Assembly: GCA_029262415.1 (NCBI GenBank)
Contig: JAJCZL010000024.1
Span: 1-53,854, forward strand
Length of the DNA stretch: 53,854 bases
Origin: Deltaproteobacteria bacterium
Lineage (GTDB): Bacteria; Desulfobacterota; Binatia; UBA1149; JAJCZL01
Direction of reading: 5' to 3'
The translations under genes were made by a program, and so were the position numbers. This document shows positions 1 through 53,854 of the stretch, piece by piece (the stretch's first letter is position 1; every line of letters begins with the position of its first letter). The notes below the pieces were generated by a model that worked only from the letters and a program-made list of their open reading frames with translations, had not been told where the DNA came from and did not search any database.

Positions 1-4
1 GCGC

Positions 5-198
5 GGCGGGGCATGGAGGTTATCCACATTCCGCACGGAATGTGCAGCCGGGCCTGTCGTTGAACGGCACTTTCTCCCTGGGTTTTGCGCCGGCCCGAGC
101 ACCGCTTGAACCGCTCCGCCTCGCTCATGCCGACGAGTCTAGATCAGCGCCTTTGAAACTTTGCGCGGTCTTGGGTCAGTCGCCTAGTTTGCAGTTCT
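5..198. repeat. Dispersed repeat, copy A, with imperfect palindrome and DnaA-box word
   Basis: This block matches 28606-28799. By hand alignment of 19-180 there are roughly 18 differences in 162 positions (about 89% identity). It carries an 18-bp near-palindrome at 26-43 (ACATTCCGC / ACGGAATGT, one mismatch at the centre; extends to 25-44) directly after the word TTATCCACA at 20-28, which equals the strict DnaA-box consensus. The match may continue left of the window. The stop codon of the Doc-like toxin (184-186) falls at its right edge. The palindrome and the TTATCCAC word recur at 53662-53685. What the repeat is cannot be told from two copies; an insertion-sequence end or a MITE-like element is the likeliest reading. 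Confidence 0.8.
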
Positions 199-570
199 CA
201 TCCGCTTCTCGAGCCACGCCGATATAACTCCGAGTTCGGCATGGCCGACGATAACTTTCTGGATAAGGAAAGCCTCGGCCGTATCGGCGTTAACATTCAG
301 CCGGAAACCGTTGGTTCTCAAGAACACAGCAGTCAGTGCGAAAGCGACCCGTTTGTTACCATCGACGAATGCATGGTTTCGCGCAAGGCTCTGCAACAAG
401 GCTGCTGCCTGAAGAGATAAGGATGTATAGAAACCGGAGCGTGGTCGCGCGAGTGCGCTCTCCAGTAAACCGATGTCGAGAACACCGGGAGTTCCGCCGA
501 AACGCTCGAGGAGCCGACGGTGGAGGAAGAGTGATTCTTCAAGGGTGGGGTAGAGCGTCGCCGTGGGCAC
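184..570 (-). CDS. Doc/Fic-family toxin (death-on-curing type)
   Basis: A 128-residue protein with the Fic/Doc signature HAFVDGNKR (about residues 65-73), the catalytic loop that binds nucleotide phosphate in this superfamily. Doc proteins modify translation factor EF-Tu (phosphorylation is known for phage P1 Doc). The length is normal for a stand-alone Doc toxin and the start follows the antitoxin stop by 15 bp on the same strand, the usual antitoxin-then-toxin order. The conserved His, the Asp-Gly-Asn-Lys-Arg run and the following hydrophobic helix are all intact, so it is probably active. Its stop lies at the edge of a dispersed repeat, which suggests the module sits at a recombination or insertion junction. 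Target and exact chemistry are inferred from the family. Confidence 0.88.
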   Translation of the reverse strand: MPTATLYPTLEESLFLHRRLLERFGGTPGVLDIGLLESALARPRSGFYTSLSLQAAALLQSLARNHAFVDGNKRVAFALTAVFLRTNGFRLNVNADTAEAFLIQKVIVGHAELGVISAWLEKRMRTAN

Positions 571-585
571 CGAGTGCTGCTCGCC

Positions 586-801
586 TTACTTGGCCAACCG
601 GCGGAGAAGCTCAGCATGTTCGGACATGACCTCGTCGGCGGCGTCGCGGAATGCCGGTCGGACCCGTGTACGGTCCAGGTATTCGGAGACTGCCTCGCTG
701 ACGATCGCCGACAGTCTCCTACCGGATTCTTCAGCGTAACTGCGTAGTTCGAGAAGTATTTTGGCGTCGAGCTGCGTGGCGAATTTGACCAGCTTTGACA
801 T
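586..801 (-). CDS. Ribbon-helix-helix-like antitoxin, partner of the Doc-like toxin
   Basis: A 71-residue protein immediately upstream of the Doc-like toxin. The N-terminal half (KFATQLDAKILLELRSYAEE, then SAIVSEAVSEYLD) has the beta-strand/helix/helix pattern of small RHH DNA-binding antitoxins; the C-terminal tail (about residues 50-71) is polar and helical, as expected for the segment that blocks the toxin. Antitoxins of this class neutralise the toxin and repress their own operon. Tandem 10-bp direct repeats just upstream (811-836) are a fitting operator. The family is assigned from size, position and helix pattern, not from a strong signature. Confidence 0.75.
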   Translation of the reverse strand: MSKLVKFATQLDAKILLELRSYAEESGRRLSAIVSEAVSEYLDRTRVRPAFRDAADEVMSEHAELLRRLAK

Positions 802-810
802 CTGCCAAGG

Positions 811-836
811 CTATCATGAAATATCATGAAATATCA
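811..836 (-). promoter_or_regulatory. Tandem direct repeats upstream of the toxin-antitoxin genes (candidate operator)
   Basis: On the minus strand two adjacent 10-bp units read TTTCATGATA, followed by a partial third unit. Each contains the small palindrome TCATGA. The array ends about 10 bp from the antitoxin start at 801 and is AT-rich against a GC-rich background. RHH antitoxins typically bind short tandem or inverted repeats in this position. Confidence 0.5.
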
Positions 837-860
837 ACCTTCTTTGTGGCCGGCTGTTGC

Positions 861-1154
861 CTACGGCGTAATGAACTCGATCTTGCCGGCTTCGACTTCG
901 ACCAACACGTCTTCGGCCGACACGTCTTCGGACGACTCGGCGGTCGGCACGAAAGCAACGACCCGGTGCTGAAGTCCTACCGTGAGTAGACCTGGGTTGA
1001 AGCTCTTTGCATGTCCGTCTACGTCGGCCACGCGGCCCTTGGGTTCGATCTCCGCTACGTTTGGGTTGAGTGCTCCCGCGTTGAGGAAGCCGACGACATC
1101 GATGCGGTCGTCGGCTTGCGTACGCAGCTGCCGCGCACTGGATCTTTCCGCGGT
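861..1154 (-). pseudogene. Coding-like stretch without a normal start (possible gene remnant)
   Basis: The minus-strand frame that stops at 861-863 is open for 97 codons back to a TAA at 1155-1157. Its translation looks like real protein: GC-rich third positions, segments such as DVVGFLNAGALNPNVAEIEP and an acidic end (SAEDVLVEVEAGKIEFITP). It holds no ATG; the only usable start is a GTG at 1031, which would give 56 residues preceded by a weak AAGGGC. The 5' end points into ychF, so any longer version is gone. I do not recognise the family. It may be a decayed gene, or a short GTG-started gene. Confidence 0.35.
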
Positions 1155-1174
1155 TTACGCGATGATCCGCGACT

Positions 1175-2269
1175 ATGGCTCTTCAATGCGGCATCGTCGG
1201 TTTGCCCAACGTGGGCAAGAGCACGATCTTCAATGCGCTGACGGCGTGCGGCATCGCCGCCGAGAATTACCCTTTCTGTACCATCGAACCGAATACCGGG
1301 GTGGTGCCGGTTCCCGACGCGCGCCTGGAAGCGTTAAACGCAATCGTGAACGCGCGTGAGGTCTTGCCTGCCGTCGTCGAGTTCGTCGACATTGCCGGAA
1401 TCGTCAAGGGTGCATCCGAGGGAGAAGGGCTGGGTAACCAGTTTCTAGGTAACATCCGCAACACCAGCGCGATCATTCATGTCGTTCGCTGTTTCCAAGA
1501 CGACAATGTCGTCCATGTTGACGGTGCCCCGAATCCCTTGCGTGATGTGGCCACGATCGAGACCGAACTCGGGCTCGCCGATATCGAAACCGCGGGTAAG
1601 CGTGCCGAGACGTACAGGCGCGCGGCGAAGACCGGCGACAAGAAGGCGGTTGCTGCGACGGCGTTTCTTGAGAGCCTCGTGTTGCACCTTTCCGAGGGTG
1701 GAGCCGCGCGTACTTTTGAGGTTCCTGATGAGCACGCCGGGCTCTACGCCGAATGCCATCTACTGACGGCGAAGCCGGTTCTCTATGTCGCCAACGTAGA
1801 CGACGTCTCGTTGGCCGCCGGCAACGAGATGTCGCGGGCGCTCGCCGAGCACGCCGAATCGGTCGCGGCCGGCGTCGTGCGGATCTGTGGGCAGGTAGAG
1901 GCCGAGCTTTCCGAGCTTGACGACGGCGAGAAACGCGAGTTCCTGGCCGAGTTGGGTGTAGCAGAACCGGGTTTGCACCGGCTGATCCGTGAGGCCTACG
2001 CGTTGCTCGACTTGATCACCTACTTCACGGCCGGCGAGAAAGAGGTTAGGGCCTGGACGATACGCCGCGGTGATCTCGCTCCGCGCGCGGCGTCGGTAAT
2101 ACACACCGACTTCGAGAAGCACTTCATCCGCGCCGAGGTGATTCCGTTTGAAGACTACGTTGGGTGCAGCGGAGAGGCGGGGGCGAAAGCCAAAGGTGTG
2201 ATGCGCGTAGAGGGCAAAGAGTACGAGATGCGCGACGGCGACGTTGTACACTTCCGTGTTTCCGCCTAG
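1175..2269 (+). CDS. ychF: Redox-regulated ATPase YchF (Obg-like)
   Basis: A 364-residue protein, the usual YchF length. The P-loop GLPNVGKST is at about residues 9-17, the switch region DIAGIVKGASEGEGLGNQFL at about 71-90, and the C-terminal TGS-type domain is visible (LITYFTAGEKEVRAWTI, later VIHTDFEKHFIRAEVI, EGKEYEMRDGDVVHFR). YchF is a TRAFAC P-loop protein that prefers ATP over GTP and associates with ribosomes. The ATG at 1175 places the P-loop at the expected distance; no clear Shine-Dalgarno is seen. It is a conserved housekeeping gene and the most anchor-like gene in the window. Confidence 0.97.
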   Translation: MALQCGIVGLPNVGKSTIFNALTACGIAAENYPFCTIEPNTGVVPVPDARLEALNAIVNAREVLPAVVEFVDIAGIVKGASEGEGLGNQFLGNIRNTSAIIHVVRCFQDDNVVHVDGAPNPLRDVATIETELGLADIETAGKRAETYRRAAKTGDKKAVAATAFLESLVLHLSEGGAARTFEVPDEHAGLYAECHLLTAKPVLYVANVDDVSLAAGNEMSRALAEHAESVAAGVVRICGQVEAELSELDDGEKREFLAELGVAEPGLHRLIREAYALLDLITYFTAGEKEVRAWTIRRGDLAPRAASVIHTDFEKHFIRAEVIPFEDYVGCSGEAGAKAKGVMRVEGKEYEMRDGDVVHFRVSA

Positions 2270-2310
2270 GATCCTAACCGACAGACTCGCCCCATTCACA
2301 GGAGAAATAG

Positions 2311-2949
2311 ATGAAGATGACGATCAGGCGCGGTTTTGCCGCTATCGTATTGCTTACCCCATTAGCTGCTTGCTCAAACCCAGCCGACAAGGTGACTGAG
2401 GCCGAGGTCACCGACGTTCCCGCGATGAAAGCGGCTACGCAGGCTGCGTCGCAAGATGCGCAGCGTTACGAGATTGCACCGGGCTCCACGATATCGTTCG
2501 TGGGATCCAAAGTTACCGGCCGGCACGGCGGTGGTTTCAGGAGGTTTGACGGCAGCTTTACCTTCGACGGAAAGGGTCTGGTCGGAAGCGATAACAGGAT
2601 CGTCATCGATATGGGCTCTACGTGGGCTGACAATGAAAAGCTTGCGGGACACTTGAAGTCCGCCGACTTCTTTGACGTGAATAAGTACCCGACCTCGACG
2701 TTCGAGTTCGCCGAGATCCAAAAGACGGCGGACTCTGGCTACATGGTAATCGGAAAACTGACCTTCCATGGCGTGACGAAGCAGATTTCGTTCCCGGTTC
2801 AGTTCGCACACTCTGGTGACAGCGGGCGGGTAACCTCCGAGTTTTTCATCAAGCGCTTCGACTTCGGTATTAAGTACCCGGGCAAGGCTGACGATCTGAT
2901 CCGCGACGAAGTCGTGATCAAGCTCGAGATCAAGCTCAAGCGCGCGTGA
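2311..2949 (+). CDS. YceI-family lipoprotein
   Basis: A 212-residue protein. The N-terminus (MKMTIRRGFAAIVLLTPLAAC) is a lipoprotein signal with an LAAC lipobox, so the mature protein should be lipid-anchored at Cys21. The remainder is the YceI lipocalin-like beta-barrel: a SFVGSKVTGRHGG strand, HLKSADFFDVNKYPTSTFEF and LTFHGVTKQISFPV are standard YceI segments. Members bind isoprenoid or other amphiphilic lipids in the periplasm. The start follows GGAGAA (2301-2306). It lies 41 bp after ychF on the same strand and converges with the acyl-CoA carboxylase gene 36 bp downstream. Confidence 0.92.
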   Translation: MKMTIRRGFAAIVLLTPLAACSNPADKVTEAEVTDVPAMKAATQAASQDAQRYEIAPGSTISFVGSKVTGRHGGGFRRFDGSFTFDGKGLVGSDNRIVIDMGSTWADNEKLAGHLKSADFFDVNKYPTSTFEFAEIQKTADSGYMVIGKLTFHGVTKQISFPVQFAHSGDSGRVTSEFFIKRFDFGIKYPGKADDLIRDEVVIKLEIKLKRA

Positions 2950-2985
2950 GCATCCGACGCCGCCAAGGCTGCGATACTCGCGCGG

Positions 2986-5900
2986 CTACCAGGTATCGAT
3001 ATTCGGACGCTTCTTTCCTGTTCGTGGCGGGGCAGGCGGAGCGCTGTCGAGCGCGGTGAGGATCCAGGCGCGCGACTCGGCAGGATCGATGACTTCGTCG
3101 ATCTCGAAGTTGGTGGCGACGTTGAGTGCTTTGCCGTGCTCATACTCGCGCGCCACCAGTTTTTCGAAAAGCGCGCGTTGTTGTGCTGCGGAACCTGCGG
3201 CTTCTAACTCGCGACGATAGCCGAGTTTTACCGCACCTTCGAGGCCCATCCCGCCGAACTCTCCGGTCGGCCAGGTCACGGCGAACATCGGGTTTTTGTA
3301 GCCGCCGCCTGCCATCGCCATCGCGCCGAGGCCGTAGCACTTGCGTAACACGATGGTCATGAAGGGAACCGTGATACTCGCGCCGGCGACAAACATCCGC
3401 GATACGTGTCTGACCAGCGCGGTCTTCTCGGCCTCCGGCCCAACCATGAACCCCGGCGTGTCGCACAGGAACACGACCGGTAGGTCGTGGGCGTCGCAAA
3501 GCTGCAGGAATCGTGCGGCTTTATCCGCTGCATCGGCATCGATAGCACCGGAGATGTGCATCGGATTATTAGCGACGATTCCCAGTGGGCGTCCTTCGAT
3601 GCGGGCGAAGGCGGTTACCATCGCGCAGCCGAAGTGCGGGCGCAGCTCAAGGACCGACTCGGTATCGCTGAGCGTACGGATGACGTCGCGAATTTCATAG
3701 ACGCGCAGGCGGTTCTCGGGGATGACTGAACGAAGCTCGCGCTGGTCGGCACAGCCCGACGGCGTAACGGTGCCTTGGAAGTAGCCGAGATAACGTTTAG
3801 CGACATGCACCGCTTCGGCCTCGTCGCGGACTGCGATGTCGACGACACCGTTGGCGACCTGAACTTCGATCGGGCCGACCTCTTCGGGTGAAAATACCCC
3901 GAGTCCGCCGCCTTCGATCATCGCCGGGCCTCCCATGCCGATATTGGCGTTCTCGGTAGCGATGATGACATCGCAGCATCCGAGCAAAGCCGCGTTGCCG
4001 GCGAAGCAGCGTCCCGAAACTATTCCGACCAACGGCACCAGTCCGCTAAGTTTGGCGAAATACTCGAAAGCAAGACAGTCCAGGCCGGCGATGACCGACA
4101 TGTCGGTGTCTCCAGGCCGTCCGCCGCCGCCTTCGGCGAACAACACGACCGGCATACGCGAGCGTCCGGCGATCTCGAGCATCCGGTCTTTCTTGCGGTG
4201 GTTCTGTGTTCCTTGCGTGCCGGCCAGCACCGTGTAGTCGTAGGACATTGCAACGCACTGAGCGCCGCCGCCTGGGAACAAATCGCCATTGACGCTTCCT
4301 ACACCGGCCACGAGTCCGTCAGCCGGTGTTTTTTCGATGAGTTCTTTGAGTTCACGTCGTCGGCGCTGTGCGGCTATGACGAGTGCGCCGTACTCGCGAA
4401 AGCTGCCTTTGTCGCAGAGGTCTTCGATGTTTTCACGCGCGGTGCGTTGGCCGGTCTCTCGACGGCGCGCTACCGCGTCGGGCCGCGCGGCATCGCGCGT
4501 GAGCGCGCGTCGCTCGAGTGCCTCGGCCAAGTCGCGGCGAATCTCGGTGGGATCGGATACTGCGGTTGCATCCTCAGCGAGAAGATCAACGTCTCCGGGC
4601 TCGACGAGAAGCAGCGCTTGGCCTTCGGACACCGTGGCGCCGGATTCCGCCGCAAGCGCGAACACCGTACCTGCAACGTCTGCGAGCACGACGTGTTGCA
4701 TTTTCATCGCTTCGAGCACGGCTACTTGTGTTCCCACCGAGATTTCGTCGCCTGGGTGGACGTCAAAGCCGACGATGACCGAGTGCAGTGGCGCTCGGAC
4801 GGCAACCGTCCCTGGGGGTGCTTCGTCGGTGGTGGCCGCTAGCTTCGGATCCGGAGTTGCCGACGAGGCCGGATGCTGATGCAGGCTCTTGTCGCCGCGC
4901 GCTAGTTCGTGAAGCTGTCGCGCGTTGTTGTCGATCCAGCGCGTGTAGGTCGTACCGCGCGCTGTATCTGCGTGAGTAAGTATCGCGCGCAGAAAAGGTA
5001 TCGAGGTCTCGACTCCGGCGATGACGAACTCCGATACCGCGCCGGCGGATTTGCGTAGCGCAGCGCCGGTGCCGCCGCTGTCGTAGCAAACGACCTTTGC
5101 CAGAAGGGAGTCGTAACGAGGCCCGACCTCGGCGCCGGTGAATCCATGGGTTTCGATGCGGACGCCCGGGCCGCCGGGAGCTAGGAACGACTCGAGTTCG
5201 CCGCACGAGGGTTTTACGCGGCCTTCGCTATCGATCGTTTCGGCGTTGATCCTGACCTGGACACACGCGCCGCGTAGTGGCGGCGGCGCCGCAGGGTCGA
5301 TTCCACACTCGCTCAGGCTTCGACCGCCCGCGATCTCCAGTTGTAGAGATGCGAGGTCGATACCGGTTACTTCTTCTGTGACGGTGTGCTCGACTTGGAG
5401 CCGTGGGTTAGCCTCTAGAAACGCGTAGCTCGGAATCGCTTCGCTAATCTCGTCGGCACCGACCGGCACCAGGAATTCGAAAGTCGCGAGTGAATCAAGG
5501 CGGATCTCGGCCGCCATCCGGCACGCGTCGCTTATGAGCGCGTCACGCAGCTCGCGGGCGAGGCCGACCGCGGGAGCGATCTCAATCAGCTTCTGGTTAC
5601 GGCGTTGCAGGCTGCAGTCGCGTTCCCAGAAATGCGCGACCGCACCGGAGCCATCACCAACCGTCTGCACTTCGATGTGCCGTGCGCGCACGACGAAAGG
5701 TTCTGCGTATAGTTCCCCGTTTCCAAACGCCGCATGTGCCTCGTCCTCGCAAACGCGCCAGGCAGCCGCCAGCTCATCTGAAGAGGTAACGACGCGCATT
5801 CCCCGGCCGCCGCCACCCATGGCAGCCTTGATCATGACACTACGACCTGCGCCGCGTTCTTCGAGCAGCGCACGTGCGTCCTCAAGCGTTGAAGCGGCAG

Positions 5901-6303
5901 GGTCGTGGCCGAGCACGGGTACGTTGCAGCGCACGGCCAACGCGCGCGCGCTCGGCTTGTGCCCGAGGGTTCGTAACGCGGCCGTGTGCGGCCCGACAAA
6001 GACCAGGCCTGCCCGTCTGCACTGCTCGGCGAACCCGGCATCTTCACTCAAAAAGCCGTAACCGGGGTGGACGGCGTCGCAGCCGCAACGGCGGGCGATG
6101 TCGATTAAGGCCGCGCCGTCGAGGTAGGCGGCTGGGCCTTCATAGGCGAGCGGTTCGCGGCGCTGTCCGTAGCTCGCGTGCAGGCTGTGGGCGTCGTCGG
6201 TTGCGTACACCGTGACCGCGCCCAAACCGACCCGCGCTGCCGCACGTGCGATACGAATCGCGACCTCGCCACGATTGGCAATCAGGACGGTAGATATGTT
6301 CAT
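2986..6303 (-). CDS. Single-chain acyl-CoA carboxylase (biotin carboxylase + BCCP + carboxyltransferase)
   Basis: A 1105-residue fusion carrying all catalytic parts of a biotin-dependent acyl-CoA carboxylase. The N-terminus (VLIANRGEVAIRIARAA) begins an ATP-grasp biotin carboxylase domain (about 1-450; MGGGGRGMR, EANPRLQVEHTVTE). The biotinyl site EAMKM puts the biotinylated lysine at 534. The rest (about 600-1105) is a complete carboxyltransferase of the propionyl-CoA carboxylase beta type, with separate N and C halves (GAQCVAMSYDYTVLAGTQG; ANNPMHISGAIDADAADKAA; CDTPGFMVGPEAE). Most bacteria use separate alpha and beta subunits; this order in one chain resembles the single-chain long-chain acyl-CoA carboxylase (LCC) known from mycobacteria. 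Substrate chain length cannot be read from the sequence. It lies 12 bp from the DDN gene, probably co-transcribed. Confidence 0.93.
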   Translation of the reverse strand: MNISTVLIANRGEVAIRIARAAARVGLGAVTVYATDDAHSLHASYGQRREPLAYEGPAAYLDGAALIDIARRCGCDAVHPGYGFLSEDAGFAEQCRRAGLVFVGPHTAALRTLGHKPSARALAVRCNVPVLGHDPAASTLEDARALLEERGAGRSVMIKAAMGGGGRGMRVVTSSDELAAAWRVCEDEAHAAFGNGELYAEPFVVRARHIEVQTVGDGSGAVAHFWERDCSLQRRNQKLIEIAPAVGLARELRDALISDACRMAAEIRLDSLATFEFLVPVGADEISEAIPSYAFLEANPRLQVEHTVTEEVTGIDLASLQLEIAGGRSLSECGIDPAAPPPLRGACVQVRINAETIDSEGRVKPSCGELESFLAPGGPGVRIETHGFTGAEVGPRYDSLLAKVVCYDSGGTGAALRKSAGAVSEFVIAGVETSIPFLRAILTHADTARGTTYTRWIDNNARQLHELARGDKSLHQHPASSATPDPKLAATTDEAPPGTVAVRAPLHSVIVGFDVHPGDEISVGTQVAVLEAMKMQHVVLADVAGTVFALAAESGATVSEGQALLLVEPGDVDLLAEDATAVSDPTEIRRDLAEALERRALTRDAARPDAVARRRETGQRTARENIEDLCDKGSFREYGALVIAAQRRRRELKELIEKTPADGLVAGVGSVNGDLFPGGGAQCVAMSYDYTVLAGTQGTQNHRKKDRMLEIAGRSRMPVVLFAEGGGGRPGDTDMSVIAGLDCLAFEYFAKLSGLVPLVGIVSGRCFAGNAALLGCCDVIIATENANIGMGGPAMIEGGGLGVFSPEEVGPIEVQVANGVVDIAVRDEAEAVHVAKRYLGYFQGTVTPSGCADQRELRSVIPENRLRVYEIRDVIRTLSDTESVLELRPHFGCAMVTAFARIEGRPLGIVANNPMHISGAIDADAADKAARFLQLCDAHDLPVVFLCDTPGFMVGPEAEKTALVRHVSRMFVAGASITVPFMTIVLRKCYGLGAMAMAGGGYKNPMFAVTWPTGEFGGMGLEGAVKLGYRRELEAAGSAAQQRALFEKLVAREYEHGKALNVATNFEIDEVIDPAESRAWILTALDSAPPAPPRTGKKRPNIDTW

Positions 6304-6315
6304 CGAGAAGACGGA

Positions 6316-6744
6316 CTAGAGTGGATCGAGAACCACCACCGGAATCTTACGGTCGGTACGGGTCTGGTATTCCGCGTAGTCGCCTTGGAGCGTGACCAGC
6401 TCCTCCCAGAGTTTTTTGCGTTCTTCTCCGTCGGCTTCCCGCGCGCGCACGCGGGTATGTTTGCGGCCTACTTGTACATCAGCCTCAGGCGTTGCCTTTA
6501 AGTTGACCCACCAGTCCGGATGCTTGGGCCCTCCGAGAACCGATGCCGCTACTACCATCGCATCGCCGTAGGGCAGATACATCAGCGCGCGTTCACGCGG
6601 TAGACCGCTGTTGCGCCCCTTGGTCGTGAGCAGCAGAACCGGCATGCCCATGACCGTTCCTCCGAACAGCCCGCCGGTCCATTTGTAGAGCGAGGGATGG
6701 ATCTTCCAGAATAACTCGATTGCTGCGTTCCGTTTAGCCGCCAT
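6316..6744 (-). CDS. DDN-family (deazaflavin/F420-dependent) nitroreductase-like protein
   Basis: A 142-residue split-barrel protein. The segment MGMPVLLLTTKGRNSGLPRE followed by GGPKHPDWWVNLKATPEADV is the hallmark of the DDN / deazaflavin-dependent nitroreductase family, which uses reduced F420 in actinobacteria and many uncultured lineages. It sits just upstream of the carboxylase gene on the same strand with a 12-bp gap, so it is probably in the same transcript. Together with the two LLM-type enzymes at 14301-16309 it suggests an F420-using host, although no complete F420 biosynthesis gene is seen in the window. Substrate unknown. Confidence 0.88.
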   Translation of the reverse strand: MAAKRNAAIELFWKIHPSLYKWTGGLFGGTVMGMPVLLLTTKGRNSGLPRERALMYLPYGDAMVVAASVLGGPKHPDWWVNLKATPEADVQVGRKHTRVRAREADGEERKKLWEELVTLQGDYAEYQTRTDRKIPVVVLDPL

Positions 6745-6903
6745 TAGTTAATCCTCACTATGCTTGCTCCACCAACCGGAAACTATGGTCGCACCTGACT
6801 TCAAGCAACCTGCTGCCGCGCCTGTGCTCTCGCAGACTTGCGCTGCGGCCGCCGGGCGAAGTAAGCCATGAGCGGGTCGTCGGCGTGCGCAGATCGTTAC
6901 CGG

Positions 6904-7689
6904 TTACTTACCCTTGAAGACGGGCGGGCGCTTTTCGAACAACGAGAGCATCCCTTCTTGCGCGTCCTCGCTCGCGAACAGCTCTGCCCCCGAGGCTTGC
7001 ATCTGTTCGAGGCAGGCCTGCTTGCCCTCGCGTAGAAAAACCCGCGCATTTTCCAAGCACCCTTGAACACCGAGCGGAGCCGCCGCCGCTACCCGATTGG
7101 CCAGTGCGAGCGCGGCTTCGAGGTATTTGCCCTCGGGCGCGACCTCCAGCACAAGCCCAAAGCGTTCGGCCTCTCGGGCACCGAAGGTGTCGCCGGCGAG
7201 CATGATGCGCATTGCATTGTGCCAGCCGATTGCGCGCGGAAGCCGGAAGGTGGCGCCGCCGAACGGAAAAATCCCGCGACTGACTTCCATTTGTCCGAAT
7301 CGCGTGTCGTCGCAGGCCACACACATATCGGCGGCGAGCACGAGTTCAAGGCCTGCGGTGTAGCAGCAGCCGTGTACCGCGCAGATTACAGGTTTGGATG
7401 CGGGCGGCCCAAAGTTGCCGAACGGATCGCATTGCCCGGCGCCGAGGTATGTCGAAGGGCCTTCTGCCGCGATGCTTGGCAGCACGTTCATGAGATCCAG
7501 ACCGCTCGAGAAGTGCTTGCCGTGGCCGAACACCACGGCGCAGCGCAGGTCGCGGTCGCCGGACAGGTCGGTATAGGCCTGCGCGAGCCCCGTGAGAACG
7601 TCGAGGTCGAACATGTTGCGCTGATCGGGACGGTTGATCCCTATCAACATCACGTGCCCGTCGTTCTCTACGGTGACCTTTTCACTCAA
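6904..7689 (-). CDS. Enoyl-CoA hydratase/isomerase (crotonase) family protein
   Basis: A 261-residue crotonase-fold protein. The CoA-binding and oxyanion-hole regions are visible (HFSSGLDL, KPVICAVHGCCYTAGLELVL, FGQMEVSRGIFPFGGATFRL). The usual glycine-rich oxyanion segment is altered here to GCCYTAGLEL, which may change specificity. Crotonases hydrate or isomerise acyl-CoA intermediates in beta-oxidation and related degradation. The gene follows the aldehyde dehydrogenase by 12 bp on the same strand, so both should be expressed from the promoter near 9271-9299. The family is sure; the exact reaction is open. Confidence 0.9.
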   Translation of the reverse strand: MSEKVTVENDGHVMLIGINRPDQRNMFDLDVLTGLAQAYTDLSGDRDLRCAVVFGHGKHFSSGLDLMNVLPSIAAEGPSTYLGAGQCDPFGNFGPPASKPVICAVHGCCYTAGLELVLAADMCVACDDTRFGQMEVSRGIFPFGGATFRLPRAIGWHNAMRIMLAGDTFGAREAERFGLVLEVAPEGKYLEAALALANRVAAAAPLGVQGCLENARVFLREGKQACLEQMQASGAELFASEDAQEGMLSLFEKRPPVFKGK

Positions 7690-7701
7690 GGAGCGCCGGC
7701 C

Positions 7702-9138
7702 TCAGCCACGCCCGGCCGTGCAGCCCATTACGGCTTTGATTTCGAGGAACTCCTCGAAGCCTTCGGCTCCCCATTCCCGCCCGTTGCCCGACTGCTTGTA
7801 GCCGCCGAACGGCGCGCCGAAATCCGGCCCTGCACCGTTGATATGGACGTTGCCGGTGCGCAAGCGCAGGGCGACCTTCTCGGCGCGTTGCGGATCTCCA
7901 GATTGCACATAGCCGGACAGCCCGTAGGGGGTGTCATTGGCCATCGCGATCGCTTCGTCTTCATCTTGGTAAGGCAGGATACACAGAACCGGACCGAAGA
8001 TTTCTTCGCGTGCGATTGTCATGTTGTTGCGCACGTTGCCGAAGACCGTGGGCTTGACGAAATAGCCTTTGTTCAGGCCTTCGGGTTTGCCGGTGCCGCC
8101 GCAGACGACTTCGGCGCCTTCGTCGATACCCCTCTGAATGAGTCCCTGGATCTTGTCATATTGGGCTTTGCTCGAGACCGGGCCCATCACCATCTCTTCG
8201 CTGTTGGGGTCGCCGACGACGACCGCCGAGCATACCGCCTTGGCGATTTCGAGCGCTTCGGCGTGCTTGCCTGCCGGTACAAACATACGCGTAGGGGCGT
8301 TACACGACTGACCGCTGTTGGTGAGAACTCCTTGGATGCCGCCTGTGACAGCGGCTTGCAGGTTGGCGTCGTCGAGGATGATGTTCGCGGACTTACCGCC
8401 GAGTTCCTGGGTGACGCGTTTTACCGTGTCGGCTGCATTCTTGGCTACCTGCACACCCGCACGCGTCGAACCGGTGAACGACACCATCTCGATGTCGGGG
8501 TGCGAGGAGATCGCAGCACCCACGGTAGGACCGTCACCGTTGACGAGATTGAAGACCCCTGCGGGTACGCCCGCGGCATCGAGCACCTCGGCGATGATGA
8601 TCGCGTTAAGCGGTGTGACCTCACTCGGCTTGAGCACCATCGTGCAGCCGGCGGCCAATGCCGGCACGACTTTGCACATGATCTGGTTCGCGGGCCAGTT
8701 CCACGGTGTGATGAATCCGCACACACCGGCGGGCTCTTTAACCAGACGGGTGGTGCCTTTGAGTTCCTCGAATTGGTAGTCTTTAAGAACTTCGAGGGTT
8801 TGTGCGATGTGCGCGATTCCTGCCGGCGCCTGAGCGGCGTTGGCGAGCCACATCGGTGCGCCCATCTCCTGAGAGATCGTGTGCGCGATCTCGCCCATGC
8901 GCTCAACGTAGGCGCCCTGGATTTTTTCGAGCAGCGCGATGCGTTCTGCTTTGCTGGTCTGTGAGTAGCTCTCGAAAGCTTTCTTCGCAGCGGCGACGGC
9001 GCGGTCTACGTCTTGGGCGTTGCCGAGCGCGACACGACCGATCACTTCTTCGGTGGCGGGATTGATAACATCGACCGTTTCTTTGCTGAGCGCGGCGACC
9101 CACTTACCGTCAATGTAAAACTTGAGCTGCTCTTTCAT
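7702..9138 (-). CDS. Aldehyde dehydrogenase (NAD(P)+-dependent)
   Basis: A 478-residue member of the aldehyde dehydrogenase superfamily, normal length. The catalytic Cys lies in NSGQSCNAPTRMF, the general-base Glu in TQELGGKSANIILDD, the cofactor-fold motifs in FITPWNWPANQI and FTGSTRAGVQVAKNAA, and the C-terminal PFGGYKQSGNGREWG is typical. It oxidises an aldehyde to the acid in the cytosol. It heads a two-gene unit with the crotonase and is divergent from a TetR regulator, from which it is separated by a 210-bp region with a good promoter and an inverted repeat. Neighbouring genes point to aldehydes arising from P450 or alcohol oxidation. Confidence 0.95.
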   Translation of the reverse strand: MKEQLKFYIDGKWVAALSKETVDVINPATEEVIGRVALGNAQDVDRAVAAAKKAFESYSQTSKAERIALLEKIQGAYVERMGEIAHTISQEMGAPMWLANAAQAPAGIAHIAQTLEVLKDYQFEELKGTTRLVKEPAGVCGFITPWNWPANQIMCKVVPALAAGCTMVLKPSEVTPLNAIIIAEVLDAAGVPAGVFNLVNGDGPTVGAAISSHPDIEMVSFTGSTRAGVQVAKNAADTVKRVTQELGGKSANIILDDANLQAAVTGGIQGVLTNSGQSCNAPTRMFVPAGKHAEALEIAKAVCSAVVVGDPNSEEMVMGPVSSKAQYDKIQGLIQRGIDEGAEVVCGGTGKPEGLNKGYFVKPTVFGNVRNNMTIAREEIFGPVLCILPYQDEDEAIAMANDTPYGLSGYVQSGDPQRAEKVALRLRTGNVHINGAGPDFGAPFGGYKQSGNGREWGAEGFEEFLEIKAVMGCTAGRG

Positions 9139-9265
9139 CTGGTTCTCCTCGTTGAACTCGGGCCGCGCCGGCTACAGACCGGTAACTCCGCCGCCGGGCG
9201 CGCGCGAATTCTCACCTTACGGCTGAACTGAGGCAAGGCATCGGGCTTTCCGTTGCTTTGCGCGG

Positions 9266-9299
9266 TCGACAATAAACGTACAATATGTCGAACTGTCAA
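9266..9299 (-). promoter_or_regulatory. Sigma-70-like promoter with embedded inverted repeat (candidate TetR operator)
   Basis: On the minus strand TTGACA (9299-9294) is followed after 17 bp by TTTATT (9276-9271), a good -35/-10 pair firing toward the aldehyde dehydrogenase. An inverted repeat, TCGACA (9266-9271) and TGTCGA (9286-9291) with a 14-bp spacer, overlaps the promoter. The divergent gene encodes a TetR repressor, so this is the obvious operator candidate. Confidence 0.5.
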
Positions 9300-9348
9300 G
9301 GGCACACAGAGGCGCCGCGCCGCCCACGCCCTAACGCGGTATTTTGGA

Positions 9349-9975
9349 ATGGTCCAGCTGCAAACACGCGAAACCCCCAACGACGAAGGTACCCGGCGGG
9401 GCGCTATCCTCGAAGCTGCGCAAGAGATCTTCGTCCACTACGGATTTCGGCGTGCCTCGTTCGAGCAAATCGCTTCGGAAGCGGGGATCTCGCGCACCGG
9501 CCTTTACCATCATTTTGCGAACAAAGAAGAGATCTTCCGCGCGATGGCTGAGCGCTTGCACCGCGTGACGCACGAGCAGGCAAGTCTGGCAGCACGATCC
9601 GAGGCGCCGTTCGCCGAGCGCCTGTTCGGCGTATTGAGCGCCAAGGTCGGCTGGTTCTTCGACCGACTTTCAGAAACGCGCCATGGACACGAGATCATCG
9701 ACGAAGGCAACCGGCTGTGCGGTGATCTCAACGCGTCTGCGGCTCGCAAGTACCAGAGGCTGCTGGCGCAACTATTTAGGGATGCCGATTCCGCAAAAAC
9801 GCTCTCGCTGCGTACGGCAGGGTTGAGCGCGGATCAAGCCGCACTGTATATAGTGCATTGTGCCTGGGGTCTGCAGGGGCATCCGGGCGTTGAAACGCCT
9901 TCGCCGGGCCAGTACCGCACGCGGCTCGAGCAACTCGTAAAGATGACGATAGTCGGGCTAGGCGGTCGCGGCTAG
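9349..9975 (+). CDS. TetR/AcrR-family transcriptional regulator
   Basis: A 208-residue regulator. The N-terminal helix-turn-helix is clear (GAILEAAQEIFVHYGFRRAS, then QIASEAGISRTGLYHHFANK), and the C-terminal part is a variable ligand-binding helical domain. An upstream in-frame start at 9253 would add 32 residues with no domain content, so the ATG at 9349 is preferred. It is divergent from the aldehyde dehydrogenase/crotonase pair and 56 bp upstream of the P450 on its own strand, so it may control both directions. The inverted repeat at 9266-9291 is the likely binding site. The inducer is unknown; an acyl-CoA or hydrophobic ligand fits the surroundings. Confidence 0.88.
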   Translation: MVQLQTRETPNDEGTRRGAILEAAQEIFVHYGFRRASFEQIASEAGISRTGLYHHFANKEEIFRAMAERLHRVTHEQASLAARSEAPFAERLFGVLSAKVGWFFDRLSETRHGHEIIDEGNRLCGDLNASAARKYQRLLAQLFRDADSAKTLSLRTAGLSADQAALYIVHCAWGLQGHPGVETPSPGQYRTRLEQLVKMTIVGLGGRG

Positions 9976-10031
9976 GCCCGTCTCCCCACGCAGCGGGCAT
10001 ACGCGAAGCAAAAGAGAGGAGACCATAGGGA

Positions 10032-11321
10032 ATGACAGAAGCAACATCAGCGACCGGCGCAGGAATTTTCGACAACACCTATAAGGGCGAGTGGAAGAAG
10101 AATCCTAGGATCGTTGATCTGAATGACTCGGGCTCGTTTGTGAACGGAATGCCGCACGCTGAGTTCGACGTCATACGGCGCGAATACCCGTTGTATTGGA
10201 ACGAAGAAGCGCCCGATTGGGGCGCCGGCTTCTGGAATGTCACGCGTCACGACGACATCATCGCGGTTTCGCGTGACACTGAAACGTTCTCTTCGGCTCA
10301 GGGTATCAACATTTCCTACGGCCCGGATGCGGATCCTGCCATCGTCAACGCCGTGGTTGGCAATATGATCTCCATGGATCCGCCGCTGCACCGGTATTAT
10401 CGTAAGATTGCGCAACCGTATTTCACGCGCTCAAACGTTGCGCGGCTCGAAACCCGCATCCGTGAACTCGCCAGGGAAGTCCTCGATGCCGCACTCGATA
10501 AGGGCGAGGGTGACTTCATGGCCGACATCGCGGCGCCGCTTCCGATCAACGTGTTGTGTGACATTCTCGGCGTGCCGCATTCCGACTGGAACCTTATTTT
10601 CGACTGGTCGAATACGCTGATCGGCTATGACGACCCCGACCTCGGTCAGTCACTGGAAAAGGTCGAGCAGACTTTCATGCAGTTGTTCGGTTACGGTCAG
10701 CAGATGATTCAAGACCGCCGCGAGACCCCGCGTGACGATTTGATGACTGCGATTGCGCTGGCGGAACCCGAGGACGGGATACAGATCCCGGAGGTCTATC
10801 TCAACGGGTTCTTCTTGCTGATGGTCGTCGCCGGCAACGAGACCACGCGCAACTCGATCTCCGGCGGCATGCTCGCGCTCGCCAACAACCCAGACGAGAA
10901 ACGTAAAATGATTGCCGACCCTTCGTTGTGCGAGGGTAGCGCCCGCGAGGAGATCCTTCGCTGGGTTTCGCCGGTGAATCACATGCGCCGCACGGCAACG
11001 CGCGACTTCGAAATGCACGGCGAAACCATCAGGGAAGGCGACAAGGTTGTCATGTGGTACGGAGCCGCCAACCGGGATCCCGACGCGTTCGAGAACCCAC
11101 AGAAATTCGATGTATTGCGCGACCCCAACCCGCATCTCGCGTTCGGGATCGGCGAGCACTTTTGCCTAGGCTCGCGTCTTGCTCAGCTGCAACTCAAGGT
11201 GCTGTTCCAAGACCTGCTGCGCCGCGCCCCCGGCACAGAACTCACCGGCGATGTCAGTTACGTGCGTACCAACTTCATCAACGGCATTAAGACCATGCCG
11301 GCGAAGTTCTGCGGCGCGTAA
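10032..11321 (+). CDS. Cytochrome P450 (class I bacterial type)
   Basis: A 429-residue soluble P450. The I-helix oxygen-activation motif AGNETTRN, the K-helix ExxR (EEILRW) and the haem-binding loop FGIGEHFCLGSRLA, whose Cys is the axial ligand, are all intact. The overall pattern, including FSSAQGINISYG and MISMDPPLHRYYRKI, resembles bacterial P450s acting on steroid side chains or fatty and branched acyl compounds (CYP125/CYP142-like), but I cannot fix the subfamily by eye. It needs a ferredoxin and reductase; none lies next to it. A GGAG precedes the ATG. It starts an apparent plus-strand run of catabolic genes to 16309. Confidence 0.93.
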   Translation: MTEATSATGAGIFDNTYKGEWKKNPRIVDLNDSGSFVNGMPHAEFDVIRREYPLYWNEEAPDWGAGFWNVTRHDDIIAVSRDTETFSSAQGINISYGPDADPAIVNAVVGNMISMDPPLHRYYRKIAQPYFTRSNVARLETRIRELAREVLDAALDKGEGDFMADIAAPLPINVLCDILGVPHSDWNLIFDWSNTLIGYDDPDLGQSLEKVEQTFMQLFGYGQQMIQDRRETPRDDLMTAIALAEPEDGIQIPEVYLNGFFLLMVVAGNETTRNSISGGMLALANNPDEKRKMIADPSLCEGSAREEILRWVSPVNHMRRTATRDFEMHGETIREGDKVVMWYGAANRDPDAFENPQKFDVLRDPNPHLAFGIGEHFCLGSRLAQLQLKVLFQDLLRRAPGTELTGDVSYVRTNFINGIKTMPAKFCGA

Positions 11322-11549
11322 CCGAACCGGCCGGTTGAGCAGTCCGACAACGGCCGACCGCTACACGTTGGGAGTCCGTCGCTGGTTGGTGGGCATAGTT
11401 GGAGCGGCTAACTCGAACGCTGATGTTCGATAAATTATTGTTCTGCCTGTGTATTCACTGCAACGTGGGGCACGCGGGCTGTCCCGGCCGGTGACGCTGA
11501 GGCCGGGATGTTTACCTCGTGTGTCGCTAGCACGATAAGGAGTTGGGTC

Positions 11550-12599
11550 GTGGACCAGTCTGCCATCGAGCCGGAGTACGTTGACCTCGAGCGCCTATGC
11601 GGCTGGATGGACTTGCAAGGACTCGGCTCGGGGATCCTGGAGGATGTCGTGCTTCTTGCCGGCGGCACACAAAACATCCTGCTGCGGTTTACGCGTAGCG
11701 GACGCGCGTATGTATTGCGCCGTCCGCCCCGTCACCTGCGCAATAACAGCAACGAGACCATGCGGCGCGAGGCGCGTGTATTGGCGGCGGTCGCGGCTAC
11801 TGACGTTCCTCATCCGCGCTTTATCGCGGGGTGTGCCGAGACCGACGTAATCGGCGCGAGTTTCTACTTGATGGAACCGGTCGATGGCTTCAACGCGACC
11901 ACCGGGCTGCCCGAGCCTCACTTGTCTTCGCCTGAGATGCGCCACGCGATGGGGCTTTCGATGGTCGAAGGTGCTGCCGCGCTCGGCGCTGTCGACTATC
12001 GCGCCGTTGGGCTCGAGGGGTTCGGCAAGCCCGAGGGGTATCTGGAGCGACAAGTCGCGCGGTGGCAGAGCCATTTGGACGGTTATACCAAGTTTGATGG
12101 TTATCCCGGCCCCAAAATCCCCGGTCTGGATCGCGTAGCAAGATGGCTCGACGACAACCGCCCCGACACGTTCGACGCCGGGATTATCCACGGAGATTTC
12201 CATCTAGCCAACGTCATGTTTTGTTGCGACAAACCGGAACTCGCGGCGATCGTCGACTGGGAGCTCTCTACCATCGGTGACCCGCTGCTTGACCTTGGCT
12301 GGCTGCTGGCAACCTGGCACGACCCAGACGAACCACTCGCCGGTTCTATAGTCGTTACGCCGTGGTCGGGTTTTCCCAGGCCGGCAGAACTGATTGCATG
12401 CTACGCAGAACGCAGCACGCGCGATCTGGCGGCGATCGATTGGTACGTCGTGCTCGCCTGCTACAAGCTCGGGATCATCCTAGAGGGTACCCACGCGCGC
12501 GCGTGCGCCGGCAAGGCCGACAAGAGCACCGGCGATGTGCTGCATGCGACAACGGTTGGTTTGTTCGAGCGCGCGCTGAGCCGCATCGGCGCGGCCTGA
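11550..12599 (+). CDS. APH-like phosphotransferase family protein (acyl-CoA dehydrogenase-associated type)
   Basis: A 349-residue aminoglycoside-phosphotransferase-like kinase fold. AGGTQNILLRF is the nucleotide-binding start, IIHGDFHLANVMF the catalytic loop (HGDxHxxN) and IVDWELSTIGDPLLDLGWLL the metal-binding loop. This subtype is commonly encoded beside acyl-CoA dehydrogenases, as here, and its small-molecule substrate is generally unknown. The GTG at 11550 is chosen because AAGGAG ends 7 nt before it; an upstream start at 11508 has no such site. Neighbours are the P450, 228 bp upstream, and a DUF1330 gene 13 bp downstream. Confidence 0.87.
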   Translation: MDQSAIEPEYVDLERLCGWMDLQGLGSGILEDVVLLAGGTQNILLRFTRSGRAYVLRRPPRHLRNNSNETMRREARVLAAVAATDVPHPRFIAGCAETDVIGASFYLMEPVDGFNATTGLPEPHLSSPEMRHAMGLSMVEGAAALGAVDYRAVGLEGFGKPEGYLERQVARWQSHLDGYTKFDGYPGPKIPGLDRVARWLDDNRPDTFDAGIIHGDFHLANVMFCCDKPELAAIVDWELSTIGDPLLDLGWLLATWHDPDEPLAGSIVVTPWSGFPRPAELIACYAERSTRDLAAIDWYVVLACYKLGIILEGTHARACAGKADKSTGDVLHATTVGLFERALSRIGAA

Positions 12600-12612
12600 T
12601 AGAGGTTATGTG

Positions 12613-13026
12613 ATGAGTATCTACCCAAGCGAAGAACAGATTCGATCGTTACTTGCTTCGCCCGAACAAGGGCCGGTCGTCATGTTGAACCTCTTGCGGT
12701 TCAAGCCCGACGCGAGTGCCCCACACGAGGGAATCAGCGGGCAAGAAGCTTACGCGTTGTACGCAGAGAAGATGATTGCGTTTGTCGAAAGCAAAGGCGG
12801 GCGACTTTTGTGGTCGGGGCGCGCGGACGAGCAGATCATTGGGACCGGCGCCGAAGGCTACGATATGTTCGCGCTGGTAGAGTATCCGTCGCGGCAGGCT
12901 TTCATCGAGATAACTTCGGATCCGATCGTACAAGAGATCGGTGTACACCGCGCGGCAGGTTTGGAGAGCCAGTGGTTGCTCGCTGCGACCACAGTCAATT
13001 TGCCGCACGCGAGGATGGTGTTATGA
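12613..13026 (+). CDS. DUF1330 family protein
   Basis: A 137-residue protein with the ferredoxin-like alpha-beta barrel pattern of DUF1330 (GPVVMLNLLRFKPDA, GGRLLWSGRADEQIIG, YDMFALVEYPSRQAFIEITS). Members are small dimeric proteins of uncertain function, often found beside acyl-CoA metabolism genes. Start: ATG at 12613 with AGAGGT six bases upstream (a GTG three bases earlier is in frame). It sits between the APH-like gene (13-bp gap) and the acyl-CoA dehydrogenase (44-bp gap), so it is probably part of the same operon. Confidence 0.85.
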   Translation: MSIYPSEEQIRSLLASPEQGPVVMLNLLRFKPDASAPHEGISGQEAYALYAEKMIAFVESKGGRLLWSGRADEQIIGTGAEGYDMFALVEYPSRQAFIEITSDPIVQEIGVHRAAGLESQWLLAATTVNLPHARMVL

Positions 13027-13070
13027 AAACCGTCCTGACTCCGTAGCCTACCCCGAGTCGGAGAGTAATC

Positions 13071-14222
13071 ATGGAACGCACCCCTTTTACTGAAGAACAG
13101 AACATGTTTCGTGAGTCGGCGCGCGCATTCTTCACCAACGAAATCCGCCCCAACCGCGAGCGTTGGCGCGAGCAGGGCATCGTCGATCGTGAAGCCTTTC
13201 TCAAGGCGGGGCAGCAGGGGTTGTTGTGCATGTGGGCTGCTGAGAAACACGGCGGGCTTGGTCTCGACGATTTCCGCTATGAGCAAATCCTCATTGAGGA
13301 GAATGCGCGCCACGGCGACTCCAACTTTTTCATGACTCTCCACAGCCGCTTGGTTGCTCCGTACTTCAAGCACTTTGGTACGCCGGAACAGCAAGACCGT
13401 TTTATCCCCGGTTTCGTTTCCGGTGAAAACATCCTTGCGCTGGCGATGACCGAGCCCGATGCCGGCAGCGATCTTTCAGGGATGCGCTCGACCGCCCGTC
13501 TCGACGGTGACGACTGGATCTTGAACGGGTCGAAGACCTACATCTCGAACGGGATTCTCGCCGACACGGTGATCGTCGCAGCCAAAACCGACCCCGAGAA
13601 GTCGCATACGATGGGGCTGTTTCTGGTCGAGCGCTACATGCCCGGCTTCGTGCGTGGGCGTAACCTCAAGAAGATGGGGATGAAAGGTCAAGACACCGCG
13701 GAGCTGTTTTTCGAAGACGTGCGTATTCCGGCAACAAACGTGCTCGGTCATCCTGAACACGGCTTCATGCAATTGATGCAGGGGCTGGTCGAAGAGCGCT
13801 TGATCGCAGCAGTGGGCAACCTGGTCTGCGCACAGGTAGCGTTGGCCGTCACCACCGACTTTGTGTGCGAGCGCAAGGTGTTCGGCAAGCCGCTCTCGAA
13901 GATGCAAAACACGCGTTTTAAGCTCGCGGCTCTCGACGCCGATCAGGACATTGCGCAGGCCTATGTCGATCGCGCTGTTGCGGTTCATAACGACGGCAAG
14001 CTGACCGCGGAGGACGCCGCGCGCATCAAATTGTTTACCAGCGAGCTCAATGGCCGCATGGTTGATGAGTGCTTACAGCTTCATGGTGGCGCCGGTTACA
14101 TGGATGAGTACGAGATCTGCCACATGTACAAGGACGAGCGTATAAATCGCATTCTTGCCGGCTCATCCGAGATCATGAAGGAAATCATTGCGCGCCAGCT
14201 GCTCGACCGAAGACAGCAGTGA
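13071..14222 (+). CDS. Acyl-CoA dehydrogenase
   Basis: A 383-residue flavoprotein of the acyl-CoA dehydrogenase family at normal length. The FAD/acyl-binding middle domain (ALAMTEPDAGSDLSGM, WILNGSKTYISNG) and the C-terminal helical domain (LHGGAGYMDEYEICHMYKDE, INRILAGSSEIMKEII) are all present. It introduces the alpha,beta double bond into an acyl-CoA and passes electrons to an electron-transfer flavoprotein, not encoded here. A GGAG lies just before the ATG. With the crotonase, the thioesterases and the carboxylase it makes acyl-CoA degradation the best guess for the surrounding island; chain specificity is open. Confidence 0.94.
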   Translation: MERTPFTEEQNMFRESARAFFTNEIRPNRERWREQGIVDREAFLKAGQQGLLCMWAAEKHGGLGLDDFRYEQILIEENARHGDSNFFMTLHSRLVAPYFKHFGTPEQQDRFIPGFVSGENILALAMTEPDAGSDLSGMRSTARLDGDDWILNGSKTYISNGILADTVIVAAKTDPEKSHTMGLFLVERYMPGFVRGRNLKKMGMKGQDTAELFFEDVRIPATNVLGHPEHGFMQLMQGLVEERLIAAVGNLVCAQVALAVTTDFVCERKVFGKPLSKMQNTRFKLAALDADQDIAQAYVDRAVAVHNDGKLTAEDAARIKLFTSELNGRMVDECLQLHGGAGYMDEYEICHMYKDERINRILAGSSEIMKEIIARQLLDRRQQ

Positions 14223-14300
14223 CGCGTTTCCGTTTATCGGTGGACGCTCAACGCGGCCGTGCGCCGAATGTCGGGATGCGCTGAACGGAGGGATACGTTT

Positions 14301-15212
14301 ATGTCCGATACGCAGATGCCGGCAGTCTCATTGATTCCGGTTCCCGGGCGCTGGCACGCCTCGCTCGAACTGGCGCGTGAGATAGAACGCCGCGGGTTCG
14401 CCGGAATTTATGTCCCGAGCCTTGGTGAAGCGATGGGGTTTTGTGAGGCTCTGGCCCTGCAGACGGAATACATCCCATTCGGGACCGCTATCGTCAACAT
14501 TTACACGCGGCACCCCTTCGACTACGCGGCTTCGGCAGCGATGATTCACGAGCTTTCGGATGGACGTTTCCGCTTCGGTATCGGCGTCAGTCACGAATTG
14601 GTGAACGGCTTTCTCCGGGTAGAAACGGGTAAGCCGGTTGCCGATATGCGAATCTTCGTCGAGTCGCTGCGCGCCGCGCCCAGGGTCGGCGAGCTTCCGC
14701 CGGTAGTACTGGCTGCGCTGCGCGACCCCATGGTGCGACTCGGCGGCCGTGTTGGTGACGGTGTGGTGTTTGCGAATGCGGCGCGGTCTCACATTGCGCA
14801 TTCGCTTAGCGTGCTTCCCGAGGAGAAACGCGACAGCGATGCGTTTTTCTTCGCGAACATGATCCCAACGGTGATCAGCGACGACCTGGATGCCGCGCGT
14901 GCCCGTAACCGCCAGACCATGACATTCTACGCCAAGCTGCCCAACTACCGAAAGTACTGGATGCAAGCCGGCTACGAAGAAGAAATGCATGCCATCGAAG
15001 GGGCGATCGCTGCGGGCGAGGATGACGAGTTGCCCGGGTTACTGAGCGACCGCTGGCTCGATGACTGTACGCTCGCGGGCAACGCCGCCCAGGTACGTGA
15101 GGGATTGGAGGCCTGGATCGACGCCGGGGTGCGGACTCCCATCGTTGTCCCGTCATCGGTGGCAGGCAACCAGATGAAAGCGTTCGCCGAGTTGTTCGCC
15201 GCATTTCAATAG
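14301..15212 (+). CDS. LLM-class (luciferase-like, F420-type) oxidoreductase 1
   Basis: A 303-residue TIM-barrel protein of the luciferase-like monooxygenase superfamily (FAGIYVPSLGEAMGF, FGTAIVNIYTRHPF, MIHELSDGRFRFGIGVSHEL). In lineages with DDN proteins such enzymes usually use F420, less often FMN. The start at 14301 is preferred over 14259 because GGAGG lies just upstream. It is followed by a second LLM gene after 41 bp; the two share little sequence outside the core motifs, so they may act on different steps. Substrate unknown. Confidence 0.87.
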   Translation: MSDTQMPAVSLIPVPGRWHASLELAREIERRGFAGIYVPSLGEAMGFCEALALQTEYIPFGTAIVNIYTRHPFDYAASAAMIHELSDGRFRFGIGVSHELVNGFLRVETGKPVADMRIFVESLRAAPRVGELPPVVLAALRDPMVRLGGRVGDGVVFANAARSHIAHSLSVLPEEKRDSDAFFFANMIPTVISDDLDAARARNRQTMTFYAKLPNYRKYWMQAGYEEEMHAIEGAIAAGEDDELPGLLSDRWLDDCTLAGNAAQVREGLEAWIDAGVRTPIVVPSSVAGNQMKAFAELFAAFQ

Positions 15213-15253
15213 ACGGCGCCGCGGCTACGGCAGCTCTAGACAGGAGGTTATTC

Positions 15254-16309
15254 ATGGAATTCGCAGTCGCTTTTCCGTCGCGGGTTAACGACCACGGCCT
15301 TGTCAAGCTCGCCGAAGACCTCGGCTACGCGCAGGCGTGGTTCTACGACTCGCAGATGGTCTATTCCGACGTCTACGCGACGATGGCGCTCGCAGCAGAC
15401 CGTACCAGTAAGATCAAACTGGGAACCGGCGTTGCAGTGGTGACTACGCGTATGGCTCCGGTGATTGCGCATTCGATCGCAACCATCAACGAACTCGCAC
15501 CCGGCCGCGTCGAACTCGGTATCAGTGTAGGAAACACCGCGCGGTTGACGATGGGACTGCCGCCCGCGAAGTTTTCGCGTATGCGCGACGATATTCGTGT
15601 GATTCGCAGGCTGTTGCGCGGCGAGGCTGCCGAGTTCACCACCGAAGGCGTGACCAACAAGATCCGGTTTCTCCATCCCAACATGGGCTTTGTCAATCTA
15701 GAGGCCCCGATCCCGGTTACGTTGAGCGCGTTCCAGCCGAAAGGCGTCGAGTTTTGCGGTAGCGAATGCGACGGACACATGGTGTGGGGGCTGATTCCTA
15801 ATCTTGTGCAGATGTTTCGCGCCGCGGTAGGCGAGGCGGCGACCAAAGCGGGTAGGAAGCCGCAAGACGTCCCGATGAAAGGCATCTACCCGACAGCCGT
15901 GTTGCGTCCGGGGGAGACCGCGGTGTCTCCGCGGATCATGAACTCGGTGGAGTCGTTCATCACCAACGCGTTGCACTTTTTGACCGAGTGGGGGAATGCC
16001 CCGATTGCCATCCCGCCTGAAGCGCAGGAGACGGTCGCGGCGTACGCGGAGTACGTAAGAGGACTACCCGGCGAAGACCGACACTTGATTCTGCACACCG
16101 GCCATCTTTTGTTTGCGCGTGACGACGAAAAGCGGTTCTTGACGCGTGAACTTGCCGAGGCGGCGGCGGTGATTGCCGAGCCCGACGACCTTGTCACTCG
16201 CATTCGCGCGCTCGAATCCGCCGGGCTCAGCCAATACGCTATTCAGGTGACCGACGACCCGGAAGCGCAGCTGCGTGATTTTGCCGCGGCCGTGATCGAC
16301 CGCTACTGA
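15254..16309 (+). CDS. LLM-class (luciferase-like, F420-type) oxidoreductase 2
   Basis: A 351-residue luciferase-like TIM-barrel enzyme (QAWFYDSQMVYSDVYATMAL, KLGTGVAVVTTRMAPV, NELAPGRVELGISVGN). The pattern is that of F420-dependent reductases and dehydrogenases such as the methylene-tetrahydromethanopterin-reductase-like group. AGGAGG precedes the ATG. It ends the plus-strand catabolic run; the next two genes are on the other strand. Cofactor choice is inferred from family and from the DDN protein in the same island. Confidence 0.88.
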   Translation: MEFAVAFPSRVNDHGLVKLAEDLGYAQAWFYDSQMVYSDVYATMALAADRTSKIKLGTGVAVVTTRMAPVIAHSIATINELAPGRVELGISVGNTARLTMGLPPAKFSRMRDDIRVIRRLLRGEAAEFTTEGVTNKIRFLHPNMGFVNLEAPIPVTLSAFQPKGVEFCGSECDGHMVWGLIPNLVQMFRAAVGEAATKAGRKPQDVPMKGIYPTAVLRPGETAVSPRIMNSVESFITNALHFLTEWGNAPIAIPPEAQETVAAYAEYVRGLPGEDRHLILHTGHLLFARDDEKRFLTRELAEAAAVIAEPDDLVTRIRALESAGLSQYAIQVTDDPEAQLRDFAAAVIDRY

Positions 16310-16365
16310 TCACTCGGCGGTGCGCGCAGACGTGCCGTCTCTTTGCGATTCAGAGCAGGAAGTCG

Positions 16366-16749
16366 TTAGAGCAGGAAGTTGCCGGTACCCGCCGCGACCG
16401 GCTGGTCGGGGTCTTCTTGCCAGGCAATCACGCGGACGTTGGCGATACGGCGTCCGTGTTTGACGATCTCGGCGCGACCGAAGGTCTCGTGTGGACCGAC
16501 CGAGCGCAGATAGTTGACGCTGAAATTGATCGGCCGCGGGCTCCTCCGGCCCGGGTTTTCTCGGATCAGACCGATAGCCGCCGTCAGTTCCAAGAACGCG
16601 CCGACGACCCCGCCATGGATAGCCGGCAGCCGCGCGTTACCAACCAGGTCGTCACGAAACGGCATGACCAGGACAAGACCGTCTTGGTCATGGATTACCT
16701 CGACGCCGAGGAACTCGGCGTAAGGAAACCCTTCTATCGCCGACCTCAC
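16366..16749 (-). CDS. PaaI-like hot-dog thioesterase 1
   Basis: A 127-residue hot-dog-fold protein (FLGVEVIHDQDGLVLVMPFR, AIHGGVVGAFLELTAAIGLI, NFSVNYLRSV). HGG followed by a long helix is the PaaI-type acyl-CoA thioesterase core. The true start is taken as the GTG at 16749: it overlaps the TGA of the upstream gene (GTGA, 16749-16746), a classic coupled junction. Longer in-frame versions would run deep into the upstream gene. It hydrolyses an acyl-CoA thioester or a close relative; the substrate is unknown. Confidence 0.82.
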   Translation of the reverse strand: MRSAIEGFPYAEFLGVEVIHDQDGLVLVMPFRDDLVGNARLPAIHGGVVGAFLELTAAIGLIRENPGRRSPRPINFSVNYLRSVGPHETFGRAEIVKHGRRIANVRVIAWQEDPDQPVAAGTGNFLL

Positions 16750-17279
16750 CGGCTGCGTTCCGATGGTTGCTTCTTCATTGACGCGATAAAGAGCGCAAGC
16801 GGGCTGGTAGTCGCGTTTGCGCCGAGCATGAAGCTTGCGTGGCAGGAGGCAAACGGATCCGATTCGTTGTCTTCCCACGCCGCTGCGCGGACGAAAGCGA
16901 CGTTTGTCGTCAGCTTGTAACACTCTGCACGGCCGATTAGGTCACGGCCGGGTTTGGCCGCGCGTAAGTAGTCGATGCGAAGATCCAGCGTCGCGATCGA
17001 CCTGATCTCAGCCACGGCACAAAACACCGCCAAGCCCGAGCACTGGTCGAGCAGGGTGGTGATGGCACCTCCGAAGACCACGCCGCGCTCGGGATCGCCG
17101 ACGAGTTCGGGAGCGTAGGGGAGACGTATAACGGCGAAACCCGCGCCCAGTTCGACCAGATGCATGCCGAGGCGCTCGGCGTGAGGCACGTGGGTGATCA
17201 GCCCTTGCGGCGGGTTGGTGCCGAAGACCGGGGTCATCGCCGGTTCGACGACACCGCCTGAGGTTTGTGGTTTGCTCAC
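16746..17279 (-). CDS. PaaI-like hot-dog thioesterase 2
   Basis: A 177-residue hot-dog thioesterase (ERLGMHLVELGAGFAVIRLP, GVVFGGAITTLLDQCSGLAV, TLDLRIDYLRAAKPGRDLIG). The usual HGG is replaced here by VFGGA, so the catalytic surface differs from gene 1. It is translationally coupled to thioesterase 1, and such pairs may form hetero-oligomers. The 5' end is divergent from the MarR regulator, with 95 bp between the two starts containing a clear inverted repeat. Confidence 0.8.
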   Translation of the reverse strand: MSKPQTSGGVVEPAMTPVFGTNPPQGLITHVPHAERLGMHLVELGAGFAVIRLPYAPELVGDPERGVVFGGAITTLLDQCSGLAVFCAVAEIRSIATLDLRIDYLRAAKPGRDLIGRAECYKLTTNVAFVRAAAWEDNESDPFASCHASFMLGANATTSPLALFIASMKKQPSERSR

Positions 17280-17355
17280 GTTAGAAGGTCAGTTTGTACG
17301 GGAATTGCCGCGCCGCACAAGCCGTGAGCGCGATTTGTTGCCGTAGCCCGGCAAA

Positions 17356-17371
17356 GCTTGTATGTACAAGC
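17356..17371. promoter_or_regulatory. Perfect inverted repeat before the MarR gene (candidate operator)
   Basis: GCTTGTA-TG-TACAAGC, seven-bp arms with a two-bp centre, ending three bases before the MarR start at 17375. MarR dimers bind short palindromes of this size and usually autoregulate. The same interval serves the divergent thioesterase pair. Confidence 0.6.
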
Positions 17372-17374
17372 GTC

Positions 17375-17839
17375 ATGGCCAACCGACCAACGCCGAAAGC
17401 CGTAGATGCCGCTACGATCTCAGCGTGCGCTTGTTTCCAGGTGCGCACTGCCGCGCGCACGATTACCGACTTCTATGACGAAAGCCTCGCGCCTTCGGGG
17501 TTGCGCATCACCCAGTTCGCGATTCTGGCGACGATTGAGCGGCTCGGGCAAGTAACGATGAACGAACTCGCCGGCGACTTAGGGCTCGACGCCAGCACAA
17601 TGACGCGGACAGTGGGTCCGCTTGAAAGTGCCGGCCTGGTTTCGGTGAAACCGGCGGCAAGCGACAAACGCATAAGAGAACTTGTGCTCACGGCCAAAGG
17701 CCGCCGCAAGCTCGCCGGGTGCAGTGAGCAGTGGAAAGCAGCGCAGGAGGGCCTGCGCCAACGAATCGGCAGCGGCCGATTTAACCGACTGATTGAAGAC
17801 ATGGGCGCTGTCACTACTGCGCTCCGGGAACGCCGCTGA
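17375..17839 (+). CDS. MarR-family transcriptional regulator
   Basis: A 154-residue winged-helix regulator: AILATIERLGQVTMNELAGD, then LGLDASTMTRTVGPLESAGL and the wing VKPAASDKRIRELVLT. The start is set at 17375, which removes 27 unlikely residues of an upstream in-frame extension. The gene is divergent from the thioesterase pair and 25 bp upstream of the molybdopterin oxidoreductase, so it probably controls one or both. A 16-bp palindrome overlaps its leader. The ligand is unknown. Confidence 0.88.
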   Translation: MANRPTPKAVDAATISACACFQVRTAARTITDFYDESLAPSGLRITQFAILATIERLGQVTMNELAGDLGLDASTMTRTVGPLESAGLVSVKPAASDKRIRELVLTAKGRRKLAGCSEQWKAAQEGLRQRIGSGRFNRLIEDMGAVTTALRERR

Positions 17840-17864
17840 GCGGCGCCTGTAGGAGGAACCAACA

Positions 17865-20264
17865 GTGAGTATCAGCGAGAACCAGGCCGTTCGCGAAGTT
17901 CATCCTTCGATTTCGAAAACTCCGATCGCGCTCGACGCTAAAGAGCTGGCAACCGTGTGTGTGCTTTGCAGTCACAACTGCGGGATCCGTGTAGATGTCG
18001 AGGGCGGGCGGATGGTCTCGATTCGGGCTGACGAGGCCAACCCGATCACGCATGGGTATATCTGCAACAAGGCCGTGACTTGCGACAAGTACGCGCACCA
18101 CGAGCAGCGTACGCAGAAGCCGCTACGCCGTCGCGAGGATGGAAGCTTCGAGGAGATCGATTGGGGTAGTGCAATCAACGAGATCTCCGCAAAGCTCAAG
18201 GCGATCCGTGAACGGCACAGTCCGCGCTCTATAGCACTGGTGGGCATCGGCGGTCAGGCCAATCACATGGATGCGCCATACGGTACCTCGTTTCTGCGCG
18301 CGGTCGGCTCGCGCAGATGGTTTAACGCCTACGCACAAGAAAAGACCCAGCACCACTTGGTTGAGAGTTGGATGTTCGACAACTCGCCGACGCTGTTCAT
18401 GCACGCCGACCTGGCCAACACCAGGTTCCTCTTGGTAATGGGCACCAACCCGCGCATCAGCAACCGCGGATCCAACCCCACTGAAACCTTCAAACATCTC
18501 GGTAAAAAAGCCGATTGCAAGATCGTAGTAGCCGATCCGCGTGAGACAGAGACCACGCGGGGTGCGGACGTGCATCTGCGTGTCAAACCCGGCGGTGACG
18601 TCTACCTGCTGATCGGCATGGCCGCGACGATGATCCAGAACGAACTCTATGACGCCGAGTTCGTAGCCGCGCGCACGCAGGGCTTTAACGAGGTGCGCGA
18701 TGTTCTCTCGCGTGTCAACGTCGGTGAGATGGCCGAGCTTGCGGGCTTGAAAGAGTCCGAGATCAAGCAGACAGCCGAGGAGTTCGCAGACTCGGGCGCA
18801 TCGAGCATCTTTTACGACCTCGGTGTGGAGATGACGCCGTTCTCGACGCTGCTGTCATATCTGATTCGTTTGAACCTGACGATCACCGGTAACATGTGCC
18901 GCGAAGGCGGGGAAACCTTTCTCGAAACATTCGCGCCGCCTACGCTCAGCCCCGGTCGCTTTCAAGAACCCGAACGTGCGCTGGCCTCGGGGATCCAAGG
19001 TATTCGTGCGCTGGGTGAATTTGCGATGTTCTCTCCGACCTTGGTACCCGAAGAGATAATGCTCGATCATCCCGAGCGTATTCGAGCCGTTGTCGTCGAA
19101 GGATCCAACCCGCTGCTCTCTTTCTCGGACACCCAGGCGTGGCGAGACGCGATCGAGCGACTCGAACTGCTCGTGGTGATCGAACCGGCGATGACCGAGA
19201 CCGCGCAGCTCGCCGACTACGTACTCCCCACGCCGGTTGGCTACGAAAAGTGGGAGATCGCGATGTTCCCCAAGGGGCATCCGCAGATCATGGTCCAGGT
19301 TCGTCCTCCGGTGATCCCCGGGCCCGCCGAGGCGTTGCCCGAAGCGGAGATCTACGCGCGTATCTGCGAAGGGATGGGCGTAGTGTTACCGCTGCCCGAT
19401 GACCTTGCGGAGATCGGACGGCCCGAGACCGCCGAAGCGCGTTCCGGGTTCATTATGGCGGCTATGGGTAAGGTGCAGGAAGTCGCAGCCCAAGGGATCA
19501 ACGGGCAATCACAGATCTTGTTCTGGGCTTACCGTGGCATCGGCCACCATTTCGCCTCGCCGGTTCTGGTCGCGGTGTGGGCGCTTTGTCAGGCTAACGC
19601 GATGGAGCGCCACTCCGATGTCATGCGTACGCTCGGTGCCGAGTGGATGCAGAAGAGCCCGATGGAAGTTGGCGAGGAACTCTTCCGACGCATCATGGCC
19701 CACCCCGAAGGCGTCGAGGTCGCGCGTACGGCGCACAATAAAGGGCTCGACGACTACATAGGTTTTGACGACAAGCGTGTCCGCGTTGCGCCCGAGCCGA
19801 TGATCGCCGAACTCGAACGCGCGCTCGAGAGCGGTCCGGTGGAGGATCCCGAGTACCCGTTCTTGATGTCCAACGGGTTGCGTACCAGGTGGACCGCAAA
19901 CACCATCCAACGCGATCCGTCGTGGCGCAAGGGCAACGGGGCGCAGTGCGAGCTCAATCTAAGCCCGCAGGATGCCGAAACCCTCGGCGTCGCCAAGGGC
20001 GACCGTGTGTGCGTAGAAACGCGTCGCGGCCGAATCGAATTGCCGGCGGCGATCGACAAGAAGATTCGGACGGGCCACGTGTGGATGCCCAACGGGTTTG
20101 GCGCCAAGTATGCCAAGACCCTGGACGAGCCAGGCGAAATTCAGGGTCAGAACGGCAACGAGATCACCGATAGCGCCGACCGCGACCCGATCACAGGTTG
20201 TCCGCATCACCGCTTCATGCGCGTAAAGCTCACCAAGATCGATTCCGCCGCCACGGCTGCGTGA
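17865..20264 (+). CDS. Molybdopterin-dependent oxidoreductase (formate dehydrogenase/nitrate reductase-like catalytic subunit)
   Basis: A 799-residue Mo/W-bisPGD enzyme. Four cysteines, C32-x2-C35-x3-C39-x27-C67, bind a [4Fe-4S] cluster. Cofactor segments follow (VVVEGSNPLLSF, LVVIEPAMTETAQLADYVLP, and the C-terminal dinucleotide-binding domain NGLRTRWTANTIQRDP, LSPQDAETLGVAKGDRVCVE). No Tat or Sec signal is seen, so it is probably cytosolic. The segment where formate dehydrogenases carry (seleno)cysteine reads MFDNSPTLFMHADL, with no Cys, so it is unlikely to be a formate dehydrogenase. The GTG start follows AGGAGGAA. No electron-transfer subunit is adjacent. In this island an oxidation or hydroxylation of the hydrophobic substrate is plausible but not shown. 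Confidence 0.9.
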   Translation: MSISENQAVREVHPSISKTPIALDAKELATVCVLCSHNCGIRVDVEGGRMVSIRADEANPITHGYICNKAVTCDKYAHHEQRTQKPLRRREDGSFEEIDWGSAINEISAKLKAIRERHSPRSIALVGIGGQANHMDAPYGTSFLRAVGSRRWFNAYAQEKTQHHLVESWMFDNSPTLFMHADLANTRFLLVMGTNPRISNRGSNPTETFKHLGKKADCKIVVADPRETETTRGADVHLRVKPGGDVYLLIGMAATMIQNELYDAEFVAARTQGFNEVRDVLSRVNVGEMAELAGLKESEIKQTAEEFADSGASSIFYDLGVEMTPFSTLLSYLIRLNLTITGNMCREGGETFLETFAPPTLSPGRFQEPERALASGIQGIRALGEFAMFSPTLVPEEIMLDHPERIRAVVVEGSNPLLSFSDTQAWRDAIERLELLVVIEPAMTETAQLADYVLPTPVGYEKWEIAMFPKGHPQIMVQVRPPVIPGPAEALPEAEIYARICEGMGVVLPLPDDLAEIGRPETAEARSGFIMAAMGKVQEVAAQGINGQSQILFWAYRGIGHHFASPVLVAVWALCQANAMERHSDVMRTLGAEWMQKSPMEVGEELFRRIMAHPEGVEVARTAHNKGLDDYIGFDDKRVRVAPEPMIAELERALESGPVEDPEYPFLMSNGLRTRWTANTIQRDPSWRKGNGAQCELNLSPQDAETLGVAKGDRVCVETRRGRIELPAAIDKKIRTGHVWMPNGFGAKYAKTLDEPGEIQGQNGNEITDSADRDPITGCPHHRFMRVKLTKIDSAATAA

Positions 20265-20301
20265 ATGGCCGGGTTCGCCGGCAGCAGGTGGAGGTGCGTG
20301 A

Positions 20302-22590
20302 CTATGCAGCGGCGCGGTCGTACCAGAGCAGCAGTACCGGCAAGAGCAGAAGGTCGGCCGCGAGCGCGAACACGATAGTCAGCAGGCAAAGTATGCCGAA
20401 GTAGAAGGTTCCGACAAAGCTTCCGGTAAGCATCGAGGCGAACCCCGCGCAAAGACAGATCGACGTGTAAACCAATGCGCGGCCGACGCCGGTAGTTGCG
20501 CGCCGCAAGGCCTCCGCCATCGCGGTGCCGCGTCCGCGTTCTTCGCTCACACGCGCCATGAAGTGGATCGAGTCATCCACAGCCAAGCCGATGCTGATCG
20601 ACGCGACCATTGCGGTCATGCTGTCGAGCCGGATCTCGGCGAAGCCCATCACTCCCATGCAAATCACGATCGGTATGAGGTTGGGGACCATCGCGAGCGC
20701 ACCGAGTGCGATCGAGCGCAGCTGCAGGCACATCAGCAAGAAGATCGCTAGCAGTGCGGCGCTGAACCCACGGATCAGGCTTACCCGGATGTAGTCTTCC
20801 ATGTTTGCATAAAGGACGGCAATGCCGGTCACATTTGCTTGCTCTGCGTCGGCGCCAAACAGTTCTCCGACGTATGCCTCGGTCGCTTCGACCAACGTGA
20901 CCGCGTCACGGGAGGTGGTAGTCAGTATCCGCGCGCTTACACGGGCCGCGCGGTTGTCGAATGTGACGAACTCCTGGATGTCGCCATCGGGTGCGTCCAT
21001 TTCGTAGAGGAGCAGGTACTGGGCGGCTTCCTCGCGTGTTGCGGGGAGCTTATATTCCGCTTGATCGTTGGCAAAGAACGCGCGGCGCATGTCTTTGAAC
21101 GTCTGTGTGACCGATTGCGTCGCGGTGACCTTCGGGCTTTGTTCGAGGAAGCTCTGGAGTGCCGCGATCTTGCGCAGAACATCAGGATCTTTGATGCCGC
21201 CGTCCTCGCCCGAATCGATGATCACGTCGATGGTGAGGGCACCTCCGAGTTCGCGCTCGAGTGTGCGTGTATCGGTTTTGATCGCCGCGCCGTCTTTGAA
21301 GTACTCGAGAAAAGCCGATTCGGCTTTGATGCGACTTGCTCCGACCACGCCGATCAAGAGCAGTAGAAACCAGACTAAGAAGATCAAATGCTGTCGTCGA
21401 CGGGTAAATGCGTGCACGGCTTCGAGCATTGCCGTGCTGCGCGGGAGCGCCGTCCTCGCATCGGCACGTGCGTTCATCGGCGGCAAATAGCTTGCGACGA
21501 TGGGGACCAACGTGACCGAGAGTAGGAATGCCCCGGCAACGCCGATCCCACCGAAGACGCCGAATTCGCGCACGCTTTGCACGCGGCTGACGAGGAGCGA
21601 GAACATGCCGATGGCTGTGGTCGCGCTTGTGAGCGTCATCGGGCGCATGAGTTCCGCGTAGGCAGCGTGTAGAGCCGCCGACTGCGAGCGGCCTGTGGCG
21701 AGGTATCCCTGGTATGTGACCAGGTAGTGCATCGAATCGGCAATACCGGCCGCGAGCAGCAATGGCGGCAGCATCGAGGTCATAACGCTGATCGTTGAAC
21801 CCGAAAGAGTGATCCAGCCGTAAGTCCAGACGACGCTCAGGATGACGGTTACCAGCGGTAGGACGACACCGATCCAGCTTCGCAACAGGCTGCCGAGCAC
21901 CAGGATCAGCGCCGCGATCATCAACGAGGCGGACATTTTCGAATCGTGGTCTGCGGCTAAGAAGAACTGTTCGTCAAGGACGGGTCCGCCCACCAACAGA
22001 AAACTGCGCGGCTCTTCTTCGGCGAGGATCGCGCGGATCGCGTCGATCGCTTCGATCTTGTACGAAAAATCGTCGGCACGATGGGGTAAGCGAACAACCA
22101 TCGCGGTAAACGTGCCGTCAGCCGAGACGACGTTGCCGACGTACATCTCGTTTCGCAACGCTCTTGTCCTGACCTCCTCGAGTGCTGTCTCGTCCAGTGG
22201 GAACTCGACCAGGTCGTGGATGCGAAGTTCATCGCCGTCGCCTTCGACCGACTCTATGTTGGTCAGACTGAATACCTTCTCGACGTGCGGCGCCTGCTCG
22301 AGCTTCTGCGTTACGCGGTTGACCAGATGAAGCACTTCGGGCGTGAATACGTCGGCAGCCTTGAATCCGACGATGATCAGCTCATCGCTGCCAAACGTAT
22401 CGATCAGACGTCTGTGCGCGAGCAGTGCCGGGTCGTCGGCGACGAACCAATTCTCCAGTGCGTTGTCGAAGCGCGCGCTGGGAAGCTGGGACACCGCAAT
22501 TGCAGTGATCGCCATCAACACGGCGAGGACGGATTTTTTGTAGGTCAGACACAGGCGACCCCACGGGTGGTTTTCGTCGCTTGCTTGCAT
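20302..22590 (-). CDS. MMPL/RND-superfamily exporter
   Basis: A 762-residue membrane transporter with the two-fold repeat of RND proteins: TM1 (YKKSVLAVLMAITAIAVSQL), a large periplasmic loop, a TM block (about 240-390), then a second TM1-like helix (HLIFLVWFLLLLIGVVGA), loop and TM block (about 620-760). Polar intramembrane motifs are visible (AAGIADSMHYLVTYQGYL; SIGLAVDDSIHFMARVSEER). The family moves hydrophobic molecules such as lipids or hopanoids. The ATG at 22590 is preferred to the earlier in-frame start at 22692, which would overlap the divergent gene. Next to a degradative island it may import or traffic the lipophilic substrate. Confidence 0.87.
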   Translation of the reverse strand: MQASDENHPWGRLCLTYKKSVLAVLMAITAIAVSQLPSARFDNALENWFVADDPALLAHRRLIDTFGSDELIIVGFKAADVFTPEVLHLVNRVTQKLEQAPHVEKVFSLTNIESVEGDGDELRIHDLVEFPLDETALEEVRTRALRNEMYVGNVVSADGTFTAMVVRLPHRADDFSYKIEAIDAIRAILAEEEPRSFLLVGGPVLDEQFFLAADHDSKMSASLMIAALILVLGSLLRSWIGVVLPLVTVILSVVWTYGWITLSGSTISVMTSMLPPLLLAAGIADSMHYLVTYQGYLATGRSQSAALHAAYAELMRPMTLTSATTAIGMFSLLVSRVQSVREFGVFGGIGVAGAFLLSVTLVPIVASYLPPMNARADARTALPRSTAMLEAVHAFTRRRQHLIFLVWFLLLLIGVVGASRIKAESAFLEYFKDGAAIKTDTRTLERELGGALTIDVIIDSGEDGGIKDPDVLRKIAALQSFLEQSPKVTATQSVTQTFKDMRRAFFANDQAEYKLPATREEAAQYLLLYEMDAPDGDIQEFVTFDNRAARVSARILTTTSRDAVTLVEATEAYVGELFGADAEQANVTGIAVLYANMEDYIRVSLIRGFSAALLAIFLLMCLQLRSIALGALAMVPNLIPIVICMGVMGFAEIRLDSMTAMVASISIGLAVDDSIHFMARVSEERGRGTAMAEALRRATTGVGRALVYTSICLCAGFASMLTGSFVGTFYFGILCLLTIVFALAADLLLLPVLLLWYDRAAA

Positions 22591-22705
22591 CCCAACGGGC
22601 CCGTCCTGGGCATTACTAATCACCGACGTTTTTGTGGTACAACCCGGCCAGAGGAGCGGGGTGCTGCCGGGATCTACGGGGGAAAGCGCCACCGCGGGAG
22701 GAGCA

Positions 22706-24067
22706 GTGACTGAGGATCAGGATCTGGTTCGTTTCAGCCCGTGGCTGACCGATGTGCCCGAGGCTGCGCCGCAGCTCGAGGGCGCTATTGATGCCGATGT
22801 CGTCGTAATTGGTGGCGGGTTCGCCGGCTTGAGTTCGGCGATCGCTCTGCGCGCCGATGGTGCCGACGTTGTGGTGCTCGAGGCCAGGCGGGTGGGATTC
22901 GGTGCGAGCGGTCGCAATGCCGGGCATCTTACCCCGACCATAGGCAAGGATCTGCCGACGCTCGCGATGCTCTACAGCCGCGAGAAAGTCTCTGCGCTGA
23001 TCGGCTTTACCGAGACCGCGATCTCATTTGTAGAAGGCTTCATCGACCAGCACGCGATTGCGTGTGCGTACGAGCCGGTGGGTAACGTGATTGCAGCGGT
23101 GCATCCGCGCCAGCACGCGGCCATCGATAAGGCCGCGCGCGTTGCCGCAGACTTCGGAATCCCGGGCGAGCTTCTTGACAGCGATGCGATGGAGCGCCGC
23201 GGCCTGCCTCACGCCTTTACGCGGGGGTACTTTGAGCCGCACGGCGGCGTGCTGGATCCCGCGCGCTACTTGCTCGGCATGCGCAAAGTCGCCTTGGACG
23301 CGGGCGTCAAGTTGTACGAAGACTCACGGGTGCTTTCGATCGAGGACGGCGCGAGGCTGGTGGTCTCTTCAGATCTCGGGCGCGTGCGTGCCGCACATGC
23401 GGCGATCACGACCAATGCCTACACGCCGCAACTCAGACGGCCGTCCTCGGCCGGTATCCGCCTGCAGGTCCAGGTTTTTCAAACCGAGCCGCTCAGCGAC
23501 ACGCAGCTCCGTGACGTCGGCTGGGGTGGGCGTGAAGGCATCTACACGGCGCACGAGGTGCTGGAAAGCTATCGGTTGACGGCCGACAACCGCATTCTCG
23601 GCGGATCCAAAGCCGTTCGCGTGGCTTACGGAGCCGGCGCGCCGCCGGATGTGGACGCCGGTTGTGCGCGGCTGTTGCAACGCACCTTCTATGATCGGTT
23701 CCCAGAACTCCGCGATGTTCGCGTCGAGCGGCACTGGGGCGGTCCGATATTCTGCTCGCTCGATTTCTTGCCGGCGCTCGGGTTCACGGGACGCAGGCGC
23801 AATGTCGTCCACGCCGTGGCGTTCAACGGGCACGGCATCGCGCACGCGAGTTACGCGGGACGGGCGGTCGCCGATCTCATCGCCGGGCGTGACGGTCCCG
23901 GCCGTGTGTTGTGGGGACGGCGAAGTATTCCGGTGCCACCCGAGCCGTTGCGCAACTGGGTCACGCGAGCGCTGCTCGCGTTCTTTACACGACTCGACCG
24001 GCGTACCGACCGCGTTGCGCATGGCCGCCCACGCTCCGCTTCACAGCAGAACAAAGCGGCTGCCTGA
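22706..24067 (+). CDS. FAD-dependent oxidoreductase (DAO family)
   Basis: A 453-residue flavoprotein of the D-amino-acid-oxidase-like group. The N-terminal dinucleotide fold (DVVVIGGGFAGLSSAIAL, VVLEARRVGFGASGRNAGHL) and the C-terminal FAD segment (VHAVAFNGHGIAHASYAGRA) are clear. Relatives include gamma-glutamylputrescine oxidase and sarcosine-oxidase-like enzymes, which oxidise C-N bonds. The GTG at 22706 is preceded by GGGAGGAGC. It is divergent from the MMPL gene and ends the island. Its substrate may or may not belong to the same pathway. Confidence 0.88.
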   Translation: MTEDQDLVRFSPWLTDVPEAAPQLEGAIDADVVVIGGGFAGLSSAIALRADGADVVVLEARRVGFGASGRNAGHLTPTIGKDLPTLAMLYSREKVSALIGFTETAISFVEGFIDQHAIACAYEPVGNVIAAVHPRQHAAIDKAARVAADFGIPGELLDSDAMERRGLPHAFTRGYFEPHGGVLDPARYLLGMRKVALDAGVKLYEDSRVLSIEDGARLVVSSDLGRVRAAHAAITTNAYTPQLRRPSSAGIRLQVQVFQTEPLSDTQLRDVGWGGREGIYTAHEVLESYRLTADNRILGGSKAVRVAYGAGAPPDVDAGCARLLQRTFYDRFPELRDVRVERHWGGPIFCSLDFLPALGFTGRRRNVVHAVAFNGHGIAHASYAGRAVADLIAGRDGPGRVLWGRRSIPVPPEPLRNWVTRALLAFFTRLDRRTDRVAHGRPRSASQQNKAAA

Positions 24068-24123
24068 GTGCGCACGGCCTGAAGAGTACCTGGCGGCGCT
24101 TTAGCCACTATGCTCTGTCGTAC

Positions 24124-24157
24124 AAAAAAAGAGCGGCCCCCCGAGGGGGCCGCTCTT
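24124..24157 (-). terminator. Strong rho-independent terminator (minus strand)
   Basis: A perfect 13-bp stem (AAGAGCGGCCCCC at 24129-24141 with its complement at 24145-24157) and a CGA loop. On the minus strand the stem runs into seven Ts (24130-24124), the textbook order for ending the hypothetical gene at 24241-24915. On the plus strand the T-run is weak, but the hairpin may still help end the flavoprotein transcript. Confidence 0.9.
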
Positions 24158-24240
24158 CGTCTGCCTGCGTCTTTGACTGGACGAGGCGGGCGCACCCGGA
24201 GGAGGGGGCGGGTGAACCGTTGGTTATCTCTTAGTGCCGG

Positions 24241-24915
24241 CTAGCCGACCTGTTCTTCCAGGCGCAATTCTTCGAGACTGGTGTGCTCGTAGTCCGCCCA
24301 GCCATCGGAATTATCGAGACGGACGGCGGCGTCATCGTTATCGTCGTCCTCATCCAGGTCGTCATAGCTCGAAAACGCCAGCGACTCGCGGGTGGCGACC
24401 GAGGGCTCGGTTTCATCCAGCGGACTCGGGAAGGGGCTGCGACCGACCTGCACGCTCTTGGTATCACCGGTCATGCGACGCCGCTCAAGCTCCTGGCCCT
24501 TCCAAGTGACCAGCTTCGAGCGCAGGCAGCCGGCGTCGATTCCCAGGGTGTCGCAGATCACGGTGAAGGAGAAGGGGTAGTCCCAGGTGTCTTCCATCAG
24601 CCACTCTTCGGCCTCGTCCGACATCTTCCGGTACTTGCGGCGGGTCGCGCCGACATGCTTGTAGAAGCAGCGGATGCCGTCTTTGAGAACCGCGTACATC
24701 AGAGCCTTTTCCGAGCCCATGCCGTCATCGTTAGCTTGGAGGGCGAAATACTGTTCGGGCAAAGTTAGATCCGGACTCAGATAGTCGAGCAACGAAGGCA
24801 TCAAGATGAAATTTCCCGCCAACGGATTCGGCTCGTTGCGCGAGTTGCGGCGACCGGCGGCCGGGTTTCGGGGCTTAATCGCAGGGGATTGAGGGGTGGA
24901 ATTCTCGTTGCGCAT
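24241..24915 (-). CDS. Conserved hypothetical protein with acidic C-terminal tail
   Basis: A 224-residue protein with a helical core: EKALMYAVLKDGIRCFYKHV, then RKYRKMSDEAEEWLMEDTWD and YPFSFTVICDTLGIDAGCLR. This D-x-(Y/W)-x-FSF...IC..LGID...LR pattern is familiar from uncharacterised proteins of deltaproteobacteria-like and other uncultured genomes; no function is known to me. The tail is rich in Asp and Glu (DDLDEDDDNDD, near residue 190). The ATG at 24915 is taken as the start; in-frame codons continue back to 25032 but encode a low-quality extension. A strong terminator follows. Confidence 0.75.
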   Translation of the reverse strand: MRNENSTPQSPAIKPRNPAAGRRNSRNEPNPLAGNFILMPSLLDYLSPDLTLPEQYFALQANDDGMGSEKALMYAVLKDGIRCFYKHVGATRRKYRKMSDEAEEWLMEDTWDYPFSFTVICDTLGIDAGCLRSKLVTWKGQELERRRMTGDTKSVQVGRSPFPSPLDETEPSVATRESLAFSSYDDLDEDDDNDDAAVRLDNSDGWADYEHTSLEELRLEEQVG

Positions 24916-25342
24916 GCCTTCGTAATACCAAGTTTCATGCCGGAATGACCGGCCTCCTGGGAGCCGCATAAGCGGCGAGTTTGGGCGTACCAAACACCTA
25001 CGACGCGGGTCTCGGTTGGCGTCTAAGACCATGGTCTCAAAAGGGTAAAAAATCCCAAACCAGGGTTGGACTTATCAGTGCGCTATGTAGTCGCGCATCG
25101 CTATGGCACATGGTGTCATAAGCGGCCAAATGACATGAAAAAGGCCTTGTTGAATGTAAATCGATAGGCTAGGCGGCTTCGTGCAGTTCCACAACCAGAC
25201 CCAGAACCATTGCAGCCTCGCATGAGTTTGGGAAGCAAAGCCCACAGCGGCTGAGTCACCGAATCGGCCAAGGTTTGACAAGGGACAAAGCCAGGTTGTA
25301 AGTTTGCACTCTGATTCAGTTTTTAGAACTGGGAGGTAAAAG
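24916..25342. other. Intergenic region with three small symmetric elements
   Basis: No convincing gene in 427 bp. It contains a 12-bp perfect palindrome AGACCATGGTCT (25026-25037), an inverted repeat TGTCAT-N10-ATGACA (25114-25119 / 25130-25135), and the promoter given separately. The interval separates divergent genes, so these are plausible regulatory sites. The second one has the spacing of TetR-type operators. Confidence 0.5.
25275..25302 (+). promoter_or_regulatory. Sigma-70-like promoter for the TetR gene at 25343
   Basis: TTGACA (25275-25280), a 16-bp spacer and TGTAAG (25297-25302); the -10 matches consensus at four of six positions. The box ends 40 bp before the TTG start, with GGGAGG as ribosome binding site at 25331-25336. 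Confidence 0.45.
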
Positions 25343-25981
25343 TTGTCCGAGGCGGCGTCTGAGCGAAAGCTCACCAGGAAGGAGCGCGAGTTGCAATTCC
25401 GGATGGGAATTGTGCTCGACGCTGCCCAGCAGGTTTTCGCCGAGTCTTCCTACGCGGCCTCATCTGTAGAAGAGATCGCTCGGCGCGCCGAGATCTCGGT
25501 CGGGACCCTCTACAACCTTTTCAACAGCAAAGAAGAAATCTACACCCGGGTTGTTTCGCGCGCGCAGGCGGAGTTCTTCGAATATATGACCCAAGAGGTC
25601 CGCGAAGCGCGCGGTCCCGCGGAGAAACTTCGCCAGGCCATCCACTGCCACTTCGAGCATTTCAAAAGGTACCTGGGCCAGTGGCGTTTGTACGTCTCGG
25701 CATCAAACGGCTTCCAGTGGGAGCTGAAATCCAAGCTCGCCGATGAAGCCAATGTAGCCCAAAGCAAATTTCTTGGTCTGCTGACCGACATCATCCAAAC
25801 CGGGATGGACGAGGGCGTTTTCAAGCCGGGTGTAGCGGCCGACGACCTTGCGTTGTCGATTTTGGCGGTTCCCCATGCCTTCCTGGTAGCGCTTTTATTC
25901 AACGAGGACGCTGATCCCCTGTCAGGAAGGCCGCATGCGATCAAGATCGTTGAGCGGATGGTCGGCCTTGACGTCGAGTGA
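25343..25981 (+). CDS. TetR/AcrR-family regulator 2
   Basis: A 212-residue repressor-type regulator: GIVLDAAQQVFAESSYAASS and EIARRAEISVGTLYNLFNSK form the helix-turn-helix, followed by a helical ligand domain (LRQAIHCHFEHFKRYLGQWR, GMDEGVFKPGVAADDLALSI). The TTG start is supported by GGGAGG six bases upstream. No target operon is adjacent on its own strand apart from the hypothetical at 26071; the divergent gene at 24241-24915 is an alternative target. Confidence 0.87.
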   Translation: MSEAASERKLTRKERELQFRMGIVLDAAQQVFAESSYAASSVEEIARRAEISVGTLYNLFNSKEEIYTRVVSRAQAEFFEYMTQEVREARGPAEKLRQAIHCHFEHFKRYLGQWRLYVSASNGFQWELKSKLADEANVAQSKFLGLLTDIIQTGMDEGVFKPGVAADDLALSILAVPHAFLVALLFNEDADPLSGRPHAIKIVERMVGLDVE

Positions 25982-26070
25982 GTCGGAAAACATAGTAAGC
26001 CTCAACAACACATCTTAACACCGGTGAGGCGAGGACCTCGGTCTTCGGGCGGAGGAAGCGGAGGTATACG

Positions 26071-26814
26071 ATGATGAGGAGTGGTGAGATGAAGACGGCG
26101 AGGTGGGCTCCCAATTCCACGCACGCGAAAGCTGCGGAAATCTGCGGTACGACCCTGAAAGCGATGGGAATGGCTGTCGAGCGTGGGTTGGATTACCGCG
26201 ACGGCTACGACTTTCTCGTCGAAGACCGGGTGAGGTTGGCGGTGCGTTATGCGTTCCCGACAACCGAACGCACGCAAACCTACAAGAAGAAAAACGGCGA
26301 GGTGTCGCGTTACGTCTACAAGCGGTGGACGTTCAACTTTCACCGCCACGGTAAGATCACCGAACGCTACTGCGATTTTATTGTATGCTTCCTTGCCAGT
26401 ACCGATGCGGTCAAGGGGCGGGCCTCCGATGTTTCGGTGTTCACTATTCCCTGGGAAGCGATCACCGGACTCACGTTCTGCTCTTCATGCCGCGAAGGCA
26501 GCCATCGGCCCTATCGCGGCAAGTACTCTGTCTTCCAAGACCGTTGGGATTTGATCGCCGAAGCCGGTGGGCTGACCCCTGCGGTGGGAGGCGGCGTGAT
26601 CAGGCCCGAGGTTATGTCGGGGATTCGTCAACTCGACGAACGCAGGCTCGAGTTGGTTGCCGGTGCATCACCCCGTCAGCCGCTATCGCCCACCGGTGCT
26701 TTTGGGTCGGAGGAACACCCAAGCAAACAGCGTGGGGATGATTCGATGGAGAAAAGACGGGCTGCCGATCTTGCGCGCACTTTCCAGAACTCCGACTGGG
26801 TCCGTGGCGACTGA
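26071..26814 (+). CDS. PD-(D/E)XK-like hypothetical protein (nuclease-fold candidate)
   Basis: A 247-residue protein not matched to a named family. Its order of elements resembles small restriction-endonuclease-like proteins: an N-terminal helix (HAKAAEICGTTLKAMGMAVE), then a strand pair with Asp (DGYDFLVEDRVRLAVRYAFP), a WTFNF strand, and RYCDFIVCFL followed by VSVFTIPWEAI, the usual strand-strand ending of that fold. The lysine expected after the second acidic residue appears as Arg (AVRYAF), so activity is doubtful. The C-terminal tail looks disordered. GGAGGT precedes the ATG; an alternative start is at 26089. It converges with a membrane protein gene 13 bp away. Confidence 0.5.
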   Translation: MMRSGEMKTARWAPNSTHAKAAEICGTTLKAMGMAVERGLDYRDGYDFLVEDRVRLAVRYAFPTTERTQTYKKKNGEVSRYVYKRWTFNFHRHGKITERYCDFIVCFLASTDAVKGRASDVSVFTIPWEAITGLTFCSSCREGSHRPYRGKYSVFQDRWDLIAEAGGLTPAVGGGVIRPEVMSGIRQLDERRLELVAGASPRQPLSPTGAFGSEEHPSKQRGDDSMEKRRAADLARTFQNSDWVRGD

Positions 26815-26827
26815 CGGCTGACGGCCG

Positions 26828-27346
26828 CTACTGCGCAGTGCTGGTGTAACTGTCCGGCATACTTTGCCGGAGCAGGAACGTTCCAACGGTCAGCATCAAC
26901 GCGAAGGCGAAAGCGACGAAGCTTGCTCCGTCGGTTGCACCCGGCCGCGCGACGAGCGCGCCGCATGTTGCGGCGCCGACCATCTGCACAGCGTCAAGCG
27001 TGAATCCGAGACCGAAACGAGACTTGGGTGCCGGGAAACTCAGGCGCTGCGCTTCGGCAGCCTCGACGTGGTACGGCGTGACTGCACCGTTAGGCTGTTC
27101 ACCCTCGGCGTCACAGTACGCAGCGGCAGTCTGGGTGAGATCCCGGGCGTAGTTGGTTACGTTGAACCAGAAGTACTCGCGTGCCTCGTCGCTCAGACGG
27201 TCGAACCCGCAACCCGCTAGGTCGAACTGATCCGGAGTGGGTTGAATGCGTTTGCTGCGCTCGCGTTTGTCGTAGCGATCGCGGGCGTCGTTGATCGAGA
27301 TCACTTTGGAGGCTTGTCCGCTCTTCTGGTTGCCTAGCTGTGCCAT
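26828..27346 (-). CDS. Hypothetical membrane protein
   Basis: A 172-residue protein. The first half is polar (KVISINDARDRYDKRERSKR, EYFWFNVTNYARDLTQTAAA). The C-terminal third has two predicted transmembrane helices (LDAVQMVGAATCGALVA and FVAFAFALMLTVGTFLLR). No family recognised. It converges on the nuclease-fold candidate (13-bp gap), and its start lies about 220 bp before the tRNA-Ser on the opposite strand. Confidence 0.65.
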   Translation of the reverse strand: MAQLGNQKSGQASKVISINDARDRYDKRERSKRIQPTPDQFDLAGCGFDRLSDEAREYFWFNVTNYARDLTQTAAAYCDAEGEQPNGAVTPYHVEAAEAQRLSFPAPKSRFGLGFTLDAVQMVGAATCGALVARPGATDGASFVAFAFALMLTVGTFLLRQSMPDSYTSTAQ

Positions 27347-27567
27347 CAGTTGACTTCCCTGCGAATAGAGATCGCCCGCGGGAGTCCTATGTAGAAAGCA
27401 ATCGCTGTGCCATGGCGTAAAGTCACTGAAATCAAGGTTGGCGGTGATCTACAGACTCAGAAACGGCCAAAAACGTGACGTAGTGGTACAGAGTTTGCCA
27501 TGTACATGAGGCGGGGTTGAGGCGGCGAAACTGTAGTGTAAGGTGAGGCGCTTGGCAGCGCACGGAA

Positions 27568-27663
<96 letters not shown>

Positions 27664-27726
27664 TGAACGAGCATCACGGTGTTGTATAGTAGGGCCGATC
27701 TAGAGCGGATGAGGGTAAGTGGCACG

Positions 27727-28398
27727 ATGAAAGCGATCCGGATCGGAGTGGCATGCGGGTTGAGCCTGCTTCTTACCTCTTGCGTAACAGCCCAGCCGGG
27801 TAGACCCGGTCCGCCGCCGCCTCCGCCCGACTACTTTACCCAGATTACGCCTTCGGGCACGCTCTACGCCCACAACTGGCCGGGGCGTCCGTGCTTTACC
27901 GTCGATATCATCGGCGAAGATTGGGTTCTCAAGGAGACTGCCGCCGACCGAGTGCTTTGGCGCCGCGGCGACAACGTCCTCAATATCTACTTGACCGACA
28001 ATCGCGAGGCCGGCTTCGCCGTGGCCGGCATGAACGACGAACAGGCGCTGCTCGCGTTCATCGGATCTGAACTCGAGTACGTCAAGCCTCGCTTTGAGTA
28101 CCAACGTGTTCGCCAGCCCCGCACCGCCCGCGACCGCAATGGTCTGTGGAGCCAGTGGAGTTGGAAGGGGCAGGGCGGCAAGCTGGCGCGGCCGGGGCAG
28201 AAAAAGCCGTTGGATCAGCAGCACGTGATCGCAAGCCTGTGGCTCGACCCCTGGGTGCTGTCGTTTGATTGGGCCAGGACCGAACTTACCGACAACCTCG
28301 GCCCCTCGCCGGAGATGATCGATATTTTAGAGTCGGTCCAGTTCTATCCGCAGTGCTTCAGCGGGATGCGTCCGGGTGAGACTTGGCAATCTAACTAA
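27727..28398 (+). CDS. Putative lipoprotein of unknown function
   Basis: A 223-residue protein. MKAIRIGVACGLSLLLTSC is a lipoprotein signal with LTSC lipobox. A proline-rich linker (RPGPPPPPPDY) follows, then a compact domain (HNWPGRPCFTVDIIGEDWVL, NVLNIYLTDNREAGFAVAGM, SLWLDPWVLSFDWARTELT). The mature protein should be membrane-tethered. No family recognised. It lies between two tRNA genes, 67 bp after tRNA-Ser and 55 bp before tRNA-Arg, and read-through from the tRNA-Ser promoter is possible. The ATG at 27727 is chosen because it begins the signal peptide. Confidence 0.75.
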   Translation: MKAIRIGVACGLSLLLTSCVTAQPGRPGPPPPPPDYFTQITPSGTLYAHNWPGRPCFTVDIIGEDWVLKETAADRVLWRRGDNVLNIYLTDNREAGFAVAGMNDEQALLAFIGSELEYVKPRFEYQRVRQPRTARDRNGLWSQWSWKGQGGKLARPGQKKPLDQQHVIASLWLDPWVLSFDWARTELTDNLGPSPEMIDILESVQFYPQCFSGMRPGETWQSN

Positions 28399-28453
28399 CC
28401 CGGTCTATCTATGTTTCGTTTCTTCGATGGTTCGCTTGGGCCGTCGCCGTTAA

Positions 28454-28530
28454 GCGCCCGTAGCTCAGCTGGATAGAGCACCAGACTACGAATCTGGGGG
28501 CCGCAAGTTCGAATCTTGCCGGGCGCACCA
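28454..28530 (+). tRNA. tRNA-Arg (anticodon ACG)
   Basis: A 77-nt cloverleaf: acceptor GCGCCCG/CGGGCGC, anticodon stem CCAGA/TCTGG with loop CTACGAA (anticodon ACG at 28488-28490), T arm GCAAG-TTCGAAT-CTTGC, and encoded CCA. A run of seven Ts follows at 28532-28538. Confidence 0.97.
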
Positions 28531-28605
28531 TTTTTTTCTTCAATTTCGGGAGCTTGCGTTCCACATCTGGAGACCTTCTCCTTTTCGAGCGAGCTGGTGT
28601 CAGTA

Positions 28606-28799
28606 GGCGGGTCATCGAGGTTACCTACATTCCGCGCGGAATGTGCAGCCGGGCCTGTCATCGAACGGCCTCTCTCCCCGGGTTTTGCGCCGGCCATAGC
28701 ACCGCTTGAACCGCTCCGCCTCGCTCAGGCCGACGGGTCTACATCAGCGCCTCCGAAACTTTGAGCAGTCTTGGGTCAGTCTCAGCTCGCAGTTTCTCG
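28606..28799. repeat. Dispersed repeat, copy B
   Basis: Matches copy A (5-198) over its whole visible length. The palindrome is perfect here (28627-28644: ACATTCCGC / GCGGAATGT), but the DnaA-box word is degraded (TTACCTACA). It begins 75 bp after the tRNA-Arg. Its right part overlaps a minus-strand frame ending at 28739 that reads like a gene end; the equivalent frame in copy A reads TDPRPRKVSKALI before its stop, so both copies carry the same 3' coding-like tail. Confidence 0.8.
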
Positions 28800-28927
28800 T
28801 TCAACTCCCTTGGAAGGTGGCAATGCATCACATCGCCGGGTTGCGCGCGGAAACCGGCACGTAGCGCGGGGGTTTTGTTGCTCAGTGCGGTGTGTGGGGC
28901 AGCCAAAAGACCCTTAGTGGAAACGAG
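28739..28927 (-). pseudogene. Remnant of a gene 3' end, transposase-like (minus strand)
   Basis: A 62-codon frame with no start, open from a TGA at 28928-28930 to TAG at 28739-28741. The part LLAAPHTALSNKTPALRAGF resembles the PH.AL...TPA..AG ending of DDE transposases; the rest (HLPRELNEKLRAETDPRLLK) is polar and helical. It overlaps repeat copy B, so the repeat is plausibly the 3' end of an insertion sequence. The family cannot be fixed. Confidence 0.35.
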
Positions 28928-29021
28928 TCAACGCCACTGCTGGAAGACTCAGACCGACTTGGCTCAGTTCAGCTGACGACGTACGATTGCCGCTCAGCTA
29001 ACCAAGCAAGGGGTCGTCAAG

Positions 29022-29855
29022 ATGAGAGGTTTAATATCCCCCGCGGTTGTAGGCTTCGCCGCGATCTGGTTGCTCGGTCCGACGGTCACCGCACAAGCCG
29101 GGCCGACCAAGGCACAGCAATGCGCCGTATCGAAGCTCAAGGAAACCGGCAAGTACGAGCGTTGCCGACTGAACGCCGAAGCGAAAGGCGTCAAGAAGAA
29201 CGCGGCGCCGGACTTCACCAAGTGCGACGTGAAGTTCGGCGAGAAGTGGACCAAGGCCGAGAACAAGTTCGGCGCAGAGTGCCCGACTGCGGGTGATGCC
29301 GCGGCGATACAGGCATTCTCATCCGGCCACACGGACGACGTTGTCTCGCTCCTGAACCCCACGGAAAGGATCGTCTTCGTAACGAGTCAGCTAGTACTGG
29401 GGAAACTTGGAGGGCTTACCGGCGCCGACGCCGAGTGCCAGGCTGCCGCCGATAGCGCGGGTTTACTCGGGGCCTATCTTGCGTGGCTGTCCACAAGCAC
29501 GGTGGGACCGGCAGATCGGTTTGTGCAATCAACCGTTCCCTACGTTCGTACCGACGGAGCGATCGTTGCCCTGGACTGGGCTGATTTGACGAGCGGTTCC
29601 ATCAGGGCGGCGATCAATGTCGATGAGTTTGCAAACACGATCTCCGGTCATCCGACCTGGACGAACACCGATGTGGACGGAACTCCGCTTAATAACGTAG
29701 GAGACCCGACCTTAGACTCGTGCGACGAGTGGACGAGTTTCGGCGGCCAGGCTGGAAACGGTTTCACGACCGCGGTTGATGGAGGCTGGACCATCGGCAG
29801 TCAGACGAACTTCAGCTGCGCGAGCGCATTCCAACTGTACTGTTTCCAGCTGTAG
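29022..29855 (+). CDS. Secreted DUF1554 (endostatin-like) protein
   Basis: A 277-residue protein with a Sec signal (MRGLISPAVVGFAAIWLLGP, cut near AQA). Residues about 30-95 are a cysteine-containing helical segment (CAVSKLKETGKYERCRLNAE, APDFTKCDVKFGEKWTKAEN) often repeated in secreted proteins of uncultured deltaproteobacteria-like genomes. The C-terminal 160 residues fit DUF1554, the Leptospira Len/endostatin-like fold (LGGLTGADAECQAAADSAGL, then YLAWLSTSTVG, DWADLTSG and the closing YCFQL). Such proteins are extracellular; in Leptospira related domains bind host proteins. Function here is unknown. Confidence 0.8.
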   Translation: MRGLISPAVVGFAAIWLLGPTVTAQAGPTKAQQCAVSKLKETGKYERCRLNAEAKGVKKNAAPDFTKCDVKFGEKWTKAENKFGAECPTAGDAAAIQAFSSGHTDDVVSLLNPTERIVFVTSQLVLGKLGGLTGADAECQAAADSAGLLGAYLAWLSTSTVGPADRFVQSTVPYVRTDGAIVALDWADLTSGSIRAAINVDEFANTISGHPTWTNTDVDGTPLNNVGDPTLDSCDEWTSFGGQAGNGFTTAVDGGWTIGSQTNFSCASAFQLYCFQL

Positions 29856-29942
29856 AAACCGCGGAACCCCATCCTGGCCCCGATTCTCTGCCGAGCGGTC
29901 GCTCAAGTGACAACGCCGTATCGCACGTTGCTCGTCTGACAA

Positions 29943-30725
29943 TTAGTCGGCTGGCAGACTGAGCGACTCTACAAACGACGCGGAAACATCCGCAATCTTC
30001 TTGCCACCCAACGCGAAGTAGTAAAGTGGTTCACCTTCGATCGAGAACCGGTGCCGATATCGCTGAAGGTGATAGAGATCCAAGTACTCCGAGAAGATCA
30101 ATTCCCGAATGAGCTGCGAGAAACCCGAATCATCGCTCCGGTTGAGGAACGTCTCCTTCACGTTGAACGCGACCCAACCGTCCGTCCCGATAATGTTGAA
30201 CGCTTCCAAGAAGGCCTGGGCCGGAATATCACCGAATCCGAGAGCGGCGACAGAGACCAGGCAGTCGCAAGACCATGACTCCAGCTCGCTCCGATCACTG
30301 GCGGTGAGGTTGCAAAAGTCCATCACGTAGTAGGCGTCGTAAACTCCCGGGCGATCACGCTCCGTAGCGGCTCTCGCCTCAGGGATGATGTCGACACCGA
30401 CCAGCCGTGAGATGCCCTGTTTCTTCAGCTCCTCGCCCATCATGCCGTTTCCCGCACCCAGGTCGAGTACCCGCAACTCGTTCAGTCGCTGGTGGGATTG
30501 CGAGACCGAGTAGCGCAGCACCTCTGCCACAGTCGCCGGCGACTGGCATTTCAGACGTTCGTAGACAACCTGCTCGTACAATCCGGGAATCGCGAAGAGG
30601 CGGTCATAGTCGTGGAGACGGATCTTCTCTTTCGAGTCGCCCTCAAACAGGTAGAAGTAGACTTCATCTTGATCCAACTCGTGTACGTTTACCGGCGGAA
30701 ACTGTATTCGATGTCTCTTGACCAC
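29943..30725 (-). CDS. Class I SAM-dependent methyltransferase
   Basis: A 260-residue protein. VLDLGAGNGMMGEEL is motif I (SAM binding), VGVDIIPEARAATERD motif II, and CDCLVSVAALGFGDIPAQAF the motif IV region. The N-terminal 80 residues are not typical of small methyltransferases (QDEVYFYLFEGDSKEKIRLH), and the C-terminus carries a substrate-specific cap (YLDLYHLQRYRHRFSIEGEP). The acceptor is unknown. No operon partner is near; 535 bp of non-coding sequence lies upstream. Confidence 0.85.
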   Translation of the reverse strand: MVKRHRIQFPPVNVHELDQDEVYFYLFEGDSKEKIRLHDYDRLFAIPGLYEQVVYERLKCQSPATVAEVLRYSVSQSHQRLNELRVLDLGAGNGMMGEELKKQGISRLVGVDIIPEARAATERDRPGVYDAYYVMDFCNLTASDRSELESWSCDCLVSVAALGFGDIPAQAFLEAFNIIGTDGWVAFNVKETFLNRSDDSGFSQLIRELIFSEYLDLYHLQRYRHRFSIEGEPLYYFALGGKKIADVSASFVESLSLPAD

Positions 30726-31260
30726 GCTTGTCCTCGCTCTCGATCGTCTGCCGAAACCCGTAGACGGTTAGGCACCGGCATTGAGCCTCTTCTCCGTACG
30801 GCGCCGTTCGCGTGCGGCCACGCCTTCGACGAGTTGCTCGCTGCTTTCTACCGAAGTTTCGCCCGCACCCCTGCTGCGCTCGACCAGCGTCAGTCGGGTC
30901 AAAAGGGCGAGTTGGGTTAGGACTTTCAAGCGCCCCCAGCGAAGCATCGAGGCCGTCCGACGGCTAGTTCTACACCAACTAGCGGGCTGATGCACGCCGT
31001 CTGCTCCTGCCTAGTGTAACCTGAGGTTTCCAAGTAAAGATGCTCCATACCACTTCGGGTGTAAAGTCCAATACAGGCGTGACAACGTGGCTCGTTTTGT
31101 GGTCAAACCACGGAGTCAGCAGCATGGACAGATCGCAGCAGATAGGCCTGGTGAATTGGCGGGCAAAGATTCTCCCCTGTTCGCAGGCATGGAGTGTGCG
31201 CAGCGTACCGAGGCCGTCGAGTCCGAGCTTCGTAGTCTGTGAGATGGATCGAAGTCTGCC
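30726..31260. other. Non-coding interval with one inverted repeat
   Basis: No supported gene in 535 bp between the divergent methyltransferase and SDR genes. An inverted repeat GCTAGTT-N7-AACTAGC spans 30963-30983 and a small hairpin GTGGT-CAA-ACCAC lies near 31101. A 75-codon minus-strand frame at 30768-30995 is weak. Promoters for both flanking genes should lie here. Confidence 0.5.
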
Positions 31261-32082
31261 GTGAGCTCTTTGAAAACGGACAGACGAGGATTGGCCGTCA
31301 TCACCGGCGCCTCCGCGGGCATCGGTAAGCAACTGGCCTACCGCTTTGCTGAGGGCGGGTTCGATCTCCTCCTCGTCGCGCGTCGCGAAACCTTGTTGCG
31401 CGAACTTGCCGACGAGATCGACGCGAAGTACGGCGTCGCTGCCGACGTGCTGGCCGTTGATCTCCTGGATTTCGATGCGGTCGACCGCGTGGCTGCCGCA
31501 TGCGCAAAGCGTCGCGTGCGCGTGCTGATCAACAACGCAGGGATCCTGGAAAGCGGACCGTTCCGGAACCTCACGGAACGGCGCGCTGCCGAGATGGTTC
31601 GACTCGACGTACAGACAGTGGTTGCGCTCACGCAGCGTTTCCTGCCCGACATGCTCGTGCGCGGAGACGGGCGCATCGTCAACATCGCATCGGTGGCCGG
31701 CTTTCAACCCATCCCTTACTTGACGCTGTACGCCGCGACTAAGGCCTTTGTGCTGTCGTTCTCCGAAGCGCTCGCCGAAGAACTCGGTGGCAGCGGAGTC
31801 ACCGTGACCGCGGTGTGCCCGGGGCTCACCGCGACGGATATGTTGGCCGATGTCGGCGAATTCAACACGATCGTTGAAAGGTTGCCTTCGATCATGATCT
31901 CCGCACCGGAGGATGTCGCGCGCGAAACCTTCGAAGCCTGCATGGGCGGCGAAGTGGTCCGTGTTCCGGGCGTCGTCTACTGGGCACTCAGCGGCATTTT
32001 TCGCTATCCACGCGACTTCTGGCGCAAGATCGGCGGGGCGCTGGGACGTAGGACATACACCGTAGACGACTCAGACGCCTAG
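31261..32082 (+). CDS. Short-chain dehydrogenase/reductase (SDR)
   Basis: A 273-residue classical SDR: TGASAGIG (cofactor loop), NNAG, the catalytic Ser in IVNIASVAGFQ, and YAATK with the catalytic Tyr and Lys. ARRETLL after the second strand suggests NADP(H) preference. The C-terminal extension (VYWALSGIFRYPRDFWRKIG) is hydrophobic and may associate with membrane. The start is a GTG. It is the first gene before the envelope-polymer region, but its substrate is unknown. Confidence 0.9.
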   Translation: MSSLKTDRRGLAVITGASAGIGKQLAYRFAEGGFDLLLVARRETLLRELADEIDAKYGVAADVLAVDLLDFDAVDRVAAACAKRRVRVLINNAGILESGPFRNLTERRAAEMVRLDVQTVVALTQRFLPDMLVRGDGRIVNIASVAGFQPIPYLTLYAATKAFVLSFSEALAEELGGSGVTVTAVCPGLTATDMLADVGEFNTIVERLPSIMISAPEDVARETFEACMGGEVVRVPGVVYWALSGIFRYPRDFWRKIGGALGRRTYTVDDSDA

Positions 32083-32141
32083 ACGTCGCGATGGCAGCAG
32101 CCGGCCTTCACCATCGGTCGGCGTTTGTGACAAAGCCCGCG

Positions 32142-34193
32142 TCAGCGCAGATAGCCGAGGCTTCGCAGGCGCTCCTTCGCCTCCTCGTCCAGGCCCTCGA
32201 ACCCGGAACGCACGGGCTCGGGTTCAGTGGCGAACGAAAACGGGCGGGCGGCCGCTTGCGCAAGCAGGGCCTCGAGTTTGGCCGCAAGGCGAACGACAAT
32301 CTCGGGGCTGTCGACAGCCAAGTTGGTTCGTTCCTGCGGATCAAGGACGGTGTCGTAGAGTTCATGGGCGCCGTCAGACGACCAGATAAGCTTCCAGCCT
32401 CCCTCGCGGATCGCGCGCAGCCTACGCGAAAAGCCGGCGAGCCGTTCTCCGCCCCTTGCGAGATCCTCAGCGTCGAACGTCGACAGCGCCTGGTTCGGGA
32501 AGTAGTACTCGGCGACCGGGCCCGCGGCGGCGGTCAGCGGCCGCCGCAGATCGCGGCCGCCGGTGCCCGCCGGCCGAGCGTCGGGAGCGGCGGCGGCCGC
32601 GATAGTCGCGTACAAGTCGGCTGAATCGACCGGACGCGCCTCTGTGCGCCCGGCCTCCACCCCGTTGCCGAGCAGAATCAGCGGCACCCGCAGGAGGGAA
32701 TCGTGGATTGAGAAAACGTGGTCGAAGTGACCGTGGTCGCCGAGGTTCTCGCCATGATCGGAAGTAACGACAACAAGCGTCTCATCAAGAAGCCCCCTGT
32801 TGCGCAATTCGTCGAGCAGGTCCCCGAAGATCTCGTCCAGTTGCACGATCTCGGCGTCGTAGAGGTCGCTGAGGCGGGCAAAGTCCTCCTCACTCAGTGG
32901 GTTGGTCCCTGCATAGTACGCCTGCCAACTTTGATCGATGCTGCGGGCGGCCCGCCGGAGGTCCGCGTCCGCTACGACGCGCCGCAGGAACTCCTCGGGC
33001 GGCTCATAGGGCGAATGCGCTTCGATGTAGTTCAGGAACACAAAGAAGCGATCATCATCGTCCAGGCCATCGAGAAAGTGCAGCAAGGCCGCGTTGTTCA
33101 CGTGCTGTGGCCCGGCGCCGTACACGGCATCAACGTCTTTGCGCCACGTCGGCAAGAACGTTCCGAAGCCTTGCTCCAAGCCGGTGTGTCTGCCCACGAT
33201 GCTGTTGCCTACGGCCGCCATCGTTTGATAGCCGTCGTTGCGCAGTATCTCGGCAAGCGTGAAGTGGCGGTCGTCCAGCTTCAGGTGTTCCTGGGTCGCG
33301 CCATGCGCGACCGGGAGCAGTCCGGTGAACAGGGTGGCGTGCGACGGCAGAGTCCAAGGCGCCACACTGTAGGCATTGCTGAAGACCGCGCCGCGAGCCG
33401 CCGCAGCGCTTAACTCGGGAGCCGTGTCGCGGCCGTAGCCGTACATTGAGAGGTGCGAGGCCGACACAGTGTCGAGCACGACGAGCAAAACATTCGGCTT
33501 CGAATCCGCGTCCAAGCGGACGTGGCGCGCAACCTCCGCGCCGGACACAACCACCGTCGTGAGCGCTGCGGCTGCAAGCGGCAGGAGAAACGTAGGTCTC
33601 GGCGACTTCAGTAAGGCCGAAACGAAGAATCGTAGAGCGATCGCGGCCAGGACCGTCCCGCCGACGAAAGTCCAAAACAGCCGGTGCTGTAAGGCCCAGC
33701 CCATACGCAGCGTGGCTAGGAGATCAGCCGCGCTTGAAGGCAGGAGCGGTAGTGCGAAATCGAGCACTTGGTTTCGCCACAGCGCCGCGCAGACGAGGAC
33801 CAACGCACCGAAGGCCAGCGCCGCGGCGCGCGCGACGTAGCCTAGGGGCCTGAGGACGTTGAGACCGAACAAGCCGAGATGGACGAAGGCCGAGACCGCG
33901 ATCGCGGTCGGCAACACCGAGCGAACCCGATCGGCAACCGCGAACAAGGGCAGCCACAGCAGGCCGGCCTCGGCGTATCCGTTGTGGAAAGCAACAACGC
34001 TTTCTTCCACCACAGCTGCGATCAAGGCCGCGGGTAGTGCGTCGAGCAAGACCACAACCGGCACCCAGGCCACTCGCAGCAGACGGCTTACGAACACGCG
34101 TTCAACTCGTCGCGAGCGACGCCGCGGGGTTTCGAGGTTCGCGCTGCTGGGTTCTTCATGGAATCCTGTGGGGACATGCAGCCGCCGTGTCAC
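32142..34193 (-). CDS. Membrane-anchored sulfatase-fold (alkaline phosphatase superfamily) enzyme
   Basis: A 683-residue protein. Residues about 40-235 hold several hydrophobic helices, then comes a sulfatase-fold catalytic domain starting KPNVLLVVLDTVSASHLSMY. The nucleophile motif reads PWTLPSHATLFTG: Thr sits where formylglycine sulfatases have Cys, as in phosphoethanolamine and phosphoglycerol transferases and phosphodiesterases. Metal ligands follow (VVVTSDHGENLGDHGHFDHV). The topology (N-terminal TM block, large outer domain) is that of LTA-synthase/PEtN-transferase-like enzymes, suggesting transfer of a phospho group to an envelope polymer rather than sulfate hydrolysis. GTG start. It is divergent from the GT-C fusion with only about 50 bp between the starts. 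Confidence 0.82.
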   Translation of the reverse strand: MTRRLHVPTGFHEEPSSANLETPRRRSRRVERVFVSRLLRVAWVPVVVLLDALPAALIAAVVEESVVAFHNGYAEAGLLWLPLFAVADRVRSVLPTAIAVSAFVHLGLFGLNVLRPLGYVARAAALAFGALVLVCAALWRNQVLDFALPLLPSSAADLLATLRMGWALQHRLFWTFVGGTVLAAIALRFFVSALLKSPRPTFLLPLAAAALTTVVVSGAEVARHVRLDADSKPNVLLVVLDTVSASHLSMYGYGRDTAPELSAAAARGAVFSNAYSVAPWTLPSHATLFTGLLPVAHGATQEHLKLDDRHFTLAEILRNDGYQTMAAVGNSIVGRHTGLEQGFGTFLPTWRKDVDAVYGAGPQHVNNAALLHFLDGLDDDDRFFVFLNYIEAHSPYEPPEEFLRRVVADADLRRAARSIDQSWQAYYAGTNPLSEEDFARLSDLYDAEIVQLDEIFGDLLDELRNRGLLDETLVVVTSDHGENLGDHGHFDHVFSIHDSLLRVPLILLGNGVEAGRTEARPVDSADLYATIAAAAAPDARPAGTGGRDLRRPLTAAAGPVAEYYFPNQALSTFDAEDLARGGERLAGFSRRLRAIREGGWKLIWSSDGAHELYDTVLDPQERTNLAVDSPEIVVRLAAKLEALLAQAAARPFSFATEPEPVRSGFEGLDEEAKERLRSLGYLR

Positions 34194-34246
34194 ACCCGTC
34201 CGGGACTTGTGCTTCGTTGGATCTCAACGTGAAGTTCGCGCTCGCG

Positions 34247-37200
34247 ATGGCCTCGTCAACGGCGGGCTGGATGGCGCCGATCCTGTTCTTGCAGGCGGCG
34301 AACCCACGGATCCTGGCATCTTGGCACGGTTTCCTGCACGCGGCGATTGCCTCGGCCGTGGTGCGGACGGGGCTGCCGCCGGAGAATCCGTTCTTTGCCG
34401 GCGAGCCGCTGCGCTACTACTACGTCTACCACTGGGTGAGCGTGCTCACTAGTGCCGTGCTGCCGGTCGACCCGCTGCAGGCGTTTCAGATCCTCACCCT
34501 ATTCGGCCTCGCCTGTCTCATCTTTGGCGTCGGTCTTGCGGCAAAACGGATGACCGGATCGAACATGGCAGCGACCGTTGCCGGTCTGTTCGCGTTGGCC
34601 GGCCTGAACCCGCTTGGACCCCTGCTCGCGGGGGCACGCGCGCAGCTGCGCGGGCAGCTGCTTTGGCACGATGCAGCGCATGCCGCGCATGCCGCCGGGG
34701 ATCTCTACGTCACCAACCGGCTTGCCGACCAGTGGATGATACATCCGCTGCTGCCGAAACTCTACGTGTCTAACGACTGGCGTTTCGGCAACGACCTGGT
34801 GTGGTTCCTCGACAACTCCTCGCGCGGACTCGGGCTGGGGCTGTTCGCGCTGCTGTGTCTCGTCGTATTGAGCACGGGCGCGCGCGTACGGCTAGGTTCG
34901 GCCGCCGCGGCCGTTCTCGGTTGCGCCGTCTCCGCATTGAACCCTTTGCTGGGTCTTGCAGGCTGTGGCGCGCTCGCCGCCGGAGCCATCGTTGCGCGCG
35001 CGATCCCTCGACGCCGCGAGGCCGACACGGTTGCGATCTCCCCGGCGCTGGCGGCCTGCGCAGGCGCCGTCGCGGCCTTTCCGAGCTACGCACTGCTGTT
35101 CGGCCAAGGCGAAGCCGTCCTTGGGCTTTCGCCGGGCGTACATCTACTCGGGAAGACGCTCAACACCTCGGCGAACTTCCTTCTGCTCCTACCCCTGGCG
35201 CTGCTTGCCCGTGCGCACGCGCGGAGCGGGCGGGCAGGAAGCATGCAGCCGGACTCGTGGATAGTGGCGGCCACGTTGCTCTTGCTCACATCGATCCTGA
35301 CTGCGTTGCCGGAGAACAACGAACACAACCTCGCTAACCTTGCGCAGGTTCTGCTTGCGGTTCCCGCCGCTGCCGGACTCATGCGCTTGCGATCCCCGGT
35401 GCGCTTCGCCGTCGCCGGGTGGTGCATCCTTCAGGCCTGCGCGATCTTCGTTTCGTTCGCCGGCAGGCCTGCGATGCCGCTGGTGTCGCGCTCGGGGGAA
35501 CTGCGCAGGGCCGAAGCGGAAGATGGACTGCACGAAGCCTACCGTTGGATCCGTGACCAGACCGCCGAACGCGCCGTCCTCGTCACCGATCCCGCCCGAC
35601 CTATCAAGATGTCGGGGAACGTCTCCGAACTGCCCGCCCTGAGCGGCCGCAGCCTCTTCGTGGACCAGCGCAGCTATTTGATTGAGCCTTATCCGGACAT
35701 GGAAGAGCGCCTACGGGTGGCCGGCGCGATCGCCTCGGGCAGTGCAAGCGAGGCAGACATCGCGACGGTCACCGCGCACGGCAGGCCGGTGTACCTTCTG
35801 AGTACCGAAGCCGCTTCTCAGGAGCGCATTGCCGTCTTGACGCGGGCGTACGGGCCGCCCGCGTTGCGCTCCGGGATCGCCGCGATCTTTGCGATCGGGG
35901 CACAACCTGAGGGCTGGGCCCCCGAGTTTGCAGGTTACCTCGGCGGCGCCGAGGTAGATCAAGCGCGCGATGTCGCGATCGATCGCGAGGGCAACGTGTA
36001 TGTAACCGGCGGCACCGCTTCGGACGGCTTTCCCGCAGCGCCACGGGGCGTCGCCTCCACCACCATCGGCGGCGCGAGCGAACCGGGTCCGGGCGACGCG
36101 CGTACGGATCCAATCGCGATGGACGTCTTCATCACGAAACTCTCCCGTTCCGGCGAGTTGGTGTGGACGCGCAGACTGGGGGGCCCCGGCTACGACCGGG
36201 CCTATGCCGTCGAGGTAGACGTTGCCGGCAATGTTTACCTCGCCGGCCGTGCCGGCGGCGGGTTCCCCGTCAGCGCGGGCGCGTTCCAAACGCGCTTCAT
36301 GGGCGGAACCCAGAGCCCGCGCTACGGGTCTCAGGACGGCTTCGTCTGCAAGCTCACCGCGGCAGGCGAACGCGTCTTCTGTAGTTATTTCGGGAGCGGC
36401 GACCCGATGCCGGTACGCGACCTGGCGGTTGCGGCTGACGGTACCATCTACCTCGCCTCCGGAAGCAAGACCGCCGACTTTCCGCAGACGGTTGCGCGTG
36501 CGTTCAACAACCGTCCGCGCGGTGGTGGGGACGCGGTTGCCGCGAAGATCTCACCCGACGGAGGTCGGGTCTTGTGGGCCACCTACCTGGGCGGAAGCGG
36601 CCGCGAGAGCCACGAAAACTCAATTCGACTGGACGCAACCGGCAACCCCTTTGTCTTGTTCACGACCGAGTCGACCGGGATCGCAACGCCCGGTGCGTTC
36701 AGCACGCGTTACTCGGGACATCAGGACGTCTTCGCCGCCAAGCTCGACCCCGCCGACGGCTCTTTAGTCTGGGGAACGTACTTTGGAGGCTCCGGTAACG
36801 AATCCACGGAGACCCACGAGTTCGCGGTCGATGCCGCGGGACACGCGTATATCGCCGCGCCGACGACGTTCGCACCGGACTTTCCGGTGACGGCAGGATG
36901 CCTGCAACCCAGCTACGGCGGAGGCGGCAATGACATGTTCGTTGCAAAGCTTTCGGCCGACGGCTCGGAACTCCTCGCCGCGACCTTCCTCGGCGGGGCG
37001 GGTAAGGACAGGCCCGAGGGCGTCGCGGTGGACCCCTCGGGTCGCGTCTATGTGACGGGCACGACCACGTCGAGAGACTTTCCCGTTACCGCCGATGCGG
37101 CACAGCCCAAGTTGAGAGGGGAACGTGACAGCGTCGCTGTGGTGCTGTCGCCTGCGCTGGACATGCTCATCTATGCGACGTTCCTCGGAGGATCAGGCAT

Positions 37201-37357
37201 CGAGTACGGCCGCGGCATGGCGGTTTCTTCGAATTCAGGTCTGTTCGTAATCGGCGGTGACACGAGTTCCGGGGACTGGCCGGCACGCCCCCCGCTGCCG
37301 GTGCTCTACGGCGGCGGCCCGAGCGACGGGTTCGTCGCAGCGTTTGCGCACAAGTAA
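34247..37357 (+). CDS. GT-C-like membrane protein fused to SBBP beta-propeller repeats
   Basis: A 1036-residue fusion. Residues about 1-420 are polytopic with a GT-C-like signature (LPPENPFFAGEPLRYYYVYH), the loop used by lipid-linked-sugar glycosyltransferases of the DUF2298/ArnT type. After a linker, residues from about 560 to the end are seven-bladed-propeller (SBBP) repeats (YLGGAEVDQARDVAIDREGN; GGPGYDRAYAVEVDVAGNVY; TFLGGAGKDRPEGVAVDPSG). The ATG at 34247 is chosen over an earlier frame start at 34037 that would lie inside the divergent gene. The propeller matches blade segments of the separate protein at 43042, so the two are relatives. I know of no named enzyme with this architecture. 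Confidence 0.75.
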   Translation: MASSTAGWMAPILFLQAANPRILASWHGFLHAAIASAVVRTGLPPENPFFAGEPLRYYYVYHWVSVLTSAVLPVDPLQAFQILTLFGLACLIFGVGLAAKRMTGSNMAATVAGLFALAGLNPLGPLLAGARAQLRGQLLWHDAAHAAHAAGDLYVTNRLADQWMIHPLLPKLYVSNDWRFGNDLVWFLDNSSRGLGLGLFALLCLVVLSTGARVRLGSAAAAVLGCAVSALNPLLGLAGCGALAAGAIVARAIPRRREADTVAISPALAACAGAVAAFPSYALLFGQGEAVLGLSPGVHLLGKTLNTSANFLLLLPLALLARAHARSGRAGSMQPDSWIVAATLLLLTSILTALPENNEHNLANLAQVLLAVPAAAGLMRLRSPVRFAVAGWCILQACAIFVSFAGRPAMPLVSRSGELRRAEAEDGLHEAYRWIRDQTAERAVLVTDPARPIKMSGNVSELPALSGRSLFVDQRSYLIEPYPDMEERLRVAGAIASGSASEADIATVTAHGRPVYLLSTEAASQERIAVLTRAYGPPALRSGIAAIFAIGAQPEGWAPEFAGYLGGAEVDQARDVAIDREGNVYVTGGTASDGFPAAPRGVASTTIGGASEPGPGDARTDPIAMDVFITKLSRSGELVWTRRLGGPGYDRAYAVEVDVAGNVYLAGRAGGGFPVSAGAFQTRFMGGTQSPRYGSQDGFVCKLTAAGERVFCSYFGSGDPMPVRDLAVAADGTIYLASGSKTADFPQTVARAFNNRPRGGGDAVAAKISPDGGRVLWATYLGGSGRESHENSIRLDATGNPFVLFTTESTGIATPGAFSTRYSGHQDVFAAKLDPADGSLVWGTYFGGSGNESTETHEFAVDAAGHAYIAAPTTFAPDFPVTAGCLQPSYGGGGNDMFVAKLSADGSELLAATFLGGAGKDRPEGVAVDPSGRVYVTGTTTSRDFPVTADAAQPKLRGERDSVAVVLSPALDMLIYATFLGGSGIEYGRGMAVSSNSGLFVIGGDTSSGDWPARPPLPVLYGGGPSDGFVAAFAHK

Positions 37358-37450
37358 TCCGTTTTCGCGCCCGCATACCGCATGTACTCGGCAGAGCCGG
37401 CGTTTCCAGAACGGTTCTTTCCATGCCTACTATGTATGTGGCCGATCGGC

Positions 37451-38536
37451 ATGAAGGAAAGACACCGTCCACGCATCAAGCGCGAGCCCTGCTTCCGCGC
37501 CGCCCGGCTGACTTTGCTCGCCGTCGTTCTGCTGTGCCGCACCAGCGCGCTCGCAGGCTTTGAACAAGGCGTGCAGGCCCACGACCGCGGGGATTTCGCG
37601 ACCGCGATGCAAGAGTTCGAAGCGGCCGCGCGCAAAGGCGACCTGCGGGCCCAGTACAACCTCGGCGTAATGTACCAGGAAGGCCTCGGCGTCGAACGCG
37701 ATGCCGCTGTAGCCGGAGAGTGGTTCAAGCAGGCGGCGGCACAAGCTGCCGAGGATGAAGCCGCCCGGCCCGACCTGGGCGAGGCGGCACAGCTTGCAAC
37801 GCAGCCGGCCAAGTGGTTCCGGCAGTCGACCCAATCTGCGCAAACCGCAAACCAGGGGACCTCGAGTCTGGGATTCTCGGACGCACCCGTTGAGCTTGGA
37901 TCCCTGCTCGTCAATCTCATGATCGGCGTCGTCATCTCTCTGGTGCTGGCAATGCACTTTCGGCTCTTCTCGACGACGCTCACGAACCGCGACAACCTTG
38001 CCTTCACGTTCCCGTTCATTCTACTGACCACGCTGCTCATCATCACGATCGTGAAGTCCTCTCTTGCGCTTTCACTCGGACTCGTCGGAGCACTCTCGAT
38101 CGTACGCTTTCGCACGCCGATCAAGGAACCCGAAGAGCTCGCGTACCTGTTCATGGCGATCGCGGTAGGGTTGGGGTTGGGCGCGAACCAAAGGCTTCCA
38201 ACGGTCGTCGCCGTTGCCGTGATCCTCGTGGTCATGGCGCTGCTGAAACGGCGGCAGATGGGAAATCGGTCGGAGAATCTGTTCTTGTCCGTGGACTTCA
38301 CGGAACAGGACGGACAAACGGCACCGAGTATCGACACGCTTGCCCGCGTGATCAACGGCCACGTCGTCTCTAATGATCTCAGGCGCTTCGACCAGCGCGA
38401 CGGGACCCTGGAGGCGACCTACCTAGTGCAACTGGCCGGGCCGCAGCAGCTCGGGCGGCTCATTGAGACGCTCCGCACGGAGTTTCCGGGGCTCGGCATC
38501 ACGTTTCTCGATCAGGACCGGCTCACTGCTCCTTAA
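37451..38536 (+). CDS. Sel1-like repeat plus DUF4956 membrane protein
   Basis: A 361-residue protein. It starts with a Sec signal (ARLTLLAVVLLCRTSALAGF, near residue 35), followed by one to two Sel1-type helices (FEQGVQAHDRGDFATAMQEF; GDLRAQYNLGVMYQEGLGVE), then a DUF4956 domain with about four membrane helices and its landmark GALSIVRFRTPIKEPEELAY, and a soluble C-terminal domain (about 280-361). DUF4956 proteins are often encoded beside CotH and VTC genes, as here, and probably form a membrane complex with them. The first ATG is uncertain: 37382 is also possible. The CotH gene begins 15 bp downstream. Confidence 0.82.
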   Translation: MKERHRPRIKREPCFRAARLTLLAVVLLCRTSALAGFEQGVQAHDRGDFATAMQEFEAAARKGDLRAQYNLGVMYQEGLGVERDAAVAGEWFKQAAAQAAEDEAARPDLGEAAQLATQPAKWFRQSTQSAQTANQGTSSLGFSDAPVELGSLLVNLMIGVVISLVLAMHFRLFSTTLTNRDNLAFTFPFILLTTLLIITIVKSSLALSLGLVGALSIVRFRTPIKEPEELAYLFMAIAVGLGLGANQRLPTVVAVAVILVVMALLKRRQMGNRSENLFLSVDFTEQDGQTAPSIDTLARVINGHVVSNDLRRFDQRDGTLEATYLVQLAGPQQLGRLIETLRTEFPGLGITFLDQDRLTAP

Positions 38537-38550
38537 AGGAACCGTCGGTC

Positions 38551-41229
38551 GTGATCCTGAAACCGCGAGAGCCCAAAGCAGCGGCACCGACTCGCCTGGC
38601 GGGCGCAGCGGCTTCCAACCGACCGGTATTGACCGCTCTCGCGATTGCTTTCTCGGTCGTGGCGCTACTTGCCGGCTTCGCACTGAAATTCGACGTCGGC
38701 ACAAGCCTGCGCCGCTCACTGACGGAACTCGGTTTTATTTCTACCCATCAGTCGCGAAGCAGCCGGGGCCTGATAAGGCTCCCTGGACGCTGGCTCGCAA
38801 CGAGGTTCAGCGCGGCCGAGGTTCCGATGCTCGCCCTCGATATCAAGTTCAAGGATCTCCAGGCACTTCAAAAACGAAGGGACGAAGCCTTACGCGAGGG
38901 GCTCCTGCAACAGCGCGAGGACGACTACGTTTCCGCAGCTATCCGGCTGGACAACCGCCGGGTGAGAGTGAAGCTCCGACTGAAAGGCGACCTTGTCGAC
39001 CATTTCACGGGGGATCAGTGGTCTTTCCGCGTTCACACCAAAGACGACGACCACATCTTCGGCTTGCGCCGCTTCTCCATCCAGCACCCGCGCGTGCGCG
39101 ACTTCCACATCGAACCGCTTTTCTTCGCCGCCATGGCGAGGGAAGGAATCCTCGCACCGCGCTACTTCTTCGCCGATGTCCGACTGAACGGAGACGACTA
39201 CGGAACCATGGCGATCGAGGAGCACTTCTCCAAAGAGTTGCTTGAGTGGCGGCATCGCACCGAGAGCGTGATTCTGCGCTTCGACGAATCACTTTTTTGG
39301 GCGGCGAGCGACGGCTTTGAGCACGGCTTTTACGGCGTCTTTGACAACTTTGCGAGTGCCCCGATCACCGCGTTCGGCTCGGGTCGCGTCGCGGAATCGC
39401 CGCGCTTGCGCGAGCACTTCGCTGTCGCTTCGGGGCTGTTGCAGGGGTTTGCCAGGGGCGAGCTCCAAGCGGGGGAAGTCTTCGACACCAGGCTGTTCGG
39501 CCGCTACGTCGCGGTCGCGGAACTTTGGGGGGCGCGCCACGCCTTGCGTTGGCACAATCAGCGCTTCTACTACAACCCGACCACGGCCAGGCTGGAGCCG
39601 ATCGCGTTCGACTCCGGTGCGGGCCACGCGCTTGACGCCGAAGAAATGGTCTCACGCCGCGAGCCCATCGTGGTCCGCATGCTCGAGGACCCCGTGATCT
39701 CAGCCGAGTACCTCACTACGCTGGAGCGGATAGGAGCCGAGCTTGAAGAAGGCCTACTCGGGCGCGAGCTGGGCGCAATAGAGTCGGGCTATCTCGAAGT
39801 GCTCCGGCCGCGTTACCCCTTGCTCGACGGTTTCGACTTCGAGCGTCTGTCCCGTCGCGCCGACCGCTTGCTGGCGCTGGTCGATCGGCCCGGCGGATTG
39901 CCTTATCCCGATTACCCTGCGCTCGCGCACGCCAGGGTCTACGATTCCGGCGGAGTTACGGTCGTCGAGATCACCAACGCCGTTCCTCACCCGATCGAAG
40001 CGGTGTCGGTGTCCTGGGCTGATCCGGAGGGGGGCGCACGCACGGGAGAGATCGCATTGGGTGACGGATCACCGCTGCTGTTAGAGGCCTCGCCGAAGGC
40101 CGCTCCGCCTTCTACGTTGCGCGTACCCCTAACAGCTCCGCGTGGGGCCGAGACCTGGGTCCCCGAACTCACCGTGCGTATCAGAGGGCACGCGCGCCTC
40201 TACCGCACCACAGCTTTGCCTGGAGCGCCGGCCTTGACCACAAGGCCGGTGGCGCCGGTCGGCGCCGAAACGCTCGCGCGGCAGTACGAGTTCCTCGATT
40301 GGGACCCGCGAACCCGACGTCTTGGAGTCCGTCCCGGCACTTGGTCTATCGAAACGCCTCTGGTCGTAGGCTCTGACGTGCAGCTCACCGTCGGCGCGAG
40401 AACCACGCTGGCCTTCGCCCCGGAAGCTGCGTTGATTTCCTATGGGCCGGTGGAATTCAGCGGCTCCGCTTCAGATCGAATCCTGCTGAAACCCCTGACG
40501 CCTGCACTAGGGTGGCAAGGCGTGGCCGTCCTTGCCGGTGGCCGGCCATCATCATGGAAGCACGTCTCCGTCCAGGCGACGACCGGCATCGACCAGGCGG
40601 GATGGAAGCTGACCAGCGGCGTAACGTTCTACCAGAGCCCGATCCAGATGCACGATTGCGTCTTTAGCGACAACCGTACGGAAGACGCGCTCAACGTCGT
40701 TCGCTCCCAGTACAGTCTGCAGAGGATTCACATCCTCGACGCCGTCTCCGATGGATTCGATTCGGACTTCTCCGACGGAGTGATCCAGTCAAGCCGTTTC
40801 GAACGCATCGGCTCTGCCGGCGGCGGCGACGCCATCGATGCAAGCGGCAGCCGTATCGAGATCCGCGAAGTTGCGTTTCAGACCATAGGGGACAAGGCGC
40901 TCTCGATCGGCGAAGGCAGTGTTGTCACGGCCGACCATGTGGAGATCGACGGCGCGAGCGTTGGTGCGGCAAGCAAAGACGGATCGAGGCTACATTTGCG
41001 GGACAGTCGCATCCGCAACGCGGCGCTGGCGCCGCTGATGGCCTACGTAAAAAAGCCCGAGTACGGACCGGGCAAGCTGAGGGCAGAGAGAGTTTCCATC
41101 GACCGTTCACCGAGAATCCAAGCCCAGACCGGCAGCGAGATCATCCTTGACGGGGTCTTGGTGGCGACGTCTGACATCGATGTCGAAGCCCTGTACGCGG
41201 GTGTAATGCGCCCGGGGTTGAGGAGATGA
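38551..41229 (+). CDS. CotH-like kinase with C-terminal beta-helix domain, membrane-anchored
   Basis: An 892-residue protein. An N-terminal anchor helix (TALAIAFSVVALLAGFAL, about residues 30-48) faces a large exported part. The CotH core is visible: RRVRVKLRLKGDLVDHF, then WHNQRFYYNPTTARLEPIAF (residues 334 on), the typical loop with an Asp ending in FDSGAG. CotH of Bacillus phosphorylates spore-coat proteins. Residues from about 600 to the end form right-handed beta-helix-like repeats (VEFSGSASDRILLKPL, SDGFDSDFSDGVIQSSRFER), an adhesion or polymer-contact fold. Start: GTG after AAGGA. The end overlaps the VTC start by four bases (ATGA). Confidence 0.82.
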   Translation: MILKPREPKAAAPTRLAGAAASNRPVLTALAIAFSVVALLAGFALKFDVGTSLRRSLTELGFISTHQSRSSRGLIRLPGRWLATRFSAAEVPMLALDIKFKDLQALQKRRDEALREGLLQQREDDYVSAAIRLDNRRVRVKLRLKGDLVDHFTGDQWSFRVHTKDDDHIFGLRRFSIQHPRVRDFHIEPLFFAAMAREGILAPRYFFADVRLNGDDYGTMAIEEHFSKELLEWRHRTESVILRFDESLFWAASDGFEHGFYGVFDNFASAPITAFGSGRVAESPRLREHFAVASGLLQGFARGELQAGEVFDTRLFGRYVAVAELWGARHALRWHNQRFYYNPTTARLEPIAFDSGAGHALDAEEMVSRREPIVVRMLEDPVISAEYLTTLERIGAELEEGLLGRELGAIESGYLEVLRPRYPLLDGFDFERLSRRADRLLALVDRPGGLPYPDYPALAHARVYDSGGVTVVEITNAVPHPIEAVSVSWADPEGGARTGEIALGDGSPLLLEASPKAAPPSTLRVPLTAPRGAETWVPELTVRIRGHARLYRTTALPGAPALTTRPVAPVGAETLARQYEFLDWDPRTRRLGVRPGTWSIETPLVVGSDVQLTVGARTTLAFAPEAALISYGPVEFSGSASDRILLKPLTPALGWQGVAVLAGGRPSSWKHVSVQATTGIDQAGWKLTSGVTFYQSPIQMHDCVFSDNRTEDALNVVRSQYSLQRIHILDAVSDGFDSDFSDGVIQSSRFERIGSAGGGDAIDASGSRIEIREVAFQTIGDKALSIGEGSVVTADHVEIDGASVGAASKDGSRLHLRDSRIRNAALAPLMAYVKKPEYGPGKLRAERVSIDRSPRIQAQTGSEIILDGVLVATSDIDVEALYAGVMRPGLRR

Positions 41230-41912
41230 CAATGCGCCCCGGGGCTCGCTTTGAGACGAAGTACGTGGCGGACGGGTCGCTATACCACGACGTTGTTCAT
41301 TGGTTGCGCATGCATCCGGCGGGCTTCCGCATTCTCTACCCTCCACGCTGGGTTAACAGTGTGTACTTCGACAACGCGGAACTCGCCTCCTACGATGAAA
41401 ACCTCGCCGGGGTCTCGCGGCGTGCGAAGCTGAGGCTACGCTGGTACGGCGACAAGGAACTGCCATCACGTGGGGTATTGGAAGTGAAACAGCGAGACGA
41501 TCGGCTCGGGTTCAAGCAGACTTGCACGGTGACGCTGCCGTCCAACCGTGCGACCCTGACCTGGCGCAGCAACATTGAGCGAATGTGTCAGGCACTGCCG
41601 CCGCAGTTCCGCTCCTGGTTCCGGGAACACCCGCAAGCGGTCATGCAGAACCGCTACCTCCGCGACTACTACCTCTCGGCCGACGGCGCAGTCCGAAGCA
41701 CCGTGGACCGCAGGCTCGCGGTGTACGACCAACGCTATGCTGGTGTGCCGCACTTGCGCCGGCGCGTGCCGATCGTCGACGTCACCGTCCTCGAACTAAA
41801 GTTCGCGCCTGAACTGCAGGCGCGGGCGGCGCAGATTGTCAAAGACGTACCGCTGCGTCTGAGCCGGCACTCAAAGTACGTCGGTGCGGTCGGAGCCATG
41901 CATGGGTATTGA
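41226..41912 (+). CDS. VTC-domain protein (polyphosphate polymerase-like)
   Basis: A 228-residue protein covering the VTC4-type catalytic tunnel domain. Conserved basic and acidic positions appear in order: RFETKY (8-13), SVYFDNAELASYDENLAGV, RRAKLRLRWYG (about 66-76), EVKQRDDRLGFKQ, RSTVDRRLAVYD, VLELKFAPELQA and the closing RLSRHSKYVGAVGA. In yeast this domain makes inorganic polyphosphate from ATP at a membrane. Bacterial VTC proteins beside CotH and DUF4956 are uncharacterised, so polyphosphate synthesis is a guess. No signal peptide is seen, so it should be cytosolic at the membrane face. The ATG overlaps the CotH stop by four bases. Confidence 0.9.
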   Translation: MTMRPGARFETKYVADGSLYHDVVHWLRMHPAGFRILYPPRWVNSVYFDNAELASYDENLAGVSRRAKLRLRWYGDKELPSRGVLEVKQRDDRLGFKQTCTVTLPSNRATLTWRSNIERMCQALPPQFRSWFREHPQAVMQNRYLRDYYLSADGAVRSTVDRRLAVYDQRYAGVPHLRRRVPIVDVTVLELKFAPELQARAAQIVKDVPLRLSRHSKYVGAVGAMHGY

Positions 41913-42897
41913 GCGCGCTCGCGGCCCGCGGACGCTGATCGCGCTCGTCACGCTCGTCGCCGTCTGTGCCGTCCTCGCAGGAGCGTTCGGTTTCGAATTC
42001 GCGCGCGACCGTTATCGCCGCCTCGAGTACGCGCAACACCTCGCACTGGGCGCAGCGGTTCGCAACGGGCTCGTCGCTCGGGGGTTCCGCGCGGTCGTTG
42101 AACCGAGCGTCTCCGGAACTGAGGCCGCGAACCTGTGGTTCGTCGGTCACATTTACCCGAAGAACCGCTTCTTCGGCGGGGAGAAGCCACAGTTTCCCGA
42201 CAGTGAACGGCCGCTGGCGTTTTTGGAGCGACTCGCCGCACATCGACCGCCGCAACGCATCCTCTTCGGGGGCGACAGCGTGTGGAAACCGACGCCCGAC
42301 GCGCTTGACCACCTCGAGGCACTCGCCGACCACTTGCCCCAGGCGCGCTTCATCTTGGGTAACCACGACGACTACTGGGGAACCTTGCGTACGATGCCGC
42401 AACGCTTCGACGCCATCTATCGCCGACGCTACGGGAGCGAAGACATCGACGGTGTTCGTGTCATTCACGTGCACACGGTCAGCGAGGACGGCCGCTACGG
42501 GCTCGACGCCGAACAACGCCTCTTCCTCAACGCGGCGCTGGACGGTACTTCCTACCGATACGCCTTGCTGACGATGCACCACGCCCTTTGGGCGGGCGCC
42601 GGAACTCAGACCAACACCCCCTACCCAGACGCCGAGAACCTGGCGGACGATTGGGTGGCGAACGTTGCCCCGCTGCTGGTGCGGGGGCGCGTCAAAGCCG
42701 TACTCGCGGGCGACGGCGGCTGGCGTTCTCACGGCGTGGTCTACGATATTGAAGGCATTCCCCACTACTTGACGGGTTGGTCAGGGTTCCGCAGTGACAT
42801 TGCACCCGAATGGTTGTCGATCCGGTTCGATTCGAGCGGTCCCGTCACACACTGGAACGTCCTTTGGAGGGAAGTGCACTACCGCAAGCAGGGTTGA
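41902..42897 (+). CDS. Calcineurin-like metallophosphoesterase with degenerate metal motifs, membrane-anchored
   Basis: A 331-residue protein starting 11 bp inside the VTC gene. An N-terminal helix (ALVTLVAVCAVLAGAFGFEF) is an anchor or signal, so the domain is probably periplasmic. GGDSVWKP and ILGNHDDYW are two core motifs of the calcineurin-like phosphoesterase fold, and TMHHALW matches motif IV. The first motif (normally D-x-H) reads VGHIYP, and the last (normally G-H-x-H) reads AGDGGW, so the metal site looks incomplete. It may be inactive or use one metal. Tight coupling to CotH, VTC and DUF4956 suggests it trims or senses a phosphate-bearing product. Confidence 0.72.
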   Translation: MGIERARGPRTLIALVTLVAVCAVLAGAFGFEFARDRYRRLEYAQHLALGAAVRNGLVARGFRAVVEPSVSGTEAANLWFVGHIYPKNRFFGGEKPQFPDSERPLAFLERLAAHRPPQRILFGGDSVWKPTPDALDHLEALADHLPQARFILGNHDDYWGTLRTMPQRFDAIYRRRYGSEDIDGVRVIHVHTVSEDGRYGLDAEQRLFLNAALDGTSYRYALLTMHHALWAGAGTQTNTPYPDAENLADDWVANVAPLLVRGRVKAVLAGDGGWRSHGVVYDIEGIPHYLTGWSGFRSDIAPEWLSIRFDSSGPVTHWNVLWREVHYRKQG

Positions 42898-43041
42898 GAT
42901 CGGGGGCCGACCATGATGGCGCGCGATAGGGCCGGTTAGCACAACGCCCGTCTTATCCCGGCCGGACCCCTCTCGGTGGGGGAGCGAATCGGGCAACGAC
43001 TTTCGCTGGCGCGGATTGCCGAGAAGGGCTAGGGTCATAGA

Positions 43042-44778
43042 ATGTCCCCGACGCTATTTCGTAGTTGGTTCCTCATTATCGGCTCTGCCGCCGCGCTTGC
43101 CGGTTCGACCTTGTTCTTCACTTCGGCGACTGCGTTTGCTCAACCGTCACTACAGAACTACTCGATCCGCTTTTCGACGTTCCTGGGTGGATCGGACAAG
43201 GAGATGGTCCGCGACATCGCCTTTGACGTCGATCGTAACTTCTACGCGGTCGGCGGTGGCGCATCGACCGACTTCCCGATCATCTCCAACTCTGGGGGCT
43301 TCGTCTTCGATGACACCCAGAACGGTGGATGGGATGTATTCGTCACTAAGTACACATCCCAGGGCGTGTTGCTCTGGTCAACATTTATCGGCGGCCCCGG
43401 ATACGACCGCGCCTACGCCGTCGATTCCGCGCCCGACGGCGGACTCTACATAGCCGGTCGCGCCGGCATAGGGTTTCCGGTGACTGCCGGCGCCCTGCAG
43501 ACCAGTTTCAGCGGCGGACGAAGTGGCGCGAACGATCCCTACTTCGAACAAGACGGCTTTGTCTGCCGAATGAGTAGCGAAGGCGAGGTTTCGGCCTGCA
43601 CCTATTTCGGTGCCGCCGACGGCCGCATCATCCGTGATATCGCAATCGGTCCGGCCGGAGAGGTCTATATCGCCGGTTCATACCGCTCCGGACCGTACCC
43701 GGCCGCCATCGATCAGGCACGACTTAACGATCCGTACGGTGGCAACGAAGACGTCTTCATCGCTAGACTGAGTGCTGACCTGACTTCCGCGCTTTGGCTG
43801 CGCTTCATCGATGGCAACGCCAACGACCAGGTGATGGCATCGCTTGGTACCGACGCCGTAGGCAACGTGTTCGTAGCCAGCACCACCACGTCGTCTGGAT
43901 TGGCAACCCCCGGTGCGTACGACGAAAGCCACGGCGGTGGAAACGATGTCTTCATAGCAAAGCTTACAAGCGCCGGTGATCTGACGTGGCTGACCTATCT
44001 CGGCGGAAGCGGAGACGACTTCACCGAAACTCATGAGTTGGCCGTAGCCGGCGACGGTACGGTGACGGTAGCGATTAGTAGCAATTCACCTCACGACAGC
44101 TTCGCCACCGACCAGGCGACGATCGTGTCGAGCTACGGACCCGGAGGAAGCACCGACGTGGTAGTAGCCCAGGTCGCGGCCCAGGGTGACCGGATTAGCG
44201 CGCTTACGTTTATCGGAGGTACCGCCATGGATTTCGCTGAAGGCTCGGCCCTGGACGGAACCGGCGCGTTCTATTTTACGGGCAACAGCCAATCGGCCGA
44301 TTTCCCTATTACCGGCAACGCCATCCAGAGTGAGAATCTCGGACTCAGCGCTATCGTGGTCAAGCTATCGAAGCGGCTAGAGACGGTTTTCGCCAGCTAT
44401 CTGGGCGGTGCATCAAGCGGTCACCAGGGACGCGGGATCGCCGCCGACCTCAGCGGTGATATCTTCCTCGGTGGACAAACGGCGAGTGGCAGCTTCTTTA
44501 CGCAAAACGCTGCGCAGCCGCAGATAGGGGGCGGTAACACCGACGGGTTCATCGAAATGCTGCAGACGCCGCTTTCGTGCGGAGACCTCGGCGGTAACGG
44601 CAGCGTAACCGCGAACGACGCCCTCGAGGTGCTCCAGGCTGCCGTCGGACTATCGGCCTGTGACGTCTGCATTTGCGATGTGGATGCGTCCGGCGAGATC
44701 AACACCACCGATGCCTTGGCAACTTTGCAGTTTGCAGTTGGTGTGCTTACGCAGCTGGCTTGCGTCGCCTGTCCCTAG
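43042..44778 (+). CDS. Secreted SBBP beta-propeller protein with C-terminal dockerin-like repeats
   Basis: A 578-residue exported protein. The signal (FRSWFLIIGSAAALAGSTLF, cut near AFA-Q) is followed by SBBP blades (FLGGSDKEMVRDIAFDVDRN; IGGPGYDRAYAVDSAPDGGL; FGAADGRIIRDIAIGPAGEV). From about residue 510 two calcium-loop repeats follow (GGNGSVTANDALEVL and DASGEINTTDALATLQ), a dockerin-type tail with cysteines at the end. Blades match the propeller half of the fusion at 34247, including GGPGYDRAYAV. It is probably a cell-surface scaffold or adhesion protein. The same strand as the CotH-VTC operon, with 144 bp between, fits a shared role. Confidence 0.82.
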   Translation: MSPTLFRSWFLIIGSAAALAGSTLFFTSATAFAQPSLQNYSIRFSTFLGGSDKEMVRDIAFDVDRNFYAVGGGASTDFPIISNSGGFVFDDTQNGGWDVFVTKYTSQGVLLWSTFIGGPGYDRAYAVDSAPDGGLYIAGRAGIGFPVTAGALQTSFSGGRSGANDPYFEQDGFVCRMSSEGEVSACTYFGAADGRIIRDIAIGPAGEVYIAGSYRSGPYPAAIDQARLNDPYGGNEDVFIARLSADLTSALWLRFIDGNANDQVMASLGTDAVGNVFVASTTTSSGLATPGAYDESHGGGNDVFIAKLTSAGDLTWLTYLGGSGDDFTETHELAVAGDGTVTVAISSNSPHDSFATDQATIVSSYGPGGSTDVVVAQVAAQGDRISALTFIGGTAMDFAEGSALDGTGAFYFTGNSQSADFPITGNAIQSENLGLSAIVVKLSKRLETVFASYLGGASSGHQGRGIAADLSGDIFLGGQTASGSFFTQNAAQPQIGGGNTDGFIEMLQTPLSCGDLGGNGSVTANDALEVLQAAVGLSACDVCICDVDASGEINTTDALATLQFAVGVLTQLACVACP

Positions 44779-44801
44779 AAGTTTCCTATCGCCTACTGCG
44801 C

Positions 44802-46091
44802 CTACCGCCTACCGCGGCTTTCGCCGCGCGGCAGAGTTCCAAACGCTTCGAGCAGAGACTCAGACTGCGTGCACAGCAACGCCAAGGTCAGCAAAAGCGG
44901 TGCGGCTTTTACGACCGCGACTGCGAAGTGGAGCGGCCACGGTACCCCGCGCATCGCGTCCCATAGAGCCGAGGCGATGATAATGTTCTGGAACGCCGCC
45001 AAGCCTACGATCAACACCACCATTACCAGAGCAGTCCGGCTGATGCGCCCGTGGTTCGCCACTAGAAAAGCGAGCGGCAGAAAAAGGAAACTCAGGTAGT
45101 GCTCCCACACGATCGGGGCCGTAAGTAGAGTGAACATTAGGGCCAACGCCCAGTTGAAATGCCGTCGTTGCGGATCTGTCCAATCGTATCCGCGACTTCG
45201 TAAGTAGACGAGGACAACGCAAGCCACCACCGCGAGCCGCACAGCCATCGACGCCGCCGAAATTGCCGGCGTGGCTGGAACCGTCGACGACGGGTCCCAG
45301 GCGAGGTGAAGAGTATCAATCGGCACTGTGAGTGCGCTGTTATAGACCCAAGCCGTCGATCGCCCCGAGAGTTTCAGCATCAGCACGATAAAGCGCTCGT
45401 GTACCGGCCAGCTGAGCAGCGCTACCGAAGTACCCGCGGCCGCCAAGCTGAAAACCGCGGCGGGGACGATGAACGCGATTCCAGATGTCAGCGCTACAAA
45501 GGCAAACATCGTCAAAAACACGGGCTTTATCGTAACAATGAACACTAACACCGCAGCCGAACCCCAGAACGCACCACGGGCGTGCAACAACCAGCCAACC
45601 ATCAGCAACAACAGGATCGTCGGAGTGGTCTGCCCGCCGACTCGGTATATGGTCCAAAACGGCTGGTAGACAACTAACATCGACACGAACGCCAAAACGA
45701 ACCGGCTTTGCGCAGCCTCGTCTGACGCCACGTATCGTCGACAATGCACGAGCAGCAGCCAAAGCGCGGCGAGATAGGCCAGCACGTTCTGCAGTTTGAA
45801 TGCGAACATCGACACGCTCGGTGAGAACACTGACAACGGCGTATAGAAAACCGCCGACAGGGGAGTCGACGAGAACGTCATTTTGCCCAGAGAAGGCTCG
45901 CCGGCGATATCGGTGTGAGGATCGTAGAGGTTGATCGCCTCTCCGGCAGCGACCTTGCGACCCGCATCGTAGAAGTTGGCGAAGTCCCACTCGATTCCCA
46001 TCTCCAAGAACAGAGCCACGAGGTTGACGCAAACCAGCAACGCCAAGACGGTGTGGGTGAGAGTACGATAGCGTTTGGCGGCGGTGTTCAC
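44802..46091 (-). CDS. GT87/DUF2029-type membrane glycosyltransferase
   Basis: A 429-residue polytopic protein. After TM1 (TLTHTVLALLVCVNLVALFL) comes EWDFANFYDAGRKVAAGEAI followed by NLYDP, the acidic first loop of GT-C enzymes in family GT87 (DUF2029), whose known members are polyprenyl-phosphate-linked mannosyltransferases. About ten helices follow. The GTG at 46091 is preferred to an earlier start at 46187 because it sets TM1 near the N-terminus; no good ribosome site is seen. It converges with the SBBP-dockerin gene (23-bp gap). The donor is probably a polyprenyl-phosphate sugar. Confidence 0.83.
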   Translation of the reverse strand: MNTAAKRYRTLTHTVLALLVCVNLVALFLEMGIEWDFANFYDAGRKVAAGEAINLYDPHTDIAGEPSLGKMTFSSTPLSAVFYTPLSVFSPSVSMFAFKLQNVLAYLAALWLLLVHCRRYVASDEAAQSRFVLAFVSMLVVYQPFWTIYRVGGQTTPTILLLLMVGWLLHARGAFWGSAAVLVFIVTIKPVFLTMFAFVALTSGIAFIVPAAVFSLAAAGTSVALLSWPVHERFIVLMLKLSGRSTAWVYNSALTVPIDTLHLAWDPSSTVPATPAISAASMAVRLAVVACVVLVYLRSRGYDWTDPQRRHFNWALALMFTLLTAPIVWEHYLSFLFLPLAFLVANHGRISRTALVMVVLIVGLAAFQNIIIASALWDAMRGVPWPLHFAVAVVKAAPLLLTLALLCTQSESLLEAFGTLPRGESRGRR

Positions 46092-46320
46092 GATTTTTAA
46101 ACCGTAGGGAGCGTGCGCGGGTGGCGACACCGTCCAACAAACAAGGCCTGCAGGCCATGTCCAGCTACCCCGGCCGGCACGACGCAAACACTATGGCTTG
46201 ACGCGAAGCCGAGCGCGAACTTTCCACGACCGGCCGTACGGGCCATATAGAATCAACCCGGGCGGGGGGCTCCCGCGTTGCAACGCGCCGCCTACAGGTT
46301 TAACCACTTAAGGGAAGCTC

Positions 46321-48438
46321 TTGTTGCCTACTCCTCGCCGGCACTGCACCATGCTCGAAAGACTTTCGAAAGCGACCAAAGACAACGGATCGGCACTGCG
46401 GGTGGTGTTGTTTTCCGGTGGTCGCGGCTCTGAGGTGCTCTCGCAGCAGCTCATTGTAAACGACCGGATCGATCTGACCCTGGCGATCAACGGTTACGAT
46501 GACGGTAAATCTACAGGCGAAGTCCGGAGATTTATCGGCGACTGCCTCGGTCCATCCGATTTTCGCAAGAACGCGGCGCGCATGGTGAGCGCGATGAACA
46601 CCTGCCCGAAAGGCCTCATCGCCCTTCTCGACCAACGACTCGCCGACGACTGCTCAAAGGAAGCCGGGCTCAGCATCCTCGCCTTGCTCGGGAGCGGGCA
46701 AGACGAGATTATTACCCCCAACTCCGAGCTGGAAAAGCAGACGGTACTCAGCCTGTCCGAGCTGCCCGCCGGGACGCGTGAAGAAGTAGCAAAACGGTTC
46801 CGCGCTTTCTCCGATGAGCTTCAGCTAAACCAGCGGAACTTCTCTTTTTCCGATTGCAGCCTCGGCAACCTGGCCTTCGCGGGTGGCTACTTGATAAACA
46901 ACCGCGAGTTCAATTCCGCGGTTGCCGACTACTGCAATCTTCTCGGCTTGCCCGAAGGACTCGTTGAGAACGTAACCGACGGACAAAACGCTTTCCTTGT
47001 CGCGATCGACCGCCAAAACCGGCTGTTGAGTTGCGAGGCCGAAATCGTCGATGCCTCTGAACACAGTTCGATCCGCGAGATCTACTTAATCGACGAGTGG
47101 CTCGGCAGAGATCAGGCTTCCGAGCTTGGACGGCTCTCGCCGGAAGAGCTGGAAGGCTTCCTGGACGACCACAAGATCACACCGCAACCGAATGCGAGAC
47201 TGCTCGACAAAATCGCCCTTGCCGACGTCATCATCTACGCGCCCGGCACCCAACACTCCAGTCTTCTCCCTTCGTACATGACTCGGGGCTTGGGTGAGGC
47301 CGTCGCGGGGAATCTACATGCAATCAAGCTTCTGGTGACCAATATCCAAGAAGACTCCGAAATACTCGACACCAGCGCCATCGAACTAGTAGCCAAAGCG
47401 GTTTACTATCTGCGCGACAAGGACCGTCTAGACATACCGAGTCCCTGTTTGATCACCCATTGCCTCATCAACGATCCAACCGGCACACACACTGACGCTC
47501 CTTATGTCCCGCTCGGATCGCTGAACAGCGTCGAGGACCCAAGGCTGATCCGCATCGCCAACTACGAGGAAGGCATAAGCGGTCGTCATAACGCGACGAA
47601 AGTGTTGACGCCGTTTATTGAAACCTTAGTGGCCAGAGATGCCCGTCGGCGCGTCGCCGTGCTTCTGGTCGGCACCGAATCGCGGGACAAGCTCACCCAA
47701 ACACTCCTCGAAGCACTGCGCGGCGGGCTTGGCGATCTCACTGTCGAAGTCGAGGTGTTTTACGCGAGTCCGAATCCCATCCCCGACGATTTTGCCGCCA
47801 AACTCCCCTGCGGATTGCGAAACGTCTGGCGAAGCGACGCGTCCACCGAACAGCTGTTGCTCGGGACGGTACGCGAGCAGGCCTGCGACTACGTGGCATT
47901 GTTCGAGTCCTCGGGGATGTATCGCGGCGAAGACCTCGTACACTTGCTTTCCTTGCTGTCGGTTGGCGAGCTTGACGCCGTGTGGGGAAGTCGACGGCTG
48001 TCCGTTCGTGACATCCGAGAATCCTACAAATTACGTTACCGGCGCAACCCCATACTCGGCGCGGTCAGCTACGTAGGTAGCCATATGCTCAGCCTTATCT
48101 ACTTAGTACTGTACGGTCGCTACGTGTCCGATACCTTGTCGGGAGCCAGAGCGTTGCGGGCCCGGTTTTTTGACTCGCCCGACGTCGATCTGGCGGATAA
48201 GAAACTCAACCAACGGTTACTGTCCGGCGTGCTAGAAAACAACGGCGATCTGTTCGAGACCCCGGTGCGTTTTTTTTCGATGTCACCTATCCAAGTTAAG
48301 CGAACTACAGTCCGTGAGGGACTGGGCTCGATCCTCAGCATCCTGATATGGCGATTCCGAAGGGTGCGACACTCATCAGCCAAGGCGGCCGACGGCGTCG
48401 CGGTAAACGACAGCCGTACCGATTCGGTACGGCGTTAG
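46321..48438 (+). CDS. CofD/YvcK-like domain fused to a GT2-like domain
   Basis: A 705-residue single polypeptide. Residues about 25-400 form a CofD/YvcK-type fold: GGRG (33-36) as phosphate loop, NGYDDGKSTGEVRRFIG (57 on), GPSDFRKN (77-84), and the later APGTQHSSLLPSY (from about residue 307). CofD makes the F420 precursor by phosphate-bridged transfer, and YvcK binds UDP-GlcNAc. Residues about 430-690 resemble a GT2 transferase of the DPM1 type (LDAVWGSRRLS, YVSDTLSGARAL), but the region where GT2 enzymes have DxD reads ALFESSGMY, so the domain may be inactive. Start is uncertain: TTG at 46321 or ATG at 46351. It heads a four-gene operon. Confidence 0.78.
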   Translation: MLPTPRRHCTMLERLSKATKDNGSALRVVLFSGGRGSEVLSQQLIVNDRIDLTLAINGYDDGKSTGEVRRFIGDCLGPSDFRKNAARMVSAMNTCPKGLIALLDQRLADDCSKEAGLSILALLGSGQDEIITPNSELEKQTVLSLSELPAGTREEVAKRFRAFSDELQLNQRNFSFSDCSLGNLAFAGGYLINNREFNSAVADYCNLLGLPEGLVENVTDGQNAFLVAIDRQNRLLSCEAEIVDASEHSSIREIYLIDEWLGRDQASELGRLSPEELEGFLDDHKITPQPNARLLDKIALADVIIYAPGTQHSSLLPSYMTRGLGEAVAGNLHAIKLLVTNIQEDSEILDTSAIELVAKAVYYLRDKDRLDIPSPCLITHCLINDPTGTHTDAPYVPLGSLNSVEDPRLIRIANYEEGISGRHNATKVLTPFIETLVARDARRRVAVLLVGTESRDKLTQTLLEALRGGLGDLTVEVEVFYASPNPIPDDFAAKLPCGLRNVWRSDASTEQLLLGTVREQACDYVALFESSGMYRGEDLVHLLSLLSVGELDAVWGSRRLSVRDIRESYKLRYRRNPILGAVSYVGSHMLSLIYLVLYGRYVSDTLSGARALRARFFDSPDVDLADKKLNQRLLSGVLENNGDLFETPVRFFSMSPIQVKRTTVREGLGSILSILIWRFRRVRHSSAKAADGVAVNDSRTDSVRR

Positions 48439-48449
48439 TACGGTTGCCG

Positions 48450-49091
48450 ATGCAACCGTCGCTCGTAATCTTTGACATGGATGGGGTGCTCGTCGATACG
48501 ACGCCTTGCCATCGCTCGGCGTACGCCGAACTTTGGGAACATCTTGAGATCGACGGTCCGGAGTACGAGTCGATCGCAGGACGTAAGACATCGGAGGTAG
48601 TTGCCGAGGCGGCCGCCGCGCTCCAACCCACGAAAGAGCAGATCCTCAGCTGGGTGGAATTCAAGCAAAGCCGGGCACGGGACCTCTTGCGCACCCAGCC
48701 GATCGTCTTTCCAGATACAAATGAAACCTTGCGGACACTCTCCGAGCGTGGCTTTATGCTCGCCCTCGCCAGCGCTGCATCGCGACGCGGGGTGGATATA
48801 GTGCTCGACAGATTGCAGGCCCACGCAGTGTTCGCAGCGATCGTAACCGGCGACGATGTCGAGCACGGCAAGCCGTCGCCGCAGATCTACCAAGCGACTC
48901 TTAAGTTGGCGTCTACATCCGCCGGCGACGCCTTAGTGGTCGAAGACAGTATCTCCGGGGTTCGCGCGGCCTTGTCGGCAGGCATAAGCACCGCGTCGGT
49001 TCGTACCGGGGTAGAGTCGGACGACGACCTGTTCGTAGGCTGCTTCGACTCCCTGAAAGCATTCTGCGACTACCTGCAAGGCAGCACATGA
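48450..49091 (+). CDS. HAD-superfamily phosphatase or phosphomutase (subfamily IA)
   Basis: A 213-residue protein with all HAD motifs: DMDGVLVDT (nucleophile Asp), ASAASRRG (motif II), HGKPSPQIY (motif III Lys) and VVEDSISGVRAA (motif IV). A cap domain lies between motifs I and II (about 20-80). The size and motif pattern match beta-phosphoglucomutase-like and sugar-phosphate phosphatases. The start at 48450 follows the CofD-GT2 stop by 11 bp; a longer frame would run into that gene. It overlaps the next gene by four bases (ATGA). It may prepare the sugar 1-phosphate for the nucleotidyltransferase. Confidence 0.88.
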   Translation: MQPSLVIFDMDGVLVDTTPCHRSAYAELWEHLEIDGPEYESIAGRKTSEVVAEAAAALQPTKEQILSWVEFKQSRARDLLRTQPIVFPDTNETLRTLSERGFMLALASAASRRGVDIVLDRLQAHAVFAAIVTGDDVEHGKPSPQIYQATLKLASTSAGDALVVEDSISGVRAALSAGISTASVRTGVESDDDLFVGCFDSLKAFCDYLQGST

Positions 49092-49828
49092 AACGCACAC
49101 TGATCATACCCGCGGCAGGTGCCGGTGCCCGTCTAGGCACGGCTCTGCCGAAGGTCCTCGCCGCTGTAAACGGCAGGCCCATGCTCGGCTACCTGCTCGA
49201 TCTCTACAGGTCATACGTTGATACAACCGTGGTGGTGGTAAGCCCCACGGCTGAGGTCGCGGTCCGCCGGGCTTGCGAGTCGTACCCGAACACGTTCTCG
49301 ATCGTCGTTCAGCCCCAACCGACCGGTATGCTCGACGCGATATTGTTGGCAAAATCCGCGGCAGCAGATGCCGAGAGGGTATGGATAACTTGGTGCGACC
49401 AGGTCGCCATACAGCCGGTGACCGTGCAACGGCTCGCGCAACACGACGAGAGTCACAGCGCAACCCCCGCGATTTTTCCCACCATGTTGACCGAGTCTCC
49501 CTACATCCATTTTGTGCGAGACCGGGCCGGGACGATCCGCGAGGTGCTTCATCGCCGCGAGGCAGACGTCATGCCGGATCAAGGCGAAGGAGACATGGGG
49601 TTGTTCTCGCTGTCGGCAGAGGCGTACTTTAAGTTGCTGGCGGGCTTTGCCGCGCACAACCTCCGCGGCGAGCAAACCGGAGAACGGAACTTCCTGCCGT
49701 TTTTGCCTTGGCTTGCCGACCACGGGGGCACGTTTACCTTCAGTGGCAGCGACCGCATGGAAATGATCGGAATAAACACTCCTGAGGATCTGGCGCGCGT
49801 AGAGAGATATCTGAGCCGTGAGCACTAA
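49088..49828 (+). CDS. Sugar-nucleotidyltransferase-like protein (GlmU N-domain type)
   Basis: A 246-residue Rossmann-like nucleotidyltransferase. The start IPAAGAGARLGTALPKVLAA is the GXGXR...PK nucleotide loop; QPQPTGMLDAILLA is the substrate segment, WITWCDQVAI the metal-binding region, and GINTPEDLARVERYL the C-terminal helix. Closest by eye are GlmU-type UDP-sugar pyrophosphorylases without the acyltransferase domain. It probably makes a UDP- or CDP-activated sugar for the adjacent GT2. It overlaps the HAD gene by four bases and the next gene by 11 bases, so the operon is tightly coupled. Confidence 0.85.
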   Translation: MKRTLIIPAAGAGARLGTALPKVLAAVNGRPMLGYLLDLYRSYVDTTVVVVSPTAEVAVRRACESYPNTFSIVVQPQPTGMLDAILLAKSAAADAERVWITWCDQVAIQPVTVQRLAQHDESHSATPAIFPTMLTESPYIHFVRDRAGTIREVLHRREADVMPDQGEGDMGLFSLSAEAYFKLLAGFAAHNLRGEQTGERNFLPFLPWLADHGGTFTFSGSDRMEMIGINTPEDLARVERYLSREH

Positions 49829-50549
49829 AACTATTTCGATCATCATCCCGGCCTACAACGAAGCACGGTTCATTGGTGAGTTGTTGGAACAGATAGCCGA
49901 TGTCGATCTGGGTTCACGCGCGATCGAGAAAGAGGTCATCGTGATCGACGACTGTTCCGCCGACGCGACGGCGAGCGTGGTTGCGGCACACGACTGGGTT
50001 AGGTTGCTTCGCCACGAACGAAACCAGGGCAAAGGAGCCGCCGTGCGCACCGGGTTAGAAGCGGCGGCCGGCGACTACATCATCATCCAAGACGCCGATT
50101 TGGAGTACGACCCGAGAGACTATCTGCCGATGATCGACGCGCTCTTGGCCGGTGGCGTCGACGCTGTTTACGGCAGTCGCTACCTAAAGCATCCGCAGGC
50201 CGGCGCAGTCAAGAATTTGATCGCCGGAAAGCACGCGGGGCAGGGATGGGCGGCATACTTGGGCGGCCAAAGCCTCAGTTTTGTCGGCATGGTATTTACC
50301 GGACGCTACCTGACCGACACCGTAACCGCCCTCAAGCTGTTTCATAGGGAAGTCATCAAGCCGCTAGTGCTGGTAGGCAGCGGCTTCGAACTCGATCACG
50401 AGATCACTTCCAAGATACTCGCCCGCGGCCTGACCATCAAAGAGGTTCCGATCCGCTACTACCCCCGCAGCCGCGAGGACGGTAAAAAAATCGGCGCGCG
50501 TGATTGGTTCACGGCCATTCGGACGTTTGCGCGACACCGCAAGGGTTAG
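49818..50549 (+). CDS. GT2 glycosyltransferase (DPM1/polyprenyl-phosphate sugar synthase-like)
   Basis: A 243-residue inverting GT2 enzyme: SIIIPAYNEARFIGELLEQI, VIVIDDCSADATASVV, ERNQGKGAAVRTGLEAAAGD, QDADLEYDP (DxD metal motif) and VYGSRYL, with C-terminal GSGFELDHEITSKILARGL and VPIRYYPRSREDGKKI. This pattern fits synthases that put a sugar on polyprenyl phosphate. Unlike the fused GT2-like domain upstream, this one has the full DxD set. The GTG start lies 11 bases inside the previous gene. It ends the operon and converges with the NrfD gene (35-bp gap). A polyprenyl-P-sugar made here could feed the GT-C and GT87 enzymes at 34247 and 44802. Confidence 0.9.
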   Translation: MSTKTISIIIPAYNEARFIGELLEQIADVDLGSRAIEKEVIVIDDCSADATASVVAAHDWVRLLRHERNQGKGAAVRTGLEAAAGDYIIIQDADLEYDPRDYLPMIDALLAGGVDAVYGSRYLKHPQAGAVKNLIAGKHAGQGWAAYLGGQSLSFVGMVFTGRYLTDTVTALKLFHREVIKPLVLVGSGFELDHEITSKILARGLTIKEVPIRYYPRSREDGKKIGARDWFTAIRTFARHRKG

Positions 50550-50584
50550 CTGTGAGTGCACTTCCATAAGTGCCCTCTCGCGAG

Positions 50585-51787
50585 TTATTCGTCGAGCATG
50601 ATCGGGATGCTGATCTTCACCAGGAGCGTCATGATCAGCGACCCGAGTCCGAGGATTCCCAGCGAGATCAACAACTCGCTGCCCGAGGGAGAGTATTCGT
50701 AGATCTCTCCGAGGGTATCAGGCGTCATTCCTGGTATGACCAGGCCCATTCCCTTCTCCAGATAGACGCCGATGAAGATGAGCACACAGCCGATATTGAG
50801 CGTAGGAATGTTGGTGCGAGCGCCGGGGATCAAGAAGATCGCGAAAGCGGCCACCGAGCAAAACACCGAGATCCACATCCACGGTACAATTGCCGTGCTG
50901 CCCTCGAGACCGGTGAACATGTAGAGCATGTGATTAAGGTGTTCGGTGTCCGAGTAGTACTCTTTGAATACCTCGGCTCCGAGGAGAAAGAGGTTGACGA
51001 ACATCGCATATGCCATCAACTCGGCGATCTTGAAGATTGCCTCGTTTGGAATGTCGAAGCGCGTGAACTTCCGCAGGCTCTGCATCAGTACTACCAGCAC
51101 TGCGGGTCCGGAGCAGAATGCAGAGGCAAGAAAGCGCGGCGCCAAGATAGCGGAGTTCCAAAACTCTCGAGCCGGAAAGCCGTTGTACAGGAATGCGGTG
51201 ACCGTATGTATGCAGATGGCCGCCGGTATTGAAATGAGAACGAGTGGCACGAAGACGGCCATGTTGGGCTTGACGCCTCGGTGCAGGGAGAAGAGCATGT
51301 ACGTGACAATGGCGACGTTAAGCAGCAAGTAGAAACTCAACGCCACTACGTCCCAAGCCAGCAGTGACGTCGGCAGGTTGAGCGTGCCGAGGCCGGGAAT
51401 CAGATGCCACAGTCTGTCGGGCCTGCCCACATCCACCGTCACGAACAGTTCAGCCATGACAATGGCGGAGATCGCGAGCATTTCGCCGAGGATTACAACC
51501 TCTTTGATAGGTTTCCAGTTATAGACGTATGCGGGGATTACCAGCATCACTGCCGCGGCCGCCACGCCGACCAGGAACGTGAAGTTTCCTATGTAGAAGC
51601 CCCACGAGACCTGATCGCGCATACGGGTGCTGATGAGACCGACGTTAAACTGGTGTATATAAGTTACGATCCCCAATGTGATGATAACTGCGAGGAACCC
51701 GAGCCAGGCCCAGTACAATGTGCGGCCTTGCAGTACGCTACGCCCGCACTGAACGATGAACGCTGCAATTTGGCCGAGGATGATCAT
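50585..51787 (-). CDS. NrfD/PsrC-type quinol-interacting membrane subunit
   Basis: A 400-residue integral membrane protein with about ten hydrophobic helices (LYWAWLGFLAVIITLGIVTY, MLVIPAYVYNWKPIKEVVIL, FLVGVAAAAVMLVIPAY and others). The order and motifs match the NrfD/DsrP/HmeB group, which exchanges electrons between the quinone pool and a periplasmic iron-sulfur protein. It is the third gene of a minus-strand module: tetrahaem cytochrome, four-cluster ferredoxin, then this subunit (5-bp gap from the ferredoxin). Some members conserve energy; direction of electron flow is unknown here. Confidence 0.9.
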   Translation of the reverse strand: MIILGQIAAFIVQCGRSVLQGRTLYWAWLGFLAVIITLGIVTYIHQFNVGLISTRMRDQVSWGFYIGNFTFLVGVAAAAVMLVIPAYVYNWKPIKEVVILGEMLAISAIVMAELFVTVDVGRPDRLWHLIPGLGTLNLPTSLLAWDVVALSFYLLLNVAIVTYMLFSLHRGVKPNMAVFVPLVLISIPAAICIHTVTAFLYNGFPAREFWNSAILAPRFLASAFCSGPAVLVVLMQSLRKFTRFDIPNEAIFKIAELMAYAMFVNLFLLGAEVFKEYYSDTEHLNHMLYMFTGLEGSTAIVPWMWISVFCSVAAFAIFLIPGARTNIPTLNIGCVLIFIGVYLEKGMGLVIPGMTPDTLGEIYEYSPSGSELLISLGILGLGSLIMTLLVKISIPIMLDE

Positions 51788-51792
51788 GCCTG

Positions 51793-52674
51793 TTATCCGA
51801 AGAAGTAATAGAAGCGCGGCTGAGTATTCTGCTCGCTCTTGAGCACGACCACGCGCTTGTTATCGAGGACGTAACGGATCTCGCTATTGGGGTCGAGCAG
51901 GTTGCCGAATTTGCGCGCTCCCACGGGACAGACCTCCACGCACTTGGGATAGAGCCCTTTGCGCACGCGCTGGACGCAGAAGGTGCACTTTTCAACGACG
52001 CCCTTGGGCCGTGGGCGGTTGCCGAGGTAGTGGGTCGCCGGGTTCATGTCGTCGGCCGGAATGCTCGGGCGGCCCCAGTTGAAATGCCTGGCGCCGTAGG
52101 GGCAGGATGCCATGCAACAGCGGCAGCCGATGCACCAGTCGTAGTCAATAACGACAATGCCGTCGGGCTCTTGCCAGGTGGCGCCGACCGGACAACTCTT
52201 GACGCACGGGGCGTTGCGACACTGCTGGCACGCGATCGGCATGTAGAACTTGCCGTCTTCGGGCACCTTTTCCGCGTCATAGTACGGGTCGGAATGCTCA
52301 AGATTGATGCCGTGCTCGCTGTCCATCTCGAGCACTCGGATCCACTGGACCTGGGGATCACGACTCTGATTGTTTTCCTCGACGCAACCGCGGACGCAGC
52401 GCCGACAACCGATGCAGCGCGACAGATCCAAGGCATAGCCGAACTCGACCCCGTCGAGCGCCGGTGTCGCGCCGACCGTGACCTGTTTGCCGTAGGTCGC
52501 CGAGTGTTTCTTCTCGAGGTCGGCGAGAATGTCCTTCAGCTCCGCCGGCGAGAGATCCCGGAAATTGTCGCGAAACAAGGCCGTGTGGGTGAAGTCGCTG
52601 CACCCGGTGGCGGCCGCGGCCGCACAACCGGCGACGATGCAGAGGAACTGTCTTCGTGTAACGTCGCGGCTCAT
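51793..52674 (-). CDS. Periplasmic four-cluster ferredoxin (DsrO/HmeA-type) with Tat signal
   Basis: A 293-residue protein starting MSRDVTRRQFLCIVAGCAAA, a twin-arginine signal. Four cysteine groups bind [4Fe-4S] clusters: CIGCRRCVRGC, CQQCRNAPCVKSC, CIGCRCCMASC with CPYGARHFNW, and CTFC...CVEVCPVGARK. The pattern is that of the DsrO/NrfC/PsrB electron-transfer subunits. Its start overlaps the cytochrome stop (ATGA, 52674-52671), so both are translated together. It passes electrons between the cytochrome and the NrfD-type subunit. The ultimate partner enzyme is not in the window. Confidence 0.93.
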   Translation of the reverse strand: MSRDVTRRQFLCIVAGCAAAAATGCSDFTHTALFRDNFRDLSPAELKDILADLEKKHSATYGKQVTVGATPALDGVEFGYALDLSRCIGCRRCVRGCVEENNQSRDPQVQWIRVLEMDSEHGINLEHSDPYYDAEKVPEDGKFYMPIACQQCRNAPCVKSCPVGATWQEPDGIVVIDYDWCIGCRCCMASCPYGARHFNWGRPSIPADDMNPATHYLGNRPRPKGVVEKCTFCVQRVRKGLYPKCVEVCPVGARKFGNLLDPNSEIRYVLDNKRVVVLKSEQNTQPRFYYFFG

Positions 52675-53252
52675 CGAATCTCTTCCGGTCGCATGGGCGC
52701 AGCGAGCGGCTCCAGCGGTTTGAAGCTGGGGCTATGGGGATCGTGGCAGTGCACGCAGAGAAGGTACTGTTTGGCACCAAGCCACGAGCCGGTGCGCTTG
52801 CCGTGTACCCCGGCCTTCCAGTCGCGGTACTTGGTGCCGTGGCACTGCCCGCAGAGCTCGTATGACCTTGCGAACTCGATCAGCGCCCCACTGGCGCGGC
52901 GCAAGTGGTCGCGATTATTGGCGTCATGACAGTCCAGGCACCAGCGGTTCTCTTGGTCGTGCTCGAGGACGATCTCCTCGTGCGCCATCTCGAGCTGGCG
53001 CCGCGTCGTATCGGGTTCGTCCTCGACATCGTGACACTCCGAGCACGGGAACACGTCTTCGTCCTTGAAGGGCGGTGGCGGCACAGGTACAGCGTGCGGA
53101 TCGACCCCGACCCCGACCCCGACGGCGTTGGCGGTGGACGCGGCCAATGCGGTTACCGAGAGCCCAGTTTGCAGCAGAAACAGCCCCGCGACGGCGAAGG
53201 CCGCAAGCGCCAGGAGCCCTGTGTGCGGGGTTCTCTTGTGCAACATCTCCAA
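52671..53252 (-). CDS. Periplasmic tetrahaem cytochrome c
   Basis: A 193-residue exported protein. After a Sec signal (LLALAAFAVAGLFLLQTGLS) and a GVGVGVDP stretch come four CxxCH haem sites: CSECH (70-74), CLDCH (105-109), CGQCH (134-138) and CVHCH (166-170). Several extra His lie between them as possible sixth ligands. With the ferredoxin and NrfD protein it forms a membrane-bound electron-transfer module like those feeding sulfur, nitrogen or alternative-complex-III pathways. A short hexamer repeat in its DNA (53103-53123) encodes the Val-Gly run. It has no catalytic subunit beside it. Confidence 0.9.
   Translation of the reverse strand: MEMLHKRTPHTGLLALAAFAVAGLFLLQTGLSVTALAASTANAVGVGVGVDPHAVPVPPPPFKDEDVFPCSECHDVEDEPDTTRRQLEMAHEEIVLEHDQENRWCLDCHDANNRDHLRRASGALIEFARSYELCGQCHGTKYRDWKAGVHGKRTGSWLGAKQYLLCVHCHDPHSPSFKPLEPLAAPMRPEEIR
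53103..53123. repeat. Hexamer microsatellite inside the cytochrome gene
   Basis: Three and a half tandem copies of a GACCCC unit (plus strand) encode the alternating Val-Gly run between the signal peptide and the first haem site. The copy number could vary by slippage in steps of two codons without changing frame. Confidence 0.7.
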
Positions 53253-53660
53253 ACTTTACCTACGCCTCATCAAGGCGGCTGAATTCGCACTCACCCCGGA
53301 GCGGTTGAGCAACGGGGCCGAACCTCAACGCGGTGGAGTATTGTCGGATGGGCTCGGCGGTAAACCAGCAAGAAACATGCCGTGGCGCGTCAAAGCGACT
53401 TCGATCCTGGAGGCGCACGAGCCGGCCCAAGGAGAAGAACCAGTTATGCCCGATGGGCCGACAAAGTAGTCGTCATAGGCATCGGCCAAGCGGTCCGAGT
53501 TTCTCCAAAATAGAGAAACCGGTCCGGTATCTTCTCATCTCTCGGAATCCGTGCGGATGGAGTCGACGTGAATAGGGTGTCCAAACGCCCATGCGCGTGT
53601 AGCGTCGTGTGTAGTGACTGAGCGGACCGATCATCGTGCCGACGGTGTACTTTGCGCTGA
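53253..53660. other. Non-coding interval upstream of the cytochrome module, with a hairpin
   Basis: No supported gene in about 400 bp. A stem GTTTCTC (53499-53505) pairs with GAGAAAC (53513-53519) around a 7-nt loop, and the 7-mer CGGTCCG flanks it directly on both sides (53491-53497 and 53520-53526). The cytochrome promoter should lie here, but no clear -35/-10 was found. Confidence 0.45.
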
Positions 53661-53661
53661 G

Positions 53662-53685
53662 TTATCCACATTCCGCGCGGAATGT
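53662..53685. repeat. Third copy of the palindrome with DnaA-box word
   Basis: TTATCCACA (53662-53670) leads straight into the perfect 18-bp palindrome at 53668-53685, as in copy A (20-43). Beyond the palindrome the sequence differs from copies A and B, so only the palindromic head is shared. It lies about 20 bp from the broken IS5-type transposase. Confidence 0.75.
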
Positions 53686-53708
53686 AGCGCGGTTACAGCT
53701 CGCGGAAG

Positions 53709-53854
53709 CTAGCCGGCCGGCGCTACCCGGCCTTTGCAGTCCGTCCCCACGGGCAGCTTCATGCCGAAATACCAGGCTTTGCCTTTCATCGCCTGCTTCA
53801 TCTCGGGATCGCGTCCAGCAACGGCTTCTACGGTACCACCGCGTCCATCTCGGC
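53709..53854 (-). pseudogene. Broken IS5-family transposase fragment (runs off the window)
   Basis: The minus-strand frame that stops at 53709-53711 reads GRDPEMKQAMKGKAWYFGMK, the central catalytic-domain segment of IS5-family DDE transposases, followed by LPVGTDCKGRV. It then diverges into APAG and a stop, well before the normal C-terminus, so the gene is broken here by frameshift or deletion. Only the part inside the window (about 47 codons) is seen; the upstream half lies beyond the end. The palindromic element sits just beyond its 3' side. Confidence 0.7.

Follow-up and report, generated by a model that had tools for sequence, protein, structure and literature searches.

A divergent DUF4956–CotH–VTC cassette with a rebuilt phosphoesterase-like partner and a possible role in the phosphate decoration of extracytoplasmic polymers

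Genes of the DUF4956, CotH, and VTC families are described in passages of PMC7112168 and PMC12345266 (SIR_1592-1594) as an accessory core of Gram-positive pel clusters. According to passages of the latter, Pel levels and aggregation change when the CotH and DUF4956 genes of a Pel cluster are mutated, the S. intermedius mutant in the polyphosphate polymerase gene has no reported effect on aggregation, and Pel is still produced in all four accessory mutants of this species; the authors suggest a role in phosphate metabolism for the streptococcal homologues. The yeast VTC complex, as presented in part of PMC9911596, couples cytosolic synthesis of polyphosphate to a basic membrane channel. The association of CotH, VTC, and DUF4956 has been published and is unexplained, and the cassette analysed here offers a mechanistic hypothesis for it.

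We analysed a contig of 53,854 nucleotides from a Deltaproteobacteria bacterium (JAJCZL010000024.1; hereafter the window). Four genes follow one another on the forward strand at 37451-42897. They encode a DUF4956 protein (37451..38536, ATG start), a CotH/beta-helix protein (38551..41229, GTG start), a soluble VTC-type polyphosphate polymerase domain (41226..41912), and a calcineurin-fold phosphoesterase-like protein (41902..42897, ATG start). A preliminary description of this locus had correctly noted the common strand, the ATGA overlap of CotH with VTC, and the 11-bp overlap of VTC with the phosphoesterase-like gene; the gap between DUF4956 and CotH, given there as 15 bp, is 14 bp. It had also stated that DUF4956, CotH, and VTC recur together in bacteria, and we do find the same order, DUF4956-CotH-VTC, in many phyla, a recurrence that would not arise by chance. 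The four genes are supported as a real operon and a single unit. Sigma-70 promoters and terminators showed no excess over shuffled sequence, and a search for plasmid carriage gave no match of the window phosphoesterase-like protein in 72,556 plasmid records.

The neighbourhood of CotH was surveyed in the best 80 of 297 loci, some of which share a genome, using all ORFs within 10 kb. Among these best 80 loci, DUF4956 lies at most 10 kb from CotH in 61 and VTC in 46, DUF4956 is immediately upstream of CotH in 51 and VTC immediately downstream in 39, and neither gene is found within 10 kb in 16. In one sample of 247 genomes, VTC is present in 38 of the 41 that carry CotH and in 76 of the 206 others. 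No VTC lies near the CotH locus in 33 genomes; three of these are devoid of any VTC match, and a match of 140 bits or more is present in only 24. In Phaeodactylibacter luteus (L092), for instance, DUF4956 and CotH share a locus and VTC is encoded elsewhere. The window cassette is a divergent branch of the DUF4956/CotH/VTC core, widespread outside Pel and spread patchily among scattered bacteria. We fetched 31 regions, and in seven of the eight Bacteroidia loci read gene by gene, the genes stand amid polysaccharide genes. Outside the Bacteroidia clusters, no polymer-synthesis gene was shared among the 59 nearest same-strand neighbour proteins scanned (63 were selected and 4 omitted at alignment). 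None is evident beside the window operon, and a Pfam scan of 20 window proteins named none as Pel. The largest non-core neighbour cluster, found in 11 of 84 loci, is glycosyltransferase-like; response-regulator-like (6/84) and ABC-transporter-like (5/84) clusters also occur near CotH (all named by eye).

The window CotH has one N-terminal transmembrane (TM) helix, a CotH-fold kinase domain at residues about 89-447, and a right-handed beta-helix fused at about 573-877. It has no match to PF08757 (CotH) at E 0.1. The cut-off of this profile is 23.8 bits, and of the five relatives scanned, L205 (35.4) and L091 (25.1) pass it, L028 (21.9) and L033 (17.9) fall below it, and L034 has no match. Despite the absent Pfam match, the identity proposed in the preliminary description is confirmed both by the profile of 60 relatives, which matches B. 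cereus CotH 5jd9 (E 4.2e-9), and by the fold of the structure model (pLDDT 87.7), whose kinase part (residues 89-447) superposes on 5jda over 317 residues (Z 27.7, rmsd 2.8); the Foldseek comparison with 5jd9 gives E 3.7e-11. The beta-helix matches the alginate epimerases AlgG and AlgE4 (Z 26-28; 27.8 for AlgG 4nk6) and contains an invariant Asp/Lys series. The beta-helix tail had been presented as new to this locus; it is indeed there, but it is the rule throughout this CotH branch.

None of the 60 sequences has an Asp at residues 330-333, where the catalytic Asp (Asp228 of known CotH) is expected; the canonical CotH of L018 and L021 retain it. In the corresponding loop region (residues 330-354; 39538..39612, forward strand), H330, N336, and D354, the last being the equivalent of the metal-binding Asp251, are invariant in 60/60, and so are R143, G146, D147, S158, and E223 elsewhere in the kinase domain. 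The equivalence of H330 with Asp228 depends on the profile alignment to 5jd9; in an alternative alignment through L019 and L020 (HFD/HYD), the Asp would sit at 332, and neither 330 nor 332 is an Asp in the 60 sequences. Of the 29 invariant columns, 16 are in the beta-helix (residues 638-835). These comparisons point to a putative new form of CotH, combining a kinase fold and a beta-helix, devoid of the catalytic Asp, and keeping the metal Asp and the Asn together with an invariant His. The loss of the catalytic Asp could mean that the kinase is dead.

The VTC protein matches PF09359 (E 9.8e-21, 74.8 bits for a cut-off of 23), and its profile matches Vtc4 3g3q (E 3.7e-12). The tunnel residues, on which the preliminary description had made its proposal hinge, are present: R70 and R72, which align with R264 and R266 of Vtc4, are invariant in 42/42 sequences, and these two arginines are essential in Vtc4 (part of PMC8749416). 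The DUF4956 protein matches PF16316 (67.6 bits for a cut-off of 30.6, E 1.4e-18), has an added Sel1 repeat (E 7.6e-9), and shows a weak match to MgtC (0.018). It is 361 aa long, against at most 256 aa in 35 relatives, and also has an added N-terminal signal-like segment. It comprises an MgtC-like TM part and a C-terminal part that is probably cytosolic, and its basic residues K202, R219, R221, K225, and R312 are retained in at least 90% of 36 sequences. Topology was called by simple hydropathy. No TM segment was found in 48/48 VTC proteins, and the VTC domain looks cytosolic and intact. An N-terminal TM segment was found in 85 of 93 CotH ORFs (with a lipobox alone in 4 more), and an N-terminal TM segment or lipobox in 21 of the 25 members of the phosphoesterase set, which includes the canonical enzyme of L047. 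CotH and its phosphoesterase-like partner, which in the window has an N-terminal TM anchor, thus look extracytoplasmic.

The phosphoesterase-like protein scores 19.2 bits with PF00149, under the cut-off of 21.5, which is passed by the relatives L028, L039, and L205. The best Foldseek match of its model is Rv0805 (2hyo, E 2.1e-10, TMt 0.76). The window protein and its CotH-linked relatives lack the D-x-H and GHxH metal ligands, with a shifted His (G/S/A-H-x-Y/H/R) in place of D-x-H and G-D or G-S in place of GHxH, and the GD and GNHD motifs are mostly retained. The metal site had been called incomplete, which is correct as a family trait and too mild a term for so systematic a change. A phmmer search with the window protein alone retrieved only L041 (7.8e-10) and three weaker matches, and its placement in the family rests on profile, motif, and fold. 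A rewired phosphoesterase is present in 28 of the 247 Bacteroidia-type genomes, and 27 of these 28 also have this CotH, which bears out the earlier assignment of the protein to the unit; since the genomes of this sample are related to one another, Fisher values of co-occurrence are not probabilities from independent samples. The two genes are adjacent and on the same strand in 18 of the 27 and within 10 kb in 22. Among the best 80 of the 297 loci, the partner is present in 21, excluding the canonical enzyme matched in L047 (46 bits), and is therefore absent from most. Among 199 genomes from the class of G448, the single one with the rewired protein is that on which the search was centred, and the co-occurrence test concerns the Bacteroidia-type sample only. 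Passages of the open-access PMC literature yielded no phosphoesterase-like fourth component of CotH/VTC/DUF4956 loci. We propose that these proteins form a new calcineurin-fold family with a consistently rebuilt metal site, apparently tied to this CotH.

Two genes upstream had been counted as parts of the same machine. One encodes a membrane sulfatase-fold protein (32142..34193, reverse strand; PF00884, E 2.4e-43; WTLPSHATLFTG), whose nucleophile position has a Thr (in WTLPSH) in place of the Cys or Ser from which formylglycine sulfatases derive theirs. The other, starting with ATG 34247, encodes a fusion of a GT-C-like DUF2298 (2e-11) with an SBBP propeller (2.6e-28; 34247..37357, forward strand). 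Within flanks of up to 10 kb, the sulfatase query matched 2 of 84 loci (the window and, more weakly, L061) and the GT-C/propeller query 5, including the window; in Pfam, DUF2298 is absent from the other four, which show either repeats of propeller type or a secretion tail alone. Both genes were rejected as members of the cassette because they do not recur. Downstream of the operon, an SBBP propeller protein with a dockerin-like tail (43042..44778, forward strand; Pfam) resembles the propeller of 34247-37357 and is a neighbour and a possible partner. Propeller-type or secreted proteins retrieved with the SBBP query are found near CotH in L042, L056, L071, and L078, and also flank the window operon on both sides; they are of differing types, and we mention this as a remark.

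The reading we favour, with a probability of roughly 0.4, is that of a patchily distributed, self-contained cassette that would add phosphate to an extracytoplasmic polymer, a polysaccharide being the likeliest, with VTC and DUF4956 exporting phosphoryl groups in the form of polyphosphate and CotH transferring them. The intact tunnel residues suggest that VTC would polymerise phosphate from ATP in the cytosol. DUF4956, which has conserved basic residues within and beside its membrane part, might then move polyphosphate or its phosphoryl groups over the membrane, as the basic channel of the yeast VTC complex suggests by analogy. Outside, the beta-helix of the anchored CotH would grip the polymer, its kinase part would phosphorylate it by way of the His-for-Asp loop, and the anchored phosphoesterase-like partner, with its rebuilt metal site, may bind or edit the product. 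In polysaccharide O-acetylation systems, a membrane protein hands acetyl groups to periplasmic enzymes, and the proposed division of labour resembles theirs. A more specific version, in which exported polyphosphate is itself an ATP-free donor and CotH, perhaps via a phosphohistidine, phosphorylates a polysaccharide with the assistance of the rewired phosphoesterase-like proteins, is rather doubtful. The preliminary description had envisaged a machine for a phosphate-rich surface polymer; a surface-polymer role fits the exopolysaccharide neighbours in some Bacteroidia and the published linkage to Pel, and the sulfatase and GT-C/propeller parts are not supported.

The absence of an Asp at 330-333 in all 60 sequences also fits a CotH that is a pseudokinase or glycan-binding scaffold, with the beta-helix as an epimerase- or lyase-like exopolysaccharide enzyme and VTC/DUF4956 regulating through phosphate or polyphosphate levels. 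The concentration of invariant columns in the beta-helix (16/29) and its resemblance to AlgG/AlgE4 (Z 26-28) agree with this. However, invariance in 60/60 of D354, N336, H330, and the other kinase-domain residues given above would be unusual in a dead domain, and glycan binding alone is the role of many beta-helix proteins. We regard this explanation as somewhat unlikely.

Alternatively, polyphosphate itself could be what the cassette makes, exports, and fixes to the cell surface, where CotH and the phosphoesterase-like protein would cap, anchor, or trim it. The intact VTC residues, the conserved basic residues of DUF4956, the two anchored outer proteins, and the phosphoesterase fold are all compatible with such secretion, but it leaves the carbohydrate-type beta-helix and the polysaccharide clusters unexplained, and we find it quite improbable. 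The beta-helix is equally unaccounted for if the cassette serves phosphate homeostasis or stress signalling, with an MgtC-like DUF4956 that has a regulatory domain controlling VTC and with CotH phosphorylating surface proteins as a signal. The weak MgtC similarity, the suggestion made for the streptococcal homologues in passages of PMC12345266, and the response-regulator-like and ABC-transporter-like clusters near CotH (6/84 and 5/84) speak for it. Yet neither kind of gene accompanies CotH consistently, and the biggest non-core cluster is glycosyltransferase-like (11/84). We consider this the least probable of the explanations.

Extracytoplasmic kinases have no obvious source of ATP, and the combination, in one cassette, of a polyphosphate-making enzyme in the cytosol, a membrane protein, and an outside kinase is a testable case. 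If the more specific version above is true, bacteria would phosphorylate their surface without ATP as the outside donor. The rewired phosphoesterase family provides a marker gene by which the system can be located, and adds another protein to study.

Among known systems, the cotH-PPP-DUF4956 genes of Gram-positive pel clusters, as described in passages of the papers cited above, comprise the same three families beside exopolysaccharide genes, as here, and the topology described for them, in which CotH is secreted and DUF4956 is a membrane protein whose C-terminus is intracellular, agrees with our hydropathy calls. In contrast, the pel CotH carries FN3 where the window branch has a beta-helix, and this branch, as far as seen, occurs for the most part away from Pel and has a rewired phosphoesterase-like fourth gene in some loci. 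The synteny, which PMC12345266 reports not to have found outside the Pel locus, is present in many phyla in our survey. In Clostridium perfringens, NELoc-2 (part of PMC2879425) gathers CotH, VTC, and a glycosyltransferase in one locus; unlike the window operon, its table in this part of the source includes no phosphoesterase. The Bacillus spore-coat kinase CotH (5jd9/5jda) shares the fold, the metal Asp, and the Asn with the window protein, which differs by having no Asp at the Asp228 position, by its beta-helix, and by being membrane-anchored and probably outside. Yeast Vtc4 has the polymerase domain and the aligned arginines in common with the window VTC, whereas the latter, at 228 aa, has no SPX domain, and DUF4956 is likened to the Vtc TM domains by analogy alone. 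Finally, Rv0805/GpdQ-type metallophosphoesterases share with the fourth protein the calcineurin-like fold and, for the most part, the GD and GNHD motifs, and differ from it in D-x-H and GHxH, which are replaced in the window family.

The operon comprises four genes on the plus strand, of which Pfam recognizes DUF4956 (37451-38536, with a Sel1 repeat) and the VTC domain protein (41226-41912), gives no recognition of CotH in the protein encoded at 38551-41229, and matches the phosphoesterase-like protein (41902-42897) below its cut-off (E 0.0017). The preliminary description of this single-strand array holds for the ATGA overlap of CotH and VTC and the 11-bp overlap of VTC and phosphoesterase; the gap between DUF4956 and CotH is 14 bp, not 15. 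The DUF2298/SBBP fusion described upstream (34247-37357) and the sulfatase-fold gene (32142-34193, minus strand) are also present. SBBP propeller proteins flank the operon on both sides (34247-37357 and 43042-44778), the remaining SBBP matches of this genome lie on another of its contigs (C57), and the SBBP query also matches proteins close to CotH in four surveyed loci (L042, L056, L071, L078). Elsewhere in the window, 46321-48438 encodes a CofD-like domain with a C-terminal part weakly similar to a glycosyltransferase family, and 29022-29855 has a weak endostatin-like match (E 1.3e-5, under the Pfam cut-off).

A profile built from 60 relatives of the window CotH matched B. cereus CotH (5jd9) at E 4.2e-9. 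The predicted structure (mean pLDDT 87.7) matched 5jda over residues 89-447 (Z 27.7) and the alginate epimerases AlgG and AlgE4 over the beta-helix (Z 26-28), and Foldseek gave a match to 5jd9 (E 3.7e-11), bearing out the earlier view of a CotH with a beta-helix tail. In B. subtilis CotH, D228Q and D251A are inactivating, according to PMC7821199. The aspartates of the NFD and PWD motifs of 5jd9 show the same 23-residue spacing, and we thus take them as the probable equivalents of D228 and D251. H330, N336, and D354 (the D251 equivalent) are invariant in all 60 sequences of this branch, and none of the 60 has an aspartate at positions 330-333. The canonical CotH found near VTC in the window's phylum (loci L018 and L021) keep the catalytic aspartate. 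The beta-helix also has invariant residues (D712, D734, D737, D739, D760, D763, D781, K782, K809, D810, K834, and K835), and their distribution, about one group per coil, suggests that they form a groove.

The fourth protein has a calcineurin-like fold (Rv0805, 2hyo, E 2.1e-10; model pLDDT 76.7). Its metal site had been called incomplete, and this extends to the CotH-linked relatives: a shifted histidine (G/S/A, then H-x-Y/H/R) stands in place of D-x-H, and G-D or G-S in place of the terminal GHxH. GD and GNHD are retained, as is, in most cases, the MHH-type histidine. In a sample of 247 Bacteroidia-type genomes, 33 had a match to the phosphoesterase profile, 41 had one to the CotH profile, and 27 had both; 14 of the CotH genomes had no phosphoesterase match. 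Five of the 33 (G755, G765, G797, G828, G880) retain the first aspartate and the terminal GH, with scores of 84-106 bits, and all five lack CotH. The other 28, including G727 (read in pieces), G672, and G908, have the rewired site, and all except G865 encode CotH. Hence, loss of the usual metal ligands accompanies association with this CotH. Of the 27 genomes with both, 18 have the CotH and phosphoesterase matches on one strand no more than 700 bp apart and four more have them within 10 kb; in five, these matches show no linkage, although in one of the five (G726) a CotH piece directly precedes the phosphoesterase. In the class of genome G448, the phosphoesterase occurs in that genome alone (1/199). 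Because the defining residues were tested and are missing (the catalytic aspartate in one case, the metal ligands in the other), we rejected classing the CotH of this branch as an active CotH kinase and its partner as a standard phosphoesterase.

The VTC profile (42 relatives) matched yeast Vtc4 (3g3q) at E 3.7e-12. R264 and R266 of Vtc4 (numbering from PMC8749416) are required for polyphosphate synthesis, as stated in that paper. The presence of such residues had been left as a check by the preliminary description; in the profile alignment, their equivalents R70 and R72 occur in 42/42 sequences, as do E10, K12, E86, K88, R146, R157, E190, K192, S216, and K217. In the yeast complex, synthesis is coupled to a channel whose lining consists of basic residues (PMC9911596). 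Four basic residues of DUF4956 (K202, R219, R221, K225) are each conserved in 90% or more of 36 sequences, and the protein may be a conduit. The window DUF4956 carries an extra N-terminal signal-like segment and the Sel1 repeat, without counterpart judging by the lengths of 35 relatives; the added segment would sit outside the membrane. By simple hydropathy, VTC has no transmembrane helix (48/48), CotH has an N-terminal one in 85 of 93 ORFs, some of them truncated, and a lipobox alone in four more, and 21 of 25 phosphoesterases have one or the other near the N-terminus. The predicted topology places polyphosphate synthesis inside the cell and CotH with its phosphoesterase partner outside. ATP is scarce outside the cell.

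VTC matches occur in 13 of 395 genomes of the window's phylum, window genome included, and a protein search among 58 relatives found this CotH in the window genome alone. Among the other 12 VTC-bearing genomes, one locus (L027) has the window's DUF4956-CotH-VTC order and two (L019, L020) have the three genes in a different order. Scanning genome contigs gave 297 CotH relatives, and the record titles of the best 80 include Nitrospiraceae, Nitrospina, Deltaproteobacteria, Acidobacteria-type, Chloroflexi, Phycisphaerae, Bacteroidetes, Gammaproteobacteria, and others. Within 10 kb of CotH in these best 80 of 297 (all ORFs), DUF4956 is present at 61 loci and VTC at 46; 43 loci have both genes and 64 have at least one of the two. 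A phosphoesterase-like gene scoring 110 bits or more is present at 21 of the 80. For the 52 loci with at least 3 kb on each side, the counts are, in the same order, 39, 30, 29, 40, and 15. The neighbourhood survey proposed earlier recovers the phosphoesterase: the full four-gene order recurs on one strand in Chloroflexi (L033, L034, L038, L039, L052) and in L040, where the contig end cuts DUF4956. Where the CotH locus lacks a nearby VTC (33 genomes), 30 have a VTC match elsewhere, 24 of these with at least 140 bits. Within the 247-genome sample, VTC was found in 38/41 CotH genomes against 76/206 others, and all 12 genomes with VTC of at least 140 bits encode CotH.

Among 31 fetched Bacteroidia-type regions, we went through the eight in which the four genes stand apart from one another, one gene at a time. 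DUF4956 lies beside VTC and CotH beside the phosphoesterase. By eye, seven (not L203) have genes for sugars or glycosyltransferases around or between them, together with one for a Wzy-like membrane protein, and L211, L215, and L225 have MBOAT-like genes; Pfam confirmed canonical CotH, Wzy_C, and glycosyltransferase in L205 and MBOAT in L211. The canonical CotH of L205 (5070-6794; PF08757, E 5.1e-49) is a second CotH, carries a chitobiase-type domain, and has VTC on one side and the Wzy-like gene on the other; similar genes were named by eye in the same place in L206, L211, L215, L218, L222, and L225. Outside these regions, a scan of 59 neighbours showed no consistently linked polymer gene; nine were of the glucose/sorbosone dehydrogenase type. 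In L094 (12451-15159) and similar Saprospiraceae loci, this is a secreted protein with PKD and sorting domains, often adjoining CotH.

What is new is a wide branch of the trio, with a CotH devoid of the catalytic aspartate, a phosphoesterase-like partner whose site is systematically rewired, and an inside/outside arrangement. In PMC12345266, synteny of the trio outside Pel is reported as not found. For S. intermedius, the same paper describes changes in Pel level and aggregation upon deletion of the DUF4956 or CotH gene, mentions none for the polymerase mutant, and states that all four accessory mutants still produce Pel. The window operon shares the DUF4956/CotH/VTC trio with the Gram-positive Pel clusters, where its occurrence is described in PMC7112168.
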